Of a stretch of DNA of 64,000 bases, positions 1 to 64,000 are shown piece by piece. A program made the translations under genes and the position numbers. Positions within the stretch are counted from its first letter, which is position 1. The number at the start of each line of letters is the position of its first letter. Origin of the DNA: Halopelagius longus. GTDB taxonomy: Archaea; Halobacteriota; Halobacteria; Halobacteriales; Haloferacaceae. A model generated the notes under the pieces. It searched no databases. It had not been told where the DNA came from and was given only the letters and a program-made list of their open reading frames with translations. The stretch spans positions 868,001 to 932,000 of the forward strand of contig NZ_FNKQ01000002.1 of the NCBI RefSeq assembly GCF_900100875.1. The letters run 5' to 3'.

Positions 1-428
1 TCCTCGTCGAGTACGCCCGCGAGGAGTTGGGCGAGAAGAAGGCGAACGCGGTCCGTCGGTACCTCGAAGTCAACGGCGGCGACCCGACGGGCGAACGCGT
101 CGCCGACGTGGACTACTGCGGCAACGTCCACCCCACGCAGTTCTGGCAGGGGTACAGCCTCGGAAACGTCCGCGACAGGCCGTTCGGAGCCATCTGGGAG
201 GACGAGTCGAACCCCCTCCTGACCGCCCTCCGGGAGCGAGAGGAACACTTGACGGGGCGGTGCGCCGACTGCCGGTATCGGGACATCTGCCGCGGCGCAT
301 CCCGCCTCCGCGCCATCGCCACCGAGGGCGACGTGTTCGCCCCCGACCCGCAGTGTTACCTCACCGAAGCCGAGCGACGCGGGTCGGACCCCGCGGACCC
401 CGCAGGGACGGGGACGGCGGCGGACTGA
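1..428 (+). CDS. Radical SAM/SPASM-type protein, C-terminal part (5' truncated by window)
   Basis: The reading frame is open from the window edge and ends with TGA at 426-428, so only the C-terminal ~141 residues are visible. They contain a DYCGNVHPTQFW segment followed by CADCRYRDICRGASRLRA and a late Cys. This arrangement is typical of the SPASM domain that binds auxiliary iron-sulfur clusters in radical SAM enzymes of the heme/heme d1 branch (AhbD/NirJ-like) and of related haloarchaeal pseudo-SAM/SPASM proteins. The radical SAM CxxxCxxC motif would lie upstream of the window, so the reaction cannot be assigned. The gene is followed convergently by a universal stress protein gene 11 bp away. 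Confidence 0.7.
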   Translation, partial: LVEYAREELGEKKANAVRRYLEVNGGDPTGERVADVDYCGNVHPTQFWQGYSLGNVRDRPFGAIWEDESNPLLTALREREEHLTGRCADCRYRDICRGASRLRAIATEGDVFAPDPQCYLTEAERRGSDPADPAGTGTAAD

Positions 429-439
429 GTCCCACGCCG

Positions 440-877
440 CTACTCTTCTTCGCGGACGGTCAACACCGGGGCGTCGCACCGCCGGACGACCCGTTCGGTG
501 ACGCTCCCGATGAGGGCGCGCCGCAGGCCCGTCCGGCCGTGCGTCCCCATCACCACGAGGTCAGCCCCCGCGTCCGCCGCGGCGTCGAGAATCTCGACGT
601 GCGGGATGCCTATCAGCACCTCCGTCTCCGCGCGGACGCCCGCCTCCTCGGCGCGTTCGGCGGCGTCGCCGACCACCCGTTCCGCCCGCGCGCGGAGCGA
701 ACTGCGCACGCCGTCGAGCGGTACGCTCTCGGGCGACAGCATGCCCACGTCGCCCACGTCAACGACCGAGAGGATGCGGAGCGTCGCGTCGTACGTCCGC
801 GCGAGGTCTATCGCCCGGTCGAGGGCGGCGTCCGCCGGGTCGCTTCCGTCGGTGGGGACGAGAATCGTCCGGTACAT
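440..877 (-). CDS. Universal stress protein, UspA family, single domain
   Basis: This 145-residue protein starts at an ATG read from 877 (MYRTILVPTDGS), the usual Usp N-terminus; the longer open frame upstream is basic and unlike the family. The nucleotide-binding signature is complete: VVMGTHGRTGLRRALIGSV, matching G-2x-G-9x-G-(S/T), followed by VVRRCDAPVLTV. Such proteins are small cytoplasmic ATP-binding proteins linked to stress and energy state, but a specific role is not visible. It is divergent from the tandem Usp gene at 978, and the two share about 100 bp of promoter space. Confidence 0.88.
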   Translation of the reverse strand: MYRTILVPTDGSDPADAALDRAIDLARTYDATLRILSVVDVGDVGMLSPESVPLDGVRSSLRARAERVVGDAAERAEEAGVRAETEVLIGIPHVEILDAAADAGADLVVMGTHGRTGLRRALIGSVTERVVRRCDAPVLTVREEE

Positions 878-977
878 ACGGGGTCGTACGCGCCGCAGGT
901 CCGTGTAGCCACCGCCGATTCGGACGGAATCGGAAACTGCCTCCGCTTTTTTCTCTCTCGGCCCCCTACCGCGCGCC

Positions 978-1835
978 ATGGACGGACTCGACTCCTGCGA
1001 CCGCGTTCTCGTTCCCACCGACCGCGACGACGACGTGGTCGCCTTAGACCACGCCGTCGAAATCGCCCGCCGGTGCGACGCCGAACTGTACGTTCTGTCG
1101 GTCGTGAACCCCTACGGCATGTCGACGGTGGCCGACCGAACGGAGGCGGAGTCGCGCGCCGAGGACGTGGTGACCGCCGCCGCCGAGAGAGCCCGCGAGG
1201 AGGGCGTAGACGCCGACTGGGCCGTCGAGACGGGAGAGCCGAGTAAACAGATACTGGAGACGGTAGACCGGACGGACTCCGACGTGGTGGCGATGGGGAC
1301 GCACGGGCGACGCGGCGTCGAGCGATACGTGGTCGGAAGCGTCGCCGAGAAAGTCGTCCGCCACTCGCCGGTTCCGGTGTTGACGGTCAGAATCGACGCG
1401 CCCGGCGAACTACCGTACCGGGAGGTGGTCGTCCCGACGGACGGAAGCGAGGCGAACGACCCCGCCGAGGTGTGGGGCGTGGGCGTCGCGGCGGCGTTCG
1501 ACGCGGAGGTCCACGCCCTCTCGGTCGTCGGGTCCTCAGGGATCTCCGGCGGGGGCGCGGGCGAGGAGGATTCCGCGGAGGCGGCGGTCGAAGAGGTCCT
1601 CGAACGGGCCGAACGGGCGGACGCGGCGGCGGTTAGCGCTGTCGAACGCGGCGACCCCGCCGAGGAGATTATCGCCTACTCCGATGCGGCGGGCGGCGAC
1701 CTCGTGGTGATGGGGACCCACGGCCGGACGGGCCTGAAGCACGCCGTCATCGGGAGCGTCGCCGAGAACGTCGTCCGCCGCTCACCGGTTCCGGTCCTCA
1801 CCGTCCCCGGCGACGGCGGCGAACGAGGGGCGTGA
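978..1835 (+). CDS. Tandem universal stress protein (two UspA domains)
   Basis: This 285-residue protein consists of two Usp domains. Domain 1 covers about residues 1-140 (begins DRVLVPTDRDDD, signature GTHGRRGVERYVVGS). Domain 2 covers about 145-280 (begins YREVVVPTDGSEA, signature GTHGRTGLKHAVIGS). Both keep the ATP-binding G-2x-G-9x-G-S pattern, so both halves may bind nucleotide and form an intramolecular version of the usual Usp dimer. The stop overlaps the GTG start of the next gene (mobA) by 4 bp (GTGA), which suggests translational coupling, although no functional link between the two is known to me. Confidence 0.88.
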   Translation: MDGLDSCDRVLVPTDRDDDVVALDHAVEIARRCDAELYVLSVVNPYGMSTVADRTEAESRAEDVVTAAAERAREEGVDADWAVETGEPSKQILETVDRTDSDVVAMGTHGRRGVERYVVGSVAEKVVRHSPVPVLTVRIDAPGELPYREVVVPTDGSEANDPAEVWGVGVAAAFDAEVHALSVVGSSGISGGGAGEEDSAEAAVEEVLERAERADAAAVSAVERGDPAEEIIAYSDAAGGDLVVMGTHGRTGLKHAVIGSVAENVVRRSPVPVLTVPGDGGERGA

Positions 1836-2497
1836 CGCCGGTGTCCGACGCGAACCGGGCGGGCGAGGTGGCCGACGGCGCGTTCGAGGGAGTCGTCCTC
1901 GGCGGCGGGTACTCGACTCGCTTCGGCGACGAGGACAAGGCCCTCGCGGAACTGCGGGGGCGTCCCCTCCTCGCGCACGTCGTCTCCCGACTGGGGAGGG
2001 TCTGCGACCGGGTCGTCCTCAACTGCCGCGAGGAACAGGCCGAGTCGCACCGCGCGGCCGTCGAGAACTGCGACGTGCCCGTCGCCGTCGCCGTGGACCC
2101 GGAACCGGACCGCGGTCCGATGGCCGGCATCGCCGCCGGACTCCGCGCCGTCGAAGCGGAGTACGCCGCCGTCGTCGCCTGCGACATGCCGTTTCTCGAC
2201 CCGGAGTTCCTCCGCTACCTCCGCCGGCGCGCCGAGGGGCGCGACGCCGCCGTCCCGCAACGCGAGGACGAGTGGTACCAGACGACGCAGGCCGTCTACA
2301 GCGCGGCGGCGATGGCCGACGCCTGCGAACGCGCACTCGAACGCGGCGAGGGGAAGATACTGGCCGCACTCGAGGAGTTAGACTGGGCGACGGTCGGCGA
2401 GGCGGACATCGAAGCGCACGCCGCCGCCGACACCTTCGAGAACGTCAACACCCGCGAGGAGTTGGCCGCGGCGGAGCGGAAACTCCGAGACGAGTGA
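1832..2497 (+). CDS. mobA: Molybdenum cofactor guanylyltransferase (MobA-like)
   Basis: The 221-residue protein has the nucleotidyltransferase signature near the N-terminus, GVVLGGGYSTRFGDEDKALAEL, matching LaGGxSxRfGxDKA, and a later ACDMPFLDPEF segment matching the metal-binding ACDMPF motif of MobA. MobA transfers GMP to molybdopterin to make the bis-MGD-type cofactor; close relatives (MocA, CofC) use CTP or other substrates, so nucleotide specificity is inferred. The GTG at 1832 overlaps the preceding stop; a second GTG at 1841 is possible. It converges on a YqeC-like gene with only 3 bp between stops, a pairing that fits molybdoenzyme maturation. Confidence 0.85.
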   Translation: MTPVSDANRAGEVADGAFEGVVLGGGYSTRFGDEDKALAELRGRPLLAHVVSRLGRVCDRVVLNCREEQAESHRAAVENCDVPVAVAVDPEPDRGPMAGIAAGLRAVEAEYAAVVACDMPFLDPEFLRYLRRRAEGRDAAVPQREDEWYQTTQAVYSAAAMADACERALERGEGKILAALEELDWATVGEADIEAHAAADTFENVNTREELAAAERKLRDE

Positions 2498-2500
2498 CGG

Positions 2501-3247
2501 TCAGCGCTCGACGGTATCGACGACGGGGTCGTCGGCGATCATCCGCGTGAGGAGCACGCGGTCCACCGCCGACGCCGACGTACCGTCGAGGACGCCGCGC
2601 GCTATCTTCCGGCCCGTCTCGGCGAGTTCGGGCGTATCGACCATGTTGATCACCGGAACCGCGCGCGCTCCCTCCGGGACGCCTTTCAGGCCGCCGTCCT
2701 CGTGGGCGAGGACCGCCGCGACGTGCGACGGGCGAATCTCCTCGCCCTCCTCGACGTCCGCGAGTCCGCTCACCCTCTCGGGGCGGTGGACCGCCCGTTC
2801 GGAGAGGGGTTCGCCGACGACGCGCGCCGACGCGACGGGGAGGACGTGCGTGGCCGCCGACGGTATCTGCGGTTCGCGGTCGTTCGGGGCCTTCAGCAGG
2901 CGGTTCCGCGCGCCGTCGGCCTTCACCAGGAGGGGGCCGACGCCCGCGGCGGCGAGTCCGTCCACGACGCCGGGGTCGTAGCCGAAGTAGCGGTCCTCGC
3001 GTTCGCGTTCGGGGACGAGACCCAACGGCCGCCGCGCCTCCGCATCGGCCGCCGCCTCGGGATCCGTCGTCACGACGACCCGTTCGACCTCCTCGTCGAA
3101 TATCGGGATTCGGACGGTGGCGGTGACGACGCCGTCCGTCTCCGCGGCGAGGCGGTAGAGCGTCGTCTTCTTACCGCCCGCGCCGACGGCGGCGACGACC
3201 GAGTCGTCGTCGAGTTCGAGCGTCTCCGAGAGCGACGGTACGGTCAC
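2501..3247 (-). CDS. yqeC: YqeC-like protein, putative selenium/molybdenum hydroxylase accessory protein
   Basis: I chose the GTG at 3247 (VTVPSLSETLEL) because a GAGGTG Shine-Dalgarno lies 8 nt upstream and the longer frame adds only an arginine-rich tail. The 248-residue protein has a P-loop-like VGAGGKKTT near residue 23, and later LVKADGARNRLLKAP, the pattern of the YqeC family. YqeC is known from comparative genomics as an accessory gene for selenium-dependent molybdenum hydroxylases; in haloarchaea its role is uncertain because many lack selenoproteins. Its convergent neighbour is mobA, supporting a role with the molybdenum cofactor. Confidence 0.75.
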   Translation of the reverse strand: MTVPSLSETLELDDDSVVAAVGAGGKKTTLYRLAAETDGVVTATVRIPIFDEEVERVVVTTDPEAAADAEARRPLGLVPEREREDRYFGYDPGVVDGLAAAGVGPLLVKADGARNRLLKAPNDREPQIPSAATHVLPVASARVVGEPLSERAVHRPERVSGLADVEEGEEIRPSHVAAVLAHEDGGLKGVPEGARAVPVINMVDTPELAETGRKIARGVLDGTSASAVDRVLLTRMIADDPVVDTVER

Positions 3248-3393
3248 TGGTGGGTCACCTCGGCGAAACCGTGGCGCGGCGGACGGATAGGCGTTTCTTC
3301 GACGGCGCGTCGCTGCTTCGGACCACCCGCCGGCACCCCGCCCCCGGGCCACCGAAGCGTCACGCTTACTCTCCCCCGCCGGCAGGTTTCGGT

Positions 3394-4377
3394 ATGAACG
3401 TCCCCTGCGTCCGCGTCCCGCGAACCGACGGCGAGGCGACGCGCCGCGCCCTCGCGGAGGCGGACTGTATCGACCGGGACTTCGAGATTGCGGTCAAAGA
3501 CGGACACCTCCACATCCCCGTGACCGACGCCGCGGCGGTTCCCGAGGAGTTCGAGGTGGTCGAGTTCGACGCCGAGGCCCGGAGTCAGCAACGGACGCCC
3601 GCCGACGTCCTCGGCTTCGAACCGACGTACGAACGACTGGGCGACATCGTCATCGTAGACGAGGACGACGACGAACGCGCCCGCGAGATAGCCGACGCCG
3701 TCGTCGAATCCGACCTCCCCGCAGACACCGTCGTCAACCGGGCCTCGAAGGTCAAGGGCGAACTGCGCGTCCGCGATTGGGACGTGCTCGCGGGCGAGGA
3801 CACGGAAGTCGTCCACCGCGAGTACGGCTGTGAGTTCCTCTTGGACATCGCTGAGGTGTACTTCTCGCCGCGACTGGCGACGGAGCGACACCGCGTGGCC
3901 GAACAGGTCGAGTCCGGCGAGAACGCCTTCGACATGTTCGCCGGCGTCGGTCCGTTCGTCGTCCCGTTCGCCAAGCGAGGCGCGGCGGTGGTCGGGTGCG
4001 ACCTGAACGAGGCGGCGATTCGGTACCTCCGCGAGAACGCCCGACGCAACGGCGTCGAAGACCGAGTGACCGCCGTCCACGGCGACGTTCGCGAGGTGGC
4101 CGAAGAGTACGAGGGGTGGGCCGACCGAATCGTGATGAACCTCCCCCACAGCGCCGACGACTTCCTCGACACCGCAGTCCGACTCGCCGGCGACGACTGC
4201 GTGATTCACTACTACGACATCCAACACGAAGACGACCCGTACGGCCCCGGAATCTCGGCGATTCGCGACGCCGCGGAACCGACGTACGACGTGGAGGTGC
4301 TGGCCGAACACACCGTACGGTCGTACGCGCCGCACGAACTGAACGTGTGCGTGGATGTCAGGCTCACCTCGCGATAA
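3394..4377 (+). CDS. trm5: tRNA (guanine(37)-N1)-methyltransferase Trm5
   Basis: The 327-residue protein starts at MNVPCVRVPRTDGE (ATG 3394); the upstream extension is basic and low in acidic residues, unlike a haloarchaeal N-terminus. The C-terminal half is a Rossmann methyltransferase with FDMFAGVGPFVVPFAKRG (SAM-binding loop) and NLPHSADDFLDTA (the NLPxxA/S catalytic motif IV of Trm5). Archaeal Trm5 makes m1G37 in tRNAs reading CNN codons, preventing +1 frameshifting. A short helical D1-like N-terminal region of about 60 residues is followed by the D2 and D3 domains. The gene lies just upstream of tRNA-Thr, which may be chance. Confidence 0.9.
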   Translation: MNVPCVRVPRTDGEATRRALAEADCIDRDFEIAVKDGHLHIPVTDAAAVPEEFEVVEFDAEARSQQRTPADVLGFEPTYERLGDIVIVDEDDDERAREIADAVVESDLPADTVVNRASKVKGELRVRDWDVLAGEDTEVVHREYGCEFLLDIAEVYFSPRLATERHRVAEQVESGENAFDMFAGVGPFVVPFAKRGAAVVGCDLNEAAIRYLRENARRNGVEDRVTAVHGDVREVAEEYEGWADRIVMNLPHSADDFLDTAVRLAGDDCVIHYYDIQHEDDPYGPGISAIRDAAEPTYDVEVLAEHTVRSYAPHELNVCVDVRLTSR

Positions 4378-4432
4378 TTCGGAAGCCTTTTCTTGTTCAT
4401 CGGGCTACCTGAGAGTGCACGACGACGTGAGC

Positions 4433-4505
4433 GCCGGTGTAGCTCAGCTGGCAGAGCGATTCCTTCGTAAGGAATAGGCCGAGGGTTCAAATCCCTCCAC
4501 CGGCT
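4433..4505 (+). tRNA. tRNA-Thr (anticodon CGT)
   Basis: A full cloverleaf can be folded. The acceptor stem is GCCGGTG/CACCGGC with discriminator T at 4505. The D-arm is GCTC...GAGC. The anticodon stem is ATTCC/GGAAT with loop TTCGTAA, giving anticodon CGT at 4466-4468, which reads ACG threonine codons. The T-arm is GAGGG-TTCAAAT-CCCTC. CCA is not encoded, as is usual in haloarchaea. No intron is seen. Its 3' end is the left border of a lower-GC segment. Confidence 0.96.
4492..4504 (+). repeat. 3' end of tRNA-Thr, candidate attachment-site copy 1
   Basis: The 13 bases covering the end of the T-stem and the 3' acceptor strand (TCCCTCCACCGGC) recur with one mismatch at 7839-7851 on the same strand. 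tRNA 3' ends are classical integrase target sites in archaea. This copy belongs to the intact tRNA. Confidence 0.35.
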
Positions 4506-4673
4506 TTATTCTGCGACGAACTTCACGGGGTGCGTAGCGACGAGTCCGTGAGCGTCGAACGGGTGATTGGTGGAGCCAACGAAGGAGCGTACCTGTGAGC
4601 GACTGTCGTTCAGAAGATAGCCATATCCCGACACGAACTCCGACAGGTCGTCTCGCCTGATTCGATGCGGGAG

Positions 4674-6863
4674 TTACGACGAGTTCTGTAGCTTCACGAG
4701 GACGATCGTCTTGTCTTCGAGCGGTCTCTGTCCGATCTTTCGGTACGGTCGGTCGAGAGACTCTACCCGGTCCCGATGAAGGACCAAGTACTGAACGCTA
4801 CCGTCCACCTCGCTCAGTTCGATCGATTCGAGACTGTGGTCCGCGTAAAACGCCCACGTAAAGTGCACCGACCCGACCGCGTGGCGGCCGACATACACTC
4901 GTTCTTCGGCTGGCACCCCGGAGTCGACGAGGTTACCCGCCGCCTTCTGTTCCTGCATCCTTTCCTTTGAGAGCGATGGGGGTGCCCCGACAAACGCGAC
5001 TACAACAAATACAGCAAGTGCTACCGGAACGATGTTCGACGCGATGTGATAACCTCCGTCGCTCATCCCATCTGTGAAGATTCGTTTGACGGTGGGAAAA
5101 AGCAGGATTGCGCCGACTACGACGGCGATTCCGAGCAAAAATTGGACGCCAGTTACGAGCTCTCCCGAAAGTAGATGTTGTGTTCTCGGTTCTGCAAACG
5201 GTGAAAACTCCGCCATTCGGAACGAGAACAAGAGCGTGAGTGCTGTTCCGACCAGAACACCGACGATCGCGGTCGGTTCTCGGCGCAGGGCCAGTGAGAA
5301 TAGCCAGCCCACGAGGAGCGAGAAGGGTACGTAGGCGGGAATGATGTACCATTGGTGGTTGCCGGTATAGACGAAGAAGAGCATCGTCGAGACGCCCCAC
5401 CAACAGAGGAAGAGAGGGGTAAGAGAGGTCATGTCGTCCCGGTCGGTGGAGAGATCTCTCGTGACCAAGGCAGCGGGAATCAGGAAGTACACCCACGGGT
5501 CGAAATGGACTAAGAAGTTCTTGAAGTAGGGGTACTTCATGAATCCGAACATCGCGCCCTCTACAGTGTACATACTGGACTCGGTCGCACGAGTGAGAAC
5601 CTGTTCGATGAATATCTCCCGGATGAACTGCTCACCGTAAGTCGCCCAAGCGAGAATTGGCCACGGGAGTAGAACTGCACCGCCGACTCCGAGCCCACGA
5701 ACGAAATCCTTCGTCAGGAACACGCGATAGTTCACGAAAACGAGCGGAAGAACTGCTATCGCGAAAATCCCCGCACCGAACCCCTTGACGAGAACCGTGA
5801 GAGCGCCGACGAGACCGACTGCGGGGAACAACCCTGAACGATCCTCTCTCACCGCTTTCAACACAAGGTAGACGAAGGCCGCACCGAGCAACGTATTGAG
5901 CATGTCCGTCCCGCCGGTACGGCCAGCGTTATTGCCGGCACAGATGTACGGGACTACCAAGAAAATTAATCCAGAGAAGTATCCGACTTCCCGACCGTGG
6001 AGTTCTTTCCCGAAGAAGAATATCAGCACCGACGCGGCGATCGTCGCGGTCGCAGAGGGAAAGCGAGCCCCGAAAGCCGTCGTCCCGAACACGAGCATAG
6101 AAACCGCCTCTACCCAAAGCGCGAGGGGAGGTTTTTCGAGGAACGCAGCCTCCCGTATCTGTCCGCTTCCGACCATCCAGTTGACGTGCGGGAAGAGCCA
6201 GTGGCCACGGTGGACCGCATGTTGAGCCGCGTTCGCATAGATCGCCTCATCCCAGGCGATCAGCGGGTACGACCCGAGACCCCGATAGTAGATTATCGCA
6301 CCGGCGACCACGAGAGCGACCAGTAACGCCTTGTCCATCGCCGTCAGCGCGATTTGGGCCTGCAACGAGCGGAGTCGGCCGAACTTCCCTCGATTCGAGA
6401 CGGTCCGCTCAGATCCGACCGACGAGCGTATCGTCGGGGACGGACTGCCAGATGAGCCGGTCGATTCCGACGGTTGTCCCGTCGCGAGTCGAGGAGGGCC
6501 CGACGGTGAGGCCCCCGATGATGTATCCGTAGCGTCTCCTGTCGAACCAGCCGACTGCGGTTCGAGTTCTGTCTCTACTGATTCCCTTTCTTTCGAATCC
6601 GGTCGGTCCGTGTCCTCTGCGCCGTGAGACTGCTCGCGAACTGCAGCAACGAACGATTCGACGGCTTTCGCCTCGTCATCGGAGACAGTCGAACTGGGCG
6701 AAAACCCCGCCACCTTCGAGAAGTAAGACTTCGTCAGCCTGGCGGTTTCCTCACCGACATTAGCTCGATCAGCAACGCGGGTCAGATACTCGTTTATTGT
6801 CTCCGACCTCTGTTTCTCGACGCCAGAGACCGATTGAATCTCTCGTAGATCTATATCGGGCAT
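4674..6863 (-). CDS. GT-C membrane glycosyltransferase (ArnT/PMT type) with an N-terminal soluble domain
   Basis: This 729-residue protein has three parts. Residues ~1-75 are a soluble helical segment (contains TINEYLTRVADRANVGEET). Residues ~76-160 form a Ser/Thr/Gly/acidic linker. From ~179 on there are multiple transmembrane helices. The first extracytoplasmic loop carries YPLIAWDEAIYANAA with Asp-Glu at ~205-206, the catalytic/metal signature of GT-C enzymes that use polyprenyl-phosphate sugars (ArnT, protein O-mannosyltransferases, archaeal AglS). It is the downstream partner of a dolichol-phosphate-type GT2 gene 54 bp away on the same strand, so a donor maker and donor user are paired. 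GC is visibly lower than in flanking genes. Acceptor and sugar cannot be read from sequence. Confidence 0.82.
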   Translation of the reverse strand: MPDIDLREIQSVSGVEKQRSETINEYLTRVADRANVGEETARLTKSYFSKVAGFSPSSTVSDDEAKAVESFVAAVREQSHGAEDTDRPDSKERESVETELEPQSAGSTGDATDTSSGASPSGPPRLATGQPSESTGSSGSPSPTIRSSVGSERTVSNRGKFGRLRSLQAQIALTAMDKALLVALVVAGAIIYYRGLGSYPLIAWDEAIYANAAQHAVHRGHWLFPHVNWMVGSGQIREAAFLEKPPLALWVEAVSMLVFGTTAFGARFPSATATIAASVLIFFFGKELHGREVGYFSGLIFLVVPYICAGNNAGRTGGTDMLNTLLGAAFVYLVLKAVREDRSGLFPAVGLVGALTVLVKGFGAGIFAIAVLPLVFVNYRVFLTKDFVRGLGVGGAVLLPWPILAWATYGEQFIREIFIEQVLTRATESSMYTVEGAMFGFMKYPYFKNFLVHFDPWVYFLIPAALVTRDLSTDRDDMTSLTPLFLCWWGVSTMLFFVYTGNHQWYIIPAYVPFSLLVGWLFSLALRREPTAIVGVLVGTALTLLFSFRMAEFSPFAEPRTQHLLSGELVTGVQFLLGIAVVVGAILLFPTVKRIFTDGMSDGGYHIASNIVPVALAVFVVVAFVGAPPSLSKERMQEQKAAGNLVDSGVPAEERVYVGRHAVGSVHFTWAFYADHSLESIELSEVDGSVQYLVLHRDRVESLDRPYRKIGQRPLEDKTIVLVKLQNSS

Positions 6864-6917
6864 CGTTCACTCTACCTCCCCTCGCGGGCAGACGGGAACC
6901 GAGCGGTATGATTCGAG

Positions 6918-7685
6918 CTACTCACCATTGCTACCAGTTTTCATCAGCTTCGAGCGGTCTGTCTTCGTTACGTCTCGGAATCGAGGGCTAGTCGCGATCG
7001 CATCAGTGCGACGCTTCACGTCTACGAGCGCCGTGGCGAGCTCGATCGACGTCGAGATAGGATTGACCGTCGAGTCGGGGTGGTCTTCCCAATCGACGGG
7101 GACCTCCGCGATTTCGTAGCCGAGCGAACCGGCCACGCTCACGAACTCTAGATCCCACGCGAACTCAGGTTCGTAGCAGTGGTGCCCGATAGTTTCCCAC
7201 GCATCCGCCCGGACGGCCTTCGCACCGCACTGGTAGTCTCGACACTGCGTCGGGAGCATCTTCCGCGCCGCGAACGCGAAAACGTCTCCGAGAAGTCGAC
7301 GAACAACCGTCTGGTGAGCGACGATGCGCGAGGACGGATGTCGACGAGACGCGATTCCTACCTCGGCGGTGCCCTCGCTAACCTGTCGGACAACGTCCGA
7401 AAGCGACGTGGCGGGAACGGACCCGTCGGCGTCGGCGAACGCGATAACATCCGTATCCAGCGCGTCGAAACCTTCCATAATCGCAGCCCCCTTTCCACGT
7501 TGGGTGTTCGAGACGTTGACGTCCGCGACCTCTTCGAGTCGGCTGACGGTGGCCTGCTTCGGTGCGTCGATCTCGATACGAATAACCACCGGATCGAGAA
7601 CGCGTCGGACCGATTCGATGTACCGTTCGAGCGTGAGAATATCCGGTTCGTATGCCGGAATAACGACGCCAATACTATCCGTCAC
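6918..7685 (-). CDS. Family 2 glycosyltransferase, polyprenyl-phosphate sugar synthase type
   Basis: I chose the GTG at 7685 (VTDSIGVVIPAYEPD), which has a purine-rich GGGAGGGG about 6 nt upstream; a GTG at 7757 would add 24 residues with no ribosome site. The 255-residue protein has the GT-A nucleotide-sugar fold markers: GVVIPAYEP at the start, NTQRGKGAAIMEGF, and a DADG metal-binding motif (AFADADGSVP), then YQCGAKAVRADAW. No C-terminal transmembrane helices are evident, so it resembles DPM synthase/AglJ-like enzymes charging dolichol phosphate rather than the AglD type. It leads a two-gene operon with the GT-C protein. Lower GC than surroundings suggests transfer. Confidence 0.82.
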   Translation of the reverse strand: MTDSIGVVIPAYEPDILTLERYIESVRRVLDPVVIRIEIDAPKQATVSRLEEVADVNVSNTQRGKGAAIMEGFDALDTDVIAFADADGSVPATSLSDVVRQVSEGTAEVGIASRRHPSSRIVAHQTVVRRLLGDVFAFAARKMLPTQCRDYQCGAKAVRADAWETIGHHCYEPEFAWDLEFVSVAGSLGYEIAEVPVDWEDHPDSTVNPISTSIELATALVDVKRRTDAIATSPRFRDVTKTDRSKLMKTGSNGE

Positions 7686-8099
7686 GCCATCCCCTCCCTT
7701 TCCCGTACATACCTTCGGTATCACAGTTGGATCACATATATGCTTCCCCGCTGACACCTTACTCTATTCGTTCCGCACCCGTAGCCTGCTGAGAGTTTTC
7801 AATTTAATTTGACAAACAGATGTATTCTCCCCTTGTGTTCCCTCTACCGGCCAAAATATGTGGTATACGTCGATTGAGAAGAGGTACATTCCAATGGAGT
7901 CTAGCTCAGTGGTAATAATGTCAACTATCGGAGCGAAATTGGCTCTCGTTTCGATTACGATAGATCTCGGATTTCACCAAGCGATAGCAGCGCATCTTCC
8001 CTCCGTGGAGACGATGTCCCACTAAACTCAGCTGCTAGGTTCCAACGTTCACACGGTTTGCTGACTCTAACGCCGTCGGTCGAGAACCGTCGGCGAGAG
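7686..8099. other. Intergenic region, AT-richer, no convincing gene
   Basis: About 410 bp with much lower GC than the rest of the window. It should hold the promoter of the glycosyltransferase operon on the minus strand; an AAATTAAAT-like element near 7801-7810 is a weak candidate. It also holds the degenerate tRNA-Thr 3'-end copy at 7839-7851 and, 50 bp further, a stretch resembling a tRNA D-arm (TAGCTCAGTGGTA, 7902-7914) that does not fold into a tRNA. No open frame here looks coding. Confidence 0.5.
7839..7851 (+). repeat. Imperfect copy of the tRNA-Thr 3' end, candidate degenerate att site
   Basis: TCCCTCTACCGGC matches the tRNA-Thr 3' end at 4492-4504 at 12 of 13 positions, in the same orientation. 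The two copies bracket the low-GC segment that carries the two glycosyltransferase genes. No integrase is present, so if this was an integrated element it has decayed or was mobilised in trans. The match is short and could be chance. Confidence 0.3.
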
Positions 8100-8411
8100 T
8101 TACTCCCGCGCGAACCGAAGCCGGTAGTCCCCGTTCGTGCGTTCCGTGACCGTCTGGAGTCGCGCGGGTTCCATCGAGGTGCCGACGACGACGTCGTACG
8201 TCTTCGAGACGGTGAACTCCTCGTGGTCGGTCGTCCCCCAGATGACTGCGTCGATGACTTGGGTGTCGTTCAACGTGACCTCGGAGCGGTCGTCGGTCCA
8301 GAGAACCGTCACGGGCGTCTCGCCCGCGTCCCCCTCCTCGGCGGAGCGGGACGCGTTCGCGGGGTCGGTGGTGGAGCGGAGACTTCCGTTCGGTGGTGTA
8401 TGTTCTCTCAT
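8100..8411 (-). CDS. Hypothetical acidic protein, 103 aa
   Basis: I do not recognise a family. The ATG-started frame (MREHTPPNGSLRS) is acidic and its second half reads like a small beta-rich domain (EVTLNDTQVIDAVIWGTTDHEEFTV interrupted in the middle by a turn). The first ~30 residues look disordered. Competing plus-strand frames are basic and Ser/Thr-rich, unlike haloarchaeal proteins, so this strand is preferred. It has no same-strand neighbour within 400 bp on either side and no cysteines or membrane segments. Confidence 0.5.
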   Translation of the reverse strand: MREHTPPNGSLRSTTDPANASRSAEEGDAGETPVTVLWTDDRSEVTLNDTQVIDAVIWGTTDHEEFTVSKTYDVVVGTSMEPARLQTVTERTNGDYRLRFARE

Positions 8412-8808
8412 AGATACTGAATCAGATACTGACTTGTCTCCGCTGGAGACACACAGTCAAATGTGTATCGAAGTTCGAAACCCCTGTCTCGTCGGCGACA
8501 CCCGCCGTCCGTGCGCGCCGACTTCCGAATTGCTCCGTCGGCGCACTATGTCGCTATGACGACAGTTCCTGTCTCCTCGAAGCAAGCGGTTTCGAGGCCG
8601 TCGCTCCTCTCTTTGGTTCTCTCGACGACCCCCTCCAGTGCGGTCACCAGTCGCACCGGATTCACGGGGGCGTCGTCCGAACAAACCAGGGCGTTCGTAC
8701 GCCCACTGGTAGTATATCCTCACTGCTTAAATTTGTACTGTATTGACACGAGTTGGTCGTCTTCCGTCGCTTCAGGCACTTTATCATCCGCCGCGGCGGA
8801 GGAGGGAT
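8412..8808. other. Intergenic region upstream of dphB
   Basis: About 400 bp. Frames here are short and basic and I do not support any as a gene. It contains a strong hairpin at 8685-8710 and AT-rich elements at ~8709-8735 (AGTATATCC, CTTAAATTTG) that could be the promoter of dphB on the plus strand. The promoter of the 103-residue minus-strand gene should also lie here. Confidence 0.4.
8685..8710. promoter_or_regulatory. Hairpin/inverted repeat upstream of dphB
   Basis: GGGCGT and ACGCCC pair around a TCGT loop (8689-8704); beyond a two-base bulge ACCA pairs with TGGT, giving about 10 bp of stem. It sits just upstream of AT-rich promoter-like sequence. It could be an operator palindrome or a transcription terminator; nothing in the sequence decides between them. 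Confidence 0.3.
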
Positions 8809-9588
8809 ATGCTCACGTTCATCGGTCTCGGTCTGTACGACGAGCGTTCGATAACCGTCGAGGGGAGAGACGCGCTTCGAGAGGCGGACCGCGCGTACGC
8901 GGAGTTCTACACGAGCAAACTGCTCGGTGCGACCGTCGACGAACTGGAGTCGCACCACGGCGTCGATATTGAGGTTCTCGGTCGGGAAGGCGTCGAACAG
9001 CGTCCCGAGGAGATGCTCGACGCCGCCGAGACCGAGGACGTCGCGTTCCTCACCGCCGGCGACACGATGATATCGACGACGCACGTGGACCTGCGACTCC
9101 GGGCGGTAGAGCGCGGTATCGAGACGCGCGTCGTCCACGGCGTAACCGCCCAGTCGGCCGCGAGCGGTCTCAGCGGGCTTCAGAACTACCGGTTCGGAAA
9201 GGCCGTGACGCTCCCGTTCCCGTACGCGCACGGTGCGGAGGGCGTCCCGCAGAGCGTCGTCGACTCCATCGAGGCGAACCGAGAGCGAGGACTCCACACG
9301 CTGGTGTACCTCGACATCAAGGCCGACCGCGACGAGTACATGACGGCGCAGTTCGCCGCCGGGGAACTGGCGTCCGACTGGAAGGACGTCCTCGGCGTCG
9401 TCGTCGCCCGCGCCGGGAGTCCGGACCCCGTCGTGGCGGCGGACCGACTCTCCGCACTCGCGGACCGCGAGTTCGGCGACCCGCTTCACATGCTCCTCGT
9501 TCCCGGTGACCTCCACCACGTCGAGGCCGACGCGGTGCGGACGCTCGGCGGTGCGCCGGACGACGTGGTCGCGGAGAACGAACTGTAA
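8809..9588 (+). CDS. dphB: Diphthine synthase DphB
   Basis: The ATG at 8809 has a GGAGG Shine-Dalgarno 4-8 nt upstream and gives the family N-terminus MLTFIGLGLYDERSIT. The 259-residue protein matches the tetrapyrrole-methylase fold used by archaeal DphB: GLGLYDERSITVEG at the start, FLTAGDTMISTTHVDL, and VVHGVTAQSAASGLSGLQNY. DphB uses S-adenosylmethionine to methylate the modified histidine of elongation factor 2 on the way to diphthamide. Length is normal for the family. It converges on the archaeosortase gene with 21 bp between stops. Confidence 0.93.
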   Translation: MLTFIGLGLYDERSITVEGRDALREADRAYAEFYTSKLLGATVDELESHHGVDIEVLGREGVEQRPEEMLDAAETEDVAFLTAGDTMISTTHVDLRLRAVERGIETRVVHGVTAQSAASGLSGLQNYRFGKAVTLPFPYAHGAEGVPQSVVDSIEANRERGLHTLVYLDIKADRDEYMTAQFAAGELASDWKDVLGVVVARAGSPDPVVAADRLSALADREFGDPLHMLLVPGDLHHVEADAVRTLGGAPDDVVAENEL

Positions 9589-9609
9589 CTCCCTCGACCG
9601 TTCGACCGT

Positions 9610-10554
9610 TCAGACGCTTCCGCCGCGGTTCGTCCCCTGTACGTCCTCTACGTCGAGGGCGTCGGCTAAGTCGTACTCGTCGCCGGTGAGCATGTACAAC
9701 ACGTCCTCGACGACCGTGAGGAGTTCCGGCAGTTCGCGGACGACGAGGTAGGTGATGCCGACGAGAGCGACGACCGCGAGCAGTTGGCTGATTATCCGAT
9801 CCGAGATGAAAAACGAGACCATGTAGGGGTCGCTCGACCCGAACAGAAGCAGTATCTCGTCGACGAAGAACTGGAAGTACTGCTTTCCGAAGGCGATGGT
9901 GATGAACGTCGTCCGAAGCAGATTGAGCGCGTAGATGATGGGGATGGCGATAGCCAGCGCGCGGAGTTTCCGCCGGAGCGGAGCCTTCACCGCGGCGATG
10001 AGGCCCGCGAAGATGGTCATGCTTCCCAGACCGGTGCACGCGAGGACGACGGACACTTCGAGGCGGTGGTCGCCCGCCCAGAAGCGGAACGTGTTCAGAT
10101 AGCCCTGCTCGCCGACGACGAGTTCGGGGTGGTAGCCGAGGGCGTTGACCAAGAACCCCGTCTGAGCGGCGACCGTCTCCATCAGGACGCCCCTCGGGGC
10201 GGGCACGTGGAGTCCGAGGAGCGTGAACGCTGGTATCGTCTCGAACGGGAGGTAGACGGCCCCCATCACGGCGACGGCGCGGGAGAGGACGAACAGCGAA
10301 CTTCGGCCGGAGTAGAGGAGATACCCCGCGTAGAGACACGCCGGGACGGCGGCCAAAGAGAGGAACCCCTCGATGTAGCTCTTGTGGACGAACGCGAAGT
10401 GAGGGACCAACTGCAGCCAAAAGAGCGCGAAACCGGCCCACGCGGCCAGGGTGACGTATCGCGCGTACCGCTCGTCGCGGCGTTCGAGTACCGCGCCGAC
10501 GACGAACGTCAGGATGACGACCCACGCGAGGGCGTCGGAAAGAACTCCGGGCAT
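9610..10554 (-). CDS. artA: Archaeosortase A
   Basis: The 314-residue protein is a polytopic membrane protein with about eight hydrophobic segments. The exosortase/archaeosortase catalytic triad is visible: Cys173 in LACTGLGSM, Arg214 in LNLLRTTF, Arg253 in FISDRIISQ. These numbers agree with those I recall for Haloferax volcanii ArtA. ArtA recognises PGF-CTERM tripartite signals, removes the C-terminal transmembrane helix and is required for lipid anchoring of the product. The next gene upstream on the same strand is an S-layer glycoprotein ending in exactly such a signal. A 182 bp gap with a terminator-like hairpin separates them, so co-transcription would require readthrough. Confidence 0.95.
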   Translation of the reverse strand: MPGVLSDALAWVVILTFVVGAVLERRDERYARYVTLAAWAGFALFWLQLVPHFAFVHKSYIEGFLSLAAVPACLYAGYLLYSGRSSLFVLSRAVAVMGAVYLPFETIPAFTLLGLHVPAPRGVLMETVAAQTGFLVNALGYHPELVVGEQGYLNTFRFWAGDHRLEVSVVLACTGLGSMTIFAGLIAAVKAPLRRKLRALAIAIPIIYALNLLRTTFITIAFGKQYFQFFVDEILLLFGSSDPYMVSFFISDRIISQLLAVVALVGITYLVVRELPELLTVVEDVLYMLTGDEYDLADALDVEDVQGTNRGGSV

Positions 10555-10680
10555 AGACGAACGATACGGCGTTCGGATTAAATCCCTTGTCGTTCTGTGC
10601 GCCGTCCGAGTCGGACCGTGAACGGACGACTGCGGGCGGTACGGCAGGGTGAGACGACGCTGTCGCTCACCGATCGAGTC

Positions 10681-10730
10681 CGAAAGAAAGGAAGTTCGGG
10701 ACCGAGTCGGAGGGAAACCCTCCGGGACTC
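10681..10730 (-). terminator. Hairpin terminator of the S-layer gene
   Basis: Just past the S-layer stop (TAA, 10737-10739) lies CGGAGGG-AAA-CCCTCCG at 10708-10724, extendable by GAGT/ACTC. Read on the minus strand it is followed by a T-rich tract (TTCCTTTCTTTCG). This fits termination of a very abundant mRNA before artA. Confidence 0.55.
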
Positions 10731-10736
10731 AGTTAG

Positions 10737-13403
10737 TTAGTCGCGGCGGACGGCGAGGAGCGCCGCAGCGAGGAGCGCGGTGACAGCGACGACCACGCCG
10801 AATCCGGGCGTGCTCGTGTCAGTCTCCGTCGGCCCTTCGGTTGCGGTCTCGCCGGTCGACGTCGTCGTCACGGCCGTCGTGGTGGCCGGCGCGTCGGTCG
10901 TCGTGTCGACAGGCTCGTCCGTCGTCGCCGTACCGTTGTCCGTCACGGTTTCGGTGACCTGGGAGCCTTCGACGACTTCGCCGTCAACCGTTTCGTCAGA
11001 GGCAGCGTTGCTGCCACTCACTTTCACGGTGAACGTGTCGTTGACGTTCTGACCGCTGAAGTCGAAGTCAGCAGAGAACGTGTTGTTCTCGGTGACGTGG
11101 ACCGTCGCGGTCTTCAGGAAGCTCGGGCGGACGTCCGAGTCACTGCGGACACGGAGCTGAAGTTCCGTACCCGGGGCGACGTTGGACGTGCCTTCGATGG
11201 TCTGACCCGCAGCGTTCGCAACGTTGTACGGGTCGTCGAGGCTGTGTTCGCCCTCGATGAGGTCGAAGTTAGCCGTCGTGCTGGTCTCCTCGCTGGAGAG
11301 GTTGCCCTTGTCCTTCGCGACGGTGAAGTTAGCCGTGAGGCTGTCACCGTCACCGAAGTCGACTTCGCCGCTCGGGCGGAACGCGCCGATGTCGCCTGCG
11401 TCCGAGTCGAACACGACGTAGTACGTGTCGTTCTCGGTGTCAGCGACGACGCTCTGGACGTTGTCCTCGCTCACGTTGAGCGAGTACGCCTCGCGGTTGG
11501 TCGGAGCTTCGCTCTGGTTGAACGTGAGGCTGAACTTGCTGTTGTTGAGGAGCGCCGAAGCGTTGTCGTTCGCGCCATCGACGATGCCGCCGATGCCGGA
11601 TGCGACGATCTGGGTGACGACGTAGTCGCCGTCAGCGATCTTGCTGTCCTGCGTGAGGTTACCGTTCTCGGCGGCCTCGTTCAGTGCGCTGAGGTCGCTG
11701 AGGTCGGTGCGGTCGGAAGCGGTCCACGTCTGGAGCGATTCCGTGCTGCGCTCTTCGAGGACGAGCGTGCCGACGTTCTGGGAGCTCGAGCTCGCGTCCT
11801 GGTTCGCGCGGACTTCGAGGTCGTACTCGCCAGCGTCGAGGAGCGATTCGACGGAGTTCTCCGACTGGATGTCGGACTTGACGATCGCGTCGTCGTCGTT
11901 CTTCACGGTGAAGACGTCGGAGCTACCGGTCGTCGAACCGGAGGCGCCGATCGCTTCCCACGTGTTGAAGCGGATGACGACTTTGCCGTCGTTGTTCTCG
12001 TCTTCGACGGTCACGTTAGCAAGGAAACCGACGTCCGTGCTACCGATGTTGACCGTCGCGTAGTCGTTGTTCGAGACGGTGACGGGGATTTCGACCGTGT
12101 CACCGCGCTGTTCGGTAATGATCGAGTTGCTGAAGCTGGCCGAGCCGTCGGAGGCCTTAGCAACCTTGATGGTCGAGGATTCGACCGTCACACCCGAGTA
12201 GTCGTCGCGGACTTCGAGCGTGTATTCGCCGTTGTCGGTGTCACTGAAGGCGTCGATGTCGAACTCGTATTCACCCTGACCGTTCAGGGAGTCGTTGACT
12301 TCCGCACCGAACTCGTCGCCGTCAGACTCGTAGAGCTGAAGCGAGACCGGACGGTTACCCGCGTTGGCGGAGACCGTACCAGAGACGGTGTCGGACGTCG
12401 TGATGTTCTGGTCATCGACGTCGAGGGAAAGACCGAGGTCGCGAAGGTCGATCGTGCGCGTCGCACTATCGAACGTCACGTTGTATTCGCCGAGTGCGCG
12501 GTTCTCCGTGTTGAAGACGAACACCTTGCTGTGGTCGCCCGTGGAACCGGAGAACGCGTAGTTGTCCTCGCCTTCGATCTCGACAGACGAATCCGTGCTG
12601 TTCGAGACGACTGCAACCTTCGAGCCCTTGTACGCATTCGCGTCGTTGGAGCGAATCGTCGTAGAGGCGAAGGTCACGGACTTCGCGTCGTCAGTATCGG
12701 AGACACTGACGGTGTTGCCCGCGGTGTCGTCGACGCTGTAGGTGATCGAGATGTCGTCCGTGTAGACCTTGCTCAGGTCGAAGACAACACGGCCACCTTC
12801 GCTGGCGGCGGTGTCAGCGTTCGAGAGCGTGGTGATCTCCTCTTCGTCGCTGTTGAGGAGAGTCACGGTCGCGCTGCTCGCATCAACGTTCTTGTTGAAC
12901 GCCAGTTCAAGCTCAGCGTCCACGTTGTCCGACCCCGACGCCGTGTCGTTGTCGTAGTGGATTGCGGACTTGAGCGTAGGCTTCGAGTTGTCTACCTCGA
13001 AGGAAGCCGTTGCTTCTGCCTCATCTCCAACGGAGAGCGAGGCGTTCTGGTAGGCAGCAACTTGGTAGCTGCCTTCGGATGCGCCCGAGGGGACCGTAAG
13101 CGTCTGACCAGTGTACTCGCCACTGGAATCAGCCGCCGTCGATCCGCTAGGCTCCGAATCGTTGTAGAAGCCGTCGTTGTTCAGGTCGATCCAATACTGA
13201 ATATCGCCAGTAGTCGAAGTGTTGTTCGTGACGGTAAACGCCACGTCACTGCCCGAGGAAACTACCTCGGAACCAGATTCGACTGTGACGGAATTTGCTG
13301 CCGCAGCAGCCGTGCCCGTGAACGCGATGGTGCCGGCGAAGACCGACAGAACCATCAGCGCGGCGAGCGCGACGGCGCGGATCTGCTTAGATTTCCGTGT
13401 CAT
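10737..13403 (-). CDS. csg: S-layer (major cell surface) glycoprotein with PGF-CTERM anchor signal
   Basis: The 888-residue protein begins with a haloarchaeal surface-glycoprotein signal peptide (MTRKSKQIRAVALAALMVLS, Ala-rich end, cleavage near residue 35-37). The body is beta-rich, Asp/Ser/Thr/Asn-rich and acidic. It has many N-glycosylation sequons (for example YNDS, YNVT, NGNLT, LNNS, TENNT) and only sparse positive charge. A Thr-rich stretch of about 45 residues precedes the C-terminal sorting signal STPGFGVVVAVTALLAA...AVRRD, with Pro-Gly-Phe at 866-868, one membrane helix and a basic tail. It should be exported, glycosylated, cleaved by ArtA and lipid-anchored. The neighbouring gene is artA. 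Paralogous PGF-CTERM surface proteins exist, so being the principal S-layer protein is inferred from size, signal and promoter. Confidence 0.9.
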   Translation of the reverse strand: MTRKSKQIRAVALAALMVLSVFAGTIAFTGTAAAAANSVTVESGSEVVSSGSDVAFTVTNNTSTTGDIQYWIDLNNDGFYNDSEPSGSTAADSSGEYTGQTLTVPSGASEGSYQVAAYQNASLSVGDEAEATASFEVDNSKPTLKSAIHYDNDTASGSDNVDAELELAFNKNVDASSATVTLLNSDEEEITTLSNADTAASEGGRVVFDLSKVYTDDISITYSVDDTAGNTVSVSDTDDAKSVTFASTTIRSNDANAYKGSKVAVVSNSTDSSVEIEGEDNYAFSGSTGDHSKVFVFNTENRALGEYNVTFDSATRTIDLRDLGLSLDVDDQNITTSDTVSGTVSANAGNRPVSLQLYESDGDEFGAEVNDSLNGQGEYEFDIDAFSDTDNGEYTLEVRDDYSGVTVESSTIKVAKASDGSASFSNSIITEQRGDTVEIPVTVSNNDYATVNIGSTDVGFLANVTVEDENNDGKVVIRFNTWEAIGASGSTTGSSDVFTVKNDDDAIVKSDIQSENSVESLLDAGEYDLEVRANQDASSSSQNVGTLVLEERSTESLQTWTASDRTDLSDLSALNEAAENGNLTQDSKIADGDYVVTQIVASGIGGIVDGANDNASALLNNSKFSLTFNQSEAPTNREAYSLNVSEDNVQSVVADTENDTYYVVFDSDAGDIGAFRPSGEVDFGDGDSLTANFTVAKDKGNLSSEETSTTANFDLIEGEHSLDDPYNVANAAGQTIEGTSNVAPGTELQLRVRSDSDVRPSFLKTATVHVTENNTFSADFDFSGQNVNDTFTVKVSGSNAASDETVDGEVVEGSQVTETVTDNGTATTDEPVDTTTDAPATTTAVTTTSTGETATEGPTETDTSTPGFGVVVAVTALLAAALLAVRRD

Positions 13404-13761
13404 GTTTAGTTGGGTAGGTCGCTAGTCGGCAACAGCACCTTTCGGTCGCCCTCGATATCCAGACGCCCGCCGAAGCGGACTTGGACGACGGTACTCGCTG
13501 ATGTCACCTTGGGTAGGGGTACAGGTCGAAACTTCTCCCAGTGTTATATATGTCTTCTGTTCTGGAAATTGTTTTCACAGCGAAAATGAAGATATGGGAC
13601 CACTCAATCGAAGTTAATGTCTACCAGATAACAACACGACGGTTCAGCGTGCTACCTGTATCCGGTACCTGTTACGCTCATCCGCGATTCTCGTTGTTGT
13701 GACTGTGCGAGCGGCGAATCTGGTCGAGACGGGGAGACGAAAAGCGAGGGGCGGCCGGCGC
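13404..13761. other. Leader and promoter region of the S-layer gene
   Basis: This 358 bp stretch is the 5' region of the minus-strand S-layer gene and the 3' side of the VOC gene. It is AT-rich between ~13540 and 13640. I see no gene in it. Confidence 0.5.
13544..13551 (-). promoter_or_regulatory. TATA box of the S-layer gene
   Basis: TTATATAT on the plus strand reads ATATATAA on the minus strand. Transcription would start about 25 bp downstream, near 13520, giving a 5' leader of roughly 115 nt. A long leader is what I recall for the Haloferax csg transcript. Confidence 0.5.
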
Positions 13762-14532
13762 TCAGTCGTCGCTGGGGTTGAGAACCTCGATTTCGTGACC
13801 GTCGGGGTCCTTCGTGAACGCGTAGCGTTGGTCGCAGGACTCGGGATCGCGGTAGTCCTCCGCCTCCCGTTCCATCAGGGTGTCCCAGTACTCGTTCAGG
13901 TCGTCGGCGCGGACGCAGACGTGCCCCCACGCGTCGCCCATCGTGTACGTTCGGCCGTCGTAATTGTACGTGAGTTCGACGGCCATCGCCTCTTCGGCGG
14001 CGTCCTCGGGCTTCATGAAGTAGTTCGCGAACGTGTCGGACTCCCAGCGACCGGTGTGTTCGTACTCGAACTTCCGCGTCCAGAAGCCGATGGCCTCGTC
14101 GGCGTCCTCGACGCGCATCATCGTGTGGTCGATGCTCCACTTCGCGCCGTGGTCGCGTTGGACGATTTCGACCTCGTGGCCGTCGGGGTCCTTCACGAAC
14201 GCGTAGCGTCCGCCGCAGGACTCGGGGTCGCGGTAATCCTCGACGCCCTCGTCCATCAACTGCTGGTAGTGCTCTTCGAGTTCGCCCTCGGGGACGCGGA
14301 CGGCGATGTGGCCCCACGCGTCGCCCATCTCGTACGTCCGGTCGTCGTGGTTGTACGTCAGTTCGAGGACCGCGCCGTCCTCGTGGACGTCCTCCGGCCC
14401 GAGGTAGACGTTCGTGAACGTGTCGGCCTCCCAGCGACCCTTCTCCTCGTAGTCGAAGTGCGTCTGGTACCACTCGAGCGATTCATCGAGGTCCTCGACG
14501 CGCATCATCACGTGGTCAAGTACTCCGGACAT
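13762..14532 (-). CDS. Two-domain VOC family protein (glyoxalase/dioxygenase fold)
   Basis: The ATG at 14532 (MSGVLDHVMMRVEDLDES) gives 256 residues. Two halves of ~125 residues are clear tandem duplicates: each starts DH.MMRVED.DE, contains AVELTYN.D.RTY.MGDAWGH in broken form, and ends DPDGHE.E. The conserved His and Glu positions of glyoxalase I-type metal sites appear in both (DHVMM, GHIAV, HEVEI; DHTMM, GHVCV, HEIEV). The best guess is a lactoylglutathione lyase-like or related VOC metalloenzyme; haloarchaea use gamma-glutamylcysteine rather than glutathione, so the substrate is unknown. It is monocistronic as far as visible. Confidence 0.85.
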   Translation of the reverse strand: MSGVLDHVMMRVEDLDESLEWYQTHFDYEEKGRWEADTFTNVYLGPEDVHEDGAVLELTYNHDDRTYEMGDAWGHIAVRVPEGELEEHYQQLMDEGVEDYRDPESCGGRYAFVKDPDGHEVEIVQRDHGAKWSIDHTMMRVEDADEAIGFWTRKFEYEHTGRWESDTFANYFMKPEDAAEEAMAVELTYNYDGRTYTMGDAWGHVCVRADDLNEYWDTLMEREAEDYRDPESCDQRYAFTKDPDGHEIEVLNPSDD

Positions 14533-14633
14533 ACACGCCGATTTTCGGCCGGCGCGTCGAAAAGGGTACCGAACGCGGAACCCACCGACGCCCGTTCCCA
14601 CGGCAGTTTGGGACGCTCTCTCGCGCCGTCGCG

Positions 14634-15098
14634 TCACGTCCGCCGGCGCTTCGCCCGCGGCCAGTACGCCCACCACGCGACGGCCCACAGAGCGAGCGTT
14701 CCGAGGGGCCACGCCGTCCGACCGGGTTGCACGGAGAACCCCTGCGCCAGCGAGAGTTGCGCGACGCCGGCGACTGCGAGGAGTCCGCCCGTCACGCGCG
14801 AGTCCTCGCGCCCCCGCCGCCACCCGACGACGGCGCTTGCGACCGCACCGGCGTAGCAGGCGACCGAGAGCGGCCACGAGAAGATGTACTCCGGGAGTCC
14901 CCGGGTGTAGACGAATAGGAAGTCGCTGAGCGTTGTCACTCCGAACGGCGCGGTGTTCAGGAGCCCCCACGCGAACAGGAGCGTCGTCCCGCCGTCGGCG
15001 TAGCGTTGAATCGACCACGGAACCGCCAGAAGCGCGAGGAGAACGAGGACGGTGCGGTCGTCGGAGGGAGACTCCTGTCGGTCGGTACGTCGGGCCAC
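14634..15098 (-). CDS. Haloarchaeal membrane protein, 154 aa (TIGR04206-like)
   Basis: A GTG start at 15098 gives a 154-residue protein with about four hydrophobic segments (VLVLLALLAVPWS, LSVACYAGAVASAVV, GLLAVAGVAQLSLAQG, TLALWAVAWWAYW) and a basic C-terminus. From memory it resembles the haloarchaea-restricted family TIGR04206, of unknown function; I could not verify this. It follows the DRG GTPase gene on the same strand with only 7 bp between them, so the two form an operon. The archaeosortase and S-layer genes are 1.2-5 kb away on the same strand. Confidence 0.75.
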   Translation of the reverse strand: MARRTDRQESPSDDRTVLVLLALLAVPWSIQRYADGGTTLLFAWGLLNTAPFGVTTLSDFLFVYTRGLPEYIFSWPLSVACYAGAVASAVVGWRRGREDSRVTGGLLAVAGVAQLSLAQGFSVQPGRTAWPLGTLALWAVAWWAYWPRAKRRRT

Positions 15099-15105
15099 TG
15101 CCGGC

Positions 15106-16218
15106 TTACTTCCGCGCGACGATGCGGAGGATGTCTTCGTCCTGCAGTTCGTGGTCGCGGCCGACCTGTTGTTCGTCGTGTTTCGCGCTCGGTCCGGTGA
15201 CGCGCGCGAACCGGAACCGTTCGTCCAACGTCCCGCCGAGTCTGTCGAGTGCGTCGTCGACGGTGTTCTCCTCCTCCGTGAGGACGAGCGGTTCCTCGTA
15301 ATCGACGCCGCGGCCCGGCTTGTCCATGTAGATGCGGATGAGGCCGAGTTCCTCCCACATCTTCTCCTTCAGGGCGTCGAGGCCCTTCTCGGCCTCCGCG
15401 CTGATGAAGACGGCCTCCTCGGGGTCGATACCGACCTCCCTGAGGTTCTCCTCGACTGTCGGCAGGTAGTCGCGGTCGATGAGGTCGGCTTTGTTGACCG
15501 TGACCATCGAGGGCAGGTAGACGCGGTTGTCCATGATGCCGTCGATGAGTTCGTCTATCGTCAGGTCGCCGCGGACGGTCACGTCGGCGTTGACGTACCC
15601 GTGCTCTCTGAGGACGTCCTTGATCGTCTCCTCGTCGAGGGAGACGTCGTCCGTGGTGGTGACCTGAAGCCCGCCCTTCCCCGTCTTCGAGATGGTGAGG
15701 CTCGGCGGTTCGGCGTCGAGTCGAATCTTGTTCTCGTACAGTTCGTGGCGGAGGCGTTCGTAGCGCTCGATTTCGAACACCGAGAGCATGAACACCACGA
15801 GGTCGGCGGTTCGGACGACCGAGAGCACCTCCTTGCCGCCGCCGCGGCCGCCCGCCGCGCCCTCGATGAGACCCGGAACGTCGAGGATCTGGATGTTCGC
15901 TCCGTTGTACTTGAGCATCCCCGGGTTGACGTTCAGCGTCGTGAACTCGTACTCGCCGACTTCGCTGTCGGCGTTCGTCAGGGCGTTGATGAGCGTCGAT
16001 TTGCCGACGCTCGGGAATCCGACGAGTGCGACGGTCACGTCGCCGGTCTTCTCGACCGCGTAGCCGTGGCCGCCACCGCTGGAGGACTGTTTCTCGAGTT
16101 TCTCCTTCTTTTCCGCGAGCTTCGCCTTCAGACGCCCGATGTGTGACTCCGTCGACTTGTTGTAGGGCGTGTTCGCGATCTCCTCGCGGAGTTCTTCGAT
16201 CTCTTCCTCCAGTCCCAT
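15106..16218 (-). CDS. DRG-family GTPase (Obg-like, TGS domain)
   Basis: I chose the ATG at 16218 (MGLEEEIEELREEI), the conserved family start; an ATG six codons upstream (16236) is possible. The 370-residue protein has a helical N-terminus with KSTESHIGRLKAKLAEKKEK, then the G domain: G1 GFPSVGKST, G3 DVPGLIEGA, G4 NKAD, with a long inserted S5D2L-like segment. A C-terminal TGS domain begins near GVDYEEPLVL. Archaeal/eukaryotic DRG proteins bind translating ribosomes, and the eukaryotic ones work with DFRP partners. Length and domain order are normal. It heads an operon with the 154-residue membrane protein. Confidence 0.92.
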   Translation of the reverse strand: MGLEEEIEELREEIANTPYNKSTESHIGRLKAKLAEKKEKLEKQSSSGGGHGYAVEKTGDVTVALVGFPSVGKSTLINALTNADSEVGEYEFTTLNVNPGMLKYNGANIQILDVPGLIEGAAGGRGGGKEVLSVVRTADLVVFMLSVFEIERYERLRHELYENKIRLDAEPPSLTISKTGKGGLQVTTTDDVSLDEETIKDVLREHGYVNADVTVRGDLTIDELIDGIMDNRVYLPSMVTVNKADLIDRDYLPTVEENLREVGIDPEEAVFISAEAEKGLDALKEKMWEELGLIRIYMDKPGRGVDYEEPLVLTEEENTVDDALDRLGGTLDERFRFARVTGPSAKHDEQQVGRDHELQDEDILRIVARK

Positions 16219-16356
16219 CGGGTACACGTCGGCCACGTGCGTCGAAAAACCTGTTCCTTCGTCTCGGCATCGGTTGTTGTTTCGCGTACGCGGGAGCGCG
16301 CGAGAAACGCTTCGATAGCGTTATATCGAGCACTCGTGACCGAGGAACTAGACGAG

Positions 16357-16557
16357 ATGCCGGACGCTTCCACGTTTCGGGATAGGACGGAGATAACGGT
16401 TCCGTGCGAGTCGTTGAGCGACGTTCGAGACGAACTCGAATCGGAGTTCACCGTCACCGTCTTCCCGAAGGACGGAATCTGCCGCATCATCGCCAGTCCG
16501 GTGGAGATACGGGCCGTCGAGCAGTTTCTCACGAACCGCGGCGTCACCGTCCGCTGA
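16357..16557 (+). CDS. Small conserved haloarchaeal protein, 66 aa
   Basis: The ATG at 16357 gives MPDASTFRDRTEITVPCESL and a compact alpha/beta sequence ending FLTNRGVTVR. An upstream in-frame GTG at 16336 would add seven residues. A TTATAT element at 16321-16326 is about 30 bp upstream, which would suit a nearly leaderless transcript. From memory it looks like the haloarchaeal VNG_1110C-type family of unknown function. It lies divergent from the DRG GTPase and directly before the cox cluster. Confidence 0.65.
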   Translation: MPDASTFRDRTEITVPCESLSDVRDELESEFTVTVFPKDGICRIIASPVEIRAVEQFLTNRGVTVR

Positions 16558-16600
16558 TTCGTTCCGAAGCGCTTTGTACCCCGCGCGACCATCTTCCGGT

Positions 16601-16966
16601 ATGGACGAAACGCCGGGACTCTCCGACCAGTACCGGATGGCCAGCCCGTGGCCCCTGTTCGTTGCGCTCGGGATCCCCATCTCCGAGATCGGCATCCTGT
16701 TCGACCTCTTCCCCGTGGCGGTCGGCGGACTGCTCCTCTTCTCCGGAAGCGTCGCCGGGATGTCCCACGAGTCGGGGTACGCGAAGACGCCGTGGCGGGC
16801 GCTGGTCGTCCTCGCGGCGATTCTGCTCGTCGCCGGGGGCGCGGTGGTGTTCGCCGACGTGGGTCTCCTCACCCGCGGGTACGCCATCGCCGCCGCGGGA
16901 GCGATACTCCTCGTCGGCGGCGTCGTCGGCGAGTTGGTCGTCGGCGAGGGGACGGAGCCGTACTGA
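16601..16966 (+). CDS. Cox-cluster membrane protein, 121 aa
   Basis: The protein starts MDETPGLSDQYRMASPWPLFV and has four hydrophobic segments (PLFVALGIPISEIGIL, VAVGGLLLFSGSVAG, LVVLAAILLVAGGAVVF, YAIAAAGAILLVGGVVG). Homologues of this type sit beside cytochrome oxidase genes in haloarchaea and are often just named cox cluster protein. Function is unknown; oxidase assembly or stability is an inference from position. A similar small gene and coxA follow on the same strand within 500 bp. Confidence 0.75.
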   Translation: MDETPGLSDQYRMASPWPLFVALGIPISEIGILFDLFPVAVGGLLLFSGSVAGMSHESGYAKTPWRALVVLAAILLVAGGAVVFADVGLLTRGYAIAAAGAILLVGGVVGELVVGEGTEPY

Positions 16967-17038
16967 AGTACGACGTTCGCACGCGACGACCGGTAGCGAA
17001 CCAACAACCTATTTGATTCCGGCCGAGAAGACACTACC

Positions 17039-17410
17039 ATGGCGAACAAAATCTTCGACAGGGATACGGTGTTGGACCTGACGGTCAACTTCATCCCGTT
17101 GTTCATCATCGTCTTCTTCATCGTCGGGTTCGCGGTGTACCCGGCGTTCGGAACAGACCTCCTCCCGTCCGCGCTTCAGTTCGGCTTGCTCGTCGTCCCC
17201 TTCGTCATGCTGACGGTCCTGACGTACCTCTCGGGGAAGGCCGTCTCCACCGCCGAAAAGACGTCGACCGTCTACCCCGCCGGACAGGCGACCGTCCCGG
17301 GGGTCGAACCCCTCCACGAGTCGGAGCACGAAGCCGAAAACGTCCCGGCGGAGACCGGCGAAGAATCCGGTGCGGTAGACGCCAAATCGGCCGACTCCGA
17401 CGGACAGTAG
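17039..17410 (+). CDS. Cox-cluster membrane protein, 123 aa
   Basis: The protein starts MANKIFDRDTVLDLTVNFIP and has two membrane helices (PLFIIVFFIVGFAVYP, LQFGLLVVPFVMLTVLTYL) followed by a 50-residue acidic, disordered-looking tail. The two-helix start resembles the small subunits that accompany heme-copper oxidases. It lies 60 bp upstream of coxA on the same strand, probably in one transcript. No metal-binding residues are evident. Confidence 0.75.
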   Translation: MANKIFDRDTVLDLTVNFIPLFIIVFFIVGFAVYPAFGTDLLPSALQFGLLVVPFVMLTVLTYLSGKAVSTAEKTSTVYPAGQATVPGVEPLHESEHEAENVPAETGEESGAVDAKSADSDGQ

Positions 17411-17469
17411 CGACCTCGCGTCGACTCATACCCGTACCTTTCATTACCCTCCGTTCCTGAGAAGCACGC

Positions 17470-19239
17470 ATGGAGATCAACGGACAGTTGGCGCTGACGG
17501 TCCTCATGGGGGTCTTCCTCGTGGCCGTCGCCGCGTGGCTCGCGCGGATCGAAAACTGGCGCACCTACACGCCGCTTGCCGGCGGTGGTGGCGCTGGCGG
17601 GTACGGACAGGAGGTCCACCGAGAGAAACCGTCCGGGCTCATCCGGTGGTTGACGACGGTAGACCACAAGGACATCGGCATTCTGTACGGCACGTACGGG
17701 CTCACCGCGTTCGCCGTCGGCGGGTTGATGGTCGTGTTGATGCGGGCCGAACTCGCGGACCCGAACGCGACCCTGATGTCGAACACCTTCTACAACTCGC
17801 TGATGACGAGCCACGGCATCACGATGCTGTTCCTGTTCGGGACGCCGATAATCGCGGCGTTCGCGAACTACTTCATCCCGCTTCTCATCGGTGCCGACGA
17901 CATGGCGTTCCCGCGCATCAACGCCATCGCGTTCTGGCTTCTGCCGCCTGGCGCGCTTCTCATCTGGGCCGGCTTCTTCCCCCTCCCGGAGGTCATTCCG
18001 GCGCAGACGGGCTGGACGATGTACACGCCGCTCTCGGCGGGCGTCGGGAACGGCAATCAGGCCAACGCCGGCGTCGACCTGATGCTCCTCGGACTGCACC
18101 TCACCGGTGTCTCCGCGACGATGGGCGCTATCAACTTCATCGCGACCATCTTCACCGAACGCGCGAAGGAAGTTACGTGGGCGAACCTCGACATCTTCTC
18201 GTGGACGATACTCACCCAGTCGGGGCTCATCCTCTTCGCGTTCCCCCTGCTTGGGAGCGCGCTTCTGATGCTGCTTTTCGACCGTAACTTCGCTACATCG
18301 TTCTTCGTCAACGACGGCGGCGGAGCGATACTCTGGCAGCACATCTTCTGGTTCTTCGGACACCCCGAAGTGTACGTGTTGGTGCTGCCGCCGATGGGCA
18401 TCGTCAGCCTCGTGTTACCGCGCTTCGCGGGCCGTCGGCTGTTCGGGTTCAAGTTCGTCGTCTACTCGACGCTCGCCATCGGCGTCCTCTCGTTCGGCGT
18501 CTGGGCGCACCACATGTTCGCGACGGGCATCGACCCCCGTCTCCGCGCCTCGTTCATGGCCGTCTCGTTGGCCATCGCCATCCCCTCGGCGGTGAAGACG
18601 TTCAACTGGATAACGACGATGTGGAACGGCAACGTTCGACTCACCACGCCGATGCTGTTCTGCATCGGGTTCATCTCCAACTTCATCATCGGCGGCGTCA
18701 CCGGCGTCTTCCTCGCGTCGATTCCGGTCGACCTCGTCCTCCACGACACCTACTACGTCGTGGGTCACTTCCACTACATCGTCATGGGCGCCATCGCCTT
18801 CGCGGGCTTTGCGGGCATCTACTACTGGTTCCCCCTCTACACGGGCCGGATGTACCAGCGCACCCTCGGGAAGGCGCACTTCTGGCTCTCGATGGTCGGG
18901 ACGAACATCACGTTCTTCGCGATGATTCTGCTCGGCTACGGCGGCATGCCGCGTCGCTACGCGACGTACCTCCCGCAGTTCACCGACCTGCACCTGCTTG
19001 CGACCGTCGGAGCGTTCATCCTGCTCGTCGGTCAGATAATCTTCGTCGGTAACATCGCCCAGTCGTGGCTCGAAGGCCCCCGCGTCACGGACGGCGACCC
19101 GTGGAACCTCAAGGAGGAGAACCTCTACACCTCCGAGTGGGACTGGTTCAGCCGAAAGCTCGAAACCGCCATCGCCGACGGCGGCGAGGAAGAGGAGGCC
19201 CTCACCGACGGCGGCCGGCAGTCCGACGCCGACGAGTAA
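17470..19239 (+). CDS. coxA: Heme-copper oxidase subunit I (cytochrome c oxidase)
   Basis: The 589-residue protein has the ligands of a heme-copper oxidase: His115 (SHGITMLFLFGTP) and His435 for the low-spin heme, His433 for the high-spin heme (VVGHFHYIVMG), and His298, His347 and His348 for CuB (FFGHPEVYVL, VWAHHMFATG). Glu300 and Tyr302 in GHPEVY identify a type A1 oxidase with the D-channel glutamate and the cross-linked tyrosine. A ~60-residue N-terminal extension includes an extra membrane helix and a Gly-rich loop. It terminates aerobic respiration in the membrane. Subunits II and III are not in this window, so they are encoded elsewhere. Confidence 0.96.
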   Translation: MEINGQLALTVLMGVFLVAVAAWLARIENWRTYTPLAGGGGAGGYGQEVHREKPSGLIRWLTTVDHKDIGILYGTYGLTAFAVGGLMVVLMRAELADPNATLMSNTFYNSLMTSHGITMLFLFGTPIIAAFANYFIPLLIGADDMAFPRINAIAFWLLPPGALLIWAGFFPLPEVIPAQTGWTMYTPLSAGVGNGNQANAGVDLMLLGLHLTGVSATMGAINFIATIFTERAKEVTWANLDIFSWTILTQSGLILFAFPLLGSALLMLLFDRNFATSFFVNDGGGAILWQHIFWFFGHPEVYVLVLPPMGIVSLVLPRFAGRRLFGFKFVVYSTLAIGVLSFGVWAHHMFATGIDPRLRASFMAVSLAIAIPSAVKTFNWITTMWNGNVRLTTPMLFCIGFISNFIIGGVTGVFLASIPVDLVLHDTYYVVGHFHYIVMGAIAFAGFAGIYYWFPLYTGRMYQRTLGKAHFWLSMVGTNITFFAMILLGYGGMPRRYATYLPQFTDLHLLATVGAFILLVGQIIFVGNIAQSWLEGPRVTDGDPWNLKEENLYTSEWDWFSRKLETAIADGGEEEEALTDGGRQSDADE

Positions 19240-19385
19240 TCGCGGTACTGCGGTTCGGCATTTTCGTTTTCGCGTCCCTGAATCGTCTCCGAGCGCCCTC
19301 GCTGGCGAGAACTGAGAACGTCGAACGGGCGCGTGCGGTCGCGACGCGCCGTGCGTCCGAGGGTGCGGCCCGACGCGGCCGGCGG

Positions 19386-19469
19386 TCAGAACACGAGGAC
19401 GATACCGGTCAGGAACATCAACGCCGCCACCGCGGCGAGAACGATGCCGAGGAGGTCCTTGTCGGACAT
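19386..19469 (-). CDS. 27-residue membrane microprotein in the cox cluster
   Basis: An ATG at 19469 opens a 27-codon frame beginning MSDKDLLGIVLAAVAALMF and ending in a hydrophobic segment before TGA (19386-19388). The composition, an acidic/basic head followed by one perfect membrane helix, is that of a single-pass small membrane protein. It lies convergent to coxA and divergent from the next small cox-cluster gene. Short frames arise by chance, but a clean start, a clean helix and the setting favour a real gene. Confidence 0.6.
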   Translation of the reverse strand: MSDKDLLGIVLAAVAALMFLTGIVLVF

Positions 19470-19559
19470 ACTCGACCGTTAGTGCCGAGGGGCAAAGACT
19501 CGTCGGTGTTCCGACGAGGAGAGCGGAATCCCTAACCCCGACGGGTCGTAGGTTCGAAC

Positions 19560-19835
19560 GTGAGTCAGTCCGTCTCCCAGTCCGACGGTTCGGGCGTCGA
19601 GGGGTCGCGGTTCGTCGGCTACCTCTACGTGATTCTCGTCTGCTTCACCGGCGTCGCCGGGTTCCTCGTCGGCACGTTCGTCGAGAACCTCGAAGCGCCG
19701 CGCTTTCTCTTTCTGATACCGTTGCCGCCGACGCCGTTCGGCTTTGCGGCCTACGGTGCGCTGACTATCGCCGTCGTGTTGGGGATTCCGCTCCTCCTCG
19801 TCGTCTACGTCTCGGAGAACGTCGTCGAGGGGTGA
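19560..19835 (+). CDS. Cox-cluster membrane protein, 91 aa
   Basis: A GTG start at 19560 gives a Ser-rich head (MSQSVSQSDGSGVEG), then two membrane helices (YLYVILVCFTGVAGFLVGTF and ALTIAVVLGIPLLLVVYV). It is one of the short haloarchaeal proteins found near coxA, of unknown function. It is oriented away from the 27-residue microprotein; the two share a 90 bp promoter region. Confidence 0.72.
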   Translation: MSQSVSQSDGSGVEGSRFVGYLYVILVCFTGVAGFLVGTFVENLEAPRFLFLIPLPPTPFGFAAYGALTIAVVLGIPLLLVVYVSENVVEG

Positions 19836-19917
19836 GCGGACGCGTCGGGAGGTGTGACGGCCGAATCCCGCCGCCGTCCCCCAAAGGACTAAGCCGCGCG
19901 ACCATTCATCTGTGCGT

Positions 19918-20310
19918 ATGTATCACGTGGTAGTCGGTGTCGACGACGAGACGGAACGCGCGCTCCGGTGCGCCGAAGAGGTCGTCGGACTCCCCGGCGG
20001 ACCCGAGGAGAAGTCGGTGACGCTCATCCACGCGTTCGTCGACAACCCGAACGGCGCGTCGGCGACGCAGGTGCAGTCGGTTCGCGAGGCGGCGGACTAC
20101 CTCGAAGAGAACGGCATCGAGTACCAAATCGAAGAGTCCAGCGGCGACCCGGCCGACGCCATCGTGACCACCGCCGACCGGGAAGACGCGAACCTCATCC
20201 TCGTCGGCGGGCGAAAGCGGTCGCCCGCGGGGAAGGCGCTGTTCGGGAGCGTCACGCAGTCGGTCATCCTCGGCGCAGAGCGACCGGTGATGGTCACCGG
20301 CGTCGAGTGA
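19918..20310 (+). CDS. Universal stress protein, UspA family
   Basis: The ATG at 19918 gives the family N-terminus MYHVVVGVDDETERAL; 130 residues. The signature region VGGRKRSPAGKALFGSVTQSV is the variant common in haloarchaeal Usp proteins (GG.KRSP.GK..FGS). This is a different subfamily from the two Usp genes at the start of the window, which have GTHGR. It lies 80 bp downstream of the cox-cluster genes but has no known connection with the oxidase. Confidence 0.85.
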   Translation: MYHVVVGVDDETERALRCAEEVVGLPGGPEEKSVTLIHAFVDNPNGASATQVQSVREAADYLEENGIEYQIEESSGDPADAIVTTADREDANLILVGGRKRSPAGKALFGSVTQSVILGAERPVMVTGVE

Positions 20311-20392
20311 GCGGTCGAAGTACGGTGTCGGTTTTTCGGGAGACGTTCGGACCCGGACCGAGCGACGGCGAAAAGAGACGACGGCGACGGGC

Positions 20393-21106
20393 CTAGGCGT
20401 CCGCGCCGAACGCGTCCGCGAATCGGTCGGCGAGCGTTTCGGGGCGGCGGCGTCCCGTCAGCGTCTCCCGCAGTTCGCCGTCGCGGAAGATGAGCACCGC
20501 CGGGGCGCTCTCGACGCCGAACTCGCGACGGAACTCGGGCACCGCCTCGCCGTCCACGCCTGCGGTCGCGACGCCGTCGGGGACCGCATCGAGAATCGCC
20601 GGCAGGTCCTCCTTCATCGCCTCGCAGGGGTCGCAGTAGTTCCGCCAGACGGTCAGCACCGCCTCGGCGTTCGAGTCGAGGAACGACCGGTAGGTCCCGT
20701 CGTCGAGTTCCTCGAACGCCTCGGGGACGGGCGTCCCCGGGCCGAGTCGGACGAGGAGGTTCGCCGCGACGGCGAGGGTCGGCGAGTCGAGTGCGCCGTC
20801 TGCGAACGACCGAACCGACAGGTAGGCCGTCACGTCCGCCCGCGTCACCTCGCCCGAATCGAGCAAAGCGGCCGCCTCCGTCCGGTCTACGCCGAAGAGG
20901 TCGGCCACCGTCGACTCGACGCCGCCGTCGTCCATCCGCGCGTACGTGTCGTGGTAGACGCGCCGGACGTCCTCGAACGCCGAGGTGGTCGAGAGCGACC
21001 CGTCGTCGCCCTCGGTCACCGCGCCGAGTTCGAGGAGTTCGTCGAGGACCGCTTCCGGGTCGGGGAGGCCGCCGTCCGCCGGCGGGGAGTCTGCGCTCAC
21101 TGTCAC
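20393..21106 (-). CDS. Thioredoxin-domain protein with a unique N-terminal region, coupled to an ABC transporter
   Basis: The GTG at 21106 overlaps the TGA of livF by 4 bp (GTGA), so translation is probably coupled; a second GTG at 21100 is an alternative. The 237-residue protein has an N-terminal helical region (~1-130, no recognised family) and a C-terminal thioredoxin fold with WRNYCDPCEAMK (Cys158 and Cys161) and a cis-proline segment SAPAVLIF. The Cys-Asp-Pro-Cys active site is unusual against the common CGPC. There is no signal peptide, so it is cytoplasmic. It is the last gene of the transporter operon; a role in redox control of transport or of the imported compound is only inference. 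Confidence 0.82.
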   Translation of the reverse strand: MTVSADSPPADGGLPDPEAVLDELLELGAVTEGDDGSLSTTSAFEDVRRVYHDTYARMDDGGVESTVADLFGVDRTEAAALLDSGEVTRADVTAYLSVRSFADGALDSPTLAVAANLLVRLGPGTPVPEAFEELDDGTYRSFLDSNAEAVLTVWRNYCDPCEAMKEDLPAILDAVPDGVATAGVDGEAVPEFRREFGVESAPAVLIFRDGELRETLTGRRRPETLADRFADAFGADA

Positions 21107-21846
21107 ACCCCCAGATACCGCTCGCGGGTCTCCTCGTCCTCGCGGAGTTCCTCGGCGCTCCCGTCGAACACGATTCCCCCGTGGTCGATGACGTAGGCGC
21201 GGTCGGCTAGCTGTATCGCCGCCGCGGCGTTCTGTTCGACCAGGAGGATGGTGGTGCCGTCGTCGCTGATGCGACGGACGGCGTCCTCCACGTCCTCGAT
21301 GATCTTGGGCGCGAGGCCCTCGTACGGTTCGTCCAACAGGAGCAGGTCGGTGTTCTGCTTCAACGCCCGCGCGATGGCGAGCATCTGCTGTTCGCCGCCG
21401 GAGAGCGTCCCCGCCCGTTGGGTCCGCCGTTCGTCGAGTCGAGGGAACTGCGCGTACACCTCGTCGGTCGAGAGGCCCTCGTGGCCGACGGACACCGACC
21501 GCCCCCACGTGTTGGACGTGTTTCTGGCCACCTCTGCGAGGTGGAGGTTCTCCGCGACGGTGAGGTTCGGGAAGATGCGCCGTTCCTCGGGCACCAAGGA
21601 GATGCCCCGCCCGGAGACGTCCTCCGCGGCGAGGCCGGTGACGTCCTCGCCTTTGAATCGGACGACGCCGTCGCGCACGTCCGGCGGCGTCGCGCCGGCG
21701 ATAGACCGGAGCGTCGTCGTCTTCCCCGCGCCGTTGCGTCCGAGCAAGGCGCATATCTCGCCCTCCTCGACGGACAGCGAGAGGTCCCGGAGGATGTGGC
21801 TCTCGCCGTAGTAGGCGTCTATCGCCTCCACGTCGAGGAGGCTCAC
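21103..21846 (-). CDS. livF: ABC transporter ATP-binding protein, LivF type
   Basis: I chose the GTG at 21846 (MSLLDVEAIDAYYGESHIL) because GGAGGT lies 7 nt upstream; a GTG at 21855 would overlap that site. The 247-residue protein has Walker A GRNGAGKTT, signature LSGGEQQM, Walker B LLLLDEPYEGLAP and the switch His region VEQNAAAA. LivF-type features are the YG.SHILRD start and the EGLAP stretch. It energises import through LivH/LivM at the cytoplasmic face. It lies 61 bp after livG and overlaps the thioredoxin gene. Confidence 0.92.
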   Translation of the reverse strand: MSLLDVEAIDAYYGESHILRDLSLSVEEGEICALLGRNGAGKTTTLRSIAGATPPDVRDGVVRFKGEDVTGLAAEDVSGRGISLVPEERRIFPNLTVAENLHLAEVARNTSNTWGRSVSVGHEGLSTDEVYAQFPRLDERRTQRAGTLSGGEQQMLAIARALKQNTDLLLLDEPYEGLAPKIIEDVEDAVRRISDDGTTILLVEQNAAAAIQLADRAYVIDHGGIVFDGSAEELREDEETRERYLGV

Positions 21847-21907
21847 GCCGACCACCTCCGGTCGGCGTGGCGCCGCCGTCGAGGGCCGACGGACCGTACG
21901 GCGGGGG

Positions 21908-22675
21908 TCACAGCTCCACCCCCCCGAGGTACGCCTCTTGGACGTCGGGGTTGCCCCGAATCTCGTCGGGCGTGCCCTCGGCGATGACTCGTCCTCGGTT
22001 GAGGACGACGATGCGGTCGGAGATGCTGAAGACGATTTCCATGTCGTGTTCCACGAGGACGAACGTGAGGCCGCGTTCCGCTTTGACCCGTTCGATGAGG
22101 TCTACCGTCGACTGGGTCTCCTCCGGGGACATCCCCGCGGTGGGTTCGTCCATGAGGAGGAGGTCAGGTTCCGCCGCGAGTGCGATGCCGATTTCGAGGC
22201 GGCGCTTGTCGCCGTACGGCAGGTCCACCGCCTCGGTGTCGGCGCGATCCAACAGGCCGACGTCCGCCAGCGTCTCCTCGGCCAGTTCGCGGACCGAAGA
22301 GAGGTCGTTGCGGTGGGTGAGGAAGTTGAGTCCGAACTCGCCGTGTTCAGCGGCGAGGGCGGCAATCTCGGCGTTCTCTCGGACCGTGAGGTCCGGGAAG
22401 ATGGAGGCGGTCTGGAACGACTTCGAGACGCCGCGTTGGACCACCTGATGCGGCTTCAACCCGACGATGGACTCGCCTTTGAACCGGATGTCGCCGTCGG
22501 TCGGGTCGAGTCGGCGCGTGATGAGGTTGATGAGCGTCGACTTCCCTGCGCCGTTCGGGCCGATTATCGAGACGCGCTCGCCCGACTCGACGGACAGGTC
22601 CACGTCGTCGGTGGCCACGAGGCCGCCGAACTCCTTGAGGAGTCCGTCCGTCTCCAACAGCGGAGTTTCGCTCAC
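21908..22675 (-). CDS. livG: ABC transporter ATP-binding protein, LivG type
   Basis: A GTG start at 22675 overlaps the livM stop by 4 bp. The 255-residue protein has Walker A GPNGAGKST, Walker B LLLMDEPTAGMSPEE and the switch VEHDMEIV. The signature motif region reads LPYGDKRRLEIG, the LivG variant of LSGGQ. Characteristic LivG segments are FGGLVATDDVDL and QTASIFPDLTV. It pairs with LivF as the second ATPase of a hydrophobic amino-acid-type (HAAT) importer. Confidence 0.92.
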   Translation of the reverse strand: MSETPLLETDGLLKEFGGLVATDDVDLSVESGERVSIIGPNGAGKSTLINLITRRLDPTDGDIRFKGESIVGLKPHQVVQRGVSKSFQTASIFPDLTVRENAEIAALAAEHGEFGLNFLTHRNDLSSVRELAEETLADVGLLDRADTEAVDLPYGDKRRLEIGIALAAEPDLLLMDEPTAGMSPEETQSTVDLIERVKAERGLTFVLVEHDMEIVFSISDRIVVLNRGRVIAEGTPDEIRGNPDVQEAYLGGVEL

Positions 22676-23859
22676 AGTCGCTCACCTCCGAGTCGGTCGG
22701 AGACGAACGAATAGACGTCGTCGGCGTTGTCGGAGACGAACGCGCGAACGTCGCGTATCGCCCCCCAGATGCCCCGCGGGGCGAACCAGATGACGACGAC
22801 GAACACCAGTCCCAAGAGGAGGTGCCAGTACGTCCCGAAGTCGTCTACGAGGACGATATCCGTGAACGGTATCTGGAGCGTCTGGATGCCGCTGACGATG
22901 TTCTCGACGTAGAGGTAGACGGCCGCGCCGAGAATCGGGCCGAACAGCGACGCGGTGCCGCCGAGGACGGCGATGATGACTATCTCGCCGGATTCGGTCC
23001 AGTACAGCGACTGCAACGGGACGTACGACCCGTGGATGGTGAACAGGCTGCCGGCGATTCCGGCGAACGCGCCGGAGATGACGAACGCCATCAGTTTGTA
23101 GCGCCAGACGTCGAGCCCGACGAACTGCGCGCGCTGTTCGTTCTCGCGGACGGCGCGGAACACCATCCCGTACGGCGAGTTGAGGATGCGGTACGCCGCG
23201 GCGACGGAGAGGACGGTGACGACGCCGACGAACAGGTAGAGCCACGTGCCCATCAGTTCGCCCGCGACGCCCGGCAGTTCGGATTCGAGGCGGAACGTCC
23301 CTAACAGGGGAGCCACCTCGATGCCGGTCAGGCCGTTCTCGCCGTTGGTCCACTCCGAAAGCGGCGCGGTGGCCATGTAGTACACCATCTGCGCGAACGC
23401 CAGCGTCAGGATGCTGAAGTAGATGCCGCCGCGTCGGAGCGACAGGAACCCCAGTAGCCACGCGAACAGCACCGCGAAGACGGTGCCGACGACGACCATC
23501 GCGATGGGGTCCGCCGAGACGCTCTTCGAGAAGATGCCCGCCGCGTAGGCCGCCCCGCCCCAGAACGCCGCGTGTCCGAACGAGAGCAGTCCGGTGTAGC
23601 CGAGCAACAGGTCGAAGCCCACGGCGAAGATGCCCCAGATGAGGATGAGCGTCGCGAGGCTCTGGTAGCCGAGGAGCACGTCGCTGACGAACGGCGCGCG
23701 GGCGAACAGCCACGGGAACACCGCGACGACGATAGCGGTGATTCCGATAACCGTCGCCTCGCGTTCGCGTATCCGCTCCCACCGCGCGAGCAGTCCCGGC
23801 CCCTCGAGGACGGTTCCGCCCTCGCCCGTCGGCGACGGTTCGGCTTCGGAGTCGCTCAC
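22672..23859 (-). CDS. livM: ABC transporter permease, LivM type
   Basis: The GTG at 23859 has GGAGGT 6 nt upstream and overlaps the livH stop by 4 bp (GTGA). The 395-residue protein has a ~45-residue hydrophilic acidic N-terminus and about nine or ten membrane helices. The family segments GFDLLLGYTGLLSFGHAAFW and AVRENEQRAQFVGLD (EAA-like loop contacting the ATPase) are present. It forms the membrane channel with LivH. A long cytoplasmic C-terminal tail ends FVSDRLGGERL. Confidence 0.92.
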   Translation of the reverse strand: MSDSEAEPSPTGEGGTVLEGPGLLARWERIREREATVIGITAIVVAVFPWLFARAPFVSDVLLGYQSLATLILIWGIFAVGFDLLLGYTGLLSFGHAAFWGGAAYAAGIFSKSVSADPIAMVVVGTVFAVLFAWLLGFLSLRRGGIYFSILTLAFAQMVYYMATAPLSEWTNGENGLTGIEVAPLLGTFRLESELPGVAGELMGTWLYLFVGVVTVLSVAAAYRILNSPYGMVFRAVRENEQRAQFVGLDVWRYKLMAFVISGAFAGIAGSLFTIHGSYVPLQSLYWTESGEIVIIAVLGGTASLFGPILGAAVYLYVENIVSGIQTLQIPFTDIVLVDDFGTYWHLLLGLVFVVVIWFAPRGIWGAIRDVRAFVSDNADDVYSFVSDRLGGERL

Positions 23860-24824
23860 GGGGCCACCTCCTCGGTACCGAGGATACCCTGCGGCCGGGT
23901 CAGGAGGACGATGGCCGCGATGGCGTACAGGCCCACCTGCGACCACGCCGGGACGAACGCGACGAGTGCGGCCGTCGTGAGGCCGAACAGGATGCCGCCG
24001 ACGACCGCGCCGGCGATGCTGCCGACGCCGCCGATGACGACGGTGAGAAACGCCGGGACGAGGATGTCCATCCCCACGGTGGGGTTGACGACGTTCAGCG
24101 GTCCACCCACGACGCCGGCGACGCCCGCCAGCGCGGAGCCGATGCCGAAGACGACGAGGTACGGGCGGCTTATCTTGATGCCGAGGAGCCGGACCATCTC
24201 GGCGTCTCTCGTCCCCGCCCTCACCACGAGTCCGAAGTCGGTGTACTCGACGAGGACGTAGACGATGGCGACCAGCACCGCCGTGATGGCGATGACCCAC
24301 AGTCGCCACCGCGGGAAGTTCCCGACGACGGGGAGCGCAACCGGCCCCGAGACGGGGATGCCCGCGAACCCGCCGAACGAGAGGATGCGCGCGGGTTGCT
24401 CGAACGGCAGGCTGTTGCTGCCGAACAGCACGCGGAACAGTTCCTGCAGGACGATGGCGAGGCCGAAGGTGACGAGAATCTGGTCGGTGTCCGGTCGGTC
24501 GTAGAAGGCGCGCGCGACGTAGCGCTCCATCAACAGACCGACGCAGAAGACGATGAGCGGTACCAACAGCAACGCGGCCAGAAAGCCCCACTCCAGCCCG
24601 AGCGTCGAGTAGCCCCACTCCGAGAGCTTCCCGGAGGTGAGGTTCACTTCCAACGCGACGAACAGGCCCGCGTACGTCCCGACGACGTACAGGGCTCCGT
24701 GCGCGAAGTTGACGAACTTGAGCGTACCGAGGATGATGGAGAGGCCGACCGCCAAGAGGACGTATATCGCGCCCTGTTGGAGGCCGTTCAAGAGGATGGT
24801 TACGACGTCGGCGAGGAGGCTCAT
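23856..24824 (-). CDS. livH: ABC transporter permease, LivH type
   Basis: The ATG at 24824 has GGAGGG 6 nt upstream. The 322-residue membrane protein has the LivH landmarks LNGLQQGAIYVLLAVGLSII, KFVNFAHGALYVVGTYAG and RAGTRDAEMVRLLGI. It lies 119 bp downstream of the binding-protein gene and overlaps livM. The LivHMGF set imports branched-chain amino acids in bacteria, but homologous HAAT systems also move urea or short amides, so the substrate is open. Confidence 0.92.
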   Translation of the reverse strand: MSLLADVVTILLNGLQQGAIYVLLAVGLSIILGTLKFVNFAHGALYVVGTYAGLFVALEVNLTSGKLSEWGYSTLGLEWGFLAALLLVPLIVFCVGLLMERYVARAFYDRPDTDQILVTFGLAIVLQELFRVLFGSNSLPFEQPARILSFGGFAGIPVSGPVALPVVGNFPRWRLWVIAITAVLVAIVYVLVEYTDFGLVVRAGTRDAEMVRLLGIKISRPYLVVFGIGSALAGVAGVVGGPLNVVNPTVGMDILVPAFLTVVIGGVGSIAGAVVGGILFGLTTAALVAFVPAWSQVGLYAIAAIVLLTRPQGILGTEEVAP

Positions 24825-24943
24825 CGCTTTCCCTCCGCGGCCCGCCGCGGTATCCGTGCGACACCGTTCGTGTGTAGTTTTAGCATGAGAGTATCGGATG
24901 CGAGTTGTTGTCTAAATATGGTGCGTGTGCGCCGAAGCGCGCG

Positions 24944-26353
24944 TTATTCGTAGGACCCGAGTTCACACTCCGCGGCGGGCCCCTCGTCGCAGGCGTAGCC
25001 GAGGTCGTCGCGACTCGTGAGGTTCACAATCTCGTAGTACTGGCCGTCGGACTGGTCGGACGCGGAGAGGCCCTTCACGACGGGGACGGCGCGTTGCGCT
25101 TGGTGGTCGCACTTGCGCATCGTCTCCGGCCCCATGCCGACGTTGTCGTACTCGTAGCCTTCGAGTTGCTTGATGACCTCCGGCGGGTAGAACGTCCCCG
25201 CACGCTCGACGGCGGCGGCGTACTGGAGCGTCTGGGCGTACGCCAGTTGCGCCACCCCCGAGGGGAGGCGGTCGTACTCCGATCGGAACGCCTCCGTGAA
25301 CTGGTTCGAGGGTTCGTTGTCTATCTGGGAGTCCCACGCGACGGTGCCGTAGATGCCCTCGATGGCCCCGCCCGCGGCTTCCGCCATCGGCCGGTTGTAC
25401 AGCGGAACGATGATCTCCATGTCCTGGTCGATGCCCGCGTCCACCGCCTGCTGGACGGAGTTCGACCCATCGAGCCCGTAGTGGTTCAGGATGAGCACGT
25501 CCGCGCCGGAGTTGGCCGCCTGCGAGAGGTACGTCGAGTAGTCGGAGGTACCGAGCGGCGTCGCGACGCTGTCTACCTGCTCCCAGCCCGCCTCCTCGGT
25601 CATGAACTTCTCCATCGACGCCTGCTGGGTCTGCCCCCAACTGTAGTCGGCGTACAGTTGGTAGAACTTCAAGCCCTCGCCGTACTCCTCCTTGACGACG
25701 GGTGCCAGCGCTTGGCCGGTCATGTACGCGTTGAACACCTCGCGGAACCCGTATCGGGCGCAGTCCTTCCCGGTGGTGTCGTTCGAGTGCGTCAGGCAGG
25801 CCATGAACATGACCTTCTCCCGCTGACAGAGCCCCTGCACCGCGATGGCGACGGCGGAAGAGGACCCCCCGGACACCATTATCACGCCGTCGCGCTCTAT
25901 CATGCGCTTCGCGGAGTTACGGGCCGTGTCCGCGTCGGTGTTGGTGTCGCCGTCCACGTAGTCGATTTCGTAGCCGAGGACGCCGTCGCCCGACAGGTCG
26001 TCGAACTGGGAGTCCACCCACCCGCCGCCCTCGTTCAGGTGCTTGACGGCGAGTTCGTAGGCGCGGAGTTCGTCCTGCCCCTCCGAGGCGTACGGACCGG
26101 ACTGCGGGACGTTGAACCCGAAGATGGCCTTGTCGCCCTCCACGGGGAAGTTACCCAGCGCCGGGTAGTCGTCCTGATTTCCGCCGTCGCCCCCGCCTCC
26201 GCCGTCGGTCCCGCCGTCGCCGCCGGAGCCGTCGGTTCCGTCGTCACCGCCGCCCCCGCCGGAACAGCCGGCGAGCGCAGTTATTCCCGCGGTACTCGCG
26301 CCAGCAGCCTTCAACAAGTCCCTCCGATGGAGAGGATTGCTATCGCGTGCCAT
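24944..26353 (-). CDS. livK: Tat-exported substrate-binding lipoprotein of the Liv-type ABC transporter
   Basis: The 469-residue protein has a twin-arginine signal (HRRDLLKAAGAS) and a lipobox ending LAGC with Cys30, so it should be folded before export and lipid-anchored on the outer face. A Gly/Asp-rich linker (~31-60) is a haloarchaeal habit. The remainder is a periplasmic-binding-protein type I fold (FGFNVPQSGPYASEGQDELR). The resemblance is to the amide/urea branch (AmiC/UrtA-like) as well as LivK, so the ligand is uncertain. It is the first gene of the operon, with a good TATA box upstream. Confidence 0.88.
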   Translation of the reverse strand: MARDSNPLHRRDLLKAAGASTAGITALAGCSGGGGGDDGTDGSGGDGGTDGGGGGDGGNQDDYPALGNFPVEGDKAIFGFNVPQSGPYASEGQDELRAYELAVKHLNEGGGWVDSQFDDLSGDGVLGYEIDYVDGDTNTDADTARNSAKRMIERDGVIMVSGGSSSAVAIAVQGLCQREKVMFMACLTHSNDTTGKDCARYGFREVFNAYMTGQALAPVVKEEYGEGLKFYQLYADYSWGQTQQASMEKFMTEEAGWEQVDSVATPLGTSDYSTYLSQAANSGADVLILNHYGLDGSNSVQQAVDAGIDQDMEIIVPLYNRPMAEAAGGAIEGIYGTVAWDSQIDNEPSNQFTEAFRSEYDRLPSGVAQLAYAQTLQYAAAVERAGTFYPPEVIKQLEGYEYDNVGMGPETMRKCDHQAQRAVPVVKGLSASDQSDGQYYEIVNLTSRDDLGYACDEGPAAECELGSYE

Positions 26354-26662
26354 GACACTACCCCTGACAAGATTGTTAATAATTGTTTTGTATATATTTC
26401 CTTAATTGAGGTTATTATAGAGCAAACATACACAAATCCCTATAGGTAGTATTAGGTGAATTTCCGGTCGAAGTTCCTATTTGGATAACCGGCCCCGTAG
26501 ACGGGCGAGTGCGCTCTCCCGACGGAGGAGTCGCCGAACGCGGCGGGAGAAAGCCCGCGTAATTCACAGACAACCATCAAACGCCCGTCGCACGCTGTGA
26601 TAACCGAACCCAATCCGTGAAAACCTCACGGGCGTAAAGTGAAGAACCTCCGTAGGGAACCC
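26354..26662. other. Divergent promoter region between livK and the acetyltransferase gene
   Basis: This 309 bp region has an AT-rich core at ~26380-26460, where the livK promoter lies, and a GC-rich part carrying a small hairpin at 26543-26558 (GCGGG/CCCGC). No gene is supported. Confidence 0.45.
26391..26399 (-). promoter_or_regulatory. TATA box of the livK operon
   Basis: TATATATTT on the plus strand is AAATATATA on the minus strand. Expected initiation near 26367 would leave a leader of only about 14 nt before the ATG at 26353. Confidence 0.5.
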
Positions 26663-27409
26663 ATGGACGTGAGGAATGCTAACAAGGATGACGCGGAACA
26701 GATACGCTCCGTCGCTCACCAGTCGCTTCTCGCCTCGTACGGGCACGCCTTCGAGGAGGAGACGCTATCGCAGGCGGTCGCGGAGTGGTACGACCGAGAG
26801 CAGGTGACCGCCACGGTGAGCGACGACGACGCGGTACTCGTCGTCGGGGAGGACGACGGGGACGTGGTGGCGTTCGCCGAGAGTTACGTCTCCGAGGGGG
26901 AGGTGTCCGTCGGCGAGATAGATTGGCTCCACGTTCTCCCCGACTACCGGGGGGAGGGACACGGGACGCGGTTGCTTCGAGAGGTCGAGCAACGACTCGT
27001 AGACGAGGGCGTCGCTCGCATCCAAGGCCGCGTGCTGACCGAGAACGAGGCCGGGACGACGTTCTACGAGGACCACGGATTCTCCGAGGCGCACGACCGA
27101 GAACTCGACATCGGCGAGGAGACGTTCGTCGAGCGGATATACACGAAAGCCATCGACGACGGGCCGGCGTTGGAACCGCGAGAGACGCACGACGGCGAAC
27201 GCGTCTTCGTCGCCTTCGACGAGGCCGCTCGGGGGTCTGAATCGCCGTTCGTGGCGACGTACTCGGACGAGAGTCGCGAGAGCCGGTACGGCTGGATGTG
27301 CACGAACGACGACAGCTTCGACTTGGCGATGGACACGATGGGGCGCATCCAGTGCAACTCCTGCGGCAACAAGCGGAAAGCCACCCGCTGGGACGCCTCG
27401 TACCTCTAA
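26663..27409 (+). CDS. GNAT acetyltransferase fused to a DUF5816-like zinc-ribbon domain
   Basis: The ATG at 26663 gives MDVRNANKDDAEQI; 248 residues. Residues ~1-160 are a GNAT acyltransferase with the acetyl-CoA loop DYRGEGHGTRLL (Q/RxxGxG/A) and TTFYEDHGF. Residues ~175-248 resemble the haloarchaeal DUF5816 domain: GWMCTNDDSFDLAMDTMGR, then CNSCGNKRKATRWDASYL. DUF5816 as I remember it has two Cys pairs; here the second Cys of the first pair is Asp216 (Cys213, Asp216, Cys231, Cys234), which weakens zinc binding. Substrate unknown. The stop overlaps the convergent acyl-CoA synthetase stop by 4 bp. Confidence 0.85.
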   Translation: MDVRNANKDDAEQIRSVAHQSLLASYGHAFEEETLSQAVAEWYDREQVTATVSDDDAVLVVGEDDGDVVAFAESYVSEGEVSVGEIDWLHVLPDYRGEGHGTRLLREVEQRLVDEGVARIQGRVLTENEAGTTFYEDHGFSEAHDRELDIGEETFVERIYTKAIDDGPALEPRETHDGERVFVAFDEAARGSESPFVATYSDESRESRYGWMCTNDDSFDLAMDTMGRIQCNSCGNKRKATRWDASYL

Positions 27410-29019
27410 CCCTGCCCGACCATCCGGTCCTCGTCGGCCCACTCCTGCTCCCGCAGTTCGTACTTCTGGACCTTCCCGGTCGCCGTCTTCGGTAACTCGG
27501 CGACGAACTCCACCTCCTTCGGGACTTTGAACGTCGCGATGCGTTCGCGGCAGTAGTCGAGCAGGTCCGACTCGGTGACGCCCGGGTCCGCGGGGTCGCC
27601 GTTTCCGGGCACGACGAACGCCTTCGGCGACTCGCCCCACTCCTCGGAGGGCGCGGGGATGACCGCCACGTCGCCCACCGCCTCGTGGTCGAAGAGGGTG
27701 TCCTCCAACTCGATGCTGGAGATGTTCTCGCCGCCGGAGATGATGATGTCCTTCTTCCTGTCCTGAATCGTCACGAACCCGTTCTCGTCGACGACGGCCA
27801 AATCGCCCATGTGGTAGTACCCCTCCAGACGCTCCGAGAACGCCGCCTCCGTCTCCTCGGGTTTGTTCCAGTAGCGGTCCATCACCTGATTGCCGCGGAC
27901 GACTATCTCCCCGACGGTCTTGCCGTCGCGGGGCACGTCCTCGCCGTCTTCGTCCACGACGCGAACGTCCGTCCCGACGTAACCGATTCCCTGCCGCTTC
28001 TTCAGGTCGAACCGCGCCGGGTCGTCGTCGTCGAAGAACCGCCGGGCGTGCGACGTGGTGACGAGCGGTCCCGTCTCCGTCGCGCCGTAGACGTGCATGA
28101 GTTCCCAGCCGAACTCCTCCTCGACGGTGCGGATGGTCGCCTCCGGCGGGGCCGCACCCGCGGTTGCGGCGCGAACCGGGTTCGCCCCCGTCGTCTCCAC
28201 GCCGCCCTCCCGGTCGTAGTGGTCCATCAGCATGTTCAGCACCGTCGGCGCGGCGCACATGTAGGAGACGCCCTCCTCGCGCACGGCGTCGAAGACGTCC
28301 GCCGCGTCCACGCCGCGGGTGCAGACGTGTTTCGCGCCGTGGCCCGTCACGGCGTAGATGTGACCCCACCCGTTGACGTGGAACATCGGGAGCGTCCAGA
28401 GGTACACGTCGTCGTCGGCGAGTTCCTGATGCATCGACACCAGATAGGCGTGGAGCGTCTCCGTCCGGTGCGTCCGGCAGACGCCCTTCGGGTCGCCCGT
28501 CGTCCCGGAGGTGTAGTTGATGGTGATCACGTCTCCTTCGTCCATCTCCGGGCGGTCGTACTCGGCCGACTCCGCGAGCAACTCGTCGAACGAGAGCCAC
28601 TCGCCCTCCACCGCGTCGGCGTCGTTCGTCACGAACGTCTCCGTCGGCACGTCGTCGCGTATCGCCTCTATCTTCTCGGCGTACTCGTAGTCGGCGTACA
28701 CCACGTCCACCCCTGCGTCGTTCAGGATGTACTCGTAGTCCGCGGGGACGAGTCGGTAGTTCAACGGCGTGTGAACCGCGCCGACCTGCATCGACCCGTA
28801 GGCGGCTTCGAGGTGGTAGTGCGTGTTCGGGTCGAGGACGGCGACCCTGTCGCCCTTCTCCACGCCCTGTCGCTGCAACGCCGCCGAGAACCGGTCCGCC
28901 CTGTCGCCGAGTTCGTCGTACGTGTAGCGCTCTCCGGTCGTCGCGACGACGGCCTCTTTCGACCCGTAGTACCGCCGCGCGCGGTCCAAAAAGTCGGTGA
29001 CGAGGAGTGGTTTCTCCAT
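27406..29019 (-). CDS. AMP-forming acyl-CoA synthetase
   Basis: The 537-residue protein is an ANL-superfamily enzyme: P-loop YTSGTTGDPKGVCRTHR, VYGATETGP (A5), YYHMGDLAVVDENGF, RKKDIIISGGENIS (A8) and the catalytic lysine in LPKTATGKVQKYELR. Such enzymes activate a carboxylic acid to the acyl-AMP and then the CoA thioester. The overall sequence resembles the medium/long-chain fatty-acid and aryl-acid branch (AlkK-like); chain length cannot be read. It is cytoplasmic, monocistronic, and converges on the GNAT gene. Confidence 0.9.
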   Translation of the reverse strand: MEKPLLVTDFLDRARRYYGSKEAVVATTGERYTYDELGDRADRFSAALQRQGVEKGDRVAVLDPNTHYHLEAAYGSMQVGAVHTPLNYRLVPADYEYILNDAGVDVVYADYEYAEKIEAIRDDVPTETFVTNDADAVEGEWLSFDELLAESAEYDRPEMDEGDVITINYTSGTTGDPKGVCRTHRTETLHAYLVSMHQELADDDVYLWTLPMFHVNGWGHIYAVTGHGAKHVCTRGVDAADVFDAVREEGVSYMCAAPTVLNMLMDHYDREGGVETTGANPVRAATAGAAPPEATIRTVEEEFGWELMHVYGATETGPLVTTSHARRFFDDDDPARFDLKKRQGIGYVGTDVRVVDEDGEDVPRDGKTVGEIVVRGNQVMDRYWNKPEETEAAFSERLEGYYHMGDLAVVDENGFVTIQDRKKDIIISGGENISSIELEDTLFDHEAVGDVAVIPAPSEEWGESPKAFVVPGNGDPADPGVTESDLLDYCRERIATFKVPKEVEFVAELPKTATGKVQKYELREQEWADEDRMVGQG

Positions 29020-29192
29020 ACCGAGCGTACATAATCATCTATCAGTATAAAATTGCGGTCCGCTCGGCTCTCGGTACTGCTATGGATGTCACCGTACCGA
29101 GGGGTACCGCTCTTTCTCTCCCCCCGGAGACGGGTTACCTACCTATCAGTTTGCAGAAAGTAACTTACCCGCTCGCCCCGTGAGACCGGTCA

Positions 29193-29435
29193 ATGGCCCT
29201 CTCAGACTACGCCGGTCGTTCGCCGAACGGGCGGGAGGACGCGACGGTGTTGCGCGTCGCCCCGCACCGCCTGTGGCGGCCGGGAGACGAACGGGTCGAA
29301 TCGTGCGCCTACAGCGGCGAGGAGATTCCGCTCTCGGAGAAGCACCTGCTGGTCGTCCTCGACGTCGGCGGCGACAGGGTCCGCGAGTACGTCCGCGACG
29401 AGTCGTCTCTGGAGGCGTGGCTGAACGGCGAGTGA
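29193..29435 (+). CDS. Small hypothetical haloarchaeal protein, 80 aa
   Basis: I do not recognise a named function. The protein reads MALSDYAGRSPNGREDAT and later ESCAYSGEEIPLSEKHLLVV. The shape, a CxYSG segment followed by a beta strand and REYVRDESSLEAWL, is that of short haloarchaeal proteins with a degenerate treble-clef or zinc-ribbon-like core, but only one Cys is present. It stands alone between two acyl/acetyl-CoA synthetase genes read the other way. Confidence 0.65.
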   Translation: MALSDYAGRSPNGREDATVLRVAPHRLWRPGDERVESCAYSGEEIPLSEKHLLVVLDVGGDRVREYVRDESSLEAWLNGE

Positions 29436-29550
29436 ACGGACCACGGGCGGACGGAGGCGGCGACTCCGCTCGGCGGTTCGGGCGTCGCGAAAAAAGCGTC
29501 CGGAGAGTCGAATCACCCCGGTCGAGCGGTTCTGCGGCGGCGTCCCGTCG

Positions 29551-31530
29551 TCAGTCGCCCTGCACCTTCGCTTGGATGTCGGTGACGATTTCGGGGTTGC
29601 GGAGGGTCGTGGTGTCGCCGAGTTCCTCCTCGTTGGCTATCTCCTCCAGCAGGCGGCGCATTATCTTGCCGGACCGCGTCTTCGGCAGTTCGGGCGTGAA
29701 CACGACCTGTTCGGGGCGGGCGATGGGGCCGATGGCGTCCTCGACGCCCTCGATGATGCGCGAACGCATCTCGTCGTCGCCCTCGTAGCCGTCCTCGGTG
29801 ATGACGTAGGCGTACACCGCCTCGCCTTTCACCTCGTGGTTGCCGCCGACGACGGCCGCCTCCGCGACGCCCTCGACGCCGACGATGGCGGACTCTATCT
29901 CCATCGTCCCGAGGCGGTGTCCGGAGACGTTGATGACGTCGTCCACGCGGCCGAGGATGGTCATGTAGCCGTCCTCGTCTATCTTCGCGCCGTCCTCGGG
30001 GAAGTACACCCACTCGTCGGCGTCCTCGTCGGAGTACTCGGCCCAGTACTCGTCGATGAACCGCTCGTCGTTCTTATAGAGGGTTCGGAGCATGCCGGGC
30101 CACGGCTTGTTCACCGTCAGGTAGCCCGCGCGGCCGGGCTCTATCTCCTCGCCCTCGGTGTCGACGATGCGGGCGTCGATGCCCGGAAGCGGCGGCCCGG
30201 CGGACCCGGGCTTCATGTTCTTCACGCCGGGCAGGGTCGTTATCATCATCCCGCCCGTCTCGGTCTGCCACCACGTGTCCACGACGGGGCACTCCTCGTC
30301 GCCGATGTGCTTGTAGTACCACTTCCACGCGCGGGGGTTGATGGGTTCGCCCACCGTCCCGAGCAAGCGGAGCGACGACAGGTCGCGGCGTTCGGGGAAC
30401 TTCGAGCCCCACTTCATGAACGCGCGGATGGCCGTCGGCGCGGTGTAGAACACGTCGACCGCGTACTTCTCGACGATGTCCCACAGGCGGTCCCGTTCGG
30501 GGAAGTCGGGCGTCCCCTCGTACATGACCGTCGTGGTTCCGAGCGCCAGCGGTCCGTAGACGATGTAGGAGTGGCCCGTAATCCAGCCGATGTCGGCGGA
30601 GCACCAGTAGGTGTCCTCGGGCTTCAGGTCGAGGACGGCGTGAGAGGTCCACGCCGTGTAGGCGAGGTAGCCGCCGGTGGTGTGTTTGACCCCCTTCGGC
30701 TCTCCGGTCGTCCCGGAGGTGTACATGAGAAACAGCATGTCCTCGGCGTCGCGTTCGACGGGTTCGACGCGCTCGCCCCGTTGTTCGTCCATCAGGTCGT
30801 CCCAGTCGTGCTGGTTCTCCGCCAACTCGTGCCCGAAGCCGTCGTCGCCGAGACGGTCGACGACGACGGTGGCCTCGACGTCGTGGTCGACGCCTTCGAG
30901 CCCCTCGTTGGCCTTCTCTAAGTGGTCGAGGGCGTCGCCGCGGCGGTAGTAGCCGTCGCAGGTGACGAGGTAATCGGAGTCCGCGGAGTTCATCCGCGTC
31001 GCCAGCGCGTCCGCGGAGAACCCGGCGAAGACGACGGAGTGGGGCGCGCCGATGCGGGCGCACGCCAGCATGGCGATGGGCAGTTCCGGCACCATCGGCA
31101 TGTACAGCGTGACGACTTCGTCCTCCTCGACGCCCATGTCGCGGAGCGCCGCCGCGAACTCGTTGACCTCGCGGTAGAGGTCCTGATAGGTGTACGTCCG
31201 CGTCTCGCCGTACTCGCCCTCCCACTTGATGGCGACGCGGTTCTTGTCGCCGTTCTCGACGTGACGGTCCACGCAGTTGTACGACGCGTTGATCGTCCCG
31301 TCGGAGAACCACTCGTAGAACGGTTCGTTCGAGTCGTCCAGAACCGTCTCGTACTCCTCCTCCCAGTCGAGTAGGTCGGCGGCCCGTTCCCAACAGTCGG
31401 GCCAGTTCTCCTCGAACTCCTCGTAGATGTCGGGGTCCGAAACGTTCGCTTGCTCGACGAACTCGTCAGAGGGCTCGAATTCTTCCTGTTCAACCAGCCG
31501 TGCCTCTAGTTCACCGTCACCATCTGACAT
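29551..31530 (-). CDS. acs: Acetyl-CoA synthetase (AMP-forming)
   Basis: The 659-residue protein is a full-length Acs. The N-terminal ACAS segment includes WFSDGTINASYNCVDRH. It is followed by SVVFAGFSADALATRM, P-loop MYTSGTTGEPKGVKHTT, WWQTETGGMM (acetate-pocket Trp), GRVDDVINVSGHRLGT and the acetylatable catalytic lysine in LPKTRSGKIMRR. It converts acetate, ATP and CoA to acetyl-CoA, AMP and PPi. It is monocistronic. Propionate can also be used by relatives, and a methylmalonyl-CoA mutase gene is 6 kb away. Confidence 0.95.
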   Translation of the reverse strand: MSDGDGELEARLVEQEEFEPSDEFVEQANVSDPDIYEEFEENWPDCWERAADLLDWEEEYETVLDDSNEPFYEWFSDGTINASYNCVDRHVENGDKNRVAIKWEGEYGETRTYTYQDLYREVNEFAAALRDMGVEEDEVVTLYMPMVPELPIAMLACARIGAPHSVVFAGFSADALATRMNSADSDYLVTCDGYYRRGDALDHLEKANEGLEGVDHDVEATVVVDRLGDDGFGHELAENQHDWDDLMDEQRGERVEPVERDAEDMLFLMYTSGTTGEPKGVKHTTGGYLAYTAWTSHAVLDLKPEDTYWCSADIGWITGHSYIVYGPLALGTTTVMYEGTPDFPERDRLWDIVEKYAVDVFYTAPTAIRAFMKWGSKFPERRDLSSLRLLGTVGEPINPRAWKWYYKHIGDEECPVVDTWWQTETGGMMITTLPGVKNMKPGSAGPPLPGIDARIVDTEGEEIEPGRAGYLTVNKPWPGMLRTLYKNDERFIDEYWAEYSDEDADEWVYFPEDGAKIDEDGYMTILGRVDDVINVSGHRLGTMEIESAIVGVEGVAEAAVVGGNHEVKGEAVYAYVITEDGYEGDDEMRSRIIEGVEDAIGPIARPEQVVFTPELPKTRSGKIMRRLLEEIANEEELGDTTTLRNPEIVTDIQAKVQGD

Positions 31531-31660
31531 AGGTCATGGTAATAAACCGAATCCTGCATGATAAATCTATGGCAATCAGAAGCGGGGTGATTCCCGACCC
31601 GTCTGCGAATTTTGCCGCGGGCGATACGTGGCGTTGCGGGTCGTTTCCATCGGGGCGGCG

Positions 31661-32473
31661 TCAGACGGCAGTCGCGCCCGCGGCGACCGGAAGCGCGACG
31701 CCGGTGACGAAGCGAGCGTCGTCGCTTGAGAGCCACATGAACGCCGCGCTCACGTCCTCCGGTTGGAGGATGTCCTCGAAGAGGTTGTCCGGGCCCGTCT
31801 GTTCGGCGATTTCGGCGATGTCCTCGTCGATGGTCTCGACGATGCCGGAGGTCATCTCCGTGTCCACGGCCGTCGGGCAGACGGCGTTGACGGTGATGTC
31901 GTGCGGCGCTAACTCCATCGCCAGCGTCTTCGTGAGGCCGATGACGCCGTGCTTCGCGGCGGTGTAGTGGCCGAGGCCGGGCGACGCGCCGAGGCCGGCG
32001 GTCGAGGAGGTGTTGACGATACGCCCGCCCTCGCCGCGTTCGATCATGTGACCGCCGACGTGCTTCGCGCAGAGCCACATCCCCTTGAGGTTCACGTCGA
32101 GCGCGAGGTCCCACGTCCGTTCGTCCAGTTCCATCAGCCCCGAGACGGGCGCGACGCCCGCGTTGTTCGCCAAGATGTCGATGCGGCCGAACTCCTCGAC
32201 CGCCTCCCCGACGGCGTTCTCCACGTCGCCCTCGTCGGAGACGTCCACCTCGATGCCGAGGGCGTCCCGTCCCCGTTCCTCGACGAGTTCGACCGTCTTC
32301 TCCATCTGCTCTCGGCCGGAGAGTTCGTACTTCGACTCCTCTTTTGTCTCGCAGATGTCCGTCACGACGACATCCGCGCCGTTCTCGGCGTAGTGAAGCG
32401 CGTGCGACCGACCCTGCCCGCGGGCCGCGCCGGTGACGAACGCCACTTTCCCGTCGAAGTCGTAGGAGGCCAT
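31661..32473 (-). CDS. Short-chain dehydrogenase/reductase resembling mycofactocin-coupled SDRs
   Basis: I chose the ATG at 32473 (MASYDFDGKVAFV); the 270-residue protein is a classical SDR with TGAARGQGRSHALHYAE (NAD-binding TGxxxGxG), NNAGV, and the catalytic Ser, Tyr and Lys in STAGL...HYTAAKHGV. A ~15-residue insertion after TDICETKEESKYELSG matches the insert of the mycofactocin-coupled SDR group, in which NAD is held tightly and recycled by another cofactor. Whether this organism has such a cofactor cannot be seen. Substrate is probably a secondary alcohol or ketone. Confidence 0.85.
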   Translation of the reverse strand: MASYDFDGKVAFVTGAARGQGRSHALHYAENGADVVVTDICETKEESKYELSGREQMEKTVELVEERGRDALGIEVDVSDEGDVENAVGEAVEEFGRIDILANNAGVAPVSGLMELDERTWDLALDVNLKGMWLCAKHVGGHMIERGEGGRIVNTSSTAGLGASPGLGHYTAAKHGVIGLTKTLAMELAPHDITVNAVCPTAVDTEMTSGIVETIDEDIAEIAEQTGPDNLFEDILQPEDVSAAFMWLSSDDARFVTGVALPVAAGATAV

Positions 32474-32601
32474 ACCGCCGACCACCGACGGCTACGTTAT
32501 CACCCCTCTGCCTGCACCTTCGGCGTCGAGCGCTCAGACGCGGCGACGGTCGCCGAGAACGGCAACAGCCCTTTTCTCCGTCGGCGGAGGACGGTACGAC
32601 A

Positions 32602-33813
32602 ATGCGACTTCTCGTCGCCGCCCACGACTTCTATCCCGACCCCGGGTCCGGCGGAAGCGGTCGCTACGTCTACGAGACGACGCGGCGACTCACAGACCGT
32701 GGCCACGAGGTGTCCGTCGTCACCCGACGGCGCGGGGGCGTCCCCGCCCGCGAGACGGTGGACGGGGTGGAGGTCCGCCGCTACGACCTCGCTATCGCCG
32801 ACCGAACGGCCCCCGACATCCTCCCGCAGTTACCGGACGCCGCCCGCGCGGTCGAGGCCGCCTGCGAGGACACCGACCCGGACGTGCTGAGCCTCCAAGG
32901 CCCCGTCACGGGCGCACTCGCCGACCGCGCCGTACCCGACGACGTGCCCCGGTCCTGTACCTTCCACAGTCCGTGGCCGACGGAGTACCTCCTCCGGACG
33001 CGCGACGGCGGCCTCCCCCGGTGGCGGCGGGAACTGAACGCGAGTCTGCGCCGGCAACTCGAACGCCGCCTCCTCGAACGCGCCGACGACGTGGTCACCC
33101 TCAGTCGGTTCATGGACGACCAACTGTGCGGCGTCTACGGCCCGGTCCACGACGCCGCCGTCGTCCCCGGCGGGGTGGACACCGAGACGTACCGCCCGGA
33201 CGCGGGGCCGTACGACCGGATGGAGGGAGACGACGCCGACGCAGACGGCACTGCCTTCCTCACGGTGCGGCGACTCTCCCCGCGGATGGGCCACGAACTC
33301 CTCTTGGACGCCTTCGCCGACCACGCCTCGGACTACCCCGACGACCGCCTGTACGTCGCGGGCGACGGCCCTCTCCGCGAGGAGTTGGAGGCGCGGGCGG
33401 ACCGACTCGGCGTGGACGACCGGGTGACCTTCCTCGGGTACGTCCCCGACGCCGACCTGCCGTCGGCGTACGCGAGTGCGGACGCGTTCGTCCTCCCGAC
33501 GACGCGACTGGAGGGGTTCGGACTCGCCACGTTGGAGGCGCTTTCGTCGGGAACGCCCGTCGTCGGGACGCCCGTCGGCGGAACCGTCGAGATACTCTCG
33601 GAGTGCGAACGCGCGCCGGAGATTCCCGAACGGATGCTTCTGGCGGGCGTGGACGAGGACGAACTCGCCGCGGCCCTCGGTCGGTGGTCCGCGCTCTCTG
33701 CGACGGAACGCGAACGCGCCGGCGAGGCGTGCCGCCGGTACGTCCGCGAGCAGTACACGTGGGGCCGGACGGTGGAGGCGCGAGAGCGACGGTACGCGGA
33801 GCGAGTGGCCTGA
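32602..33813 (+). CDS. GT4-type glycosyltransferase
   Basis: The 403-residue GT-B protein begins MRLLVAAHDFYPDPGSGGSG, the N-terminal GT4 pattern with the Gly-rich loop. The C-terminal domain has TVRRLSPRMGHELLLDAF, VAGDGPLREELEARA, FLGYVPDADLPSAYA and EGFGLATLEALSSGTPVVG with the EX7E-type glutamates. Retaining glycosyltransferases of this family use nucleotide sugars for polysaccharide, glycoprotein or glycolipid assembly. No membrane helix is seen. It is the first of three glycosyltransferase-like genes on the same strand. Confidence 0.88.
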   Translation: MRLLVAAHDFYPDPGSGGSGRYVYETTRRLTDRGHEVSVVTRRRGGVPARETVDGVEVRRYDLAIADRTAPDILPQLPDAARAVEAACEDTDPDVLSLQGPVTGALADRAVPDDVPRSCTFHSPWPTEYLLRTRDGGLPRWRRELNASLRRQLERRLLERADDVVTLSRFMDDQLCGVYGPVHDAAVVPGGVDTETYRPDAGPYDRMEGDDADADGTAFLTVRRLSPRMGHELLLDAFADHASDYPDDRLYVAGDGPLREELEARADRLGVDDRVTFLGYVPDADLPSAYASADAFVLPTTRLEGFGLATLEALSSGTPVVGTPVGGTVEILSECERAPEIPERMLLAGVDEDELAAALGRWSALSATERERAGEACRRYVREQYTWGRTVEARERRYAERVA

Positions 33814-33890
33814 AGCGTCCGACGCGAACGCGGGCGGTGCCGCCCGCGTTCGACTATCGATTTTTGCACGCGCCCGGCGATTGCGCCCCC

Positions 33891-34373
33891 ATGGGAGAGT
33901 TCGATCCGGTCTCGTGGGAGACGAGAGACGCGGTGTTCGGTCGTTTCGGCGCGGAAATCGAGGAGTACGTCGAAGAGATAGCTCCGCGGGTGCGCGGAGA
34001 GGACCCGTACGAGGCGGTGAAAGCCGTCCACGACGCGTTGAGTTCGACCCTCGGAGAGGAGGGTCGGACCGTCTCGGGTCTCGGGGAAGTGTTCGTCACC
34101 GCGTACTTGCTGGAGAGACGGGGCGTCGTCGCGCCCGGGGACGCCGAACGCGAGTACCGTTCGCTTGTGGACTGCCGTCCGACCGACGAACGCCTCGCGG
34201 AACTGTTCTGGGAGCGAGAGCGGACCCTCTGGTGGATAGGCGTCCTGTGCGGGGTCCACCCGTCGTTGGTGTCGTACTGGCTCTCCGAGGGCGACATCCC
34301 CCTGATGGAGCGGAACTTCACCGAGGAGTCGATGCGGCGGATACGCTCGTATCGGGAGAGAAACGAGGAGTAA
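33891..34373 (+). CDS. Unknown 160-aa protein with a helix-turn-helix-like C-terminal part
   Basis: I do not recognise this protein. It starts MGEFDPVSWETRDAVFGRFG and is largely alpha-helical and acidic. Residues ~113-135 (WWIGVLCGVHPSLVSYWLSE) look like a helix-turn-helix followed by a wing-like DIPLMERNF. Two cysteines are too far apart for a zinc site. It sits between two glycosyltransferase-like genes on the same strand, so a regulatory role there is conceivable but only by position. A TTTTTGC-rich stretch ~25 bp upstream may be its own promoter. Confidence 0.7.
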   Translation: MGEFDPVSWETRDAVFGRFGAEIEEYVEEIAPRVRGEDPYEAVKAVHDALSSTLGEEGRTVSGLGEVFVTAYLLERRGVVAPGDAEREYRSLVDCRPTDERLAELFWERERTLWWIGVLCGVHPSLVSYWLSEGDIPLMERNFTEESMRRIRSYRERNEE

Positions 34374-34466
34374 GTCGGCGCGGGACGCTCCCGACGGCCC
34401 GACGGTGATAAACTGCAGTCCCGTGCAAGCAGGCCCGTTAGTGGCGGAACGCGTGTACCGGACTTC

Positions 34467-35900
34467 GTGCGCGTACTGGTCGTCCCCGAGGTGTACCGCG
34501 CGGACGCCGGGGCGTGCGGAACGCTCCGCGACGCGGCGACGTGGGTCCGGGCGTGGTTGGACCGCGACCCGACTCTGCACGTCTACTGGTTGCTCCCGCC
34601 GCGCGGGGAGGCCGGGTACGACCCCGAGGACGTTCTCGCCGACCGGCGGCGCGTCACCCTCCTCGAAGCGCGGACGCTCGGGGGAGTCGAGGACCGCGAG
34701 GTGCTGACGGACTGCGGGTACTCGACGGCGCAACTGGCGGTCCTGCGCGACGAGATATTCGCCGAGGGCGCGTACCTCGACGCCGTCGTGGACCAACTCC
34801 GCGGCGGTCGGTTCGCGCTCTACGAGTGGTTGCTCGACCACGTCGAGCAGTGGGCGGCGTCCGTCCGCCCGTTCGACGTCATCGCGAACGTCCACGACCT
34901 GCAGGTGCCGTTCAAGTACCGCTACTGCTCGCACCGCAACGACTTCCAGATGGTCCACGAGATGTGCGCGGCGGCGTTCGCCGACGGCCGGTGGTTCACC
35001 GCGGGCGTGGACCGCCGCCAGTTCCGCGAACGGGCGACGGAGTTCCTCGACTCCGGCGCCGTCGAGGACGCCCTCGAAGACGCCGTGACGACGGGGAGCC
35101 CGATTCGCGTCGGGCGGTTCGAGGAGTCCTACGCCGCGGAACCGCGGACGATCCACCTCGCTGGGTCGCTCTGGGACAAGAAGAACGCCGACAGGTTGCT
35201 CGCGATCGGAGAGCGGTTGCACGAGGAGTTCGGAATCGAGACGGCGCTGACGAGCATGGAATCGATTCCCGACTGCTACCGCGGCCCCGAGTGGGTGCGG
35301 GCGTTCCCGAACGCCGACCGGGGGACGTACGAGCGAATCCTCCGCGAGGGCGACCTGACGGTGTGCGCGAGCGAGTACGAGACGATGGCGCGGACGTGGT
35401 TCGAACAGGCCGCCAGCGGACAGGTCCTCGTCGCGCGCGACGAACCGTGGGTTCGAGAGTGCGTTCCGGACGGCTACCGCCTCCTCGCGGATTTGGACGG
35501 CCTCGCCGACCGGGCGGCGTGGGCCGTCGAGAACTGGGCGGCGGCCGTCGCGGCGAACCGGAGACTCGTCGACCACGTCCGGGAGACGCGGAGTCCCGAC
35601 GCCGTCGGCGGCCGGACGTACGCCGACCTGCGCCGCCGCGTCGAATCGAAGCGCGACGCCTACGAGTCGGACGCCGGCCCCGAACGGGAGGCGGTGGCCG
35701 CCGCACTAGACGAGGCGGAGGAACCCGTCTCCCTCGACGCCCTCGTCGAACGCACCGTGGCGTTCACGGACGACGGCAGACCGGTGACCGCGAACCCCGA
35801 CGTCGCCCGGACGGACGTGCGCTACGCCCTCCGTTCGCTCGGATACGCCGACACCGGGGATCCCGGAACGCCGACGTTCGCGCCGGTCGGAGATGTGTGA
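34467..35900 (+). CDS. Glycosyltransferase-like protein (GT-B) with extra C-terminal domain
   Basis: The GTG at 34467 gives MRVLVVPEVYRADAGACGTL; 477 residues. The first ~180 residues look like a GT-B N-terminal half (VIANVHDLQVPFKYRY). Residues ~225-400 resemble the nucleotide-sugar-binding half: IHLAGSLWDKKNADRLL, CASEYETMARTWFEQAASGQVLVAR. Residues ~405-477 (SLDALVERTVAF, DVRYALRSLGYADTG) resemble a small winged-helix-like domain rather than a catalytic one. Classical EX7E is only partly visible, so catalysis is not assured. It lies between two genuine GT4 genes. A separate role, such as binding a glycan, is possible. Confidence 0.65.
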   Translation: MRVLVVPEVYRADAGACGTLRDAATWVRAWLDRDPTLHVYWLLPPRGEAGYDPEDVLADRRRVTLLEARTLGGVEDREVLTDCGYSTAQLAVLRDEIFAEGAYLDAVVDQLRGGRFALYEWLLDHVEQWAASVRPFDVIANVHDLQVPFKYRYCSHRNDFQMVHEMCAAAFADGRWFTAGVDRRQFRERATEFLDSGAVEDALEDAVTTGSPIRVGRFEESYAAEPRTIHLAGSLWDKKNADRLLAIGERLHEEFGIETALTSMESIPDCYRGPEWVRAFPNADRGTYERILREGDLTVCASEYETMARTWFEQAASGQVLVARDEPWVRECVPDGYRLLADLDGLADRAAWAVENWAAAVAANRRLVDHVRETRSPDAVGGRTYADLRRRVESKRDAYESDAGPEREAVAAALDEAEEPVSLDALVERTVAFTDDGRPVTANPDVARTDVRYALRSLGYADTGDPGTPTFAPVGDV

Positions 35901-35979
35901 CGATTTTCCTCACACGAACTTAACCTGCCTGCGAAAGTAGCCTGTTCGGTTAGACCGTCACCGTTCGAACGGGGACTGT

Positions 35980-37263
35980 ATGAGTCCCGGAGAGACGAAT
36001 ACGGAAGTAGCGAGATGCGACGAGACGGCGTCGGAACCGGGCGATTCGAGTTCTCCCTCCGTCGCGGTGGTGCACATGGATCTGATGTCGAAGGGCGGCG
36101 GAGAGGCCGTGGCGATGAACGCCTTAGAGGCGTTGCAAGCAGCGTACGACGTGACGCTCATCACGCTGACCGACCCCGACATCCCGGCGCTCAACGACTT
36201 CTTCAACACGAGCGTGGACGCCGAGGCGTTGACGGTGCGGCGGGCGGGCGTCCTCGCGCCGACGATACACGAGACGTTCGGACTGAAGTACTACGTCCTC
36301 CAGAACGCCTTGTTGGGACGGTACGCCCGCCGCCACGCCGACGAGTTCGACCTCCTCGTGAGCACGATAAACGAACTCGGCTTGGAGACGGACTCCGTGC
36401 AGTACGTCCACTTCCCGTTCGACTGGACGGTGAGTTGCGCCGACAGGGACCACATCTTCCACCCGACCGTCGAGGACGACTCGTGGTACGAACGCCTCTG
36501 TACGCGGGTGGCGGGCGTCAGTCGCCGCGACATCCAGGCGAACACCCTCTTTGCGAACTCGGAGTGGACCGCCGAGGTGGTCGAGGACGCCTACGGAACG
36601 AAGCCCGAAATCCTCCACCCGCCCATCGACACCAGCGAGTTCGTCAACCTGCCGTGGGAGGAACGCGAAGACGGGTTCGTCACCGTCGGCCGCATCGAAC
36701 GGAGCAAGCGCATCGCGGAGATGATACGCGTCGTAGACGGCGTGCGCGAACGCGGCCACGACGTGCACTTCCACGTCATCGGGCCGACGGTGGACGAGGA
36801 GTACCGCGAGGAGGTGGCCGCGATGGCCGCAGAACGGGAGTACGTGGAACTGGAGGGCGAAGTCCCGCGGAGCGAACTCGTCGAGCGAATCTGCACCCAC
36901 AAGTACGGCATCCACGGGAAGGAGTACGAGCACTTCGGCATGGCCGTCGCGGAACTCGCCGCGGGCGGCACCGTCCCCTTCATCCCCTCGAACGGCGGGC
37001 AACACGCCATCGTCCGCGACGAGGAACTGCTGATGTACGACTCGCCCGAGGACGCCGTCGAGAAGATAGCGCACGTCCTCGAAGACGAGTCGCGCCAGCG
37101 AGAACTGCGGATGAGCACCCGCGAGATAGAGCGTCGCTTCGGACGGCGGCGGTTCAAGCGGGCGTTCCGCGACGCCGTCGACGACGCACTCGCGCAGTCG
37201 GGGGCGAGCGAACGAGAACCGGCGGCCACCGTCGTCTCCAATCCGGCGTCGAACGAGGACTGA
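35980..37263 (+). CDS. GT4-type glycosyltransferase (ALG11-like)
   Basis: The 427-residue protein starts with a disordered acidic stretch (~1-25), then VAVVHMDLMSKGGGEAVAMN, a GT-B opening with a Gly-rich loop as in GT4 enzymes. Later come QYVHFPFDW, LFANSEWTAEVV, LHPPIDTSEF, VGRIERSKRIAEMI and KYGIHGKEYEHFGMAVAELAAGG in pieces, the ALG11-type form of the EX7E motif. ALG11 adds mannoses to dolichol-linked oligosaccharide on the cytoplasmic face; here only the fold is secure. Together with the genes at 32602 and 34467 it forms a small glycan-assembly cluster without an oligosaccharyltransferase or flippase. Confidence 0.85.
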   Translation: MSPGETNTEVARCDETASEPGDSSSPSVAVVHMDLMSKGGGEAVAMNALEALQAAYDVTLITLTDPDIPALNDFFNTSVDAEALTVRRAGVLAPTIHETFGLKYYVLQNALLGRYARRHADEFDLLVSTINELGLETDSVQYVHFPFDWTVSCADRDHIFHPTVEDDSWYERLCTRVAGVSRRDIQANTLFANSEWTAEVVEDAYGTKPEILHPPIDTSEFVNLPWEEREDGFVTVGRIERSKRIAEMIRVVDGVRERGHDVHFHVIGPTVDEEYREEVAAMAAEREYVELEGEVPRSELVERICTHKYGIHGKEYEHFGMAVAELAAGGTVPFIPSNGGQHAIVRDEELLMYDSPEDAVEKIAHVLEDESRQRELRMSTREIERRFGRRRFKRAFRDAVDDALAQSGASEREPAATVVSNPASNED

Positions 37264-37417
37264 CGCGTCCGCCTCGCTGAGGCCCAACGCGCCGACGGCG
37301 TCGTACGCCGAAATGGAGGCCGAGTGCGCTGGCGACGGACGTCAGCGCCGCCGTCAGTTCGAAATCCATGCGCCACACAGGGGGTCGGCAAAACGTTTCA
37401 CCGCGCGTCGAGTCCGC

Positions 37418-39118
<1,701 letters not shown>

Positions 39119-39218
39119 GCCGCAAATTTTGCCGGGCTAATGATTAAGGATTCGGGTGAGTCCGCCGACCGTTCGAGGCGAGTCCAAATAAACGAGCGTC
39201 CGCGGGCGAACGACCGAC

Positions 39219-39857
39219 TCAGCCGAAGTTCTCGACCTTCGCGGCGTCGGGGTCGCCGCCCGCGGCCTCCACCGCGTCCGTCGCCTCCGCCACGAAGTCG
39301 GCGAAGCCGTAGACGAACACCTGTTCGCCCTCCTCGGCGGTCACCGCGTCCGCCACGGCGTCTTCGACGTCGCCGCCGGTGACGACGACGGAGGCACCCG
39401 CGTCGCGGAGGGCGTCGAGTCTCTCCTCGTGGGCGGGCGCGTCCGTCCGGTAGACGATAGCAACCTCGTTGCCGTCCTCGGCCGCTAACTCGCCGATGGC
39501 GACGGCGGGGCCGACGCCCGGTCCGCCCGCGAGGACGACGACGCGCGACTCGCCCTCGTAGTGGTTGTCACCGAACGGGCCGGTCATATCGAGTTCGTCG
39601 CCCGCCGAGAGGTCCACGAGGTGTTGGCTGAACGGCCCCACTTCCTCGGGGTCGACGCCGACGGTCACCTCGAACGTCTCGGCCACGCCGGGGGAGGAGA
39701 GCGTGTAGAACCGGGAGTACTCCTCGCCCTCGACGGTACCGGAGAGTTTCACGAACTGGCCGGGTTCGGCCTCGAACCCCTCGGGCGACTCGAACTCGAT
39801 GGCCACCGTGTTCGGTCCCACGTCTCGAACGGCGGTGACGGCGACGGTTGCGTCCAT
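39219..39857 (-). CDS. FAD/NAD(P)-binding oxidoreductase (ferredoxin reductase-like)
   Basis: The ATG at 39857 (MDATVAVTAVRDVGPNTVAI) gives 212 residues. The N-terminal beta-barrel has EPGQFVKLSG and RFYTLSSP, the flavin-binding RxYS/T motif. The C-terminal half has the pyridine-nucleotide loop LAGGPGVGPAVAI and ends with VYGFADFVAEATDAVEAAG, as in ferredoxin-NADP reductase-like proteins. No iron-sulfur cysteines are present. It probably passes electrons between NAD(P)H and a separate partner. It lies divergent from the ferredoxin-dependent korAB genes, an attractive but unproven link. Confidence 0.85.
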   Translation of the reverse strand: MDATVAVTAVRDVGPNTVAIEFESPEGFEAEPGQFVKLSGTVEGEEYSRFYTLSSPGVAETFEVTVGVDPEEVGPFSQHLVDLSAGDELDMTGPFGDNHYEGESRVVVLAGGPGVGPAVAIGELAAEDGNEVAIVYRTDAPAHEERLDALRDAGASVVVTGGDVEDAVADAVTAEEGEQVFVYGFADFVAEATDAVEAAGGDPDAAKVENFG

Positions 39858-40174
39858 GGACGAGGGTTCGACGGCCCCGGATAAATGACCTTGCTCTCCG
39901 GTCCGACCGGCCGGTGGTCGACGCCCGAAATTACGGCTCCGTTCGGGAAGTTCCTTCACTTTTCTGTTGCCGTAATATCTGCGCACCGCGAGCCGCGAAA
40001 CGAAGTTGACGAATACGGAGTTCCTCGAAGATTTGTGCGAGAGACGGGGCCGGACGGCGGCGCAGAACTGCCCGGATACGTCGGTTCGAGGCGGATTTCC
40101 GGTCAACGAATTCGTAATCGTTTTCAATGGCTTTCAGAAGGCTTTTCATGGGTCCATGGCAACTCTTTACCCAC
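39858..40174. other. Divergent intergenic region before korA
   Basis: About 317 bp with AT-richer patches near 39950-40000 and 40105-40150, where promoters for korA and the flavin protein are expected. I see no clear TATA box or gene. An in-frame ATG at 40127 would extend KorA by 16 residues. Confidence 0.4.
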
Positions 40175-41932
40175 ATGCCTGCGGACTTCAACTGGGCCAT
40201 CGGCGGTGAAGCCGGCGATGGTATCGATTCGACGGGGAAGATATTCGCTCAGGCACTCTCTCGGGCTGGACGGCACGTGTTCACCTCCAAGGACTTCGCG
40301 TCTCGTATCCGCGGCGGATACACGGCGTACAAGGTCCGCACGTCGGTCGACCCGGTGCAGAGCGTCGTCGATAGACTCGACGTGCTCATCGCGCTGACGC
40401 CTCGTACCATCGAGGAGAACCTCGAAGAACTCCACGAGGGTTCCGTCATCATCTACGATGGCGAGCGAACCACGATGGAGAACATCGAGATACCCGAGGG
40501 GATGATTGGGCTGGACGTTCCCCTCAAACGCCTCGCGGAGGAGGCCGGCGGTGCCATCATGCGAAACGTCGTCGCACTCGGCGCCGCCTGCGAAGTAACG
40601 AATTTCCCTATCGAGAACCTCGACAGCGCCTTAGAGAAGCGCTTCGGTTCGAAGGGACAGTCGCTCGTCGACAACAACAAGGAGGCCGCCCGTAGCGGTC
40701 AGGACTACGTCGAGGACAACTACGACCACGAGTTCGACTACGACCTCGACACCACGGACGAAGACTACGTCCTCCTGAACGGCGACGAAGCCATCGGGAT
40801 GGGCGCAATCGCCGCCGGCTGTAAGTTCTACGCCGGCTACCCCATCACGCCCGCGACGGACGTGATGGAGTACCTCAAGGGTCGCATCGAGCAGTTCGGC
40901 GGCCACGTCCTCCAGGCGGAGGACGAACTCTCCGCCATCAACGTGGCACTCGGCGCGGCGCGCGCCGGCGCGCGTTCGATGACGGCGACGTCCGGTCCGG
41001 GTATCGACCTGATGACCGAGACGTTCGGCCTCGTCGCCACCTCGGAGACGCCCCTCGTCATCGTCGACGTGATGCGCTCCGGTCCCTCGACGGGGATGCC
41101 GACGAAGCAGGAACAGGGCGACCTGAACATGCTGCTGTACGGCGGCCACGGCGAGATTCCGCGCTTCGTCTTCGCGCCGACGACGATTTCGGAGTGCTTC
41201 TGGAAGACCGTCGAGGCGTTCAACATGGCCGAGAAGTACCAGACGCCGGTGTACCTCACCGCGGACCTCTCTCTGGCCGTCACCGAACAGACGTTCTCGC
41301 CGGAGACGTTCGACATGGACGAGGTCGAAATCGAACGCGGGAAGGTCGTCGACGACGACACCATCGACGAGTGGCAAAACGAGAAGGGGCAGTTCCAACC
41401 CCACGCGCTCACCGACGACGGCGTCTCGCCGCGCGCCTTCCCCGGCACGGAGGGCGGCGCGCACATGTCCACCGGTCTCGAACACGACGAACTCGGTCGC
41501 CGGACCGAGGACACGGAGATGCGCGTCGATCAGGTGGACAAGCGCGAACAGAAGGTCGAGACGGCCCGCACCGAAGAAGACTGGAGTCCGCGCGAGTTCG
41601 GCGACGAGGACGCGGATACGCTCGTCATCTCGTGGGGCTCGAACGAGGGCGCGATGCAGGAAGCCATGGAGTTCCTCGAAGACGAGGGCATCGACGTGCG
41701 GTTCCTCTCGGTCCCCTACATCTTCCCGCGCCCGGACCTCACCGAGGACGTCGAGGCGGCGGACGACGTCATCGTCGTCGAGTGTAACGCGACCGGTCAG
41801 TTCGCCGACGTCGTCGAGCACGACACACTTACACGGGTCAAGCGCCTCAACAAGTACAACGGTGTCCGGTTCAAGGCGGACGAACTCGCAGACGACATCA
41901 AAGAACTCCTCGCAGAGGAGGCTACCGCATAA
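40175..41932 (+). CDS. korA: 2-oxoacid:ferredoxin oxidoreductase, alpha subunit (gamma-alpha fusion)
   Basis: I chose the ATG at 40175 (MPADFNWAIGGEAGDGID), the family start; 585 residues. The N-terminal ~180 residues are the gamma domain (GGEAGDGIDSTGKIFAQAL, RIRGGYTAYKVR). From ~205 on is the alpha/pyrimidine domain (GYPITPATDVMEYL, TATSGPGIDLMTETFGL, STGMPTKQEQGDL). With KorB it oxidises a 2-oxoacid with CoA to the acyl-CoA, reducing ferredoxin. Haloarchaea use this in place of the NAD-linked dehydrogenase complexes. 2-oxoglutarate is preferred over pyruvate because the partner beta subunit is the short (287 aa) type, which is moderate evidence. Confidence 0.88.
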   Translation: MPADFNWAIGGEAGDGIDSTGKIFAQALSRAGRHVFTSKDFASRIRGGYTAYKVRTSVDPVQSVVDRLDVLIALTPRTIEENLEELHEGSVIIYDGERTTMENIEIPEGMIGLDVPLKRLAEEAGGAIMRNVVALGAACEVTNFPIENLDSALEKRFGSKGQSLVDNNKEAARSGQDYVEDNYDHEFDYDLDTTDEDYVLLNGDEAIGMGAIAAGCKFYAGYPITPATDVMEYLKGRIEQFGGHVLQAEDELSAINVALGAARAGARSMTATSGPGIDLMTETFGLVATSETPLVIVDVMRSGPSTGMPTKQEQGDLNMLLYGGHGEIPRFVFAPTTISECFWKTVEAFNMAEKYQTPVYLTADLSLAVTEQTFSPETFDMDEVEIERGKVVDDDTIDEWQNEKGQFQPHALTDDGVSPRAFPGTEGGAHMSTGLEHDELGRRTEDTEMRVDQVDKREQKVETARTEEDWSPREFGDEDADTLVISWGSNEGAMQEAMEFLEDEGIDVRFLSVPYIFPRPDLTEDVEAADDVIVVECNATGQFADVVEHDTLTRVKRLNKYNGVRFKADELADDIKELLAEEATA

Positions 41933-41935
41933 CCA

Positions 41936-42799
41936 ATGAGCTCCGACATTCGATTCACCGACTTCAAATCCGACAAGCAGCCCACGTGGTGCCCCGGTTG
42001 CGGGGACTTCGGGACGATGAACGGCATGATGAAGGCACTCGCGAACACGGGGAACGACCCCGACAACACCTTCGTCGTCGCCGGTATCGGCTGTTCCGGG
42101 AAAATCGGGACGTACATGCACTCGTACGCCCTCCACGGCGTCCACGGGCGCGCACTCCCCGTCGGCACGGGCGTCAAACTCGCCAACCCCGACCTCGAAG
42201 TGATGGTCGCGGGCGGCGACGGCGACGGCTACTCCATCGGCGCGGGTCACTTCGTCCACGCCGTTCGGCGGAACGTCGATATGACGTACGTCGTCATGGA
42301 CAACCGCATCTACGGCCTCACGAAGGGGCAGGCCTCGCCCACCTCGCGCGAGGACTTCGAGACGTCCACGACGCCCGAGGGCCCGCAGCAACCGCCGGTG
42401 AACCCCCTCGCACTCGCACTCGCGGCGGGCGGGACGTTCATCGCGCAGTCGTTCTCGACGGACGCGCAGCGTCACGCCGAGATCGTCCAGCAAGCCATCG
42501 AACACGACGGCTTCGGCTTCGTCAACGTGTTCAGTCCGTGCGTCACGTTCAACGACGTGGACACGTACGACTACTTCCGCGACAACCTCGTGGACGTCGC
42601 CGACGAGGACCACGACCCCTCCGATTACGACGCCGCGAAGAACAAGATTCTCGACGCGGACAAGGAGTACCAGGGCGTCATCTGGCAGGACGACGAGTCC
42701 GTGCCGTACGACCAGAAACACGACCTCGACTCCAACATGTCCGAAATCGACGACGGCGCGCCGGAGGGCGCGATGGACCTCGTCCGCGAGTTCTACTAA
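41936..42799 (+). CDS. korB: 2-oxoacid:ferredoxin oxidoreductase, beta subunit
   Basis: The ATG at 41936 is 3 bp after the korA stop, so the pair is one operon. The 287-residue protein binds thiamine diphosphate (VMVAGGDGDGYSIG and NRIYGLTKGQ) and one 4Fe-4S cluster, with TWCPGCGDFG, GIGCSGKIG and FSPCVTF supplying four cysteines. It forms the catalytic centre with the alpha subunit. The length suits 2-oxoglutarate:ferredoxin oxidoreductase more than the longer pyruvate enzyme; the substrate remains an inference. Confidence 0.9.
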   Translation: MSSDIRFTDFKSDKQPTWCPGCGDFGTMNGMMKALANTGNDPDNTFVVAGIGCSGKIGTYMHSYALHGVHGRALPVGTGVKLANPDLEVMVAGGDGDGYSIGAGHFVHAVRRNVDMTYVVMDNRIYGLTKGQASPTSREDFETSTTPEGPQQPPVNPLALALAAGGTFIAQSFSTDAQRHAEIVQQAIEHDGFGFVNVFSPCVTFNDVDTYDYFRDNLVDVADEDHDPSDYDAAKNKILDADKEYQGVIWQDDESVPYDQKHDLDSNMSEIDDGAPEGAMDLVREFY

Positions 42800-42913
42800 C
42801 TCCGGACGACGACCGCTCGTCCCCGTTTTTTTACGCCTCGCTACCGTCGGTACTGTTCCGTCCGGCGGCATCCCCGCGTCGGCGAACCGCGGACGGGCGG
42901 CGTCGGTCCGCGG

Positions 42914-43114
42914 TCAGGCGTCGCCGCCCTCGTCGGCCCGTTCGACGTACAGGCGGAACGGCGTGCCGCAGTCGAGACACCGAGACGTGTCGGACTCGAT
43001 GAGTTCGGTGATGACGACTTCGCCGTACTCGCAGTCCGGACAGTCGTACACTAACGTGTCCCCGGCGATTCGGTGGGCGAACGCGTTCGTGTTCTCCGTG
43101 GAGAGTTCAGGCAT
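42914..43114 (-). CDS. Small zinc-ribbon protein, 66 aa
   Basis: The protein reads MPELSTENTNAFAHRIAGDT then YDCPDCEYGEVVITELIESD and RCLDCGTPF. Two CxxC knuckles (CPDC and CLDC) about 20 residues apart form a zinc ribbon. Proteins of this size and shape are common in haloarchaea and mostly unstudied; they may act in transcription or as protein-protein adaptors. It is convergent with korB and divergent from the geranylgeranyl reductase gene. Confidence 0.75.
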   Translation of the reverse strand: MPELSTENTNAFAHRIAGDTLVYDCPDCEYGEVVITELIESDTSRCLDCGTPFRLYVERADEGGDA

Positions 43115-43227
43115 ATATTGCCACCACTACTACGGCAACGTCTATCACGGTAAAACTGACGGCGGATGGTGACCGGGACGGCCGGTTCGATTTGCCACCG
43201 GTACGCAAAGTTCGGGTGCAGATACGG

Positions 43228-43237
43228 TTTATTTTTA
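43228..43237 (+). promoter_or_regulatory. TATA box of the geranylgeranyl reductase gene
   Basis: TTTATTTTTA lies about 26-35 bp upstream of the ATG at 43263, so the transcript would begin within a few bases of the start codon, as in leaderless haloarchaeal mRNAs. Confidence 0.5.
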
Positions 43238-43262
43238 TGACGGGCGCCGAAATCAGTAGCGT

Positions 43263-44630
43263 ATGCCCGCGGAAGTTTACGACATGGTCGTCGTCGGGGG
43301 AGGAACGGCGGGAGCCTTCGCGGCGGCGACCGGGGCGGCGGAGGGCCTCGACGTCGTTCTCCTCGAACGAAAGCCCGAGGAGGAGGCCGGCCACATCGCC
43401 TGTGGCGACGCCATCAAGGGGAAGAGCACCTTTCCGGACGTTATCGACCTCGACCGCCTCAAAGAGGAATCGTTCACCAACCAGAACATCCGCCGCGCCG
43501 TCTTCGAGAATCCGCGCGGCGAGACGCTGGACATACCGTTCGGCAGTTCGGGGGCGGTCATCGACCGGCGGCGCTACGGGGAGATAATCTTAGACGAGGC
43601 CGAGCGTCTCGGCGCGGAACTGCAGTTCGACACCGTCGTCCAAGACGTGATGCAGGCCGACGACGGCACCGTCACCGGCGTCCGCGCGAAGCGAAACGGG
43701 AGCGTCGTAGAGTACGAGGCGGAGGTCACCATCGACGGCGCGGGTGCGCTGTCGATTCTGCAGGATAAGACGGACTTCTCCGGAACGTACTTCGATACGA
43801 ACGTCTCGTACTCGCAGTTCTGTTCCGCCTACCGCGAGGTCATCGACGTCTCCGAACCGGTCGAGTACGACGACGCCATCGTGTTCAAACCGACCGAGGA
43901 ACTGGGGTACCTCTGGTACTTCCCCCGGTCTTCGACGGAGATAAACGCAGGGCTTGGCTTCCAGATGACCGAGAAGCCGATGGAACTGGTGGACGCGCTG
44001 AAACGCGACCTGCGGAACCGCCCGGAGTTCGCGAACGCCACCGTGAAGGACAAACTCGGCGCGGCCCTGCCGACGCGCCGCCCCTACGACTCGGCGGTGG
44101 CCGACGGCTTCATCGCCGCGGGCGACTCCGCGGGACACGTCAATCCCACCACCGGCGGCGGCATCCCCGGCGCGGCGAAGTCCGCCCACTGGGCGGCGAA
44201 ACGCGCCGTGAAGGCCATCTCCGAGGGCGACGTGAGCGAGGCGAACCTCTGGGAGTACAACCGCGACGTGATGACGGACTTCGGCAAGCGGTTCGCCGCG
44301 GTGGACCTGTACAACATCTGGGGCACCGCCCACGAGGTGAACGAACTCGTCGATATCGTCTCGTCGCTGCCGGGCCAGCAACTGGTCGACGCCCTCAGTA
44401 GCGGCACCTCCGAGATGAGTCTCAAGCTCAAACTGGAGACGCTCGTGAAGACGTTCGGCCACTGGGACGCCCTCTACGGCCTCTACAAGGTGAGTCGGAA
44501 GGCGTCGGAGATTTCGACGCTGTACAACGCCTACCCCTCCTCGCCGCGCGGGTTCGAGTCGTGGCGGGAGGGACGCGACGACATCATGGACGAACTGTAC
44601 GAAATCAGCGGCGCGGACCAGAAGTACTGA
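43263..44630 (+). CDS. Geranylgeranyl reductase family flavoprotein
   Basis: The 455-residue protein opens with a Rossmann FAD site, YDMVVVGGGTAGAFAAATGA, and has HIACGDAIKG near residue 42 and the FAD-binding GFIAAGDSAGHVNPTTGGG region near ~290. These are the marks of digeranylgeranylglycerophospholipid reductases (GGR), which saturate the isoprenoid chains of archaeal lipids at the membrane; homologues act on chlorophyll side chains and other prenyl groups. The ~75-residue C-terminus is helical and specific. The gene appears monocistronic with its own TATA box, and several paralogues are usual in haloarchaea. Confidence 0.88.
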   Translation: MPAEVYDMVVVGGGTAGAFAAATGAAEGLDVVLLERKPEEEAGHIACGDAIKGKSTFPDVIDLDRLKEESFTNQNIRRAVFENPRGETLDIPFGSSGAVIDRRRYGEIILDEAERLGAELQFDTVVQDVMQADDGTVTGVRAKRNGSVVEYEAEVTIDGAGALSILQDKTDFSGTYFDTNVSYSQFCSAYREVIDVSEPVEYDDAIVFKPTEELGYLWYFPRSSTEINAGLGFQMTEKPMELVDALKRDLRNRPEFANATVKDKLGAALPTRRPYDSAVADGFIAAGDSAGHVNPTTGGGIPGAAKSAHWAAKRAVKAISEGDVSEANLWEYNRDVMTDFGKRFAAVDLYNIWGTAHEVNELVDIVSSLPGQQLVDALSSGTSEMSLKLKLETLVKTFGHWDALYGLYKVSRKASEISTLYNAYPSSPRGFESWREGRDDIMDELYEISGADQKY

Positions 44631-44714
44631 CGGTAACGCTTCGCACGCTTTCCGGCACGCCGTTCTCCCTTTCCCAACGTCTTTCCCCTCGACTCCCCTT
44701 CGTTGTTACAACGT

Positions 44715-45545
44715 ATGTCCCACCAAGTACCCGATAGTGACGACGTCCCCGAGGCCGACGCCATGCCGATGCTCGGACTCGGCACGTGGCAGAACGACGA
44801 CCCGGACGACTGCGCCGACGCGGTGGAGACGGCGCTGAACATGGGGTACCGCCACATCGACACGGCGCAGGCGTACGACAACGAGGAGGCCGTCGGTCGC
44901 GGCATCCAGAACGCCGACGTCGACCGCGAGGACGTGTTCCTCGCAACGAAGGTGTGGATCGACAATCTCTCGTACGACGACGTGCTCGCGACGACCGAGG
45001 AGAGCCTCGACAAACTCGGCGTCGACTACGTTGACCTGCTCTACGTCCACTGGCCGTCCCGCGAGTACGACCCCGAGGAGACGTTCCGCGCGTTCGACGA
45101 ACTCGTCGACGACGGGAAAGTAGAGCGCATCGGCATCAGCAACTTCGAGCCCGAACAGGTGGACGAGGCCGTCGAGACGGCGGACAACGCCATCTTCGCG
45201 AACCAGATAGAGCTCCACCCCCTCCTCCCGCAGAAGGAACTCCGCGAGCACTGCGCGGACCGCGACGTCGAAATCGTCGCGTACTCTCCGCTGGCCCGCG
45301 GCGAGGTGTTCGACGTGCCCGAACTGTCCGACGTCGCCGAGAAACACGGCGTCAGCGAGGCGCAGGTGTCGCTGGCGTGGCTTCGGGAGAAGGGCGTCAC
45401 CGCCATCCCGAAGGCGACGGGCGAAGACCACATCAGCGACAACTGGGCGTCGCTGAGCGTCGAACTCGACGACGAGGACGTCGAGAAGATAGACGGAATC
45501 GACCGAACCGAGCGTCAGGTCGACCCCGGCTTCGCTCCCTGGTAA
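44715..45545 (+). CDS. Aldo/keto reductase
   Basis: The ATG at 44715 gives MSHQVPDSDDVPEADAMPML; 276 residues. The AKR tetrad is visible: Asp and Tyr in HIDTAQAYDNEEAVG, Lys in LATKVW and His in LLYVHWPS. Later GISNFEPEQV and SLAWLREKGVTAIPKATG (NADPH-binding) complete the barrel. The family reduces aldehydes and ketones with NADPH, and 2,5-diketo-gluconate-type members are common; substrate unknown. It is a separate transcription unit, 84 bp after the geranylgeranyl reductase gene. Confidence 0.9.
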   Translation: MSHQVPDSDDVPEADAMPMLGLGTWQNDDPDDCADAVETALNMGYRHIDTAQAYDNEEAVGRGIQNADVDREDVFLATKVWIDNLSYDDVLATTEESLDKLGVDYVDLLYVHWPSREYDPEETFRAFDELVDDGKVERIGISNFEPEQVDEAVETADNAIFANQIELHPLLPQKELREHCADRDVEIVAYSPLARGEVFDVPELSDVAEKHGVSEAQVSLAWLREKGVTAIPKATGEDHISDNWASLSVELDDEDVEKIDGIDRTERQVDPGFAPW

Positions 45546-45652
45546 CGGGGCCTCGAACTCCCTTCTCCGCTCCGTTTTCGCCGTTTTTCGCGCGTCGAAC
45601 GTCGAGGCGGGAGAGCAAGCGATTAGTTCCGCCCGTCCGAACGACTCAGCGT

Positions 45653-45850
45653 ATGGAGTTCGACCGCACGCGAACGGCCGTGCTGTTTCTCGTCCTCGTC
45701 GCCGCGGGCGTCGCCGCCCTCCTCGCGATGGGCGTGATGGCGACGAGTACGGTACTGATGATGGTCGCCCCCGCGATGTTGGTGTTCGGGGCGATCTGTC
45801 TCGGCATCGGCGTCAAACACGGCGAGTACCGCGTCGGGGGAACGCGCTGA
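45653..45850 (+). CDS. Small membrane protein, 65 aa
   Basis: The protein starts MEFDRTRTAVLFLVLVAAGV and has two membrane helices (LFLVLVAAGVAALLAMGVM, VLMMVAPAMLVFGAICLGIG), ending KHGEYRVGG. It is a haloarchaeal small membrane protein type whose function I do not know. It converges on the DUF373 gene with a 9 bp gap. Confidence 0.7.
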   Translation: MEFDRTRTAVLFLVLVAAGVAALLAMGVMATSTVLMMVAPAMLVFGAICLGIGVKHGEYRVGGTR

Positions 45851-45859
45851 GCGCCCGAC

Positions 45860-46969
45860 TCACTGCTCGACTGCGTCCTCCACCGTCTCGTCGGTCACGC
45901 TCGCGGCGATTCGGACGCCGACGATGCTGACGACGATGCCGCCGACGATGAACAGGGCCAGTCGCTGTCGGGCCGACAGCGCGACGTCGACCAGCACCGC
46001 GTTCGCGAGGACGCCCTCGCGTTGGAGGAACCACCCGGAGAACCCCCGGACGACGAGTCCGAGGGCGACGACGCCGAACGGGAGGTTCAGGTACGGCGTC
46101 CGGACGCCGTCGGAGCCGATGAGTTCGTCGATGAGTCGGCCGGCGCTTGCGGTCAACGCGGCGAGCGCCAACCACGGCACCGCGTTGTAGACGAACTGCA
46201 TCGCGGGCAGTACCACCGTCTCCGACCCCGTCGGCGTCGTCACCGAGAGCGCGCCGAGGAAGATGCCGACGAGCGACAGTCCGCCGGCGGCGGCGTACGT
46301 TACGACGGACACCTGCCCCGAGTAGAGGGCGTCTCGAACCCTGTCGGGCACGTCCGCGACGAACTCGTCGATGGCGAACCCCTTGTACAGCAGCACCGCC
46401 CCGAGCACCGCCGCCAGACCCGCGAGCGCGACGGCGGGCGAGAACTGCGTGAGCAAAAGCGGCATCAAAAGCAACGTCGCCCCGAGGGGGACCAACACCG
46501 TCGTCCGCAGTTCCTCGTCGGCGAGGAACTGCTTCAGCAGGTAGTACGTCGATTCGATGTCGTGGGCCTGCCTGACGACCACCCGGTCGACGGAGTCGAT
46601 GCGGAGGCGACTCTCTATCACCGGCACGACGCGTTCGTCGCCGGCGCTGTCGATGACGACGATGGTCGATTCGGGGTCGTACTCCTCGACGAGTCGGTCC
46701 ACCTGCGCGGCGAGCGACCGGTCCGCGCCGACGAGCGAGTCGCTCCCGCCGGAGACGACGGCGACGACGGCGTCCTCGTCGCCGTCCCGCAGGTCCCTGA
46801 CGACGCGGAGCGACTCCAAGAGGCAGTTCACGCTCGAGTCCTCCGGGTCCGCGAGCCCCACCTCCGTCACGAGCGATTGGACGGCCTCCCACCCGACCAC
46901 GGGCGTCTGGAGGCCGGCCTTCCGCCCGATGTCGTTCGACCGGTCGACGCAGAGGACGAGCGTGGTCAC
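45860..46969 (-). CDS. DUF373 family membrane protein
   Basis: A GTG start at 46969 gives 369 residues. The N-terminal ~165 residues are a soluble alpha/beta domain (TTLVLCVDRSNDIGRKAGLQ, VAVVSGGSDSLVGADRSL). From ~168 on there are about six membrane helices. This two-part layout, widespread in archaea, is the DUF373 family, of unknown function; the soluble domain looks like a nucleotide- or phosphate-binding fold (D.S.DIG, SGG..S). It is divergent from a RidA gene. Confidence 0.85.
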   Translation of the reverse strand: MTTLVLCVDRSNDIGRKAGLQTPVVGWEAVQSLVTEVGLADPEDSSVNCLLESLRVVRDLRDGDEDAVVAVVSGGSDSLVGADRSLAAQVDRLVEEYDPESTIVVIDSAGDERVVPVIESRLRIDSVDRVVVRQAHDIESTYYLLKQFLADEELRTTVLVPLGATLLLMPLLLTQFSPAVALAGLAAVLGAVLLYKGFAIDEFVADVPDRVRDALYSGQVSVVTYAAAGGLSLVGIFLGALSVTTPTGSETVVLPAMQFVYNAVPWLALAALTASAGRLIDELIGSDGVRTPYLNLPFGVVALGLVVRGFSGWFLQREGVLANAVLVDVALSARQRLALFIVGGIVVSIVGVRIAASVTDETVEDAVEQ

Positions 46970-47053
46970 AACCGTGCGAACGTCTCACTTAGTTAAAACG
47001 CTCCCGGTCGTCGCGGGCGAACCGTTATCGGGCGAGAGTCCGTCGAGTCGGCC

Positions 47054-47458
47054 ATGCGACGAGACGCCGTCTCCAGCGGTACCGAGTGGGAACCGAAGGT
47101 GGGGTACTCCCGCGCCGTCCGGACGGGCGAGACGATTCGCGTCTCCGGAACGACGGCGACGGACGAGGACGGCGACGTGGTCGGCGTCGGCGACGCGGGC
47201 GCACAGACGAGACAGGCCCTCTCGAACGTCGTCTCGGCCGTCGAGGAACTCGGCGGGGGAGTCGAAGACGTGGTGCGGACCCGGATGTACGTCGTCGACA
47301 TCGAAGAGTGGGAAGCCGTCGGCGAGGCCCACGGGTCGTTCTTCCGCGACGTGCCGGTTCGTCCCGCCTCGACGATGGTCGAGGTGAGCCGACTCGTCGA
47401 CCCGGAACTGCTGGTCGAAATCGAGGCCGAAGCGGTGGTCGAACCGAGCGAAGGCTGA
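47054..47458 (+). CDS. ridA: RidA family protein (enamine/imine deaminase type)
   Basis: The 134-residue protein matches the YjgF/YER057c/UK114 fold: KVGYSRAVRTGETIRVSGT at the start, QTRQALSNVVSAVEELGGG, TRMYVVDIEEWEAVGEAH, then RPASTMVEVSRLV with the substrate-binding Arg, and a Glu in VEIEAEAV. RidA proteins form trimers and hydrolyse reactive enamines released by PLP enzymes; the R-P-A-S-T form is typical. No neighbour indicates the source of its substrate. Confidence 0.88.
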   Translation: MRRDAVSSGTEWEPKVGYSRAVRTGETIRVSGTTATDEDGDVVGVGDAGAQTRQALSNVVSAVEELGGGVEDVVRTRMYVVDIEEWEAVGEAHGSFFRDVPVRPASTMVEVSRLVDPELLVEIEAEAVVEPSEG

Positions 47459-47596
47459 GCGCGGTCGGAACCGAAACCGAAAGTCCGCGGTCCGTTCGTC
47501 GGCCGTCACAACCGTCACCCCCTCAGAGGCGTACCGATGCCTCTCGGACGAGTGAAAAACGTCTCCGAAACGTAGAGAGAGAAAGAACCGGCCGGC

Positions 47597-48520
47597 TTAG
47601 AGGAGCCCCGTCTTCTGGAGCTTCATCAGGTCCTCGGTGTCGAGGGTCTCGCCTTCCTTGAACTTCTGGTAGATCTCCTCGGCCTCCTCTTTGGCCGCTT
47701 CGCGCTCCTCGGCGCGTTCGGCGTCGCGCTCCTGCTCTTCCTGCTTGTCGAGCTCGCGGAGGCGCTTTTGGACGCGGACGAAGTCCTCGTGGTGGCGGTC
47801 GGCCGCCTCTTGGGCTTCGACGAAGAGTTCGTGCATCGCGTCGGCCTTGTCGCGGATGTCGTCGGCCTCTCGGTAGGCCTCGATCATCTGGTTGTGGTGC
47901 TCTTGGGCCTTGTCGGCGAGCTCGGTCACCTTCTGGTGGTGCTGGGACGCCTCGGAGCGAACCTCCTCGGCCTCCTCGATGAGCTCTTCGAGTTCACCGC
48001 TCTCTTCGACCTTGTCCTTCTTCTGACGGAGCTGCTCGCGCTTGTCCTCGATCTTCTCGATGAGTTCGCGCTCGTCTTCCGTCGAGAGGACCTCGGTCTG
48101 CTGTCGGAACTCGAGCTGCTCGATCTCCTCTTTGAGCTCGTCGATGTCCTTCCCGTCGTTGAGCTCGAGGTCCTGCTTCATCTCCTCGACTTTGTCGAAG
48201 AGTTCGTTGGCCTCGGCGTTGAGCTCGTTGCGCTTGTTCTTGTGCTCCTGAACCTGCTCGTTGAGCGAGTCTCGCTGCTCTCGGTGTTCTTGTGCCTCGT
48301 CGACCTTCTCGCGAGTCTTCGCGTTCAGGTCGTCGCGCTTGGACGCGCGCTCGGAGGCCATCTGATTCAGGTCGTTACGACGGTCGCGGAGCTGCCCCGC
48401 GAGTTTGATAAGCTCGCCTTTCGAACCGTCTTCGAGCTTGTCGTCTGTGAGTTCGACGTTGTCGGATTCGTCGAGCTCTTGTACGTCGTATTCTTGGAGA
48501 ACGTCTTGCTTTGTCACCAT
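47597..48520 (-). CDS. Coiled-coil protein, archaeal-type, 307 aa
   Basis: Almost the whole 307-residue protein (from ~35) is a continuous coiled coil of Glu/Lys/Arg/Gln heptads, for example LRDRRNDLNQMASERASKRD, with an acidic N-terminal head (MVTKQDVLQEYDVQEL) and a short tail ending LMKLQKTGLL. There are no cysteines or signal peptide. Homologues of this kind are conserved in euryarchaea without a defined role; the shape suggests a structural or scaffold protein. A TATA box ~150 bp upstream implies a long leader. Confidence 0.85.
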   Translation of the reverse strand: MVTKQDVLQEYDVQELDESDNVELTDDKLEDGSKGELIKLAGQLRDRRNDLNQMASERASKRDDLNAKTREKVDEAQEHREQRDSLNEQVQEHKNKRNELNAEANELFDKVEEMKQDLELNDGKDIDELKEEIEQLEFRQQTEVLSTEDERELIEKIEDKREQLRQKKDKVEESGELEELIEEAEEVRSEASQHHQKVTELADKAQEHHNQMIEAYREADDIRDKADAMHELFVEAQEAADRHHEDFVRVQKRLRELDKQEEQERDAERAEEREAAKEEAEEIYQKFKEGETLDTEDLMKLQKTGLL

Positions 48521-48672
48521 GCGTAATCAAACCTCGATACCATCACCGCTCCGGACAAGGCGGCCGCTCCTTGTGATGCTGCCGACCGTGGATAAGAATT
48601 CCCGATCATTCTGCGTGCGGTTCCGCCGGAACGCCGGAGGCGCTCTGGTACTCTCTACTTGACCCTGTCCGC

Positions 48673-48680
48673 ATATAAAT
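48673..48680 (-). promoter_or_regulatory. TATA box of the coiled-coil gene
   Basis: The element reads ATTTATAT on the minus strand. Expected initiation near 48648 would leave a leader of about 125 nt before the start codon at 48520. Confidence 0.45.
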
Positions 48681-48762
48681 CCTTCGGTGATTTCGAGGGT
48701 GAAAAGAGGTACCACACACCTCGAACGCGGCGTGCTACGCCGTATCAACCGCCGGGGGAGTG

Positions 48763-48770
48763 TATATAAA
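48763..48770 (+). promoter_or_regulatory. TATA box upstream of the DUF371 gene
   Basis: TATATAAA on the plus strand; initiation near 48795 would leave a leader of about 110 nt or produce a short non-coding transcript. Confidence 0.4.
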
Positions 48771-48907
48771 ATACTGAGCGTACCGTACTCGGTCGCCCGC
48801 GGTTCCCGTCCGCGGAACGGTCGCTCCCGTTCTCCCGACGCCCGTATCGCGTCCGGGTCTCGCGCCGAACCGGACTCGCTTTACCGCGGCGACGGCGACG
48901 ACGAACC

Positions 48908-49345
48908 ATGACCGAACGACGCGAAGTCGTCCGCGCGCGCGGACACGAGAACGTCTCGGCCGAACACGCGAGCACGTTCGAGGTGACGTCGGACGATTGG
49001 CTCACGCCCGCGGGCGACTGCATCCTCGCGGTCGAAGCCGACAGGGTACCCGCGGACTTCGACGAGGCGTTCGTCGAGGCGTGCCGCGACGAAGACGCGA
49101 CGATTACGGCGGAAGTAACAGTCGAAACAGACGATGGAAAGACGTACGAGCAGACTGTTACGGGGCGGGGCCACCCGGACCTGACGTTCGAGAACGACCG
49201 GAGTCACGTCGGGCGGACGAGCGACTACGTGGACGACCGAACCGTCCTCGTCGGCGCCGAGGGGGCCGCCGCGGACTTCGACCGCGAACTCGTCGCCGCC
49301 CTCGCCGACGGAGCGTCCCTGACGCTGACGCTCACCGTCGAGTGA
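48908..49345 (+). CDS. DUF371 family protein
   Basis: The 145-residue protein begins MTERREVVRARGHENVSAEH, with the family hallmark ARGH.N..A.H.STFE, followed by DDWLTPAGDCILAVEADRV and a later GHPDLTFENDRSHVGRTSD. DUF371 is a conserved archaeal family; the invariant His residues in GHENVSAEH suggest a ligand or metal site, but no function is known to me. Endonuclease III follows 63 bp downstream on the same strand, so the two could share a transcript. Confidence 0.88.
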   Translation: MTERREVVRARGHENVSAEHASTFEVTSDDWLTPAGDCILAVEADRVPADFDEAFVEACRDEDATITAEVTVETDDGKTYEQTVTGRGHPDLTFENDRSHVGRTSDYVDDRTVLVGAEGAAADFDRELVAALADGASLTLTLTVE

Positions 49346-49408
49346 TCCGCCGACCGCCGGAACCGAGCGACCGGGCGGTTTTTCGCCGCGGCGGCCGAAC
49401 CCTCGCCC

Positions 49409-50218
49409 ATGCCGGAGGAACCCGCGGAGAACATAAGCGGCGGCGAGGCCGGCGGCGGCACCGCCGCGGTGTTCGAAGAGAGGGACGCGGAGACGCGCGC
49501 GGAGGCCGTCGTAGACGAGTTAGGCAGACTGTACTGGCGGAAAGCCTACGGCGGACAGGACGCCTTCGAGTGTCTCGTCCGGACGATTCTCAGCCAGAAC
49601 ACGAGCGACAAGGCGAGTCAACCGGCCCACGACGAACTGATGGCTCGGTTCGGACCGGCCGAGGAACTCGCCGAGACGTTGGCGGAGGCCGACAGGGAGG
49701 AGATAGCCGACGCCATCTCCGCGGCGGGACTGTACAACCAGAAGTCGAAGATGATACGCGGCGCGGCGCGGGAAGTCGTCTCCGAGTTCGGCGGCACCGA
49801 GGGGTTCGACGCCTACGTCCGGGAGGAAGACCCCGCCGCCGTCCGCGAGCGGTTACTGGAGATTCACGGCGTCGGCCCGAAGACGGCCGACTGCGTCTTG
49901 CTCTTCGCCGGCGGCCGGGGCGGCGTCTTCCCCGTGGACACGCACGTCCACCGAATCTCGCGCCGATTGGGCGTCGCGCCGCCGGACGCCGACCACGAAG
50001 AGGTGCGTCAGTCGCTCGAACGCGACGTACCCGCGGCGAAGTGCGGGTTCGGCCACACCGCGATGATTCAGTTCGGTCGCGAGTACTGTTCCGCCAGAAA
50101 GCCCGCCTGCCTCGACGGACTCGACGCGTGTCCGATGGCGGCGCTCTGCGATAGGGTCGGCGTAGAGCCCGAATCCGGCGAGGTGGTGGACCCCGCGGAG
50201 GCGGCGCCCGCCGACTGA
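49409..50218 (+). CDS. nth: Endonuclease III (DNA glycosylase/AP lyase)
   Basis: The 269-residue protein has a 35-residue acidic leader, then the HhH-GPD fold: FECLVRTILSQNTSDKAS, the hairpin LLEIHGVGPKTADCVLLF with catalytic Lys158, and VDTHVHRISRRLG with catalytic Asp177. The iron-sulfur loop has Cys227, Cys234, Cys241 and Cys247, a spacing of C-x6-C-x6-C-x5-C against C-x6-C-x2-C-x5-C in E. coli Nth. The enzyme removes oxidised pyrimidines in base excision repair. It follows the DUF371 gene. Confidence 0.92.
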   Translation: MPEEPAENISGGEAGGGTAAVFEERDAETRAEAVVDELGRLYWRKAYGGQDAFECLVRTILSQNTSDKASQPAHDELMARFGPAEELAETLAEADREEIADAISAAGLYNQKSKMIRGAAREVVSEFGGTEGFDAYVREEDPAAVRERLLEIHGVGPKTADCVLLFAGGRGGVFPVDTHVHRISRRLGVAPPDADHEEVRQSLERDVPAAKCGFGHTAMIQFGREYCSARKPACLDGLDACPMAALCDRVGVEPESGEVVDPAEAAPAD

Positions 50219-50418
50219 CGCCCGAGAAGTCGCTCCCTTACTCGGCGGAGGGACCCGGTAACGTCAGACATTATCGCGGCGTCTCGCGTCTCCGAAGCCC
50301 GACGCCGCAATAATCGGAGGGTTAACCGTCGGCACGTACTGACAGTAAGGGATTTTCTCATATTAACGGTCATCGCACTTTATGTGGGGATAGAGAGTAG
50401 CGGGTCGGTGAGAAAACA

Positions 50419-50478
50419 ATGGTATTCGGAGACATGAGTCCACACCGAGTACGCCCCCGGGGGGGAGACGATGGTTGA
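50419..50478 (+). CDS. Possible 19-codon upstream ORF overlapping the HalOD1 start
   Basis: ATG at 50419 opens a 19-codon frame (begins MVFGDMSPHRV) whose TGA at 50476-50478 overlaps the first codons of the HalOD1 gene (ATG 50471). Such an arrangement can couple or gate translation. Nothing else supports it, and it may be fortuitous. Confidence 0.25.
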   Translation: MVFGDMSPHRVRPRGGDDG

Positions 50479-50794
50479 GGACGGAGTCGGCGGGAGGGAC
50501 CCGTCGGCACCGGCGGACGAGTACCACGCGATGCACGACTGGTCGGACGACGAACCGCTGAGTTTCAGCGTCGTCCGGGCGGTGTCGATGCTCGCGGGGA
50601 AGGAGCCCGAGGCGTTACAACCGCTGTACGAGGTCATCGACCCCGACGCGCTCGACTCGTTGTTCACCGACAAGGCGGGACGCAACGGGACGCTCTCCTT
50701 TTCGCTCGACGGCTACGACGTGACCATCCACGCCGACGGGAGCATCGTCGTCGAACGCGCCGACGCGAACTACCCGTCCGGACCGTCGCCCTGA
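50471..50794 (+). CDS. HalOD1 domain protein, 107 aa
   Basis: A purine-rich GGGGGAG sits 4 nt before the ATG. The protein is a stand-alone HalOD1 output domain: LSFSVVRAVSMLAGKEPEAL, VIDPDALDSLF and LSFSLDGYDVTIHADGSIVV, with a ~25-residue disordered head. HalOD1 is a haloarchaeal domain found alone or after sensory receiver domains and thought to act in signalling; a target is not visible here. Its promoter probably lies in the AT-rich stretch near 50360-50390. Confidence 0.85.
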   Translation: MVEDGVGGRDPSAPADEYHAMHDWSDDEPLSFSVVRAVSMLAGKEPEALQPLYEVIDPDALDSLFTDKAGRNGTLSFSLDGYDVTIHADGSIVVERADANYPSGPSP

Positions 50795-50804
50795 CGGGTC
50801 GGGG

Positions 50805-51275
50805 TCAACACGCCCTCGTCTCGACGCCCGACACCGGCGACTCCTCGGAGGCGTACGACGACCGGTCCTCGCCGAGAGACGAGAACATCGGGAGGTCGAA
50901 CGAGTAGTCGAACAGTATCGCGAACCGAGAGAACGGGTTCGAGAGGAACGCCCCGGCGTCGCCGACGCCGTCGAAGACGACGCCCGTCTGAAGCGAGATG
51001 ATGCTGGCGTTCAGCGCGGTGCCGCGGGCTTCGAGGCCGAGTGCTCCTTCGCCGCCGAGGTTCGAGAACAGCGACGTGTGGACGATCATCGAGATGCCCG
51101 GACCCTCCGTGCCGACGCCGAGTTCGTGACCGCCGGGCGGGAAGCACCGCTTCTCGCCGGCGTCCGAGGCCGCCCCGGAGTTAGACGACTGGGCGGCGAC
51201 CGGACCGACGACGGGCGCACCCAACGTCGCCAAGAGAACGACTACCGCGGTAACAGTTCGTATCGAGCGTCGCAT
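50805..51275 (-). CDS. Secreted haloarchaeal protein, 156 aa, with terminal cysteine
   Basis: A Sec signal peptide is clear: MRRSIRTVTAVVVLLATLGA followed by PVVGPVAAQS, with cleavage near residue 29. The mature part has a hydrophobic beta-rich core (ELGVGTEGPGISMIVHTSLF) and only two cysteines, Cys44 near its start and Cys156 as the very last residue. A disulfide joining the two ends, or C-terminal anchoring, is possible. I recall a haloarchaeal family of this shape without function. It converges on the HalOD1 gene with a 10 bp gap. Confidence 0.75.
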   Translation of the reverse strand: MRRSIRTVTAVVVLLATLGAPVVGPVAAQSSNSGAASDAGEKRCFPPGGHELGVGTEGPGISMIVHTSLFSNLGGEGALGLEARGTALNASIISLQTGVVFDGVGDAGAFLSNPFSRFAILFDYSFDLPMFSSLGEDRSSYASEESPVSGVETRAC

Positions 51276-51320
51276 ACTCCGGTGTTCGGCGGGGAGGTGT
51301 TAAGCGTCGGGTTACGATTC

Positions 51321-51716
51321 TCAGCGGTGAGATTTCGACTCCGATTCGAGCTGTCTGACCAGTTCGTCGAGGATGGCGTCGGCGCTAGAGAGGTTCGTCG
51401 CGAGGGGAATGGAGTGGACGTCGGCGATGCGGAGAAGCGCCGTGATGTCGGGTTCGTGCGGTTGGGCGGTCAGGGGGTCCCGCAGGAAGAAGACGCCCGC
51501 GCAGTTCTCGTCGGCGATTTCGGCCCCGATCTGCATGTCGCCGCCGATGGGACCGGACTGCTTGCGTTCGATGTCGAGGCCCGTCTCCTCTTGGAGTCGC
51601 TTCCCCGTCGTCCCGGTGGCCATCAGGTCGAACCGCTCGAGGTCCTCCTTGCGGTTCTTCGCGAACTGGATGAGTTCCGGCTTCTTCTCGTCGTGAGCGA
51701 TGAGCGCGAGACGCAT
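51321..51716 (-). CDS. mgsA: Methylglyoxal synthase
   Basis: The 131-residue protein begins MRLALIAHDEKKPELIQFAK and contains ATGTTGKRLQEETGLDIE, RKQSGPIGGDMQIGAEIADE with the catalytic Asp60, and LRDPLTAQPHEPDI with His87. This is the full methylglyoxal synthase signature set. The enzyme converts dihydroxyacetone phosphate to methylglyoxal and phosphate, a glycolytic bypass. A two-domain VOC protein elsewhere in the window could detoxify the product, which is only speculation. Confidence 0.93.
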   Translation of the reverse strand: MRLALIAHDEKKPELIQFAKNRKEDLERFDLMATGTTGKRLQEETGLDIERKQSGPIGGDMQIGAEIADENCAGVFFLRDPLTAQPHEPDITALLRIADVHSIPLATNLSSADAILDELVRQLESESKSHR

Positions 51717-51832
51717 GGCTCAGTCTGGGGGGAGAGCGGGCTTGAATGTTGGCCGCGACGCGGGCGACGAGACACGAGAGCGAAAACGAAGCGCGACCGA
51801 GTCGGGCGCGACCACTCGCGACGCCTACGCGG

Positions 51833-53755
51833 TCACTTGAAGCGGAACGTTTCGAGGTTCTTCGGCGCGAACGTCCGCATGTTGTAGTTGTGATAGAGCG
51901 CCGACGAGAGGTCCTGCACGGAGCGTTCGTCGCCGTGGACGCAGAGCACCTTCTCGGGTCGGGGGTTCATCGTCTTCACGAAGTTCTCAAGTCCCTGCCG
52001 GTCGGCGTGGCCGGAGAACCCGTCGACGGTTTCGACGTCCATCTTCAGTTGGAGCGTGTCCGAACGGCCCATGCCGTCGCGGCCGTTGACGGGAATCTCG
52101 TCCCACCCGTTCTGGATGCGTCGGCCGAGGGTCCCCTGGGCCTGGTACCCGACGAACACGAGCCGGGAGTCCGGTTCGGGACCGATGTGGCGGAGCCACG
52201 ACATGATGGGCCCGCCCGTCACCATCCCCGAGGTGGAGAGGATGATGCACTGGTCGCCGTCGGCGACTTCCTGCCGTTCCTCCTCGCCGCCGTCGATGTG
52301 GTTGAACTCGTCGGCGAGGAACGGGTTCTCGTCCTCGTGGAAGATACGGTCGCGGAGTTCGTCGCGGAGGTACTCGGGGTACGTCGTGTGGATGGCCGTC
52401 GCCTCCCATATCATCCCGTCGAGGTGGACGGGCATGGAGGGAATCTTCCCGGACCGCATCGCCTCTTCGAGGACGAGCATGATCTCCTGGGAGCGACCGA
52501 CCGCGAAGGCGGGGATGAGTATCTTCCCGCCCTCCTCGTACGTCTCGTTGATGATGTCGATGAGGTGCTCTTCGGAGTCCTCCTGGTCGGTCTGGTAGTC
52601 GTTCCGACCGCCGTAGGTGGATTCGAGAACGAGCGTCTCGACGCGCGGGAAGTCGTTGACCGCGCCGTTGAACAGGCGCGTGTCGTCGTAGTGGATGTCG
52701 CCGGAGAACGCGACGTTGTAGAGGCCGTCGCCGATGTGGAAGTGCGAGACGGCGGACCCGAGGATGTGGCCCGCGTTGTGGAACGTGAGCTTCACGTCCG
52801 GCGCGATGTCCGTCACGTCGCCGTACTCGAGCGGGATGCAGTGTTTGATGGCTTCGCGGACCATCTCGGAGTCGTACGGTGGCGTCCGGCCCTCCTTGGC
52901 CGCCACGTCGAGGTAGTCCAGCGTCAGCAGTCCCATCAGGTCGCGGGTCGGTTCGGTCGTGTAGATGGGGCCGTCGTACCCGTACTTGAACAGAAGCGGG
53001 ATGAGCGCGGAGTGGTCGAGGTGGGCGTGCGTCAGGACGACGGCGTCGAGCGAGTTCGCGCCCGCGCCGAGGGCCTCCGGCACCTGCAGGTACGGCACGT
53101 CGTCCGAGCCCGGCTTGTCGCCGCAGTCCACGAGGATGCGCGTCTCGGGCGTCGAGACGATGAACGAGGCGCGACCGACCTCGCGGCAGCATCCGAGCGT
53201 CGTGATGCGGACCCACTCGTCGTCGGAGAGCTGTTCGCGGTGAATCTGCCGGCCGACCCGTTCGAGAATCTGCCGCCGGTCGTCGCGTTCCTGCTTCAGG
53301 AAGTTCCGGACGTTCGAGACCGTCGAGGACTCGATGGGCGGCGTGCGGACGACTTCCGGCGTCCACCCGACCTGCTGGGTTATCTTCCGGAGCGTCGACC
53401 CGTGGCGGCCGATGACCATCCCGGGCTTCGACGCCTCGATGACGACTTCGCCGGTGTCCGCGTGGAAGTCGAGGTCCGTGACGCCCGCTTCCTCCGGGAT
53501 GACGTCGAGGATCTGTTCTTCCGCGTTACGGGGACTCGAAAGCGCCTCGGGGTCGGGACGGACCGTGATTCGCTTCCGCAGTTTACTGGCGAGTTTCCGG
53601 ATGAGGTCGCCGTTCTGCGCGAACTTCTTCGGGTCCCGAGTGTAGACGACGAGTTCCGGCCCTTCGTACTTCACGTCCGACACCGAGATGTCGGACGGCA
53701 GTTCGTTCGTAATCTCTGCTTTCAATTCCTCAAGTTGCTTATCTACTGAACTCAT
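51833..53755 (-). CDS. aCPSF1, KH-domain beta-CASP ribonuclease (transcription termination factor)
   Basis: The 640-residue protein has N-terminal KH-like domains (~1-150; GMVIGRHGSTLRKITQQVGW). The metallo-beta-lactamase domain follows, with TLGCCREVGRASF and the zinc motif LTHAHLDHSALIPLL, plus HNAGHILGSAVSHFHIG. The beta-CASP region and a late GHADRQGLENFV and CVHGDERSV complete the active site. aCPSF1 is the archaeal homologue of eukaryotic CPSF73 and is known as a general 3'-end processing and termination factor. Length and domain order are normal. It is monocistronic. Confidence 0.93.
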   Translation of the reverse strand: MSSVDKQLEELKAEITNELPSDISVSDVKYEGPELVVYTRDPKKFAQNGDLIRKLASKLRKRITVRPDPEALSSPRNAEEQILDVIPEEAGVTDLDFHADTGEVVIEASKPGMVIGRHGSTLRKITQQVGWTPEVVRTPPIESSTVSNVRNFLKQERDDRRQILERVGRQIHREQLSDDEWVRITTLGCCREVGRASFIVSTPETRILVDCGDKPGSDDVPYLQVPEALGAGANSLDAVVLTHAHLDHSALIPLLFKYGYDGPIYTTEPTRDLMGLLTLDYLDVAAKEGRTPPYDSEMVREAIKHCIPLEYGDVTDIAPDVKLTFHNAGHILGSAVSHFHIGDGLYNVAFSGDIHYDDTRLFNGAVNDFPRVETLVLESTYGGRNDYQTDQEDSEEHLIDIINETYEEGGKILIPAFAVGRSQEIMLVLEEAMRSGKIPSMPVHLDGMIWEATAIHTTYPEYLRDELRDRIFHEDENPFLADEFNHIDGGEEERQEVADGDQCIILSTSGMVTGGPIMSWLRHIGPEPDSRLVFVGYQAQGTLGRRIQNGWDEIPVNGRDGMGRSDTLQLKMDVETVDGFSGHADRQGLENFVKTMNPRPEKVLCVHGDERSVQDLSSALYHNYNMRTFAPKNLETFRFK

Positions 53756-53967
53756 AACTGAGTGGCCTCGCCCGGTGCGTTACGGGCGGTGTCGGAGAAT
53801 CGCTGCCTCGAAAGCTGCCGACCGGTGCCGATACGCCTATCGGGGGACGGTCGGGCCCGGTCGTCGATTGAGAGAGCATAGTCAACGAGTACGGTGGTAT
53901 CTCTGGCTATCCTGACTGCGGGAAGAGGCAGGGAAAACCCGCTTACTCGGAGGTACTTTCTCGTCGG

Positions 53968-53975
53968 TATAAAAG
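53968..53975 (+). promoter_or_regulatory. TATA box of the 160-aa gene at 54017
   Basis: TATAAAAG lies 42 bp before the ATG; initiation about 25-30 bp downstream leaves a leader of roughly 15 nt. Confidence 0.5.
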
Positions 53976-54016
53976 CCTTCGCAAAGTGGAAGCCTTCGGA
54001 CGTGTAGACCAGTGGT

Positions 54017-54499
54017 ATGGAACTGACACCGGAGGCCGTCGAACGCGAGGCGGAGTGGGTGCGGAACCGCGGCGACGCGGTGGTTCCCCTGATAAACGAC
54101 ACTCGAACGCGGTTGGGCGAACTGTTCGGCACCGACGTGGGCGAGGTGACGCCCGCGGCGTACCGCGAGGAGGTAGACGCCGTGTTCGAGGACGGCGAGG
54201 TGGCGGTGAACGTCGCCGGGTTCGTCCGCATCCTCCGCGAACTCGACGTGGAGGGCGACTACCCCGGATTCGTCGTGGACGAGATTCTCGGGCGCGAACT
54301 CGCCGCCACCGTCGCGGGCGGACACCCCCTCTCGCTTCTCGCGCAGGCGACGTTCCACTTCGCGGACGTCCGCACTCACACCGAGGGGCGCGCGGGCGCG
54401 GACGACTTAGACGCCGCCCTCGCGGCGGGGTTTCAGACGCGGCTACCGGGGTGGTCGTGGCGAGACGGCGACAGTCCGTTCGCCGTCCGACGCGACTGA
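54017..54499 (+). CDS. Hypothetical haloarchaeal protein, 160 aa
   Basis: I do not recognise a family name. The protein starts MELTPEAVEREAEWVRNRGD and is helical and acidic throughout, with no cysteines or membrane helices. Segments such as FVDEILGRELAATVAGGHPL with its preceding strand suggest a compact globular domain. It has its own TATA box and lies between aCPSF1 (divergent) and prolyl-tRNA synthetase (same strand, 114 bp downstream). Confidence 0.7.
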   Translation: MELTPEAVEREAEWVRNRGDAVVPLINDTRTRLGELFGTDVGEVTPAAYREEVDAVFEDGEVAVNVAGFVRILRELDVEGDYPGFVVDEILGRELAATVAGGHPLSLLAQATFHFADVRTHTEGRAGADDLDAALAAGFQTRLPGWSWRDGDSPFAVRRD

Positions 54500-54613
54500 G
54501 GCGGGCGCGAACGCGGCGCGCGTCGCCGACGGACGGCCGCGAGTCCCCGGAACGGGCCGCCGCAGTCCGGCGCTTCGGGGTCTTTAAGAGTTCGCTGGGG
54601 CAAAGCGAGGGTA

Positions 54614-56080
54614 ATGAGCGACGATCAGGAACTCGGGATAACCGAGTCCAAGGAGTACAACACCGGCGAGTGGTACGCCGAAGTCGTCCAGAAGGCGGAC
54701 TTGGCGAACTACGGCCCGGAGGGGATGAGCGGATTCATCGTCACGCGGCCGCGCGCCTACGCCGTCTGGGAGCGCATCCAAAGCTACCTCGACGGGATGT
54801 TCAAGGACACCGGCGTCCAGAACGCCTACTTCCCGATGTTCATCCCCGAGAGCTACCTCGAACGGGAGAAGGACATCGTCGAGGGGTTCGACCCCGAAGT
54901 CGCGTGGGTGACCCACGCGGGCCACGACGAACTGGAGGAACGCCTCGCCGTCCGGCCCACCTCCGAGTCCATCATCGCGCCGTACATGTCCCGGTGGGTG
55001 CGCAGTCACCGCGACTTGCCCCTCCGCGTGAACCAGTGGGCGTCCGTCGTCCGGTGGGAGGCGACGGAGACGAAGCCGTTCTTCCGCACGAAGGAGTTCC
55101 TCTGGCAGGAGGGCCACACAGCCCACGCCACCGAGGAGGACGCGTGGGAGGAGACGCTCACCCGCCTCGACCAGTACCAGTCCGTCTTCGAGGACCTCCT
55201 CGCCATCCCCGTCCTTCGGGGCGCGAAACCGGAGCACGACAAGTTCCCCGGCGCGGACACGACGACGACGGTGGAGGCGTTGATGCCCGACGGCAAGTCC
55301 GTCCAAAGCGGCACCTCCCACCACCTCGGCACCTCCTTCGCGGAGGCGTTCGACATCACCTACACCGACGAAGACGAGGAGAGTCAGGTGGCCCACACCA
55401 CCTCGTGGGGCCTCTCGTGGCGGTCGATGGGTGCGCTCATCATGACCCACTCCGACGACCAAGGACTCGTCCTGCCGCACACCGTCGCGCCCGAACAGGT
55501 CGTCGTCGTCCCCATCTGGCAGTCCGACACGAAGGAGAAAGTGCTCGAGTACGCCGAGGGCATCACCGAGGAACTGGAGGAGGCGGGCGTCCGCGTCGAA
55601 CTGGACGACAGGGACGAGCGCAATCCCGGCTTCAAGTTCAACGAGTGGGAACTGAAGGGCGTCCCCGTCCGCTTCGAGATCGGGCCGAACGAGGTGGACG
55701 ACGACGTGATAACCGTCGTCCACCGCCCCGACGGCGAGAGCAAGGAGATAGACCGCGAGAACGTCGCCGAGACGGTCCGAGAGGAGTTCGACGAGGTGTA
55801 CGCGAAACTGTACGCGAAGGCCGAGGAGAACCTCGAAGCGAACGTTCGAGAGGCCGACTCCCGCGCGGACATCCTCGGCACCATCGGACAGCACGGCGGG
55901 TACGTGAAAGCGCCGTGGTGCGGCGACGAGGACTGCGAAGCCGAGATAAAAGACCAGATAGCCGCCGAAATCGTGATGGTCCCCCTCGACGACGAGGAGG
56001 CCGAAATTCACGAGGGCGAGTCCTGCGCCATCTGCGACGGCGACGCCGTCGAGACTGCGTACTTCGCGAAGACGTACTGA
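54614..56080 (+). CDS. proS: Prolyl-tRNA synthetase (archaeal/eukaryotic type)
   Basis: The 488-residue class II synthetase has motif 1 near GFIVTRPRAYAVWERIQ, motif 2 RVNQWASVVRWEATETKPFF with the FRTKEFLWQEGH continuation, and motif 3 LSWRSMGALIM. The anticodon-binding domain follows. The C-terminus has a zinc-binding pair of knuckles, CGDEDCEAEI and CAICDGDA, and ends in Tyr, all typical of the archaeal-eukaryotic ProRS without the bacterial editing insertion. It charges tRNA-Pro in the cytoplasm. Confidence 0.95.
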   Translation: MSDDQELGITESKEYNTGEWYAEVVQKADLANYGPEGMSGFIVTRPRAYAVWERIQSYLDGMFKDTGVQNAYFPMFIPESYLEREKDIVEGFDPEVAWVTHAGHDELEERLAVRPTSESIIAPYMSRWVRSHRDLPLRVNQWASVVRWEATETKPFFRTKEFLWQEGHTAHATEEDAWEETLTRLDQYQSVFEDLLAIPVLRGAKPEHDKFPGADTTTTVEALMPDGKSVQSGTSHHLGTSFAEAFDITYTDEDEESQVAHTTSWGLSWRSMGALIMTHSDDQGLVLPHTVAPEQVVVVPIWQSDTKEKVLEYAEGITEELEEAGVRVELDDRDERNPGFKFNEWELKGVPVRFEIGPNEVDDDVITVVHRPDGESKEIDRENVAETVREEFDEVYAKLYAKAEENLEANVREADSRADILGTIGQHGGYVKAPWCGDEDCEAEIKDQIAAEIVMVPLDDEEAEIHEGESCAICDGDAVETAYFAKTY

Positions 56081-56143
56081 GCGACGCTCGCCCCGTTTTC
56101 GGTCTCTTCCGTCAGCCTGCAGATTCGCTCGATACGTAGCCTC

Positions 56144-56329
56144 CTACGTTGGTTTTCCGTTCCGCTGTTGACGATAACTGAGCGCGAACGAGAGTGCAGC
56201 GATTGCCGAGGCGACGACACCGACGGCTGAAACCAACAACGATGATTCGCCTTCGACGTAGCGGAAGACAAAAATACCGAACACGAGGGCCTGTGCGAGT
56301 GCCGCTACTGCGGTCCACCTCCGATTCAT
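56144..56329 (-). CDS. Small membrane protein, 61 aa
   Basis: I chose the ATG at 56329 (MNRRWTAVAALAQALVFGIF); an upstream ATG at 56353 adds eight residues. Two membrane helices (TAVAALAQALVFGIFVFRYV and LLVSAVGVVASAIAALSFAL) are joined by a short loop with Glu, and a basic tail follows. No function is known. It converges on proS and is divergent from gltB. Confidence 0.6.
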   Translation of the reverse strand: MNRRWTAVAALAQALVFGIFVFRYVEGESSLLVSAVGVVASAIAALSFALSYRQQRNGKPT

Positions 56330-56407
56330 GTTCCGAGTACACAGTTCGTTCACAGATACCCTCCCGACCCGCGTATCCTAGATGAACATTCGGTAAAGTA
56401 GAAATAC

Positions 56408-56415
56408 CTTATATT
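56408..56415 (+). promoter_or_regulatory. Promoter region of gltB
   Basis: CTTATATT is the best TATA-like element in a strongly AT-rich stretch (56395-56450) upstream of the ATG at 56489. Initiation near 56440 gives a ~50 nt leader. A TATTGAATAATA near-palindrome overlaps the element. Confidence 0.4.
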
Positions 56416-56488
56416 GAATAATATGTGTTGATATTGCCCTTATGCTTTCAGGATAACTGCCTTATGGGGGTAAAACTTCACGTCACAC

Positions 56489-59400
56489 ATGACCAAGCCA
56501 CAGAGAGACACCCCTGTCGTTTCGGAGGGGCTCGCCGACCCCACCGACCAGCGCTCGAACTGCGGCGTAGGTGCCGTCATCGACCTCGACGGCGGTCGGA
56601 GCCACCGGACCGTCGTCGACGGTGTAGAACTGTTAGCAAACCTCGAACACCGCGGGACGACCGGTGCCGAGGAGAACACCGGCGACGGCGCCGGCATCAT
56701 GATCCAACGGCCCGACGAGTTCTTCGAGGCCGTCGTCGAGGCCGACCTGCCGGAGACGTACGCCGTCGGTTCGGTGTTCATGCCGCGGGACGACGCCGCG
56801 CGCGAGGGACTGTTCTCGATATTCGAGCGCTCGCTCGAAGCCCACGGGTTGGAGGTGTTCCACTGGCGGAACGTCCCCACGGACAACTCCTCGCTCGGCG
56901 AGACCGCACTCGAATCCGAACCCGATGTCTGGCAGGCGTTCGTCCGTCCCGACGCGGAGATGGACGCCGAGACGTTCGACCGGAAACTGTACGTCGCCCG
57001 CCGCGAGGCCGAGAACCGCGTCGGCGAACTGGAGTCGGCGGGCGCGGCCCGCTTCTACGTCTGTTCGCTCTCGCGGAAGACCCTCGTCTACAAGGGCTTG
57101 CTCAAGGGCGACCAACTGCTCGAATACTACCCCGACCTCGCGGACGAACGCGTGAAGACGACGCTGACGCTCGTCCACGCGCGCTTCTCGACGAACACGC
57201 TCGGGGCGTGGCACCTCGCGCACCCGTACCGCCACATCATCCACAACGGCGAGATAAACACCATCCGGGGCAACATCAACTGGATGCGCGCCCGGGAGAC
57301 GGACCTCGAACACCCGGAGTTCGGCGACGACTTAGAGACCATCAAGCCCGTCACGAAGGCCGACCAGTCCGACACGGCGGTAGTAGACAACGCCGTCGAA
57401 CTCCTGCTTCACTCGGACCGCGAACTCCCGCACGTCCTGCGGATGCTCATCCCCGAGGCGTACCGCGGCGACGAGTCGATGTCCCGAGAGAAGCGCGACT
57501 GGTACGACTACCACGCCTCCTTGGTCGAACCGTGGGACGGCCCCGCCCTCGTGGCGGCGACGGACGGCGACCGGGTCGCGGCGGTGCTCGACCGCAACGG
57601 CCTCCGCCCGTGTCGCTACGACGTGACCACCGACAACCGAGTCATCATGGCCTCGGAAGTCGGCGCGCTCGATACGGACCCGAGCGAAATCGAGGAGCGC
57701 GGCCGCCTCCAACCCGGGCAACTGTTCATGGCCGACCCCGTCGAGGGGCGCGTCATCCCCGACGAGGAGGTGTTCGACTCCCTCACCGACGAGAAGTACG
57801 GCGAGTGGGTCGAGGAGGAACAGAGACACCTCGACGACGTCGCGGAAGATGACGACTACGAACCCCGCGGCGAGGTGGACCACCTCCGCGCCCATCAGGC
57901 GGCGTTCGGCTACACCCACGACCAGGTGAACCACCTCATCAAGCCGATGGCGGAAGACGGGAAAGACCCCGTCGGGTCGATGGGCGACGACACGCCGCTC
58001 TCCGTCCTCTCGGACTTCAACCGGCCGCTCTTTACCTACTTCAAGCAGCTGTTCGCGCAGGTGACGAACCCGCCGTTAGACTACATCCGCGAGGAACTCG
58101 TCACCTCCTTGGAGTCCCGACTCGGCCACCAGCGGAACCTCTTAGACGAGACGCCGGAACACGCCAGACAGCTCGTCTTGGACTCGCCCGTCCTGACGGA
58201 CGCCCAGACGGACGCGATCAAGAACCTCGGCGACGACGAGGACATCTCCTCGGCCGTCGTGGACATCACCTACGAGACGGACGAGGAGATGCGCGACGCC
58301 GTCGAACGCGTCCGCGAGGAGGCGAAGGCGGCAATCGAAGAGGGGGCGAACGTCGTCGTCCTCTCGGACCGCGAACTCGGCCCGGACCGCGTCGCGATTC
58401 CGAGTCTGCTGGCGACGGGCGCGGTCCACCACAGTCTCGTCCGGAACGGCCTCCGGAACCACGCCGGACTCGTCGTCGAGTCGGGCGACCCCCGCGAGGT
58501 CCACCACCTCGCCACCCTCGTCGGCTACGGCGCGGGCGCGGTGAACCCGTACCTCGCCTACCAGACCATCGGCGACTTGGTCGCCGGCCCCGACGGTGCC
58601 GAGGAGTCCGAGGCCGTCGCGGCGTACAAGAAAGCGCTCGAAGACGGCCTGCTGAAGACGATGGCCAAGATGGGCATCTCCACCGTGGAGTCCTATCAGG
58701 GCGCACAGATCTTCGAGGCCGTCGGCCTCGATTCGGACTTCGTCGCCGAGTACTTCGAGGGGACGGAGATTCGCACCGAGGGCATCGGTATCGACGTCAT
58801 CGAGGAGGACACGCTCACCCGTCACGCCGTCGGCTTCGGCGCGGACCCCGACTTAGAACGCCACGGCGAGTACGAGCACCGCTCCGACGGCATCCACCAC
58901 CAGTGGAACCCCAAGACGGTCGGGACGCTCCAACAGGCTGTCCGCTCGGGCAACTACGAGAAGTATCGGGAGTTCGCCGAACTCATCAACGACCAATCGG
59001 AGGAACTGCAGACGCTCCGCGGCCTCTTGGAGTTCGACTCCGACCGCGACCCGGTTCCCGTCGAAGAGGTCGAACCCGTCGAGGACATCGTCGAGCGGTT
59101 CTCGACGGCCGCGATGTCGCTGGGCAGTCTGTCGCCGGAGGCCCACGAGAACAACTCCATCGCCATGAACCGCCTCGGCGGGAAGTCCAACTCCGGCGAG
59201 GGCGGCGAACCGCCGGAGCGGTTCGGCACGGAGAAGGAGTGTAACGTCAAACAGGTCGCCTCCGGCCGGTTCGGCGTCACCTCCCACTACCTCTCCAGCG
59301 CCGACGAACTCCAGATCAAGATGGCGCAAGGGTCGAAGCCCGGCGAGGGCGGTCACCTCCCCGGCAAGAAGGTCAACGAGATGATAGCGCACGTCCGCTA

Positions 59401-61024
59401 CGCGACGCCGGGCGTCGGCCTCATCTCGCCGCCGCCCCTCCACGACATCTACTCCATCGAGGACCTCAAGCAACTCATCCACGACCTGAGGACGGCGAAC
59501 CCGGACGCCGACATCAACGTGAAACTCGTCTCCGAGGCCGGAATCGGCACCATCGCCGCGGGCGTCGCGAAGGCGAACGCGGACGTCGTTCACATCTCCG
59601 GCCACGACGGCGGGACGGGCGCGTCGCCGAAGACGTCCATCAAGAACGCCGGCCTGCCGTGGGAACTCGGACTCGCGGAGGCGAACCAGATGCTGCGGGC
59701 GACGAACCTCCGCTCTCGCATCCGCGTGACCGCCGACGGCGGCATGAAGACCGGCCGCGACATCGCCGTGGCGGCGCTTCTGGGCGCCGAGGAGTACGTC
59801 TTCGGGACCGCCTCCCTCGTCACCTCCGGCTGCGTGATGGCCCGCCAGTGCCACGAGAACACCTGTCCGGTCGGCGTCGCCACCCAACGGGAGGACCTCC
59901 GGAAGCGCTTCCCCGGCCAGCCCGACCACGTCATCAACTACATGACGTTCATGGCGCAGGAACTGCGCGAGATAATGGCCGAACTCGGCTTCCGCACGGT
60001 GGACGAGATGATCGGCCGCCCCTCTTTGCTCCGCCAGCGAGAGACCGACCACGAGAAGGCGAAACACCTCGACCTCGCGTCGGTCATCGCCGAACCCGCA
60101 GAGGGCGCGCGCTACAAGACCGAAGAGCAGGCCCACGCCGACTTGGAGACGCAACTCGACCACAAACTCATCGAGCAGGCGCGACCCGCACTCGAACGCG
60201 GCGAACCCGTCCAGATACGCGAGGACGTCTCGAACGTGGACCGCGCCGTCGGCGCGATGCTGTCGAACCGAATCTCCGACGAGTACGGCGGCGAGGGCCT
60301 CGCGGACGGCACCGTCGACTGCGAGTTCACCGGCATCGCCGGGCAGTCGTTCGGCGCGTTCCTCGCGAACGGCGTGACGATGCGCCTCACGGGCGCGTCG
60401 AACGACTACGTCGGGAAGGGGCTCTCCGGCGGTCGAATCGTCGTGAAGACGCCCGAGGACGCCGCCTACGCCGCCGACGAGAACGTCCTCATCGGCAACG
60501 TCGCCCTCTACGGCGCGACGCAGGGCGAGGCGTACGTCAACGGCGTCGCGGGCGAGCGATTCGCCGTCCGCAACTCCGGCGTGAAAGCCGTCGTCGAAGG
60601 CGTCGGCGACCACGGCTGTGAGTACATGACCGGCGGCGTCGTCGCCGTCCTCGGCGAGACGGGGCGCAACTTCGCCGCCGGGATGTCCGGCGGCGTCGCG
60701 TACGTCTACGACCCCGACGACGAACTCGAAGCGAAGGCCAACACCGGCATGGTGTCGCTCTCCGAGGAACTGGAGGAGAGCGACGAGGCGATGCTCCGCC
60801 GCCTCGTGGAGAACCACGTCGAGTACACCGACAGCGACCGCGCGACGGCGCTTCTCGACGACTGGGCGAACGTGCTGGGCGACTTCGTGAAGGTGATGCC
60901 CGACGCGTACGCCGACGTCATCGCCGAGAACGCCGAGGCCGACGTGCGCCGCGACCTGCCGGCGTCCGCGACGGCCGCCGCCGCCGACGGCGACACCGGC
61001 CTCGCACAGACCAGCGACGACTGA
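56489..61024 (+). CDS. gltB: Glutamate synthase large subunit (ferredoxin- or NADPH-linked)
   Basis: The 1511-residue protein has all three parts of GltB. Residues ~1-430 are the class II glutaminase; the catalytic Cys is in RSNCGVGAVIDLDGG and needs removal of a ~23-residue propeptide. The central and FMN synthase domain has MAQGSKPGEGGHLPGKKV and the 3Fe-4S cysteines in CVMARQCHENTCPVGVATQ. The C-terminal GXGXG beta-helix domain has many Gly repeats. It makes two glutamates from glutamine and 2-oxoglutarate. No gltD small subunit adjoins it, so ferredoxin, reduced for example by the oxoacid oxidoreductases, is a likely donor. A long promoter region suggests regulation by nitrogen supply, but no operator is identifiable. 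Confidence 0.95.
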   Translation: MTKPQRDTPVVSEGLADPTDQRSNCGVGAVIDLDGGRSHRTVVDGVELLANLEHRGTTGAEENTGDGAGIMIQRPDEFFEAVVEADLPETYAVGSVFMPRDDAAREGLFSIFERSLEAHGLEVFHWRNVPTDNSSLGETALESEPDVWQAFVRPDAEMDAETFDRKLYVARREAENRVGELESAGAARFYVCSLSRKTLVYKGLLKGDQLLEYYPDLADERVKTTLTLVHARFSTNTLGAWHLAHPYRHIIHNGEINTIRGNINWMRARETDLEHPEFGDDLETIKPVTKADQSDTAVVDNAVELLLHSDRELPHVLRMLIPEAYRGDESMSREKRDWYDYHASLVEPWDGPALVAATDGDRVAAVLDRNGLRPCRYDVTTDNRVIMASEVGALDTDPSEIEERGRLQPGQLFMADPVEGRVIPDEEVFDSLTDEKYGEWVEEEQRHLDDVAEDDDYEPRGEVDHLRAHQAAFGYTHDQVNHLIKPMAEDGKDPVGSMGDDTPLSVLSDFNRPLFTYFKQLFAQVTNPPLDYIREELVTSLESRLGHQRNLLDETPEHARQLVLDSPVLTDAQTDAIKNLGDDEDISSAVVDITYETDEEMRDAVERVREEAKAAIEEGANVVVLSDRELGPDRVAIPSLLATGAVHHSLVRNGLRNHAGLVVESGDPREVHHLATLVGYGAGAVNPYLAYQTIGDLVAGPDGAEESEAVAAYKKALEDGLLKTMAKMGISTVESYQGAQIFEAVGLDSDFVAEYFEGTEIRTEGIGIDVIEEDTLTRHAVGFGADPDLERHGEYEHRSDGIHHQWNPKTVGTLQQAVRSGNYEKYREFAELINDQSEELQTLRGLLEFDSDRDPVPVEEVEPVEDIVERFSTAAMSLGSLSPEAHENNSIAMNRLGGKSNSGEGGEPPERFGTEKECNVKQVASGRFGVTSHYLSSADELQIKMAQGSKPGEGGHLPGKKVNEMIAHVRYATPGVGLISPPPLHDIYSIEDLKQLIHDLRTANPDADINVKLVSEAGIGTIAAGVAKANADVVHISGHDGGTGASPKTSIKNAGLPWELGLAEANQMLRATNLRSRIRVTADGGMKTGRDIAVAALLGAEEYVFGTASLVTSGCVMARQCHENTCPVGVATQREDLRKRFPGQPDHVINYMTFMAQELREIMAELGFRTVDEMIGRPSLLRQRETDHEKAKHLDLASVIAEPAEGARYKTEEQAHADLETQLDHKLIEQARPALERGEPVQIREDVSNVDRAVGAMLSNRISDEYGGEGLADGTVDCEFTGIAGQSFGAFLANGVTMRLTGASNDYVGKGLSGGRIVVKTPEDAAYAADENVLIGNVALYGATQGEAYVNGVAGERFAVRNSGVKAVVEGVGDHGCEYMTGGVVAVLGETGRNFAAGMSGGVAYVYDPDDELEAKANTGMVSLSEELEESDEAMLRRLVENHVEYTDSDRATALLDDWANVLGDFVKVMPDAYADVIAENAEADVRRDLPASATAAAADGDTGLAQTSDD

Positions 61025-61129
61025 GCGACTCCGAGCGCTCTCCGCCCGTGCGCCCCGCGGTGACCGCCGCTACCGGAATCCGCCGCCGCATCTCCCACGC
61101 TTTTCTCCGACGCACTCCTCGGCTACGGT

Positions 61130-62119
61130 ATGGACTCGGCACTCGTCGTCGGCGGCACCCGCTTCATCGGTCGCCACCTCGTCTCCGACCTCGTAGAGAA
61201 CGGCTACGACGTGACCATCTTCAACCGCGGCAACCACGAGAACCCCTTCGAGGGGGACGAGAGCGTCCGGCGAATCGAGGGCGATAGGAAGGACGACGGC
61301 GCCCTCCGGCGGGCGAAGGCCGCCGCCGAACCGGACGCCGTCTTCGACTGCGTGGCGTACCAGCCCAAAGACGTGGTCTCCGCGACGGAAATCTTCGCGG
61401 ACGTGGACGCGTACGTGTACATTTCGAGCGGTGCGGCCTACGGTGCAGAGGAGATTCCGAAGCGAGAGGGCGTGACGGAACTGTGTCCCTGTTCGGACGA
61501 CCAGTTGACCGACGACTCCTCGGAGAGTTACGGCCCCCGGAAGGCCGAGGGCGACAGGGTGGTGTTCGACGCGGCGACGCGCGGCGTGAACGCGATGTCC
61601 GTCCGCCCCACCATCGTCTACGGCCCGTACGACTACACCGAACGCCTCGACTACTGGCTGAACCGCGTCGAGAACTACGACCGGGTGGTCGTCCCCGGCG
61701 ACGGGACGAACATCTGGCACCGCGCGTACGTCGAGGACGTGGCCTCGGCGATGCGCGTCGTCGCCGAGGAGGGCGAGGCCGGCGAGGCGTACAACGTCGG
61801 CGACAGGCGGGTTCTCACCCTCGAAGAGACGGTCCGAACGATAGCCGACGCGATGGGGACGGACGTGGAAGTCGTCCACGCGGGCGAACGCGAACTCGCC
61901 GCCGCCGGACTCTCGCCGGACGATTTCGTCCTCTATCGGGAGTACCCGCACGTCCTCGATACGAACAAACTCGCCGCCCTCGGGTGGGACTCGACGCCGA
62001 TCGAGGAGGCGATGGCCCGGACCGTCGAGGAACACCGCCGATCGGACAGGGACGGGTCCGAACACGACCCGGGTCGCGACGCCGAGGAGTCGGTGCTCTC
62101 GATACTCGACACGCTCTGA
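61130..62119 (+). CDS. NAD-dependent epimerase/dehydratase (extended SDR)
   Basis: The 329-residue protein begins MDSALVVGGTRFIGRHLVSD with the GxxxxxG nucleotide loop of atypical extended SDRs (GGTRFIG). It has YISSGAAYG and ESYGPRKAEGDRVVFD, where Tyr and Lys form YxxxK, and RPTIVYGPYDYTERLDYWL. The segment resembles the isoflavone-reductase-like and mRNA-binding SDR subfamily (CSP41-like) found in plants and archaea rather than classical sugar-nucleotide epimerases. Substrate is unknown. It follows gltB by 105 bp on the same strand. Confidence 0.85.
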   Translation: MDSALVVGGTRFIGRHLVSDLVENGYDVTIFNRGNHENPFEGDESVRRIEGDRKDDGALRRAKAAAEPDAVFDCVAYQPKDVVSATEIFADVDAYVYISSGAAYGAEEIPKREGVTELCPCSDDQLTDDSSESYGPRKAEGDRVVFDAATRGVNAMSVRPTIVYGPYDYTERLDYWLNRVENYDRVVVPGDGTNIWHRAYVEDVASAMRVVAEEGEAGEAYNVGDRRVLTLEETVRTIADAMGTDVEVVHAGERELAAAGLSPDDFVLYREYPHVLDTNKLAALGWDSTPIEEAMARTVEEHRRSDRDGSEHDPGRDAEESVLSILDTL

Positions 62120-62165
62120 ACTGCGGGTCCGAAAAAATCGGTTCGTCGGGGTCGCTTCGGCCGAC

Positions 62166-62855
62166 TCAGGCGCCGAACTCCTCGTGGTCCATGCCGGGGA
62201 CCTCCTGCTCTAACCACTCGCGGAACCACTTGACGCGCTTGAGTCGTTGGTGGGCGATGCTCTCGGCGGCGTCGCTCTCGATGCGGTCCGTGGCGTCGCG
62301 CCCCCGTTCGAGGACGCGTTCGACCATCTCGGAGGCTTCCATGTGGGTGCGCGCCTCGTAGCCCATCCGCAGGAGCATCAACGCCGTGCCGTTGGCACCC
62401 ACCTTATCGAGGATGTCCGCCTCGATGAGACACCGCGTCTCCAAGGAGACGTCCGTCAACGGACCCTGATACGAGTGCGTCGAGACGACGTCGCACACCT
62501 GCTCGACGAACGACTGGGGGAACTCCGCGCGCGCCTCCAGATACTCGCGGGCGACGCGCGCGCCCTCTTCGGCGTGGACCTCCTGTTCGGCCTCCAACTT
62601 CGAGATGTCGTGAAAGAGGGCGGCGACGCGGACGACGTCCACGTCCGCACCCTCGCGGCGGGCTATCTTCGAGGCGAGTTCGACGACGTTGAGGATGTGG
62701 TTGAAGCGGTACTCCGAACTGTGCCAGGGGTACCAGCGCATCCGGCCGCCGTCGTCTTCGTTCTCGACGCTCGCGGAGAGGTAATCCCGCACGAACCGCT
62801 TCATCTCCTCGAACTCCTCGTCGGAGACCGAGGACTCCTTTATCTCAACGCCCAC
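62166..62855 (-). CDS. HD-domain phosphohydrolase-like protein
   Basis: The GTG at 62855 has GGAGGT 6 nt upstream. The 229-residue helical protein has His53, the HD pair in ALFHDISK (82-83), His94 and a later EADILDKVG with a conserved Asp, the metal-binding HD pattern. HD proteins cleave phosphoesters of nucleotides or similar compounds; the substrate cannot be read. It converges on the epimerase gene. Confidence 0.88.
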   Translation of the reverse strand: MGVEIKESSVSDEEFEEMKRFVRDYLSASVENEDDGGRMRWYPWHSSEYRFNHILNVVELASKIARREGADVDVVRVAALFHDISKLEAEQEVHAEEGARVAREYLEARAEFPQSFVEQVCDVVSTHSYQGPLTDVSLETRCLIEADILDKVGANGTALMLLRMGYEARTHMEASEMVERVLERGRDATDRIESDAAESIAHQRLKRVKWFREWLEQEVPGMDHEEFGA

Positions 62856-63074
62856 GGTGCCACCTCCACGTTCGTGGAGAGGGGGGCGCTCGAACGTTCG
62901 CGTTTGAGTTCATTACCCGAATTAATGGCTGTTCCGCTCTTAGGCGTTACGACGTTTAGAACCGGTCGGGAGCGGAAAACGGTGCGTCGAACGGGACCGA
63001 CGCTCGTCGTCCGAACGTGACCGTCGGACCGGGCGGACCGAGGGTTGATGTGTCGCGGGAGCCGAACGCGACGT

Positions 63075-64000
63075 ATGACGGACTGCTCCGTCCGTTCGCG
63101 GGCGCGAGGGACACTCCTCGGCCTCGCGTGCGGAGACGCCCTCGGCAGACCGGTCGAGTTCCGAACGCCCGCGGGCATCGAGTCGGAGTACGGTCGCGTG
63201 ACGGAGATGCAGGGATACGGAACCCACGACCGACCCCCGGGGACGATAACGGACGACACGGAGATGGCGCTGTGTATCGCCCGGAGTCTGGTCGAACGCG
63301 GCGAGTTCGACGGCGAGGACGTGGCCCGGCGATTCCTCGAGTGGTTCCAGTCCGGCCCGTTCGACGTCGGCCTCATGACCGCAGACTCGCTCGCGCAGGT
63401 CCGCGAGGGGGTCGCGTGGTCGGACGCCGGGCGGGAGGTCTGGGAGAGTCGCGCGGAAGGGGCCAACGCCGGCAACGGGAGCGTGATGCGCTGCGTGCCG
63501 TACGCACTCGCGTACCGCGACCAACCGGGCGTCCTCGCGGCGGTGAGTCGCGCCTCATCGGAAATTACGCACGCGGACCCGCGGTGTACCGCCGGATGCG
63601 CCTTGTTGAACGAGGTGGTTCGCCGCCTCGTCTGCGACGAGTCCGATCCGGAGTCCGTCGTCAGCGAATCGCTGGCGCTCGTCGACGGGAGCGGTGCGGT
63701 CCCCGACGAACTGTGGACGCGCGTCGCGGGCCTCCCCGCGGAGACCGACCCGGAGACGCTCGGATACAGCGGGTACGTGTTGGCGACGCTCGAATCCGGA
63801 CTGTACCACGGACTCTCGGCGGACTCCTTCGAGGCGGCGGTCGTCGAGGCGGTGAACCACGGCGACGACGCCGACACCGTCGCCGCGGTGACGGGCGCCG
63901 TCGCGGGCGCGCGGTTCGGCGTCGACGCGGTGCCGGAACGGTGGACGAACGAACTCGCCGAACGCGACGAACTGCGCCGACTGGCGGACGAACTCCTCGA
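63075..64000 (+). CDS. ADP-ribosylglycohydrolase family protein, 3' truncated by window
   Basis: The ATG at 63075 opens a frame (MTDCSVRSRARGTLLGLACG) that runs to the window end without a stop; 308 residues are visible. Family motifs are clear: GLACGDALGRPVEF, ITDDTEMALCIARSLVERG with the metal-binding Thr-Asp-Asp, and GDDADTVAAVTGAVAGARFG near the end. The family (DraG/ARH3-like) removes ADP-ribose from proteins or small molecules using two divalent metals. In bacteria DraG reverses nitrogenase ADP-ribosylation, but no such partner is here and the substrate is unknown. About 20-40 residues are probably missing. Confidence 0.9.
   Translation, partial: MTDCSVRSRARGTLLGLACGDALGRPVEFRTPAGIESEYGRVTEMQGYGTHDRPPGTITDDTEMALCIARSLVERGEFDGEDVARRFLEWFQSGPFDVGLMTADSLAQVREGVAWSDAGREVWESRAEGANAGNGSVMRCVPYALAYRDQPGVLAAVSRASSEITHADPRCTAGCALLNEVVRRLVCDESDPESVVSESLALVDGSGAVPDELWTRVAGLPAETDPETLGYSGYVLATLESGLYHGLSADSFEAAVVEAVNHGDDADTVAAVTGAVAGARFGVDAVPERWTNELAERDELRRLADELL

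Follow-up and report, generated by a model that had tools for sequence, protein, structure and literature searches.

The gene for archaeosortase A (artA) and an S-layer-type glycoprotein gene (csg) most probably lie side by side in Halopelagius longus because they keep an old haloarchaeal gene order, one that would have been inherited across many families and broken many times. On this reading each gene would be driven by its own promoter, csg transcription would normally stop before artA, and ArtA would cleave and lipid-anchor the csg product together with several other PGF-CTERM proteins; enzyme and client supply, if coordinated at all, would more likely be matched in trans, through a shared promoter signature, than by read-through. 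The window, which is the whole 64,000-nt stretch analysed (contig NZ_FNKQ01000002.1, positions 868,001 to 932,000), carries the pair and its surroundings as follows.

8803..9588, plus strand: dph5, diphthine synthase, convergent with artA, a conserved flank (TIGR00522, 255 bits; synteny)
9610..10554, minus strand: artA, archaeosortase A, 314 aa (TIGR04125 profile; Cys173/Arg214/Arg253)
10579..10594, minus strand: predicted artA promoter AACGACAAGGGATTTA, leaderless type, with 24 nt between the end of its TATA-like TTTA and the ATG
10680..10733, minus strand: terminator-like hairpin and T-rich tract after csg (folding; hairpin/T-tract in most linked loci)
10737..13403, minus strand: csg-type S-layer glycoprotein, 888 aa, with signal peptide, BGTF domain and PGF-CTERM (profile search)
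13404..13522, minus strand: csg mRNA leader, 119 nt, beginning GTACCCCTACCCAAGGTGACATCAGCGAGTA, whose 5' block is predicted to form a stem with GTGCTGTTGCC close to the ATG
13544..13558, minus strand: TATA region of csg, GAAGACATATATAA, some 26-28 nt upstream of where the leader starts
13762..14532, minus strand: two-domain VOC-like protein, 256 aa, a conserved upstream flank (VOC/glyoxalase-like by inspection only; synteny)
15106..16236, minus strand: DRG/Obg-like GTPase, a conserved upstream flank (MMR_HSR1 and TGS domains; synteny)

Both partners are what the first-pass annotation had taken them to be. It had described an ArtA with intact Cys173, Arg214 and Arg253, and an alignment of nine ArtA proteins recovers all three residues in the H. 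longus enzyme, which scores 356 bits against TIGR04125 (cut-off 75) and so belongs to archaeosortase A. All of 120 haloarchaeal ArtA proteins compared have Cys173 and Arg214, and residue 253 is R in 79 and N, K, H or S in 41. No other archaeosortase A gene occurs in the H. longus genome, and a PDB sequence search with ArtA returned no credible solved relative. The annotation had also placed artA directly downstream, on the same strand, of an 888-residue surface glycoprotein with a PGF-CTERM signal; this was confirmed, the two genes being separated by 182 nt (10555-10736). The csg product exceeds the cut-offs for the halo surface signal (TIGR04207, 45 bits), PGF-CTERM (TIGR04126, 45 bits) and the BGTF surface domain (94 bits), and is by these three features a haloarchaeal S-layer/surface glycoprotein in the wider sense. 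It matches NF041335 ('ArtA-dependent S-layer glycoprotein') from end to end at 723 bits, below the 1100-bit equivalog cut-off, beneath which the H. volcanii control also falls. We therefore call it an S-layer-type glycoprotein, and a putative S-layer lattice protein, rather than a certified member of the equivalog. With phmmer it found no match among solved PDB chains at E 0.01. A paralogue is encoded on another contig (C1:700852-703671), giving two S-layer paralogues in the genome.

The artA neighbourhood was compared in 119 loci (83 genera, one to four per genus, eleven families) drawn from a collection of 394 haloarchaeal genomes, and an additional set comprised 80 artA loci of named genomes. 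Linkage was scored where the same strand encoded, no more than 700 bp upstream of artA, a protein of 400 aa or more with a PGF-CTERM signal, the PGF signal being recognized by a regular expression. By this measure 47 of the 119 loci have csg immediately upstream of artA, 44 of them found by the expression and three, with GAGF-variant signals (L177, L236 and L237), by inspection of their ORFs. Linked loci occur in families f1 (16/29), f2 (4/8), f3 (19/30), f6 (2/4), f8 (4/5) and f9 (2/3); linkage was not found in f4 (0/31), f7 (0/5), or f5, f10 and f11 (0/4 together, f10 contributing 0/2). The csg-artA gap in linked loci is mostly 130-260 bp, and the order GTPase(DRG)-VOC-csg-artA-dph5 is common to four families (f1, f3, f6 and f8). 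In several f3 genomes (L232, L233, L238, L239 and L213) the slot is filled by two or three tandem S-layer genes.

Linkage varies even among close relatives. Most of the sampled Haloferax species carry the pair (mucosum, gibbonsii, prahovense, larsenii, marinum, marisrubri, profundi and sp. Q22), whereas in sulfurifontis, denitrificans and massiliensis the VOC gene is followed directly by artA; in the second genome of the window's own genus (G123, L214) csg is found beyond dph5 instead. The adjacency is thus not special to H. longus. The first-pass annotation had reasoned that linkage would not be special if most haloarchaea carried an S-layer gene beside artA, and within the six linked families this is largely the case, with 47 of 79 loci linked. 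The suggestion in the first-pass annotation that it reflects ancestral linkage is accordingly well served by the survey, given that six of eleven families have loci with csg immediately upstream of artA and that four keep the flanking order.

The distribution on an ArtA tree points the same way. All 48 linked rows, the window included, fall on one 80-row side, and the unlinked families f4, f5, f7, f10 and f11 make up the other; the linkage label changes state 18 times, against about 38 expected with shuffled labels. This pattern is as would be expected of an old inherited linkage with many losses, though on the tree alone, its root being uncertain, a single gain followed by repeated loss would look the same as several independent gains; inheritance from a single event is what we infer. 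A recent horizontal transfer of an enzyme-substrate cassette would also place the two genes side by side. Such transfer might account for the divergence of csg, which is only 30-48% identical to the H. longus gene in other loci, amid neighbours that are 56-90% identical (ArtA 56-82%, VOC mostly 70-88%, DRG about 73-93%), and in Haloquadratum csg is documented to have been exchanged through deletion-coupled insertion (PMC3119063). Against it, artA, dph5, VOC and DRG keep their order and only csg varies, and ArtA groups largely by family while csg moves. We consider a cassette transfer unlikely, and retain inheritance of an old gene order.

The sequence between the genes suggests that artA is transcribed on its own account. 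Upstream of artA, AACGACAAGGGATTTA stands at a fixed distance from the ATG, ending 24-26 nt before it whether or not csg is adjacent, a spacing that fits the leaderless promoters of haloarchaea and makes it a predicted promoter. It is unique in the 3.87-Mb H. longus genome with up to two mismatches allowed. In a set of 109 loci (family f1 plus the 80 named, Haloferacaceae-type genomes, some genomes being in both) it recurs within four mismatches in 106, namely 34 of the 36 linked loci and 72 of the 73 unlinked ones, against about 0.3 expected. When upstream regions of artA, dph5, VOC, DRG, cox1 and a small ORF were compared over 26-31 syntenic loci each, the best 16-nt window was most conserved at artA (identity 0.96), ahead of cox1 (0.93) and the rest (0.70-0.81). 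Since this promoter is alike with and without an adjacent csg, we conclude that it is independent of read-through. Downstream of csg, a hairpin at about 10733-10701 (predicted at -25 to -28 kcal/mol) is followed by CTTCCTTTCTTTCG, with TTTCTTT as its T-rich tract, and a CTTTCTTT-like tract recurs 30-60 nt past the csg stop in most linked loci; fold z-scores against shuffles are weak across linked loci (mean -0.3), the T-tract being the consistent part. Most csg transcripts would therefore be predicted, from T-tract and hairpin, to end ahead of artA. A sigma-70-type promoter and terminator scan, which is unsuited to archaea, gave nothing above shuffles and was set aside.

These features bear on the proposal, made in the first-pass annotation, of dedicated dosage control, in which transcription continuing beyond the hairpin would keep ArtA supply proportional to csg. 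Consistent with it, the genes share a strand and the gap in linked loci is short and fairly constant. The strong, artA-specific promoter conserved in linked and unlinked genomes and the terminator-like hairpin and T-tract argue against it, as does the repeated loss of linkage, even inside Haloferax, while ArtA is kept in 393 of 394 genomes. A dedicated enzyme-substrate operon would moreover join the enzyme to one client in a single transcription unit lacking an internal promoter; here, on sequence evidence, the conserved artA promoter and the hairpin/T-tract interrupt the presumed unit, and the H. longus genome encodes about nine PGF-CTERM proteins (five over the cut-off and about four more likely ones). 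Because of these several proteins we do not regard ArtA as dedicated to csg: it is, by its predicted clients, a general enzyme. Dosage control in cis thus appears very improbable, and less so a looser match of enzyme and client through their promoters.

Such a match is suggested by a rare 12-mer, ACAARRNATTTA, that the csg and artA promoters share and that occurs at mostly 2-8 sites per genome (the H. longus csg promoter differs from it at two positions). Eighteen genomes hold 70 sites, against four for the exact reverse control, and 24 of the 70 are promoters of artA or of an artA-linked csg. The stricter form ACAARGNATTTA has four sites in the H. longus genome, two of which belong to artA and the second csg. 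Of 40 further ACAARRNATTTA sites that were read, 21 precede S-layer paralogues (8), lipobox proteins (10) or PGF proteins (3), the ATG lying mostly 23-27 nt downstream or the S-layer leader intervening. With the upstream box exchanged for another, CGAARRNATTTA, as a control, seven genomes in which ACAARRNATTTA has 41 sites yielded 9, and none of these 9 was at an S-layer, lipobox or PGF gene. This suggests that ACAARRNATTTA may mark a cell-envelope promoter class, although the control comprises few sites and some of the pattern could be due simply to high expression. A more specific version, in which a putative common factor or TFB/TBP pair reads the class and S-layer, artA and envelope genes rise together, would draw on the same site counts; but ACAARRNATTTA may be a mere strong-promoter variant of highly expressed genes, many sites precede simple membrane proteins, and haloarchaea have numerous lipoproteins. 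We regard this version as possible and somewhat doubtful.

The csg transcript adds a second signature. The S-layer leaders have a motif, GTACCCCTACCCAWGGTG, whose start is some 26-28 nt downstream of a CACAAAGCATTTATAA-type box and 82-132 nt (mode 116-119) upstream of the S-layer ATG. Its 17-nt core is present in 96 of 394 genomes, with no match for the reversed control. Each of these genomes has one copy, save G267 with three in tandem and G213 with two. Sixty distinct copies were inspected, and every one stands ahead of an S-layer start, artA-linked or not. In 24 aligned divergent leaders the 5' block GTACCCCTACCCAWGGTG...GAGTA is predicted to pair with GGTGCTGTCGCC near the ATG, the two sides of the predicted stem being GGTGACA and TGTTGCC. 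Over eight pairs of this stem 90.5% of cells pair, against 85.4% in shuffles, and nine cells have changed on both sides, against 3.2 in shuffles (none of 500 shuffles as high); of seven registers compared, this one does best. The idea that the leader holds a coding upstream ORF was considered and rejected, as the start codon is missing in 10 of 60 leaders and the frame is about as open as expected. An Rfam scan of the H. longus csg promoter and leader region found no family. Older papers, by Lechner and Sumper in 1987 and by Sumper in 1990, reportedly dealt with csg mRNA leaders, and the long leader itself may have been described earlier; literature searches brought up no previous description of artA-csg linkage, of the promoter of artA or of the motif in the leader.

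Because artA has its own promoter and shares the 12-mer with the leader-bearing csg, coupling of the two, if it exists, is more likely to act in trans than by read-through. In its fullest form this would mean that the ACAARRNATTTA promoter class links S-layer genes with those of archaeosortase A, lipoproteins and other anchored proteins, that the leader of about 116 nt, usually present once per genome, could set S-layer output, and that enzyme and client are matched in trans and not by adjacency; we put this forward tentatively, as a proposition close to evenly balanced. The artA promoter, the envelope 12-mer and the S-layer leader would offer concrete sites for mutation in asking how coat protein and anchoring machinery are matched.

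Finally, the H. longus pair can be set beside three known systems. In Haloquadratum walsbyi the csg islands have been described as 'divergent genes in a conserved syntenic context' (PMC3119063), and the S-layer gene of the window likewise changes fast amid conserved surroundings; in two H. walsbyi genomes sampled (L061 and L067) the VOC gene adjoins artA with no csg between, so that csg must lie elsewhere in them. In Haloferax gibbonsii ATCC 33959 (L068) the gene directly upstream of artA, between the same flanks, encodes an S-layer protein with 44% identity to that of the window. An H. gibbonsii SLG has been identified by mass spectrometry (PMC7921747), and we infer from locus numbering that HfgLR_04635/ABY42_04395 is the artA-linked copy; the other of the two S-layer genes, HfgLR_11210, is the HFTV1 receptor (PMC9973310), and two S-layer genes are likewise present in the H. 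longus genome. Haloferax volcanii ArtA (HVO_0915) and its S-layer glycoprotein (HVO_2072) represent the same enzyme family, with the same catalytic residues, Cys173, Arg214 and Arg253, reported critical (PMC9263693), and a PGF-CTERM client. Unlike the adjacent pair in H. longus, these two loci are far apart by number, and the pair is absent from the H. volcanii type, in line with the first-pass annotation. H. volcanii, the model for ArtA, thus belongs to a Haloferax group lacking an arrangement that its genus and family commonly show, and that artA is not next to csg in this species is a local state rather than the rule.

The S-layer glycoprotein gene csg, which lies directly upstream of the archaeosortase A gene artA, is preceded by a conserved mRNA leader, and the following features are considered here.

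Window 13404-13522, minus strand: S-layer mRNA leader, conserved, also at loci L262-L291
G000:C1:700852-703671 (L251), window's own genome: second S-layer paralogue
Window 10579-10594: promoter 12-mer ACAARRNATTTA in the artA promoter, also at loci L258-L261 and L292-L331

The S-layer leader has the conserved pattern GTACCCCTACCCAWGGTG...GAGTA, and sequence comparison predicts a covarying 8-bp stem in which the leader pairs with a block close to the ATG. A genome search found the leader in 96 of 394 haloarchaeal genomes, nearly always as one copy per genome. The paralogue L251 has the same promoter class and leader as csg; the same leader also accompanies the S-layer gene (54% identity) of G123, a genome of the window's genus, which lies beyond the diphthine synthase gene dph5 and not upstream of artA (L214). 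The rare 12-mer is common to promoters of artA, S-layer genes, lipoproteins and proteins with the PGF-CTERM signal.

The position directly upstream of artA is variously filled. Two or three S-layer genes stand there in tandem in several f3-family genomes and one f1 genome (L227; the tandem loci are L232, L233, L238, L239, L213 and L227). At L215 and L216 (Halopenitus-like) and L182 and L199 (family f2) it holds a secreted-looking protein of 1260-1720 aa whose C-terminus has a transmembrane segment followed by arginines but no PGF-CTERM.

Two genes adjoin dph5, neither of which was matched in 80 named artA loci.

Window 4674-7757, minus strand: GT2 glycosyltransferase and PMT/ArnT-like membrane transferase

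Three f3 genomes carry two archaeosortase A genes in tandem (G157:C9:524527-526473, G198:C22:265756-267766, G306:C1:407899-409778). Among 120 haloarchaeal ArtA proteins, Arg253, reported to be critical in Haloferax volcanii ArtA (PMC9263693), is replaced by Asn in 29 and by Lys, His or Ser in a further 12; in 36 proteins His also takes the place of Asp at position 252.
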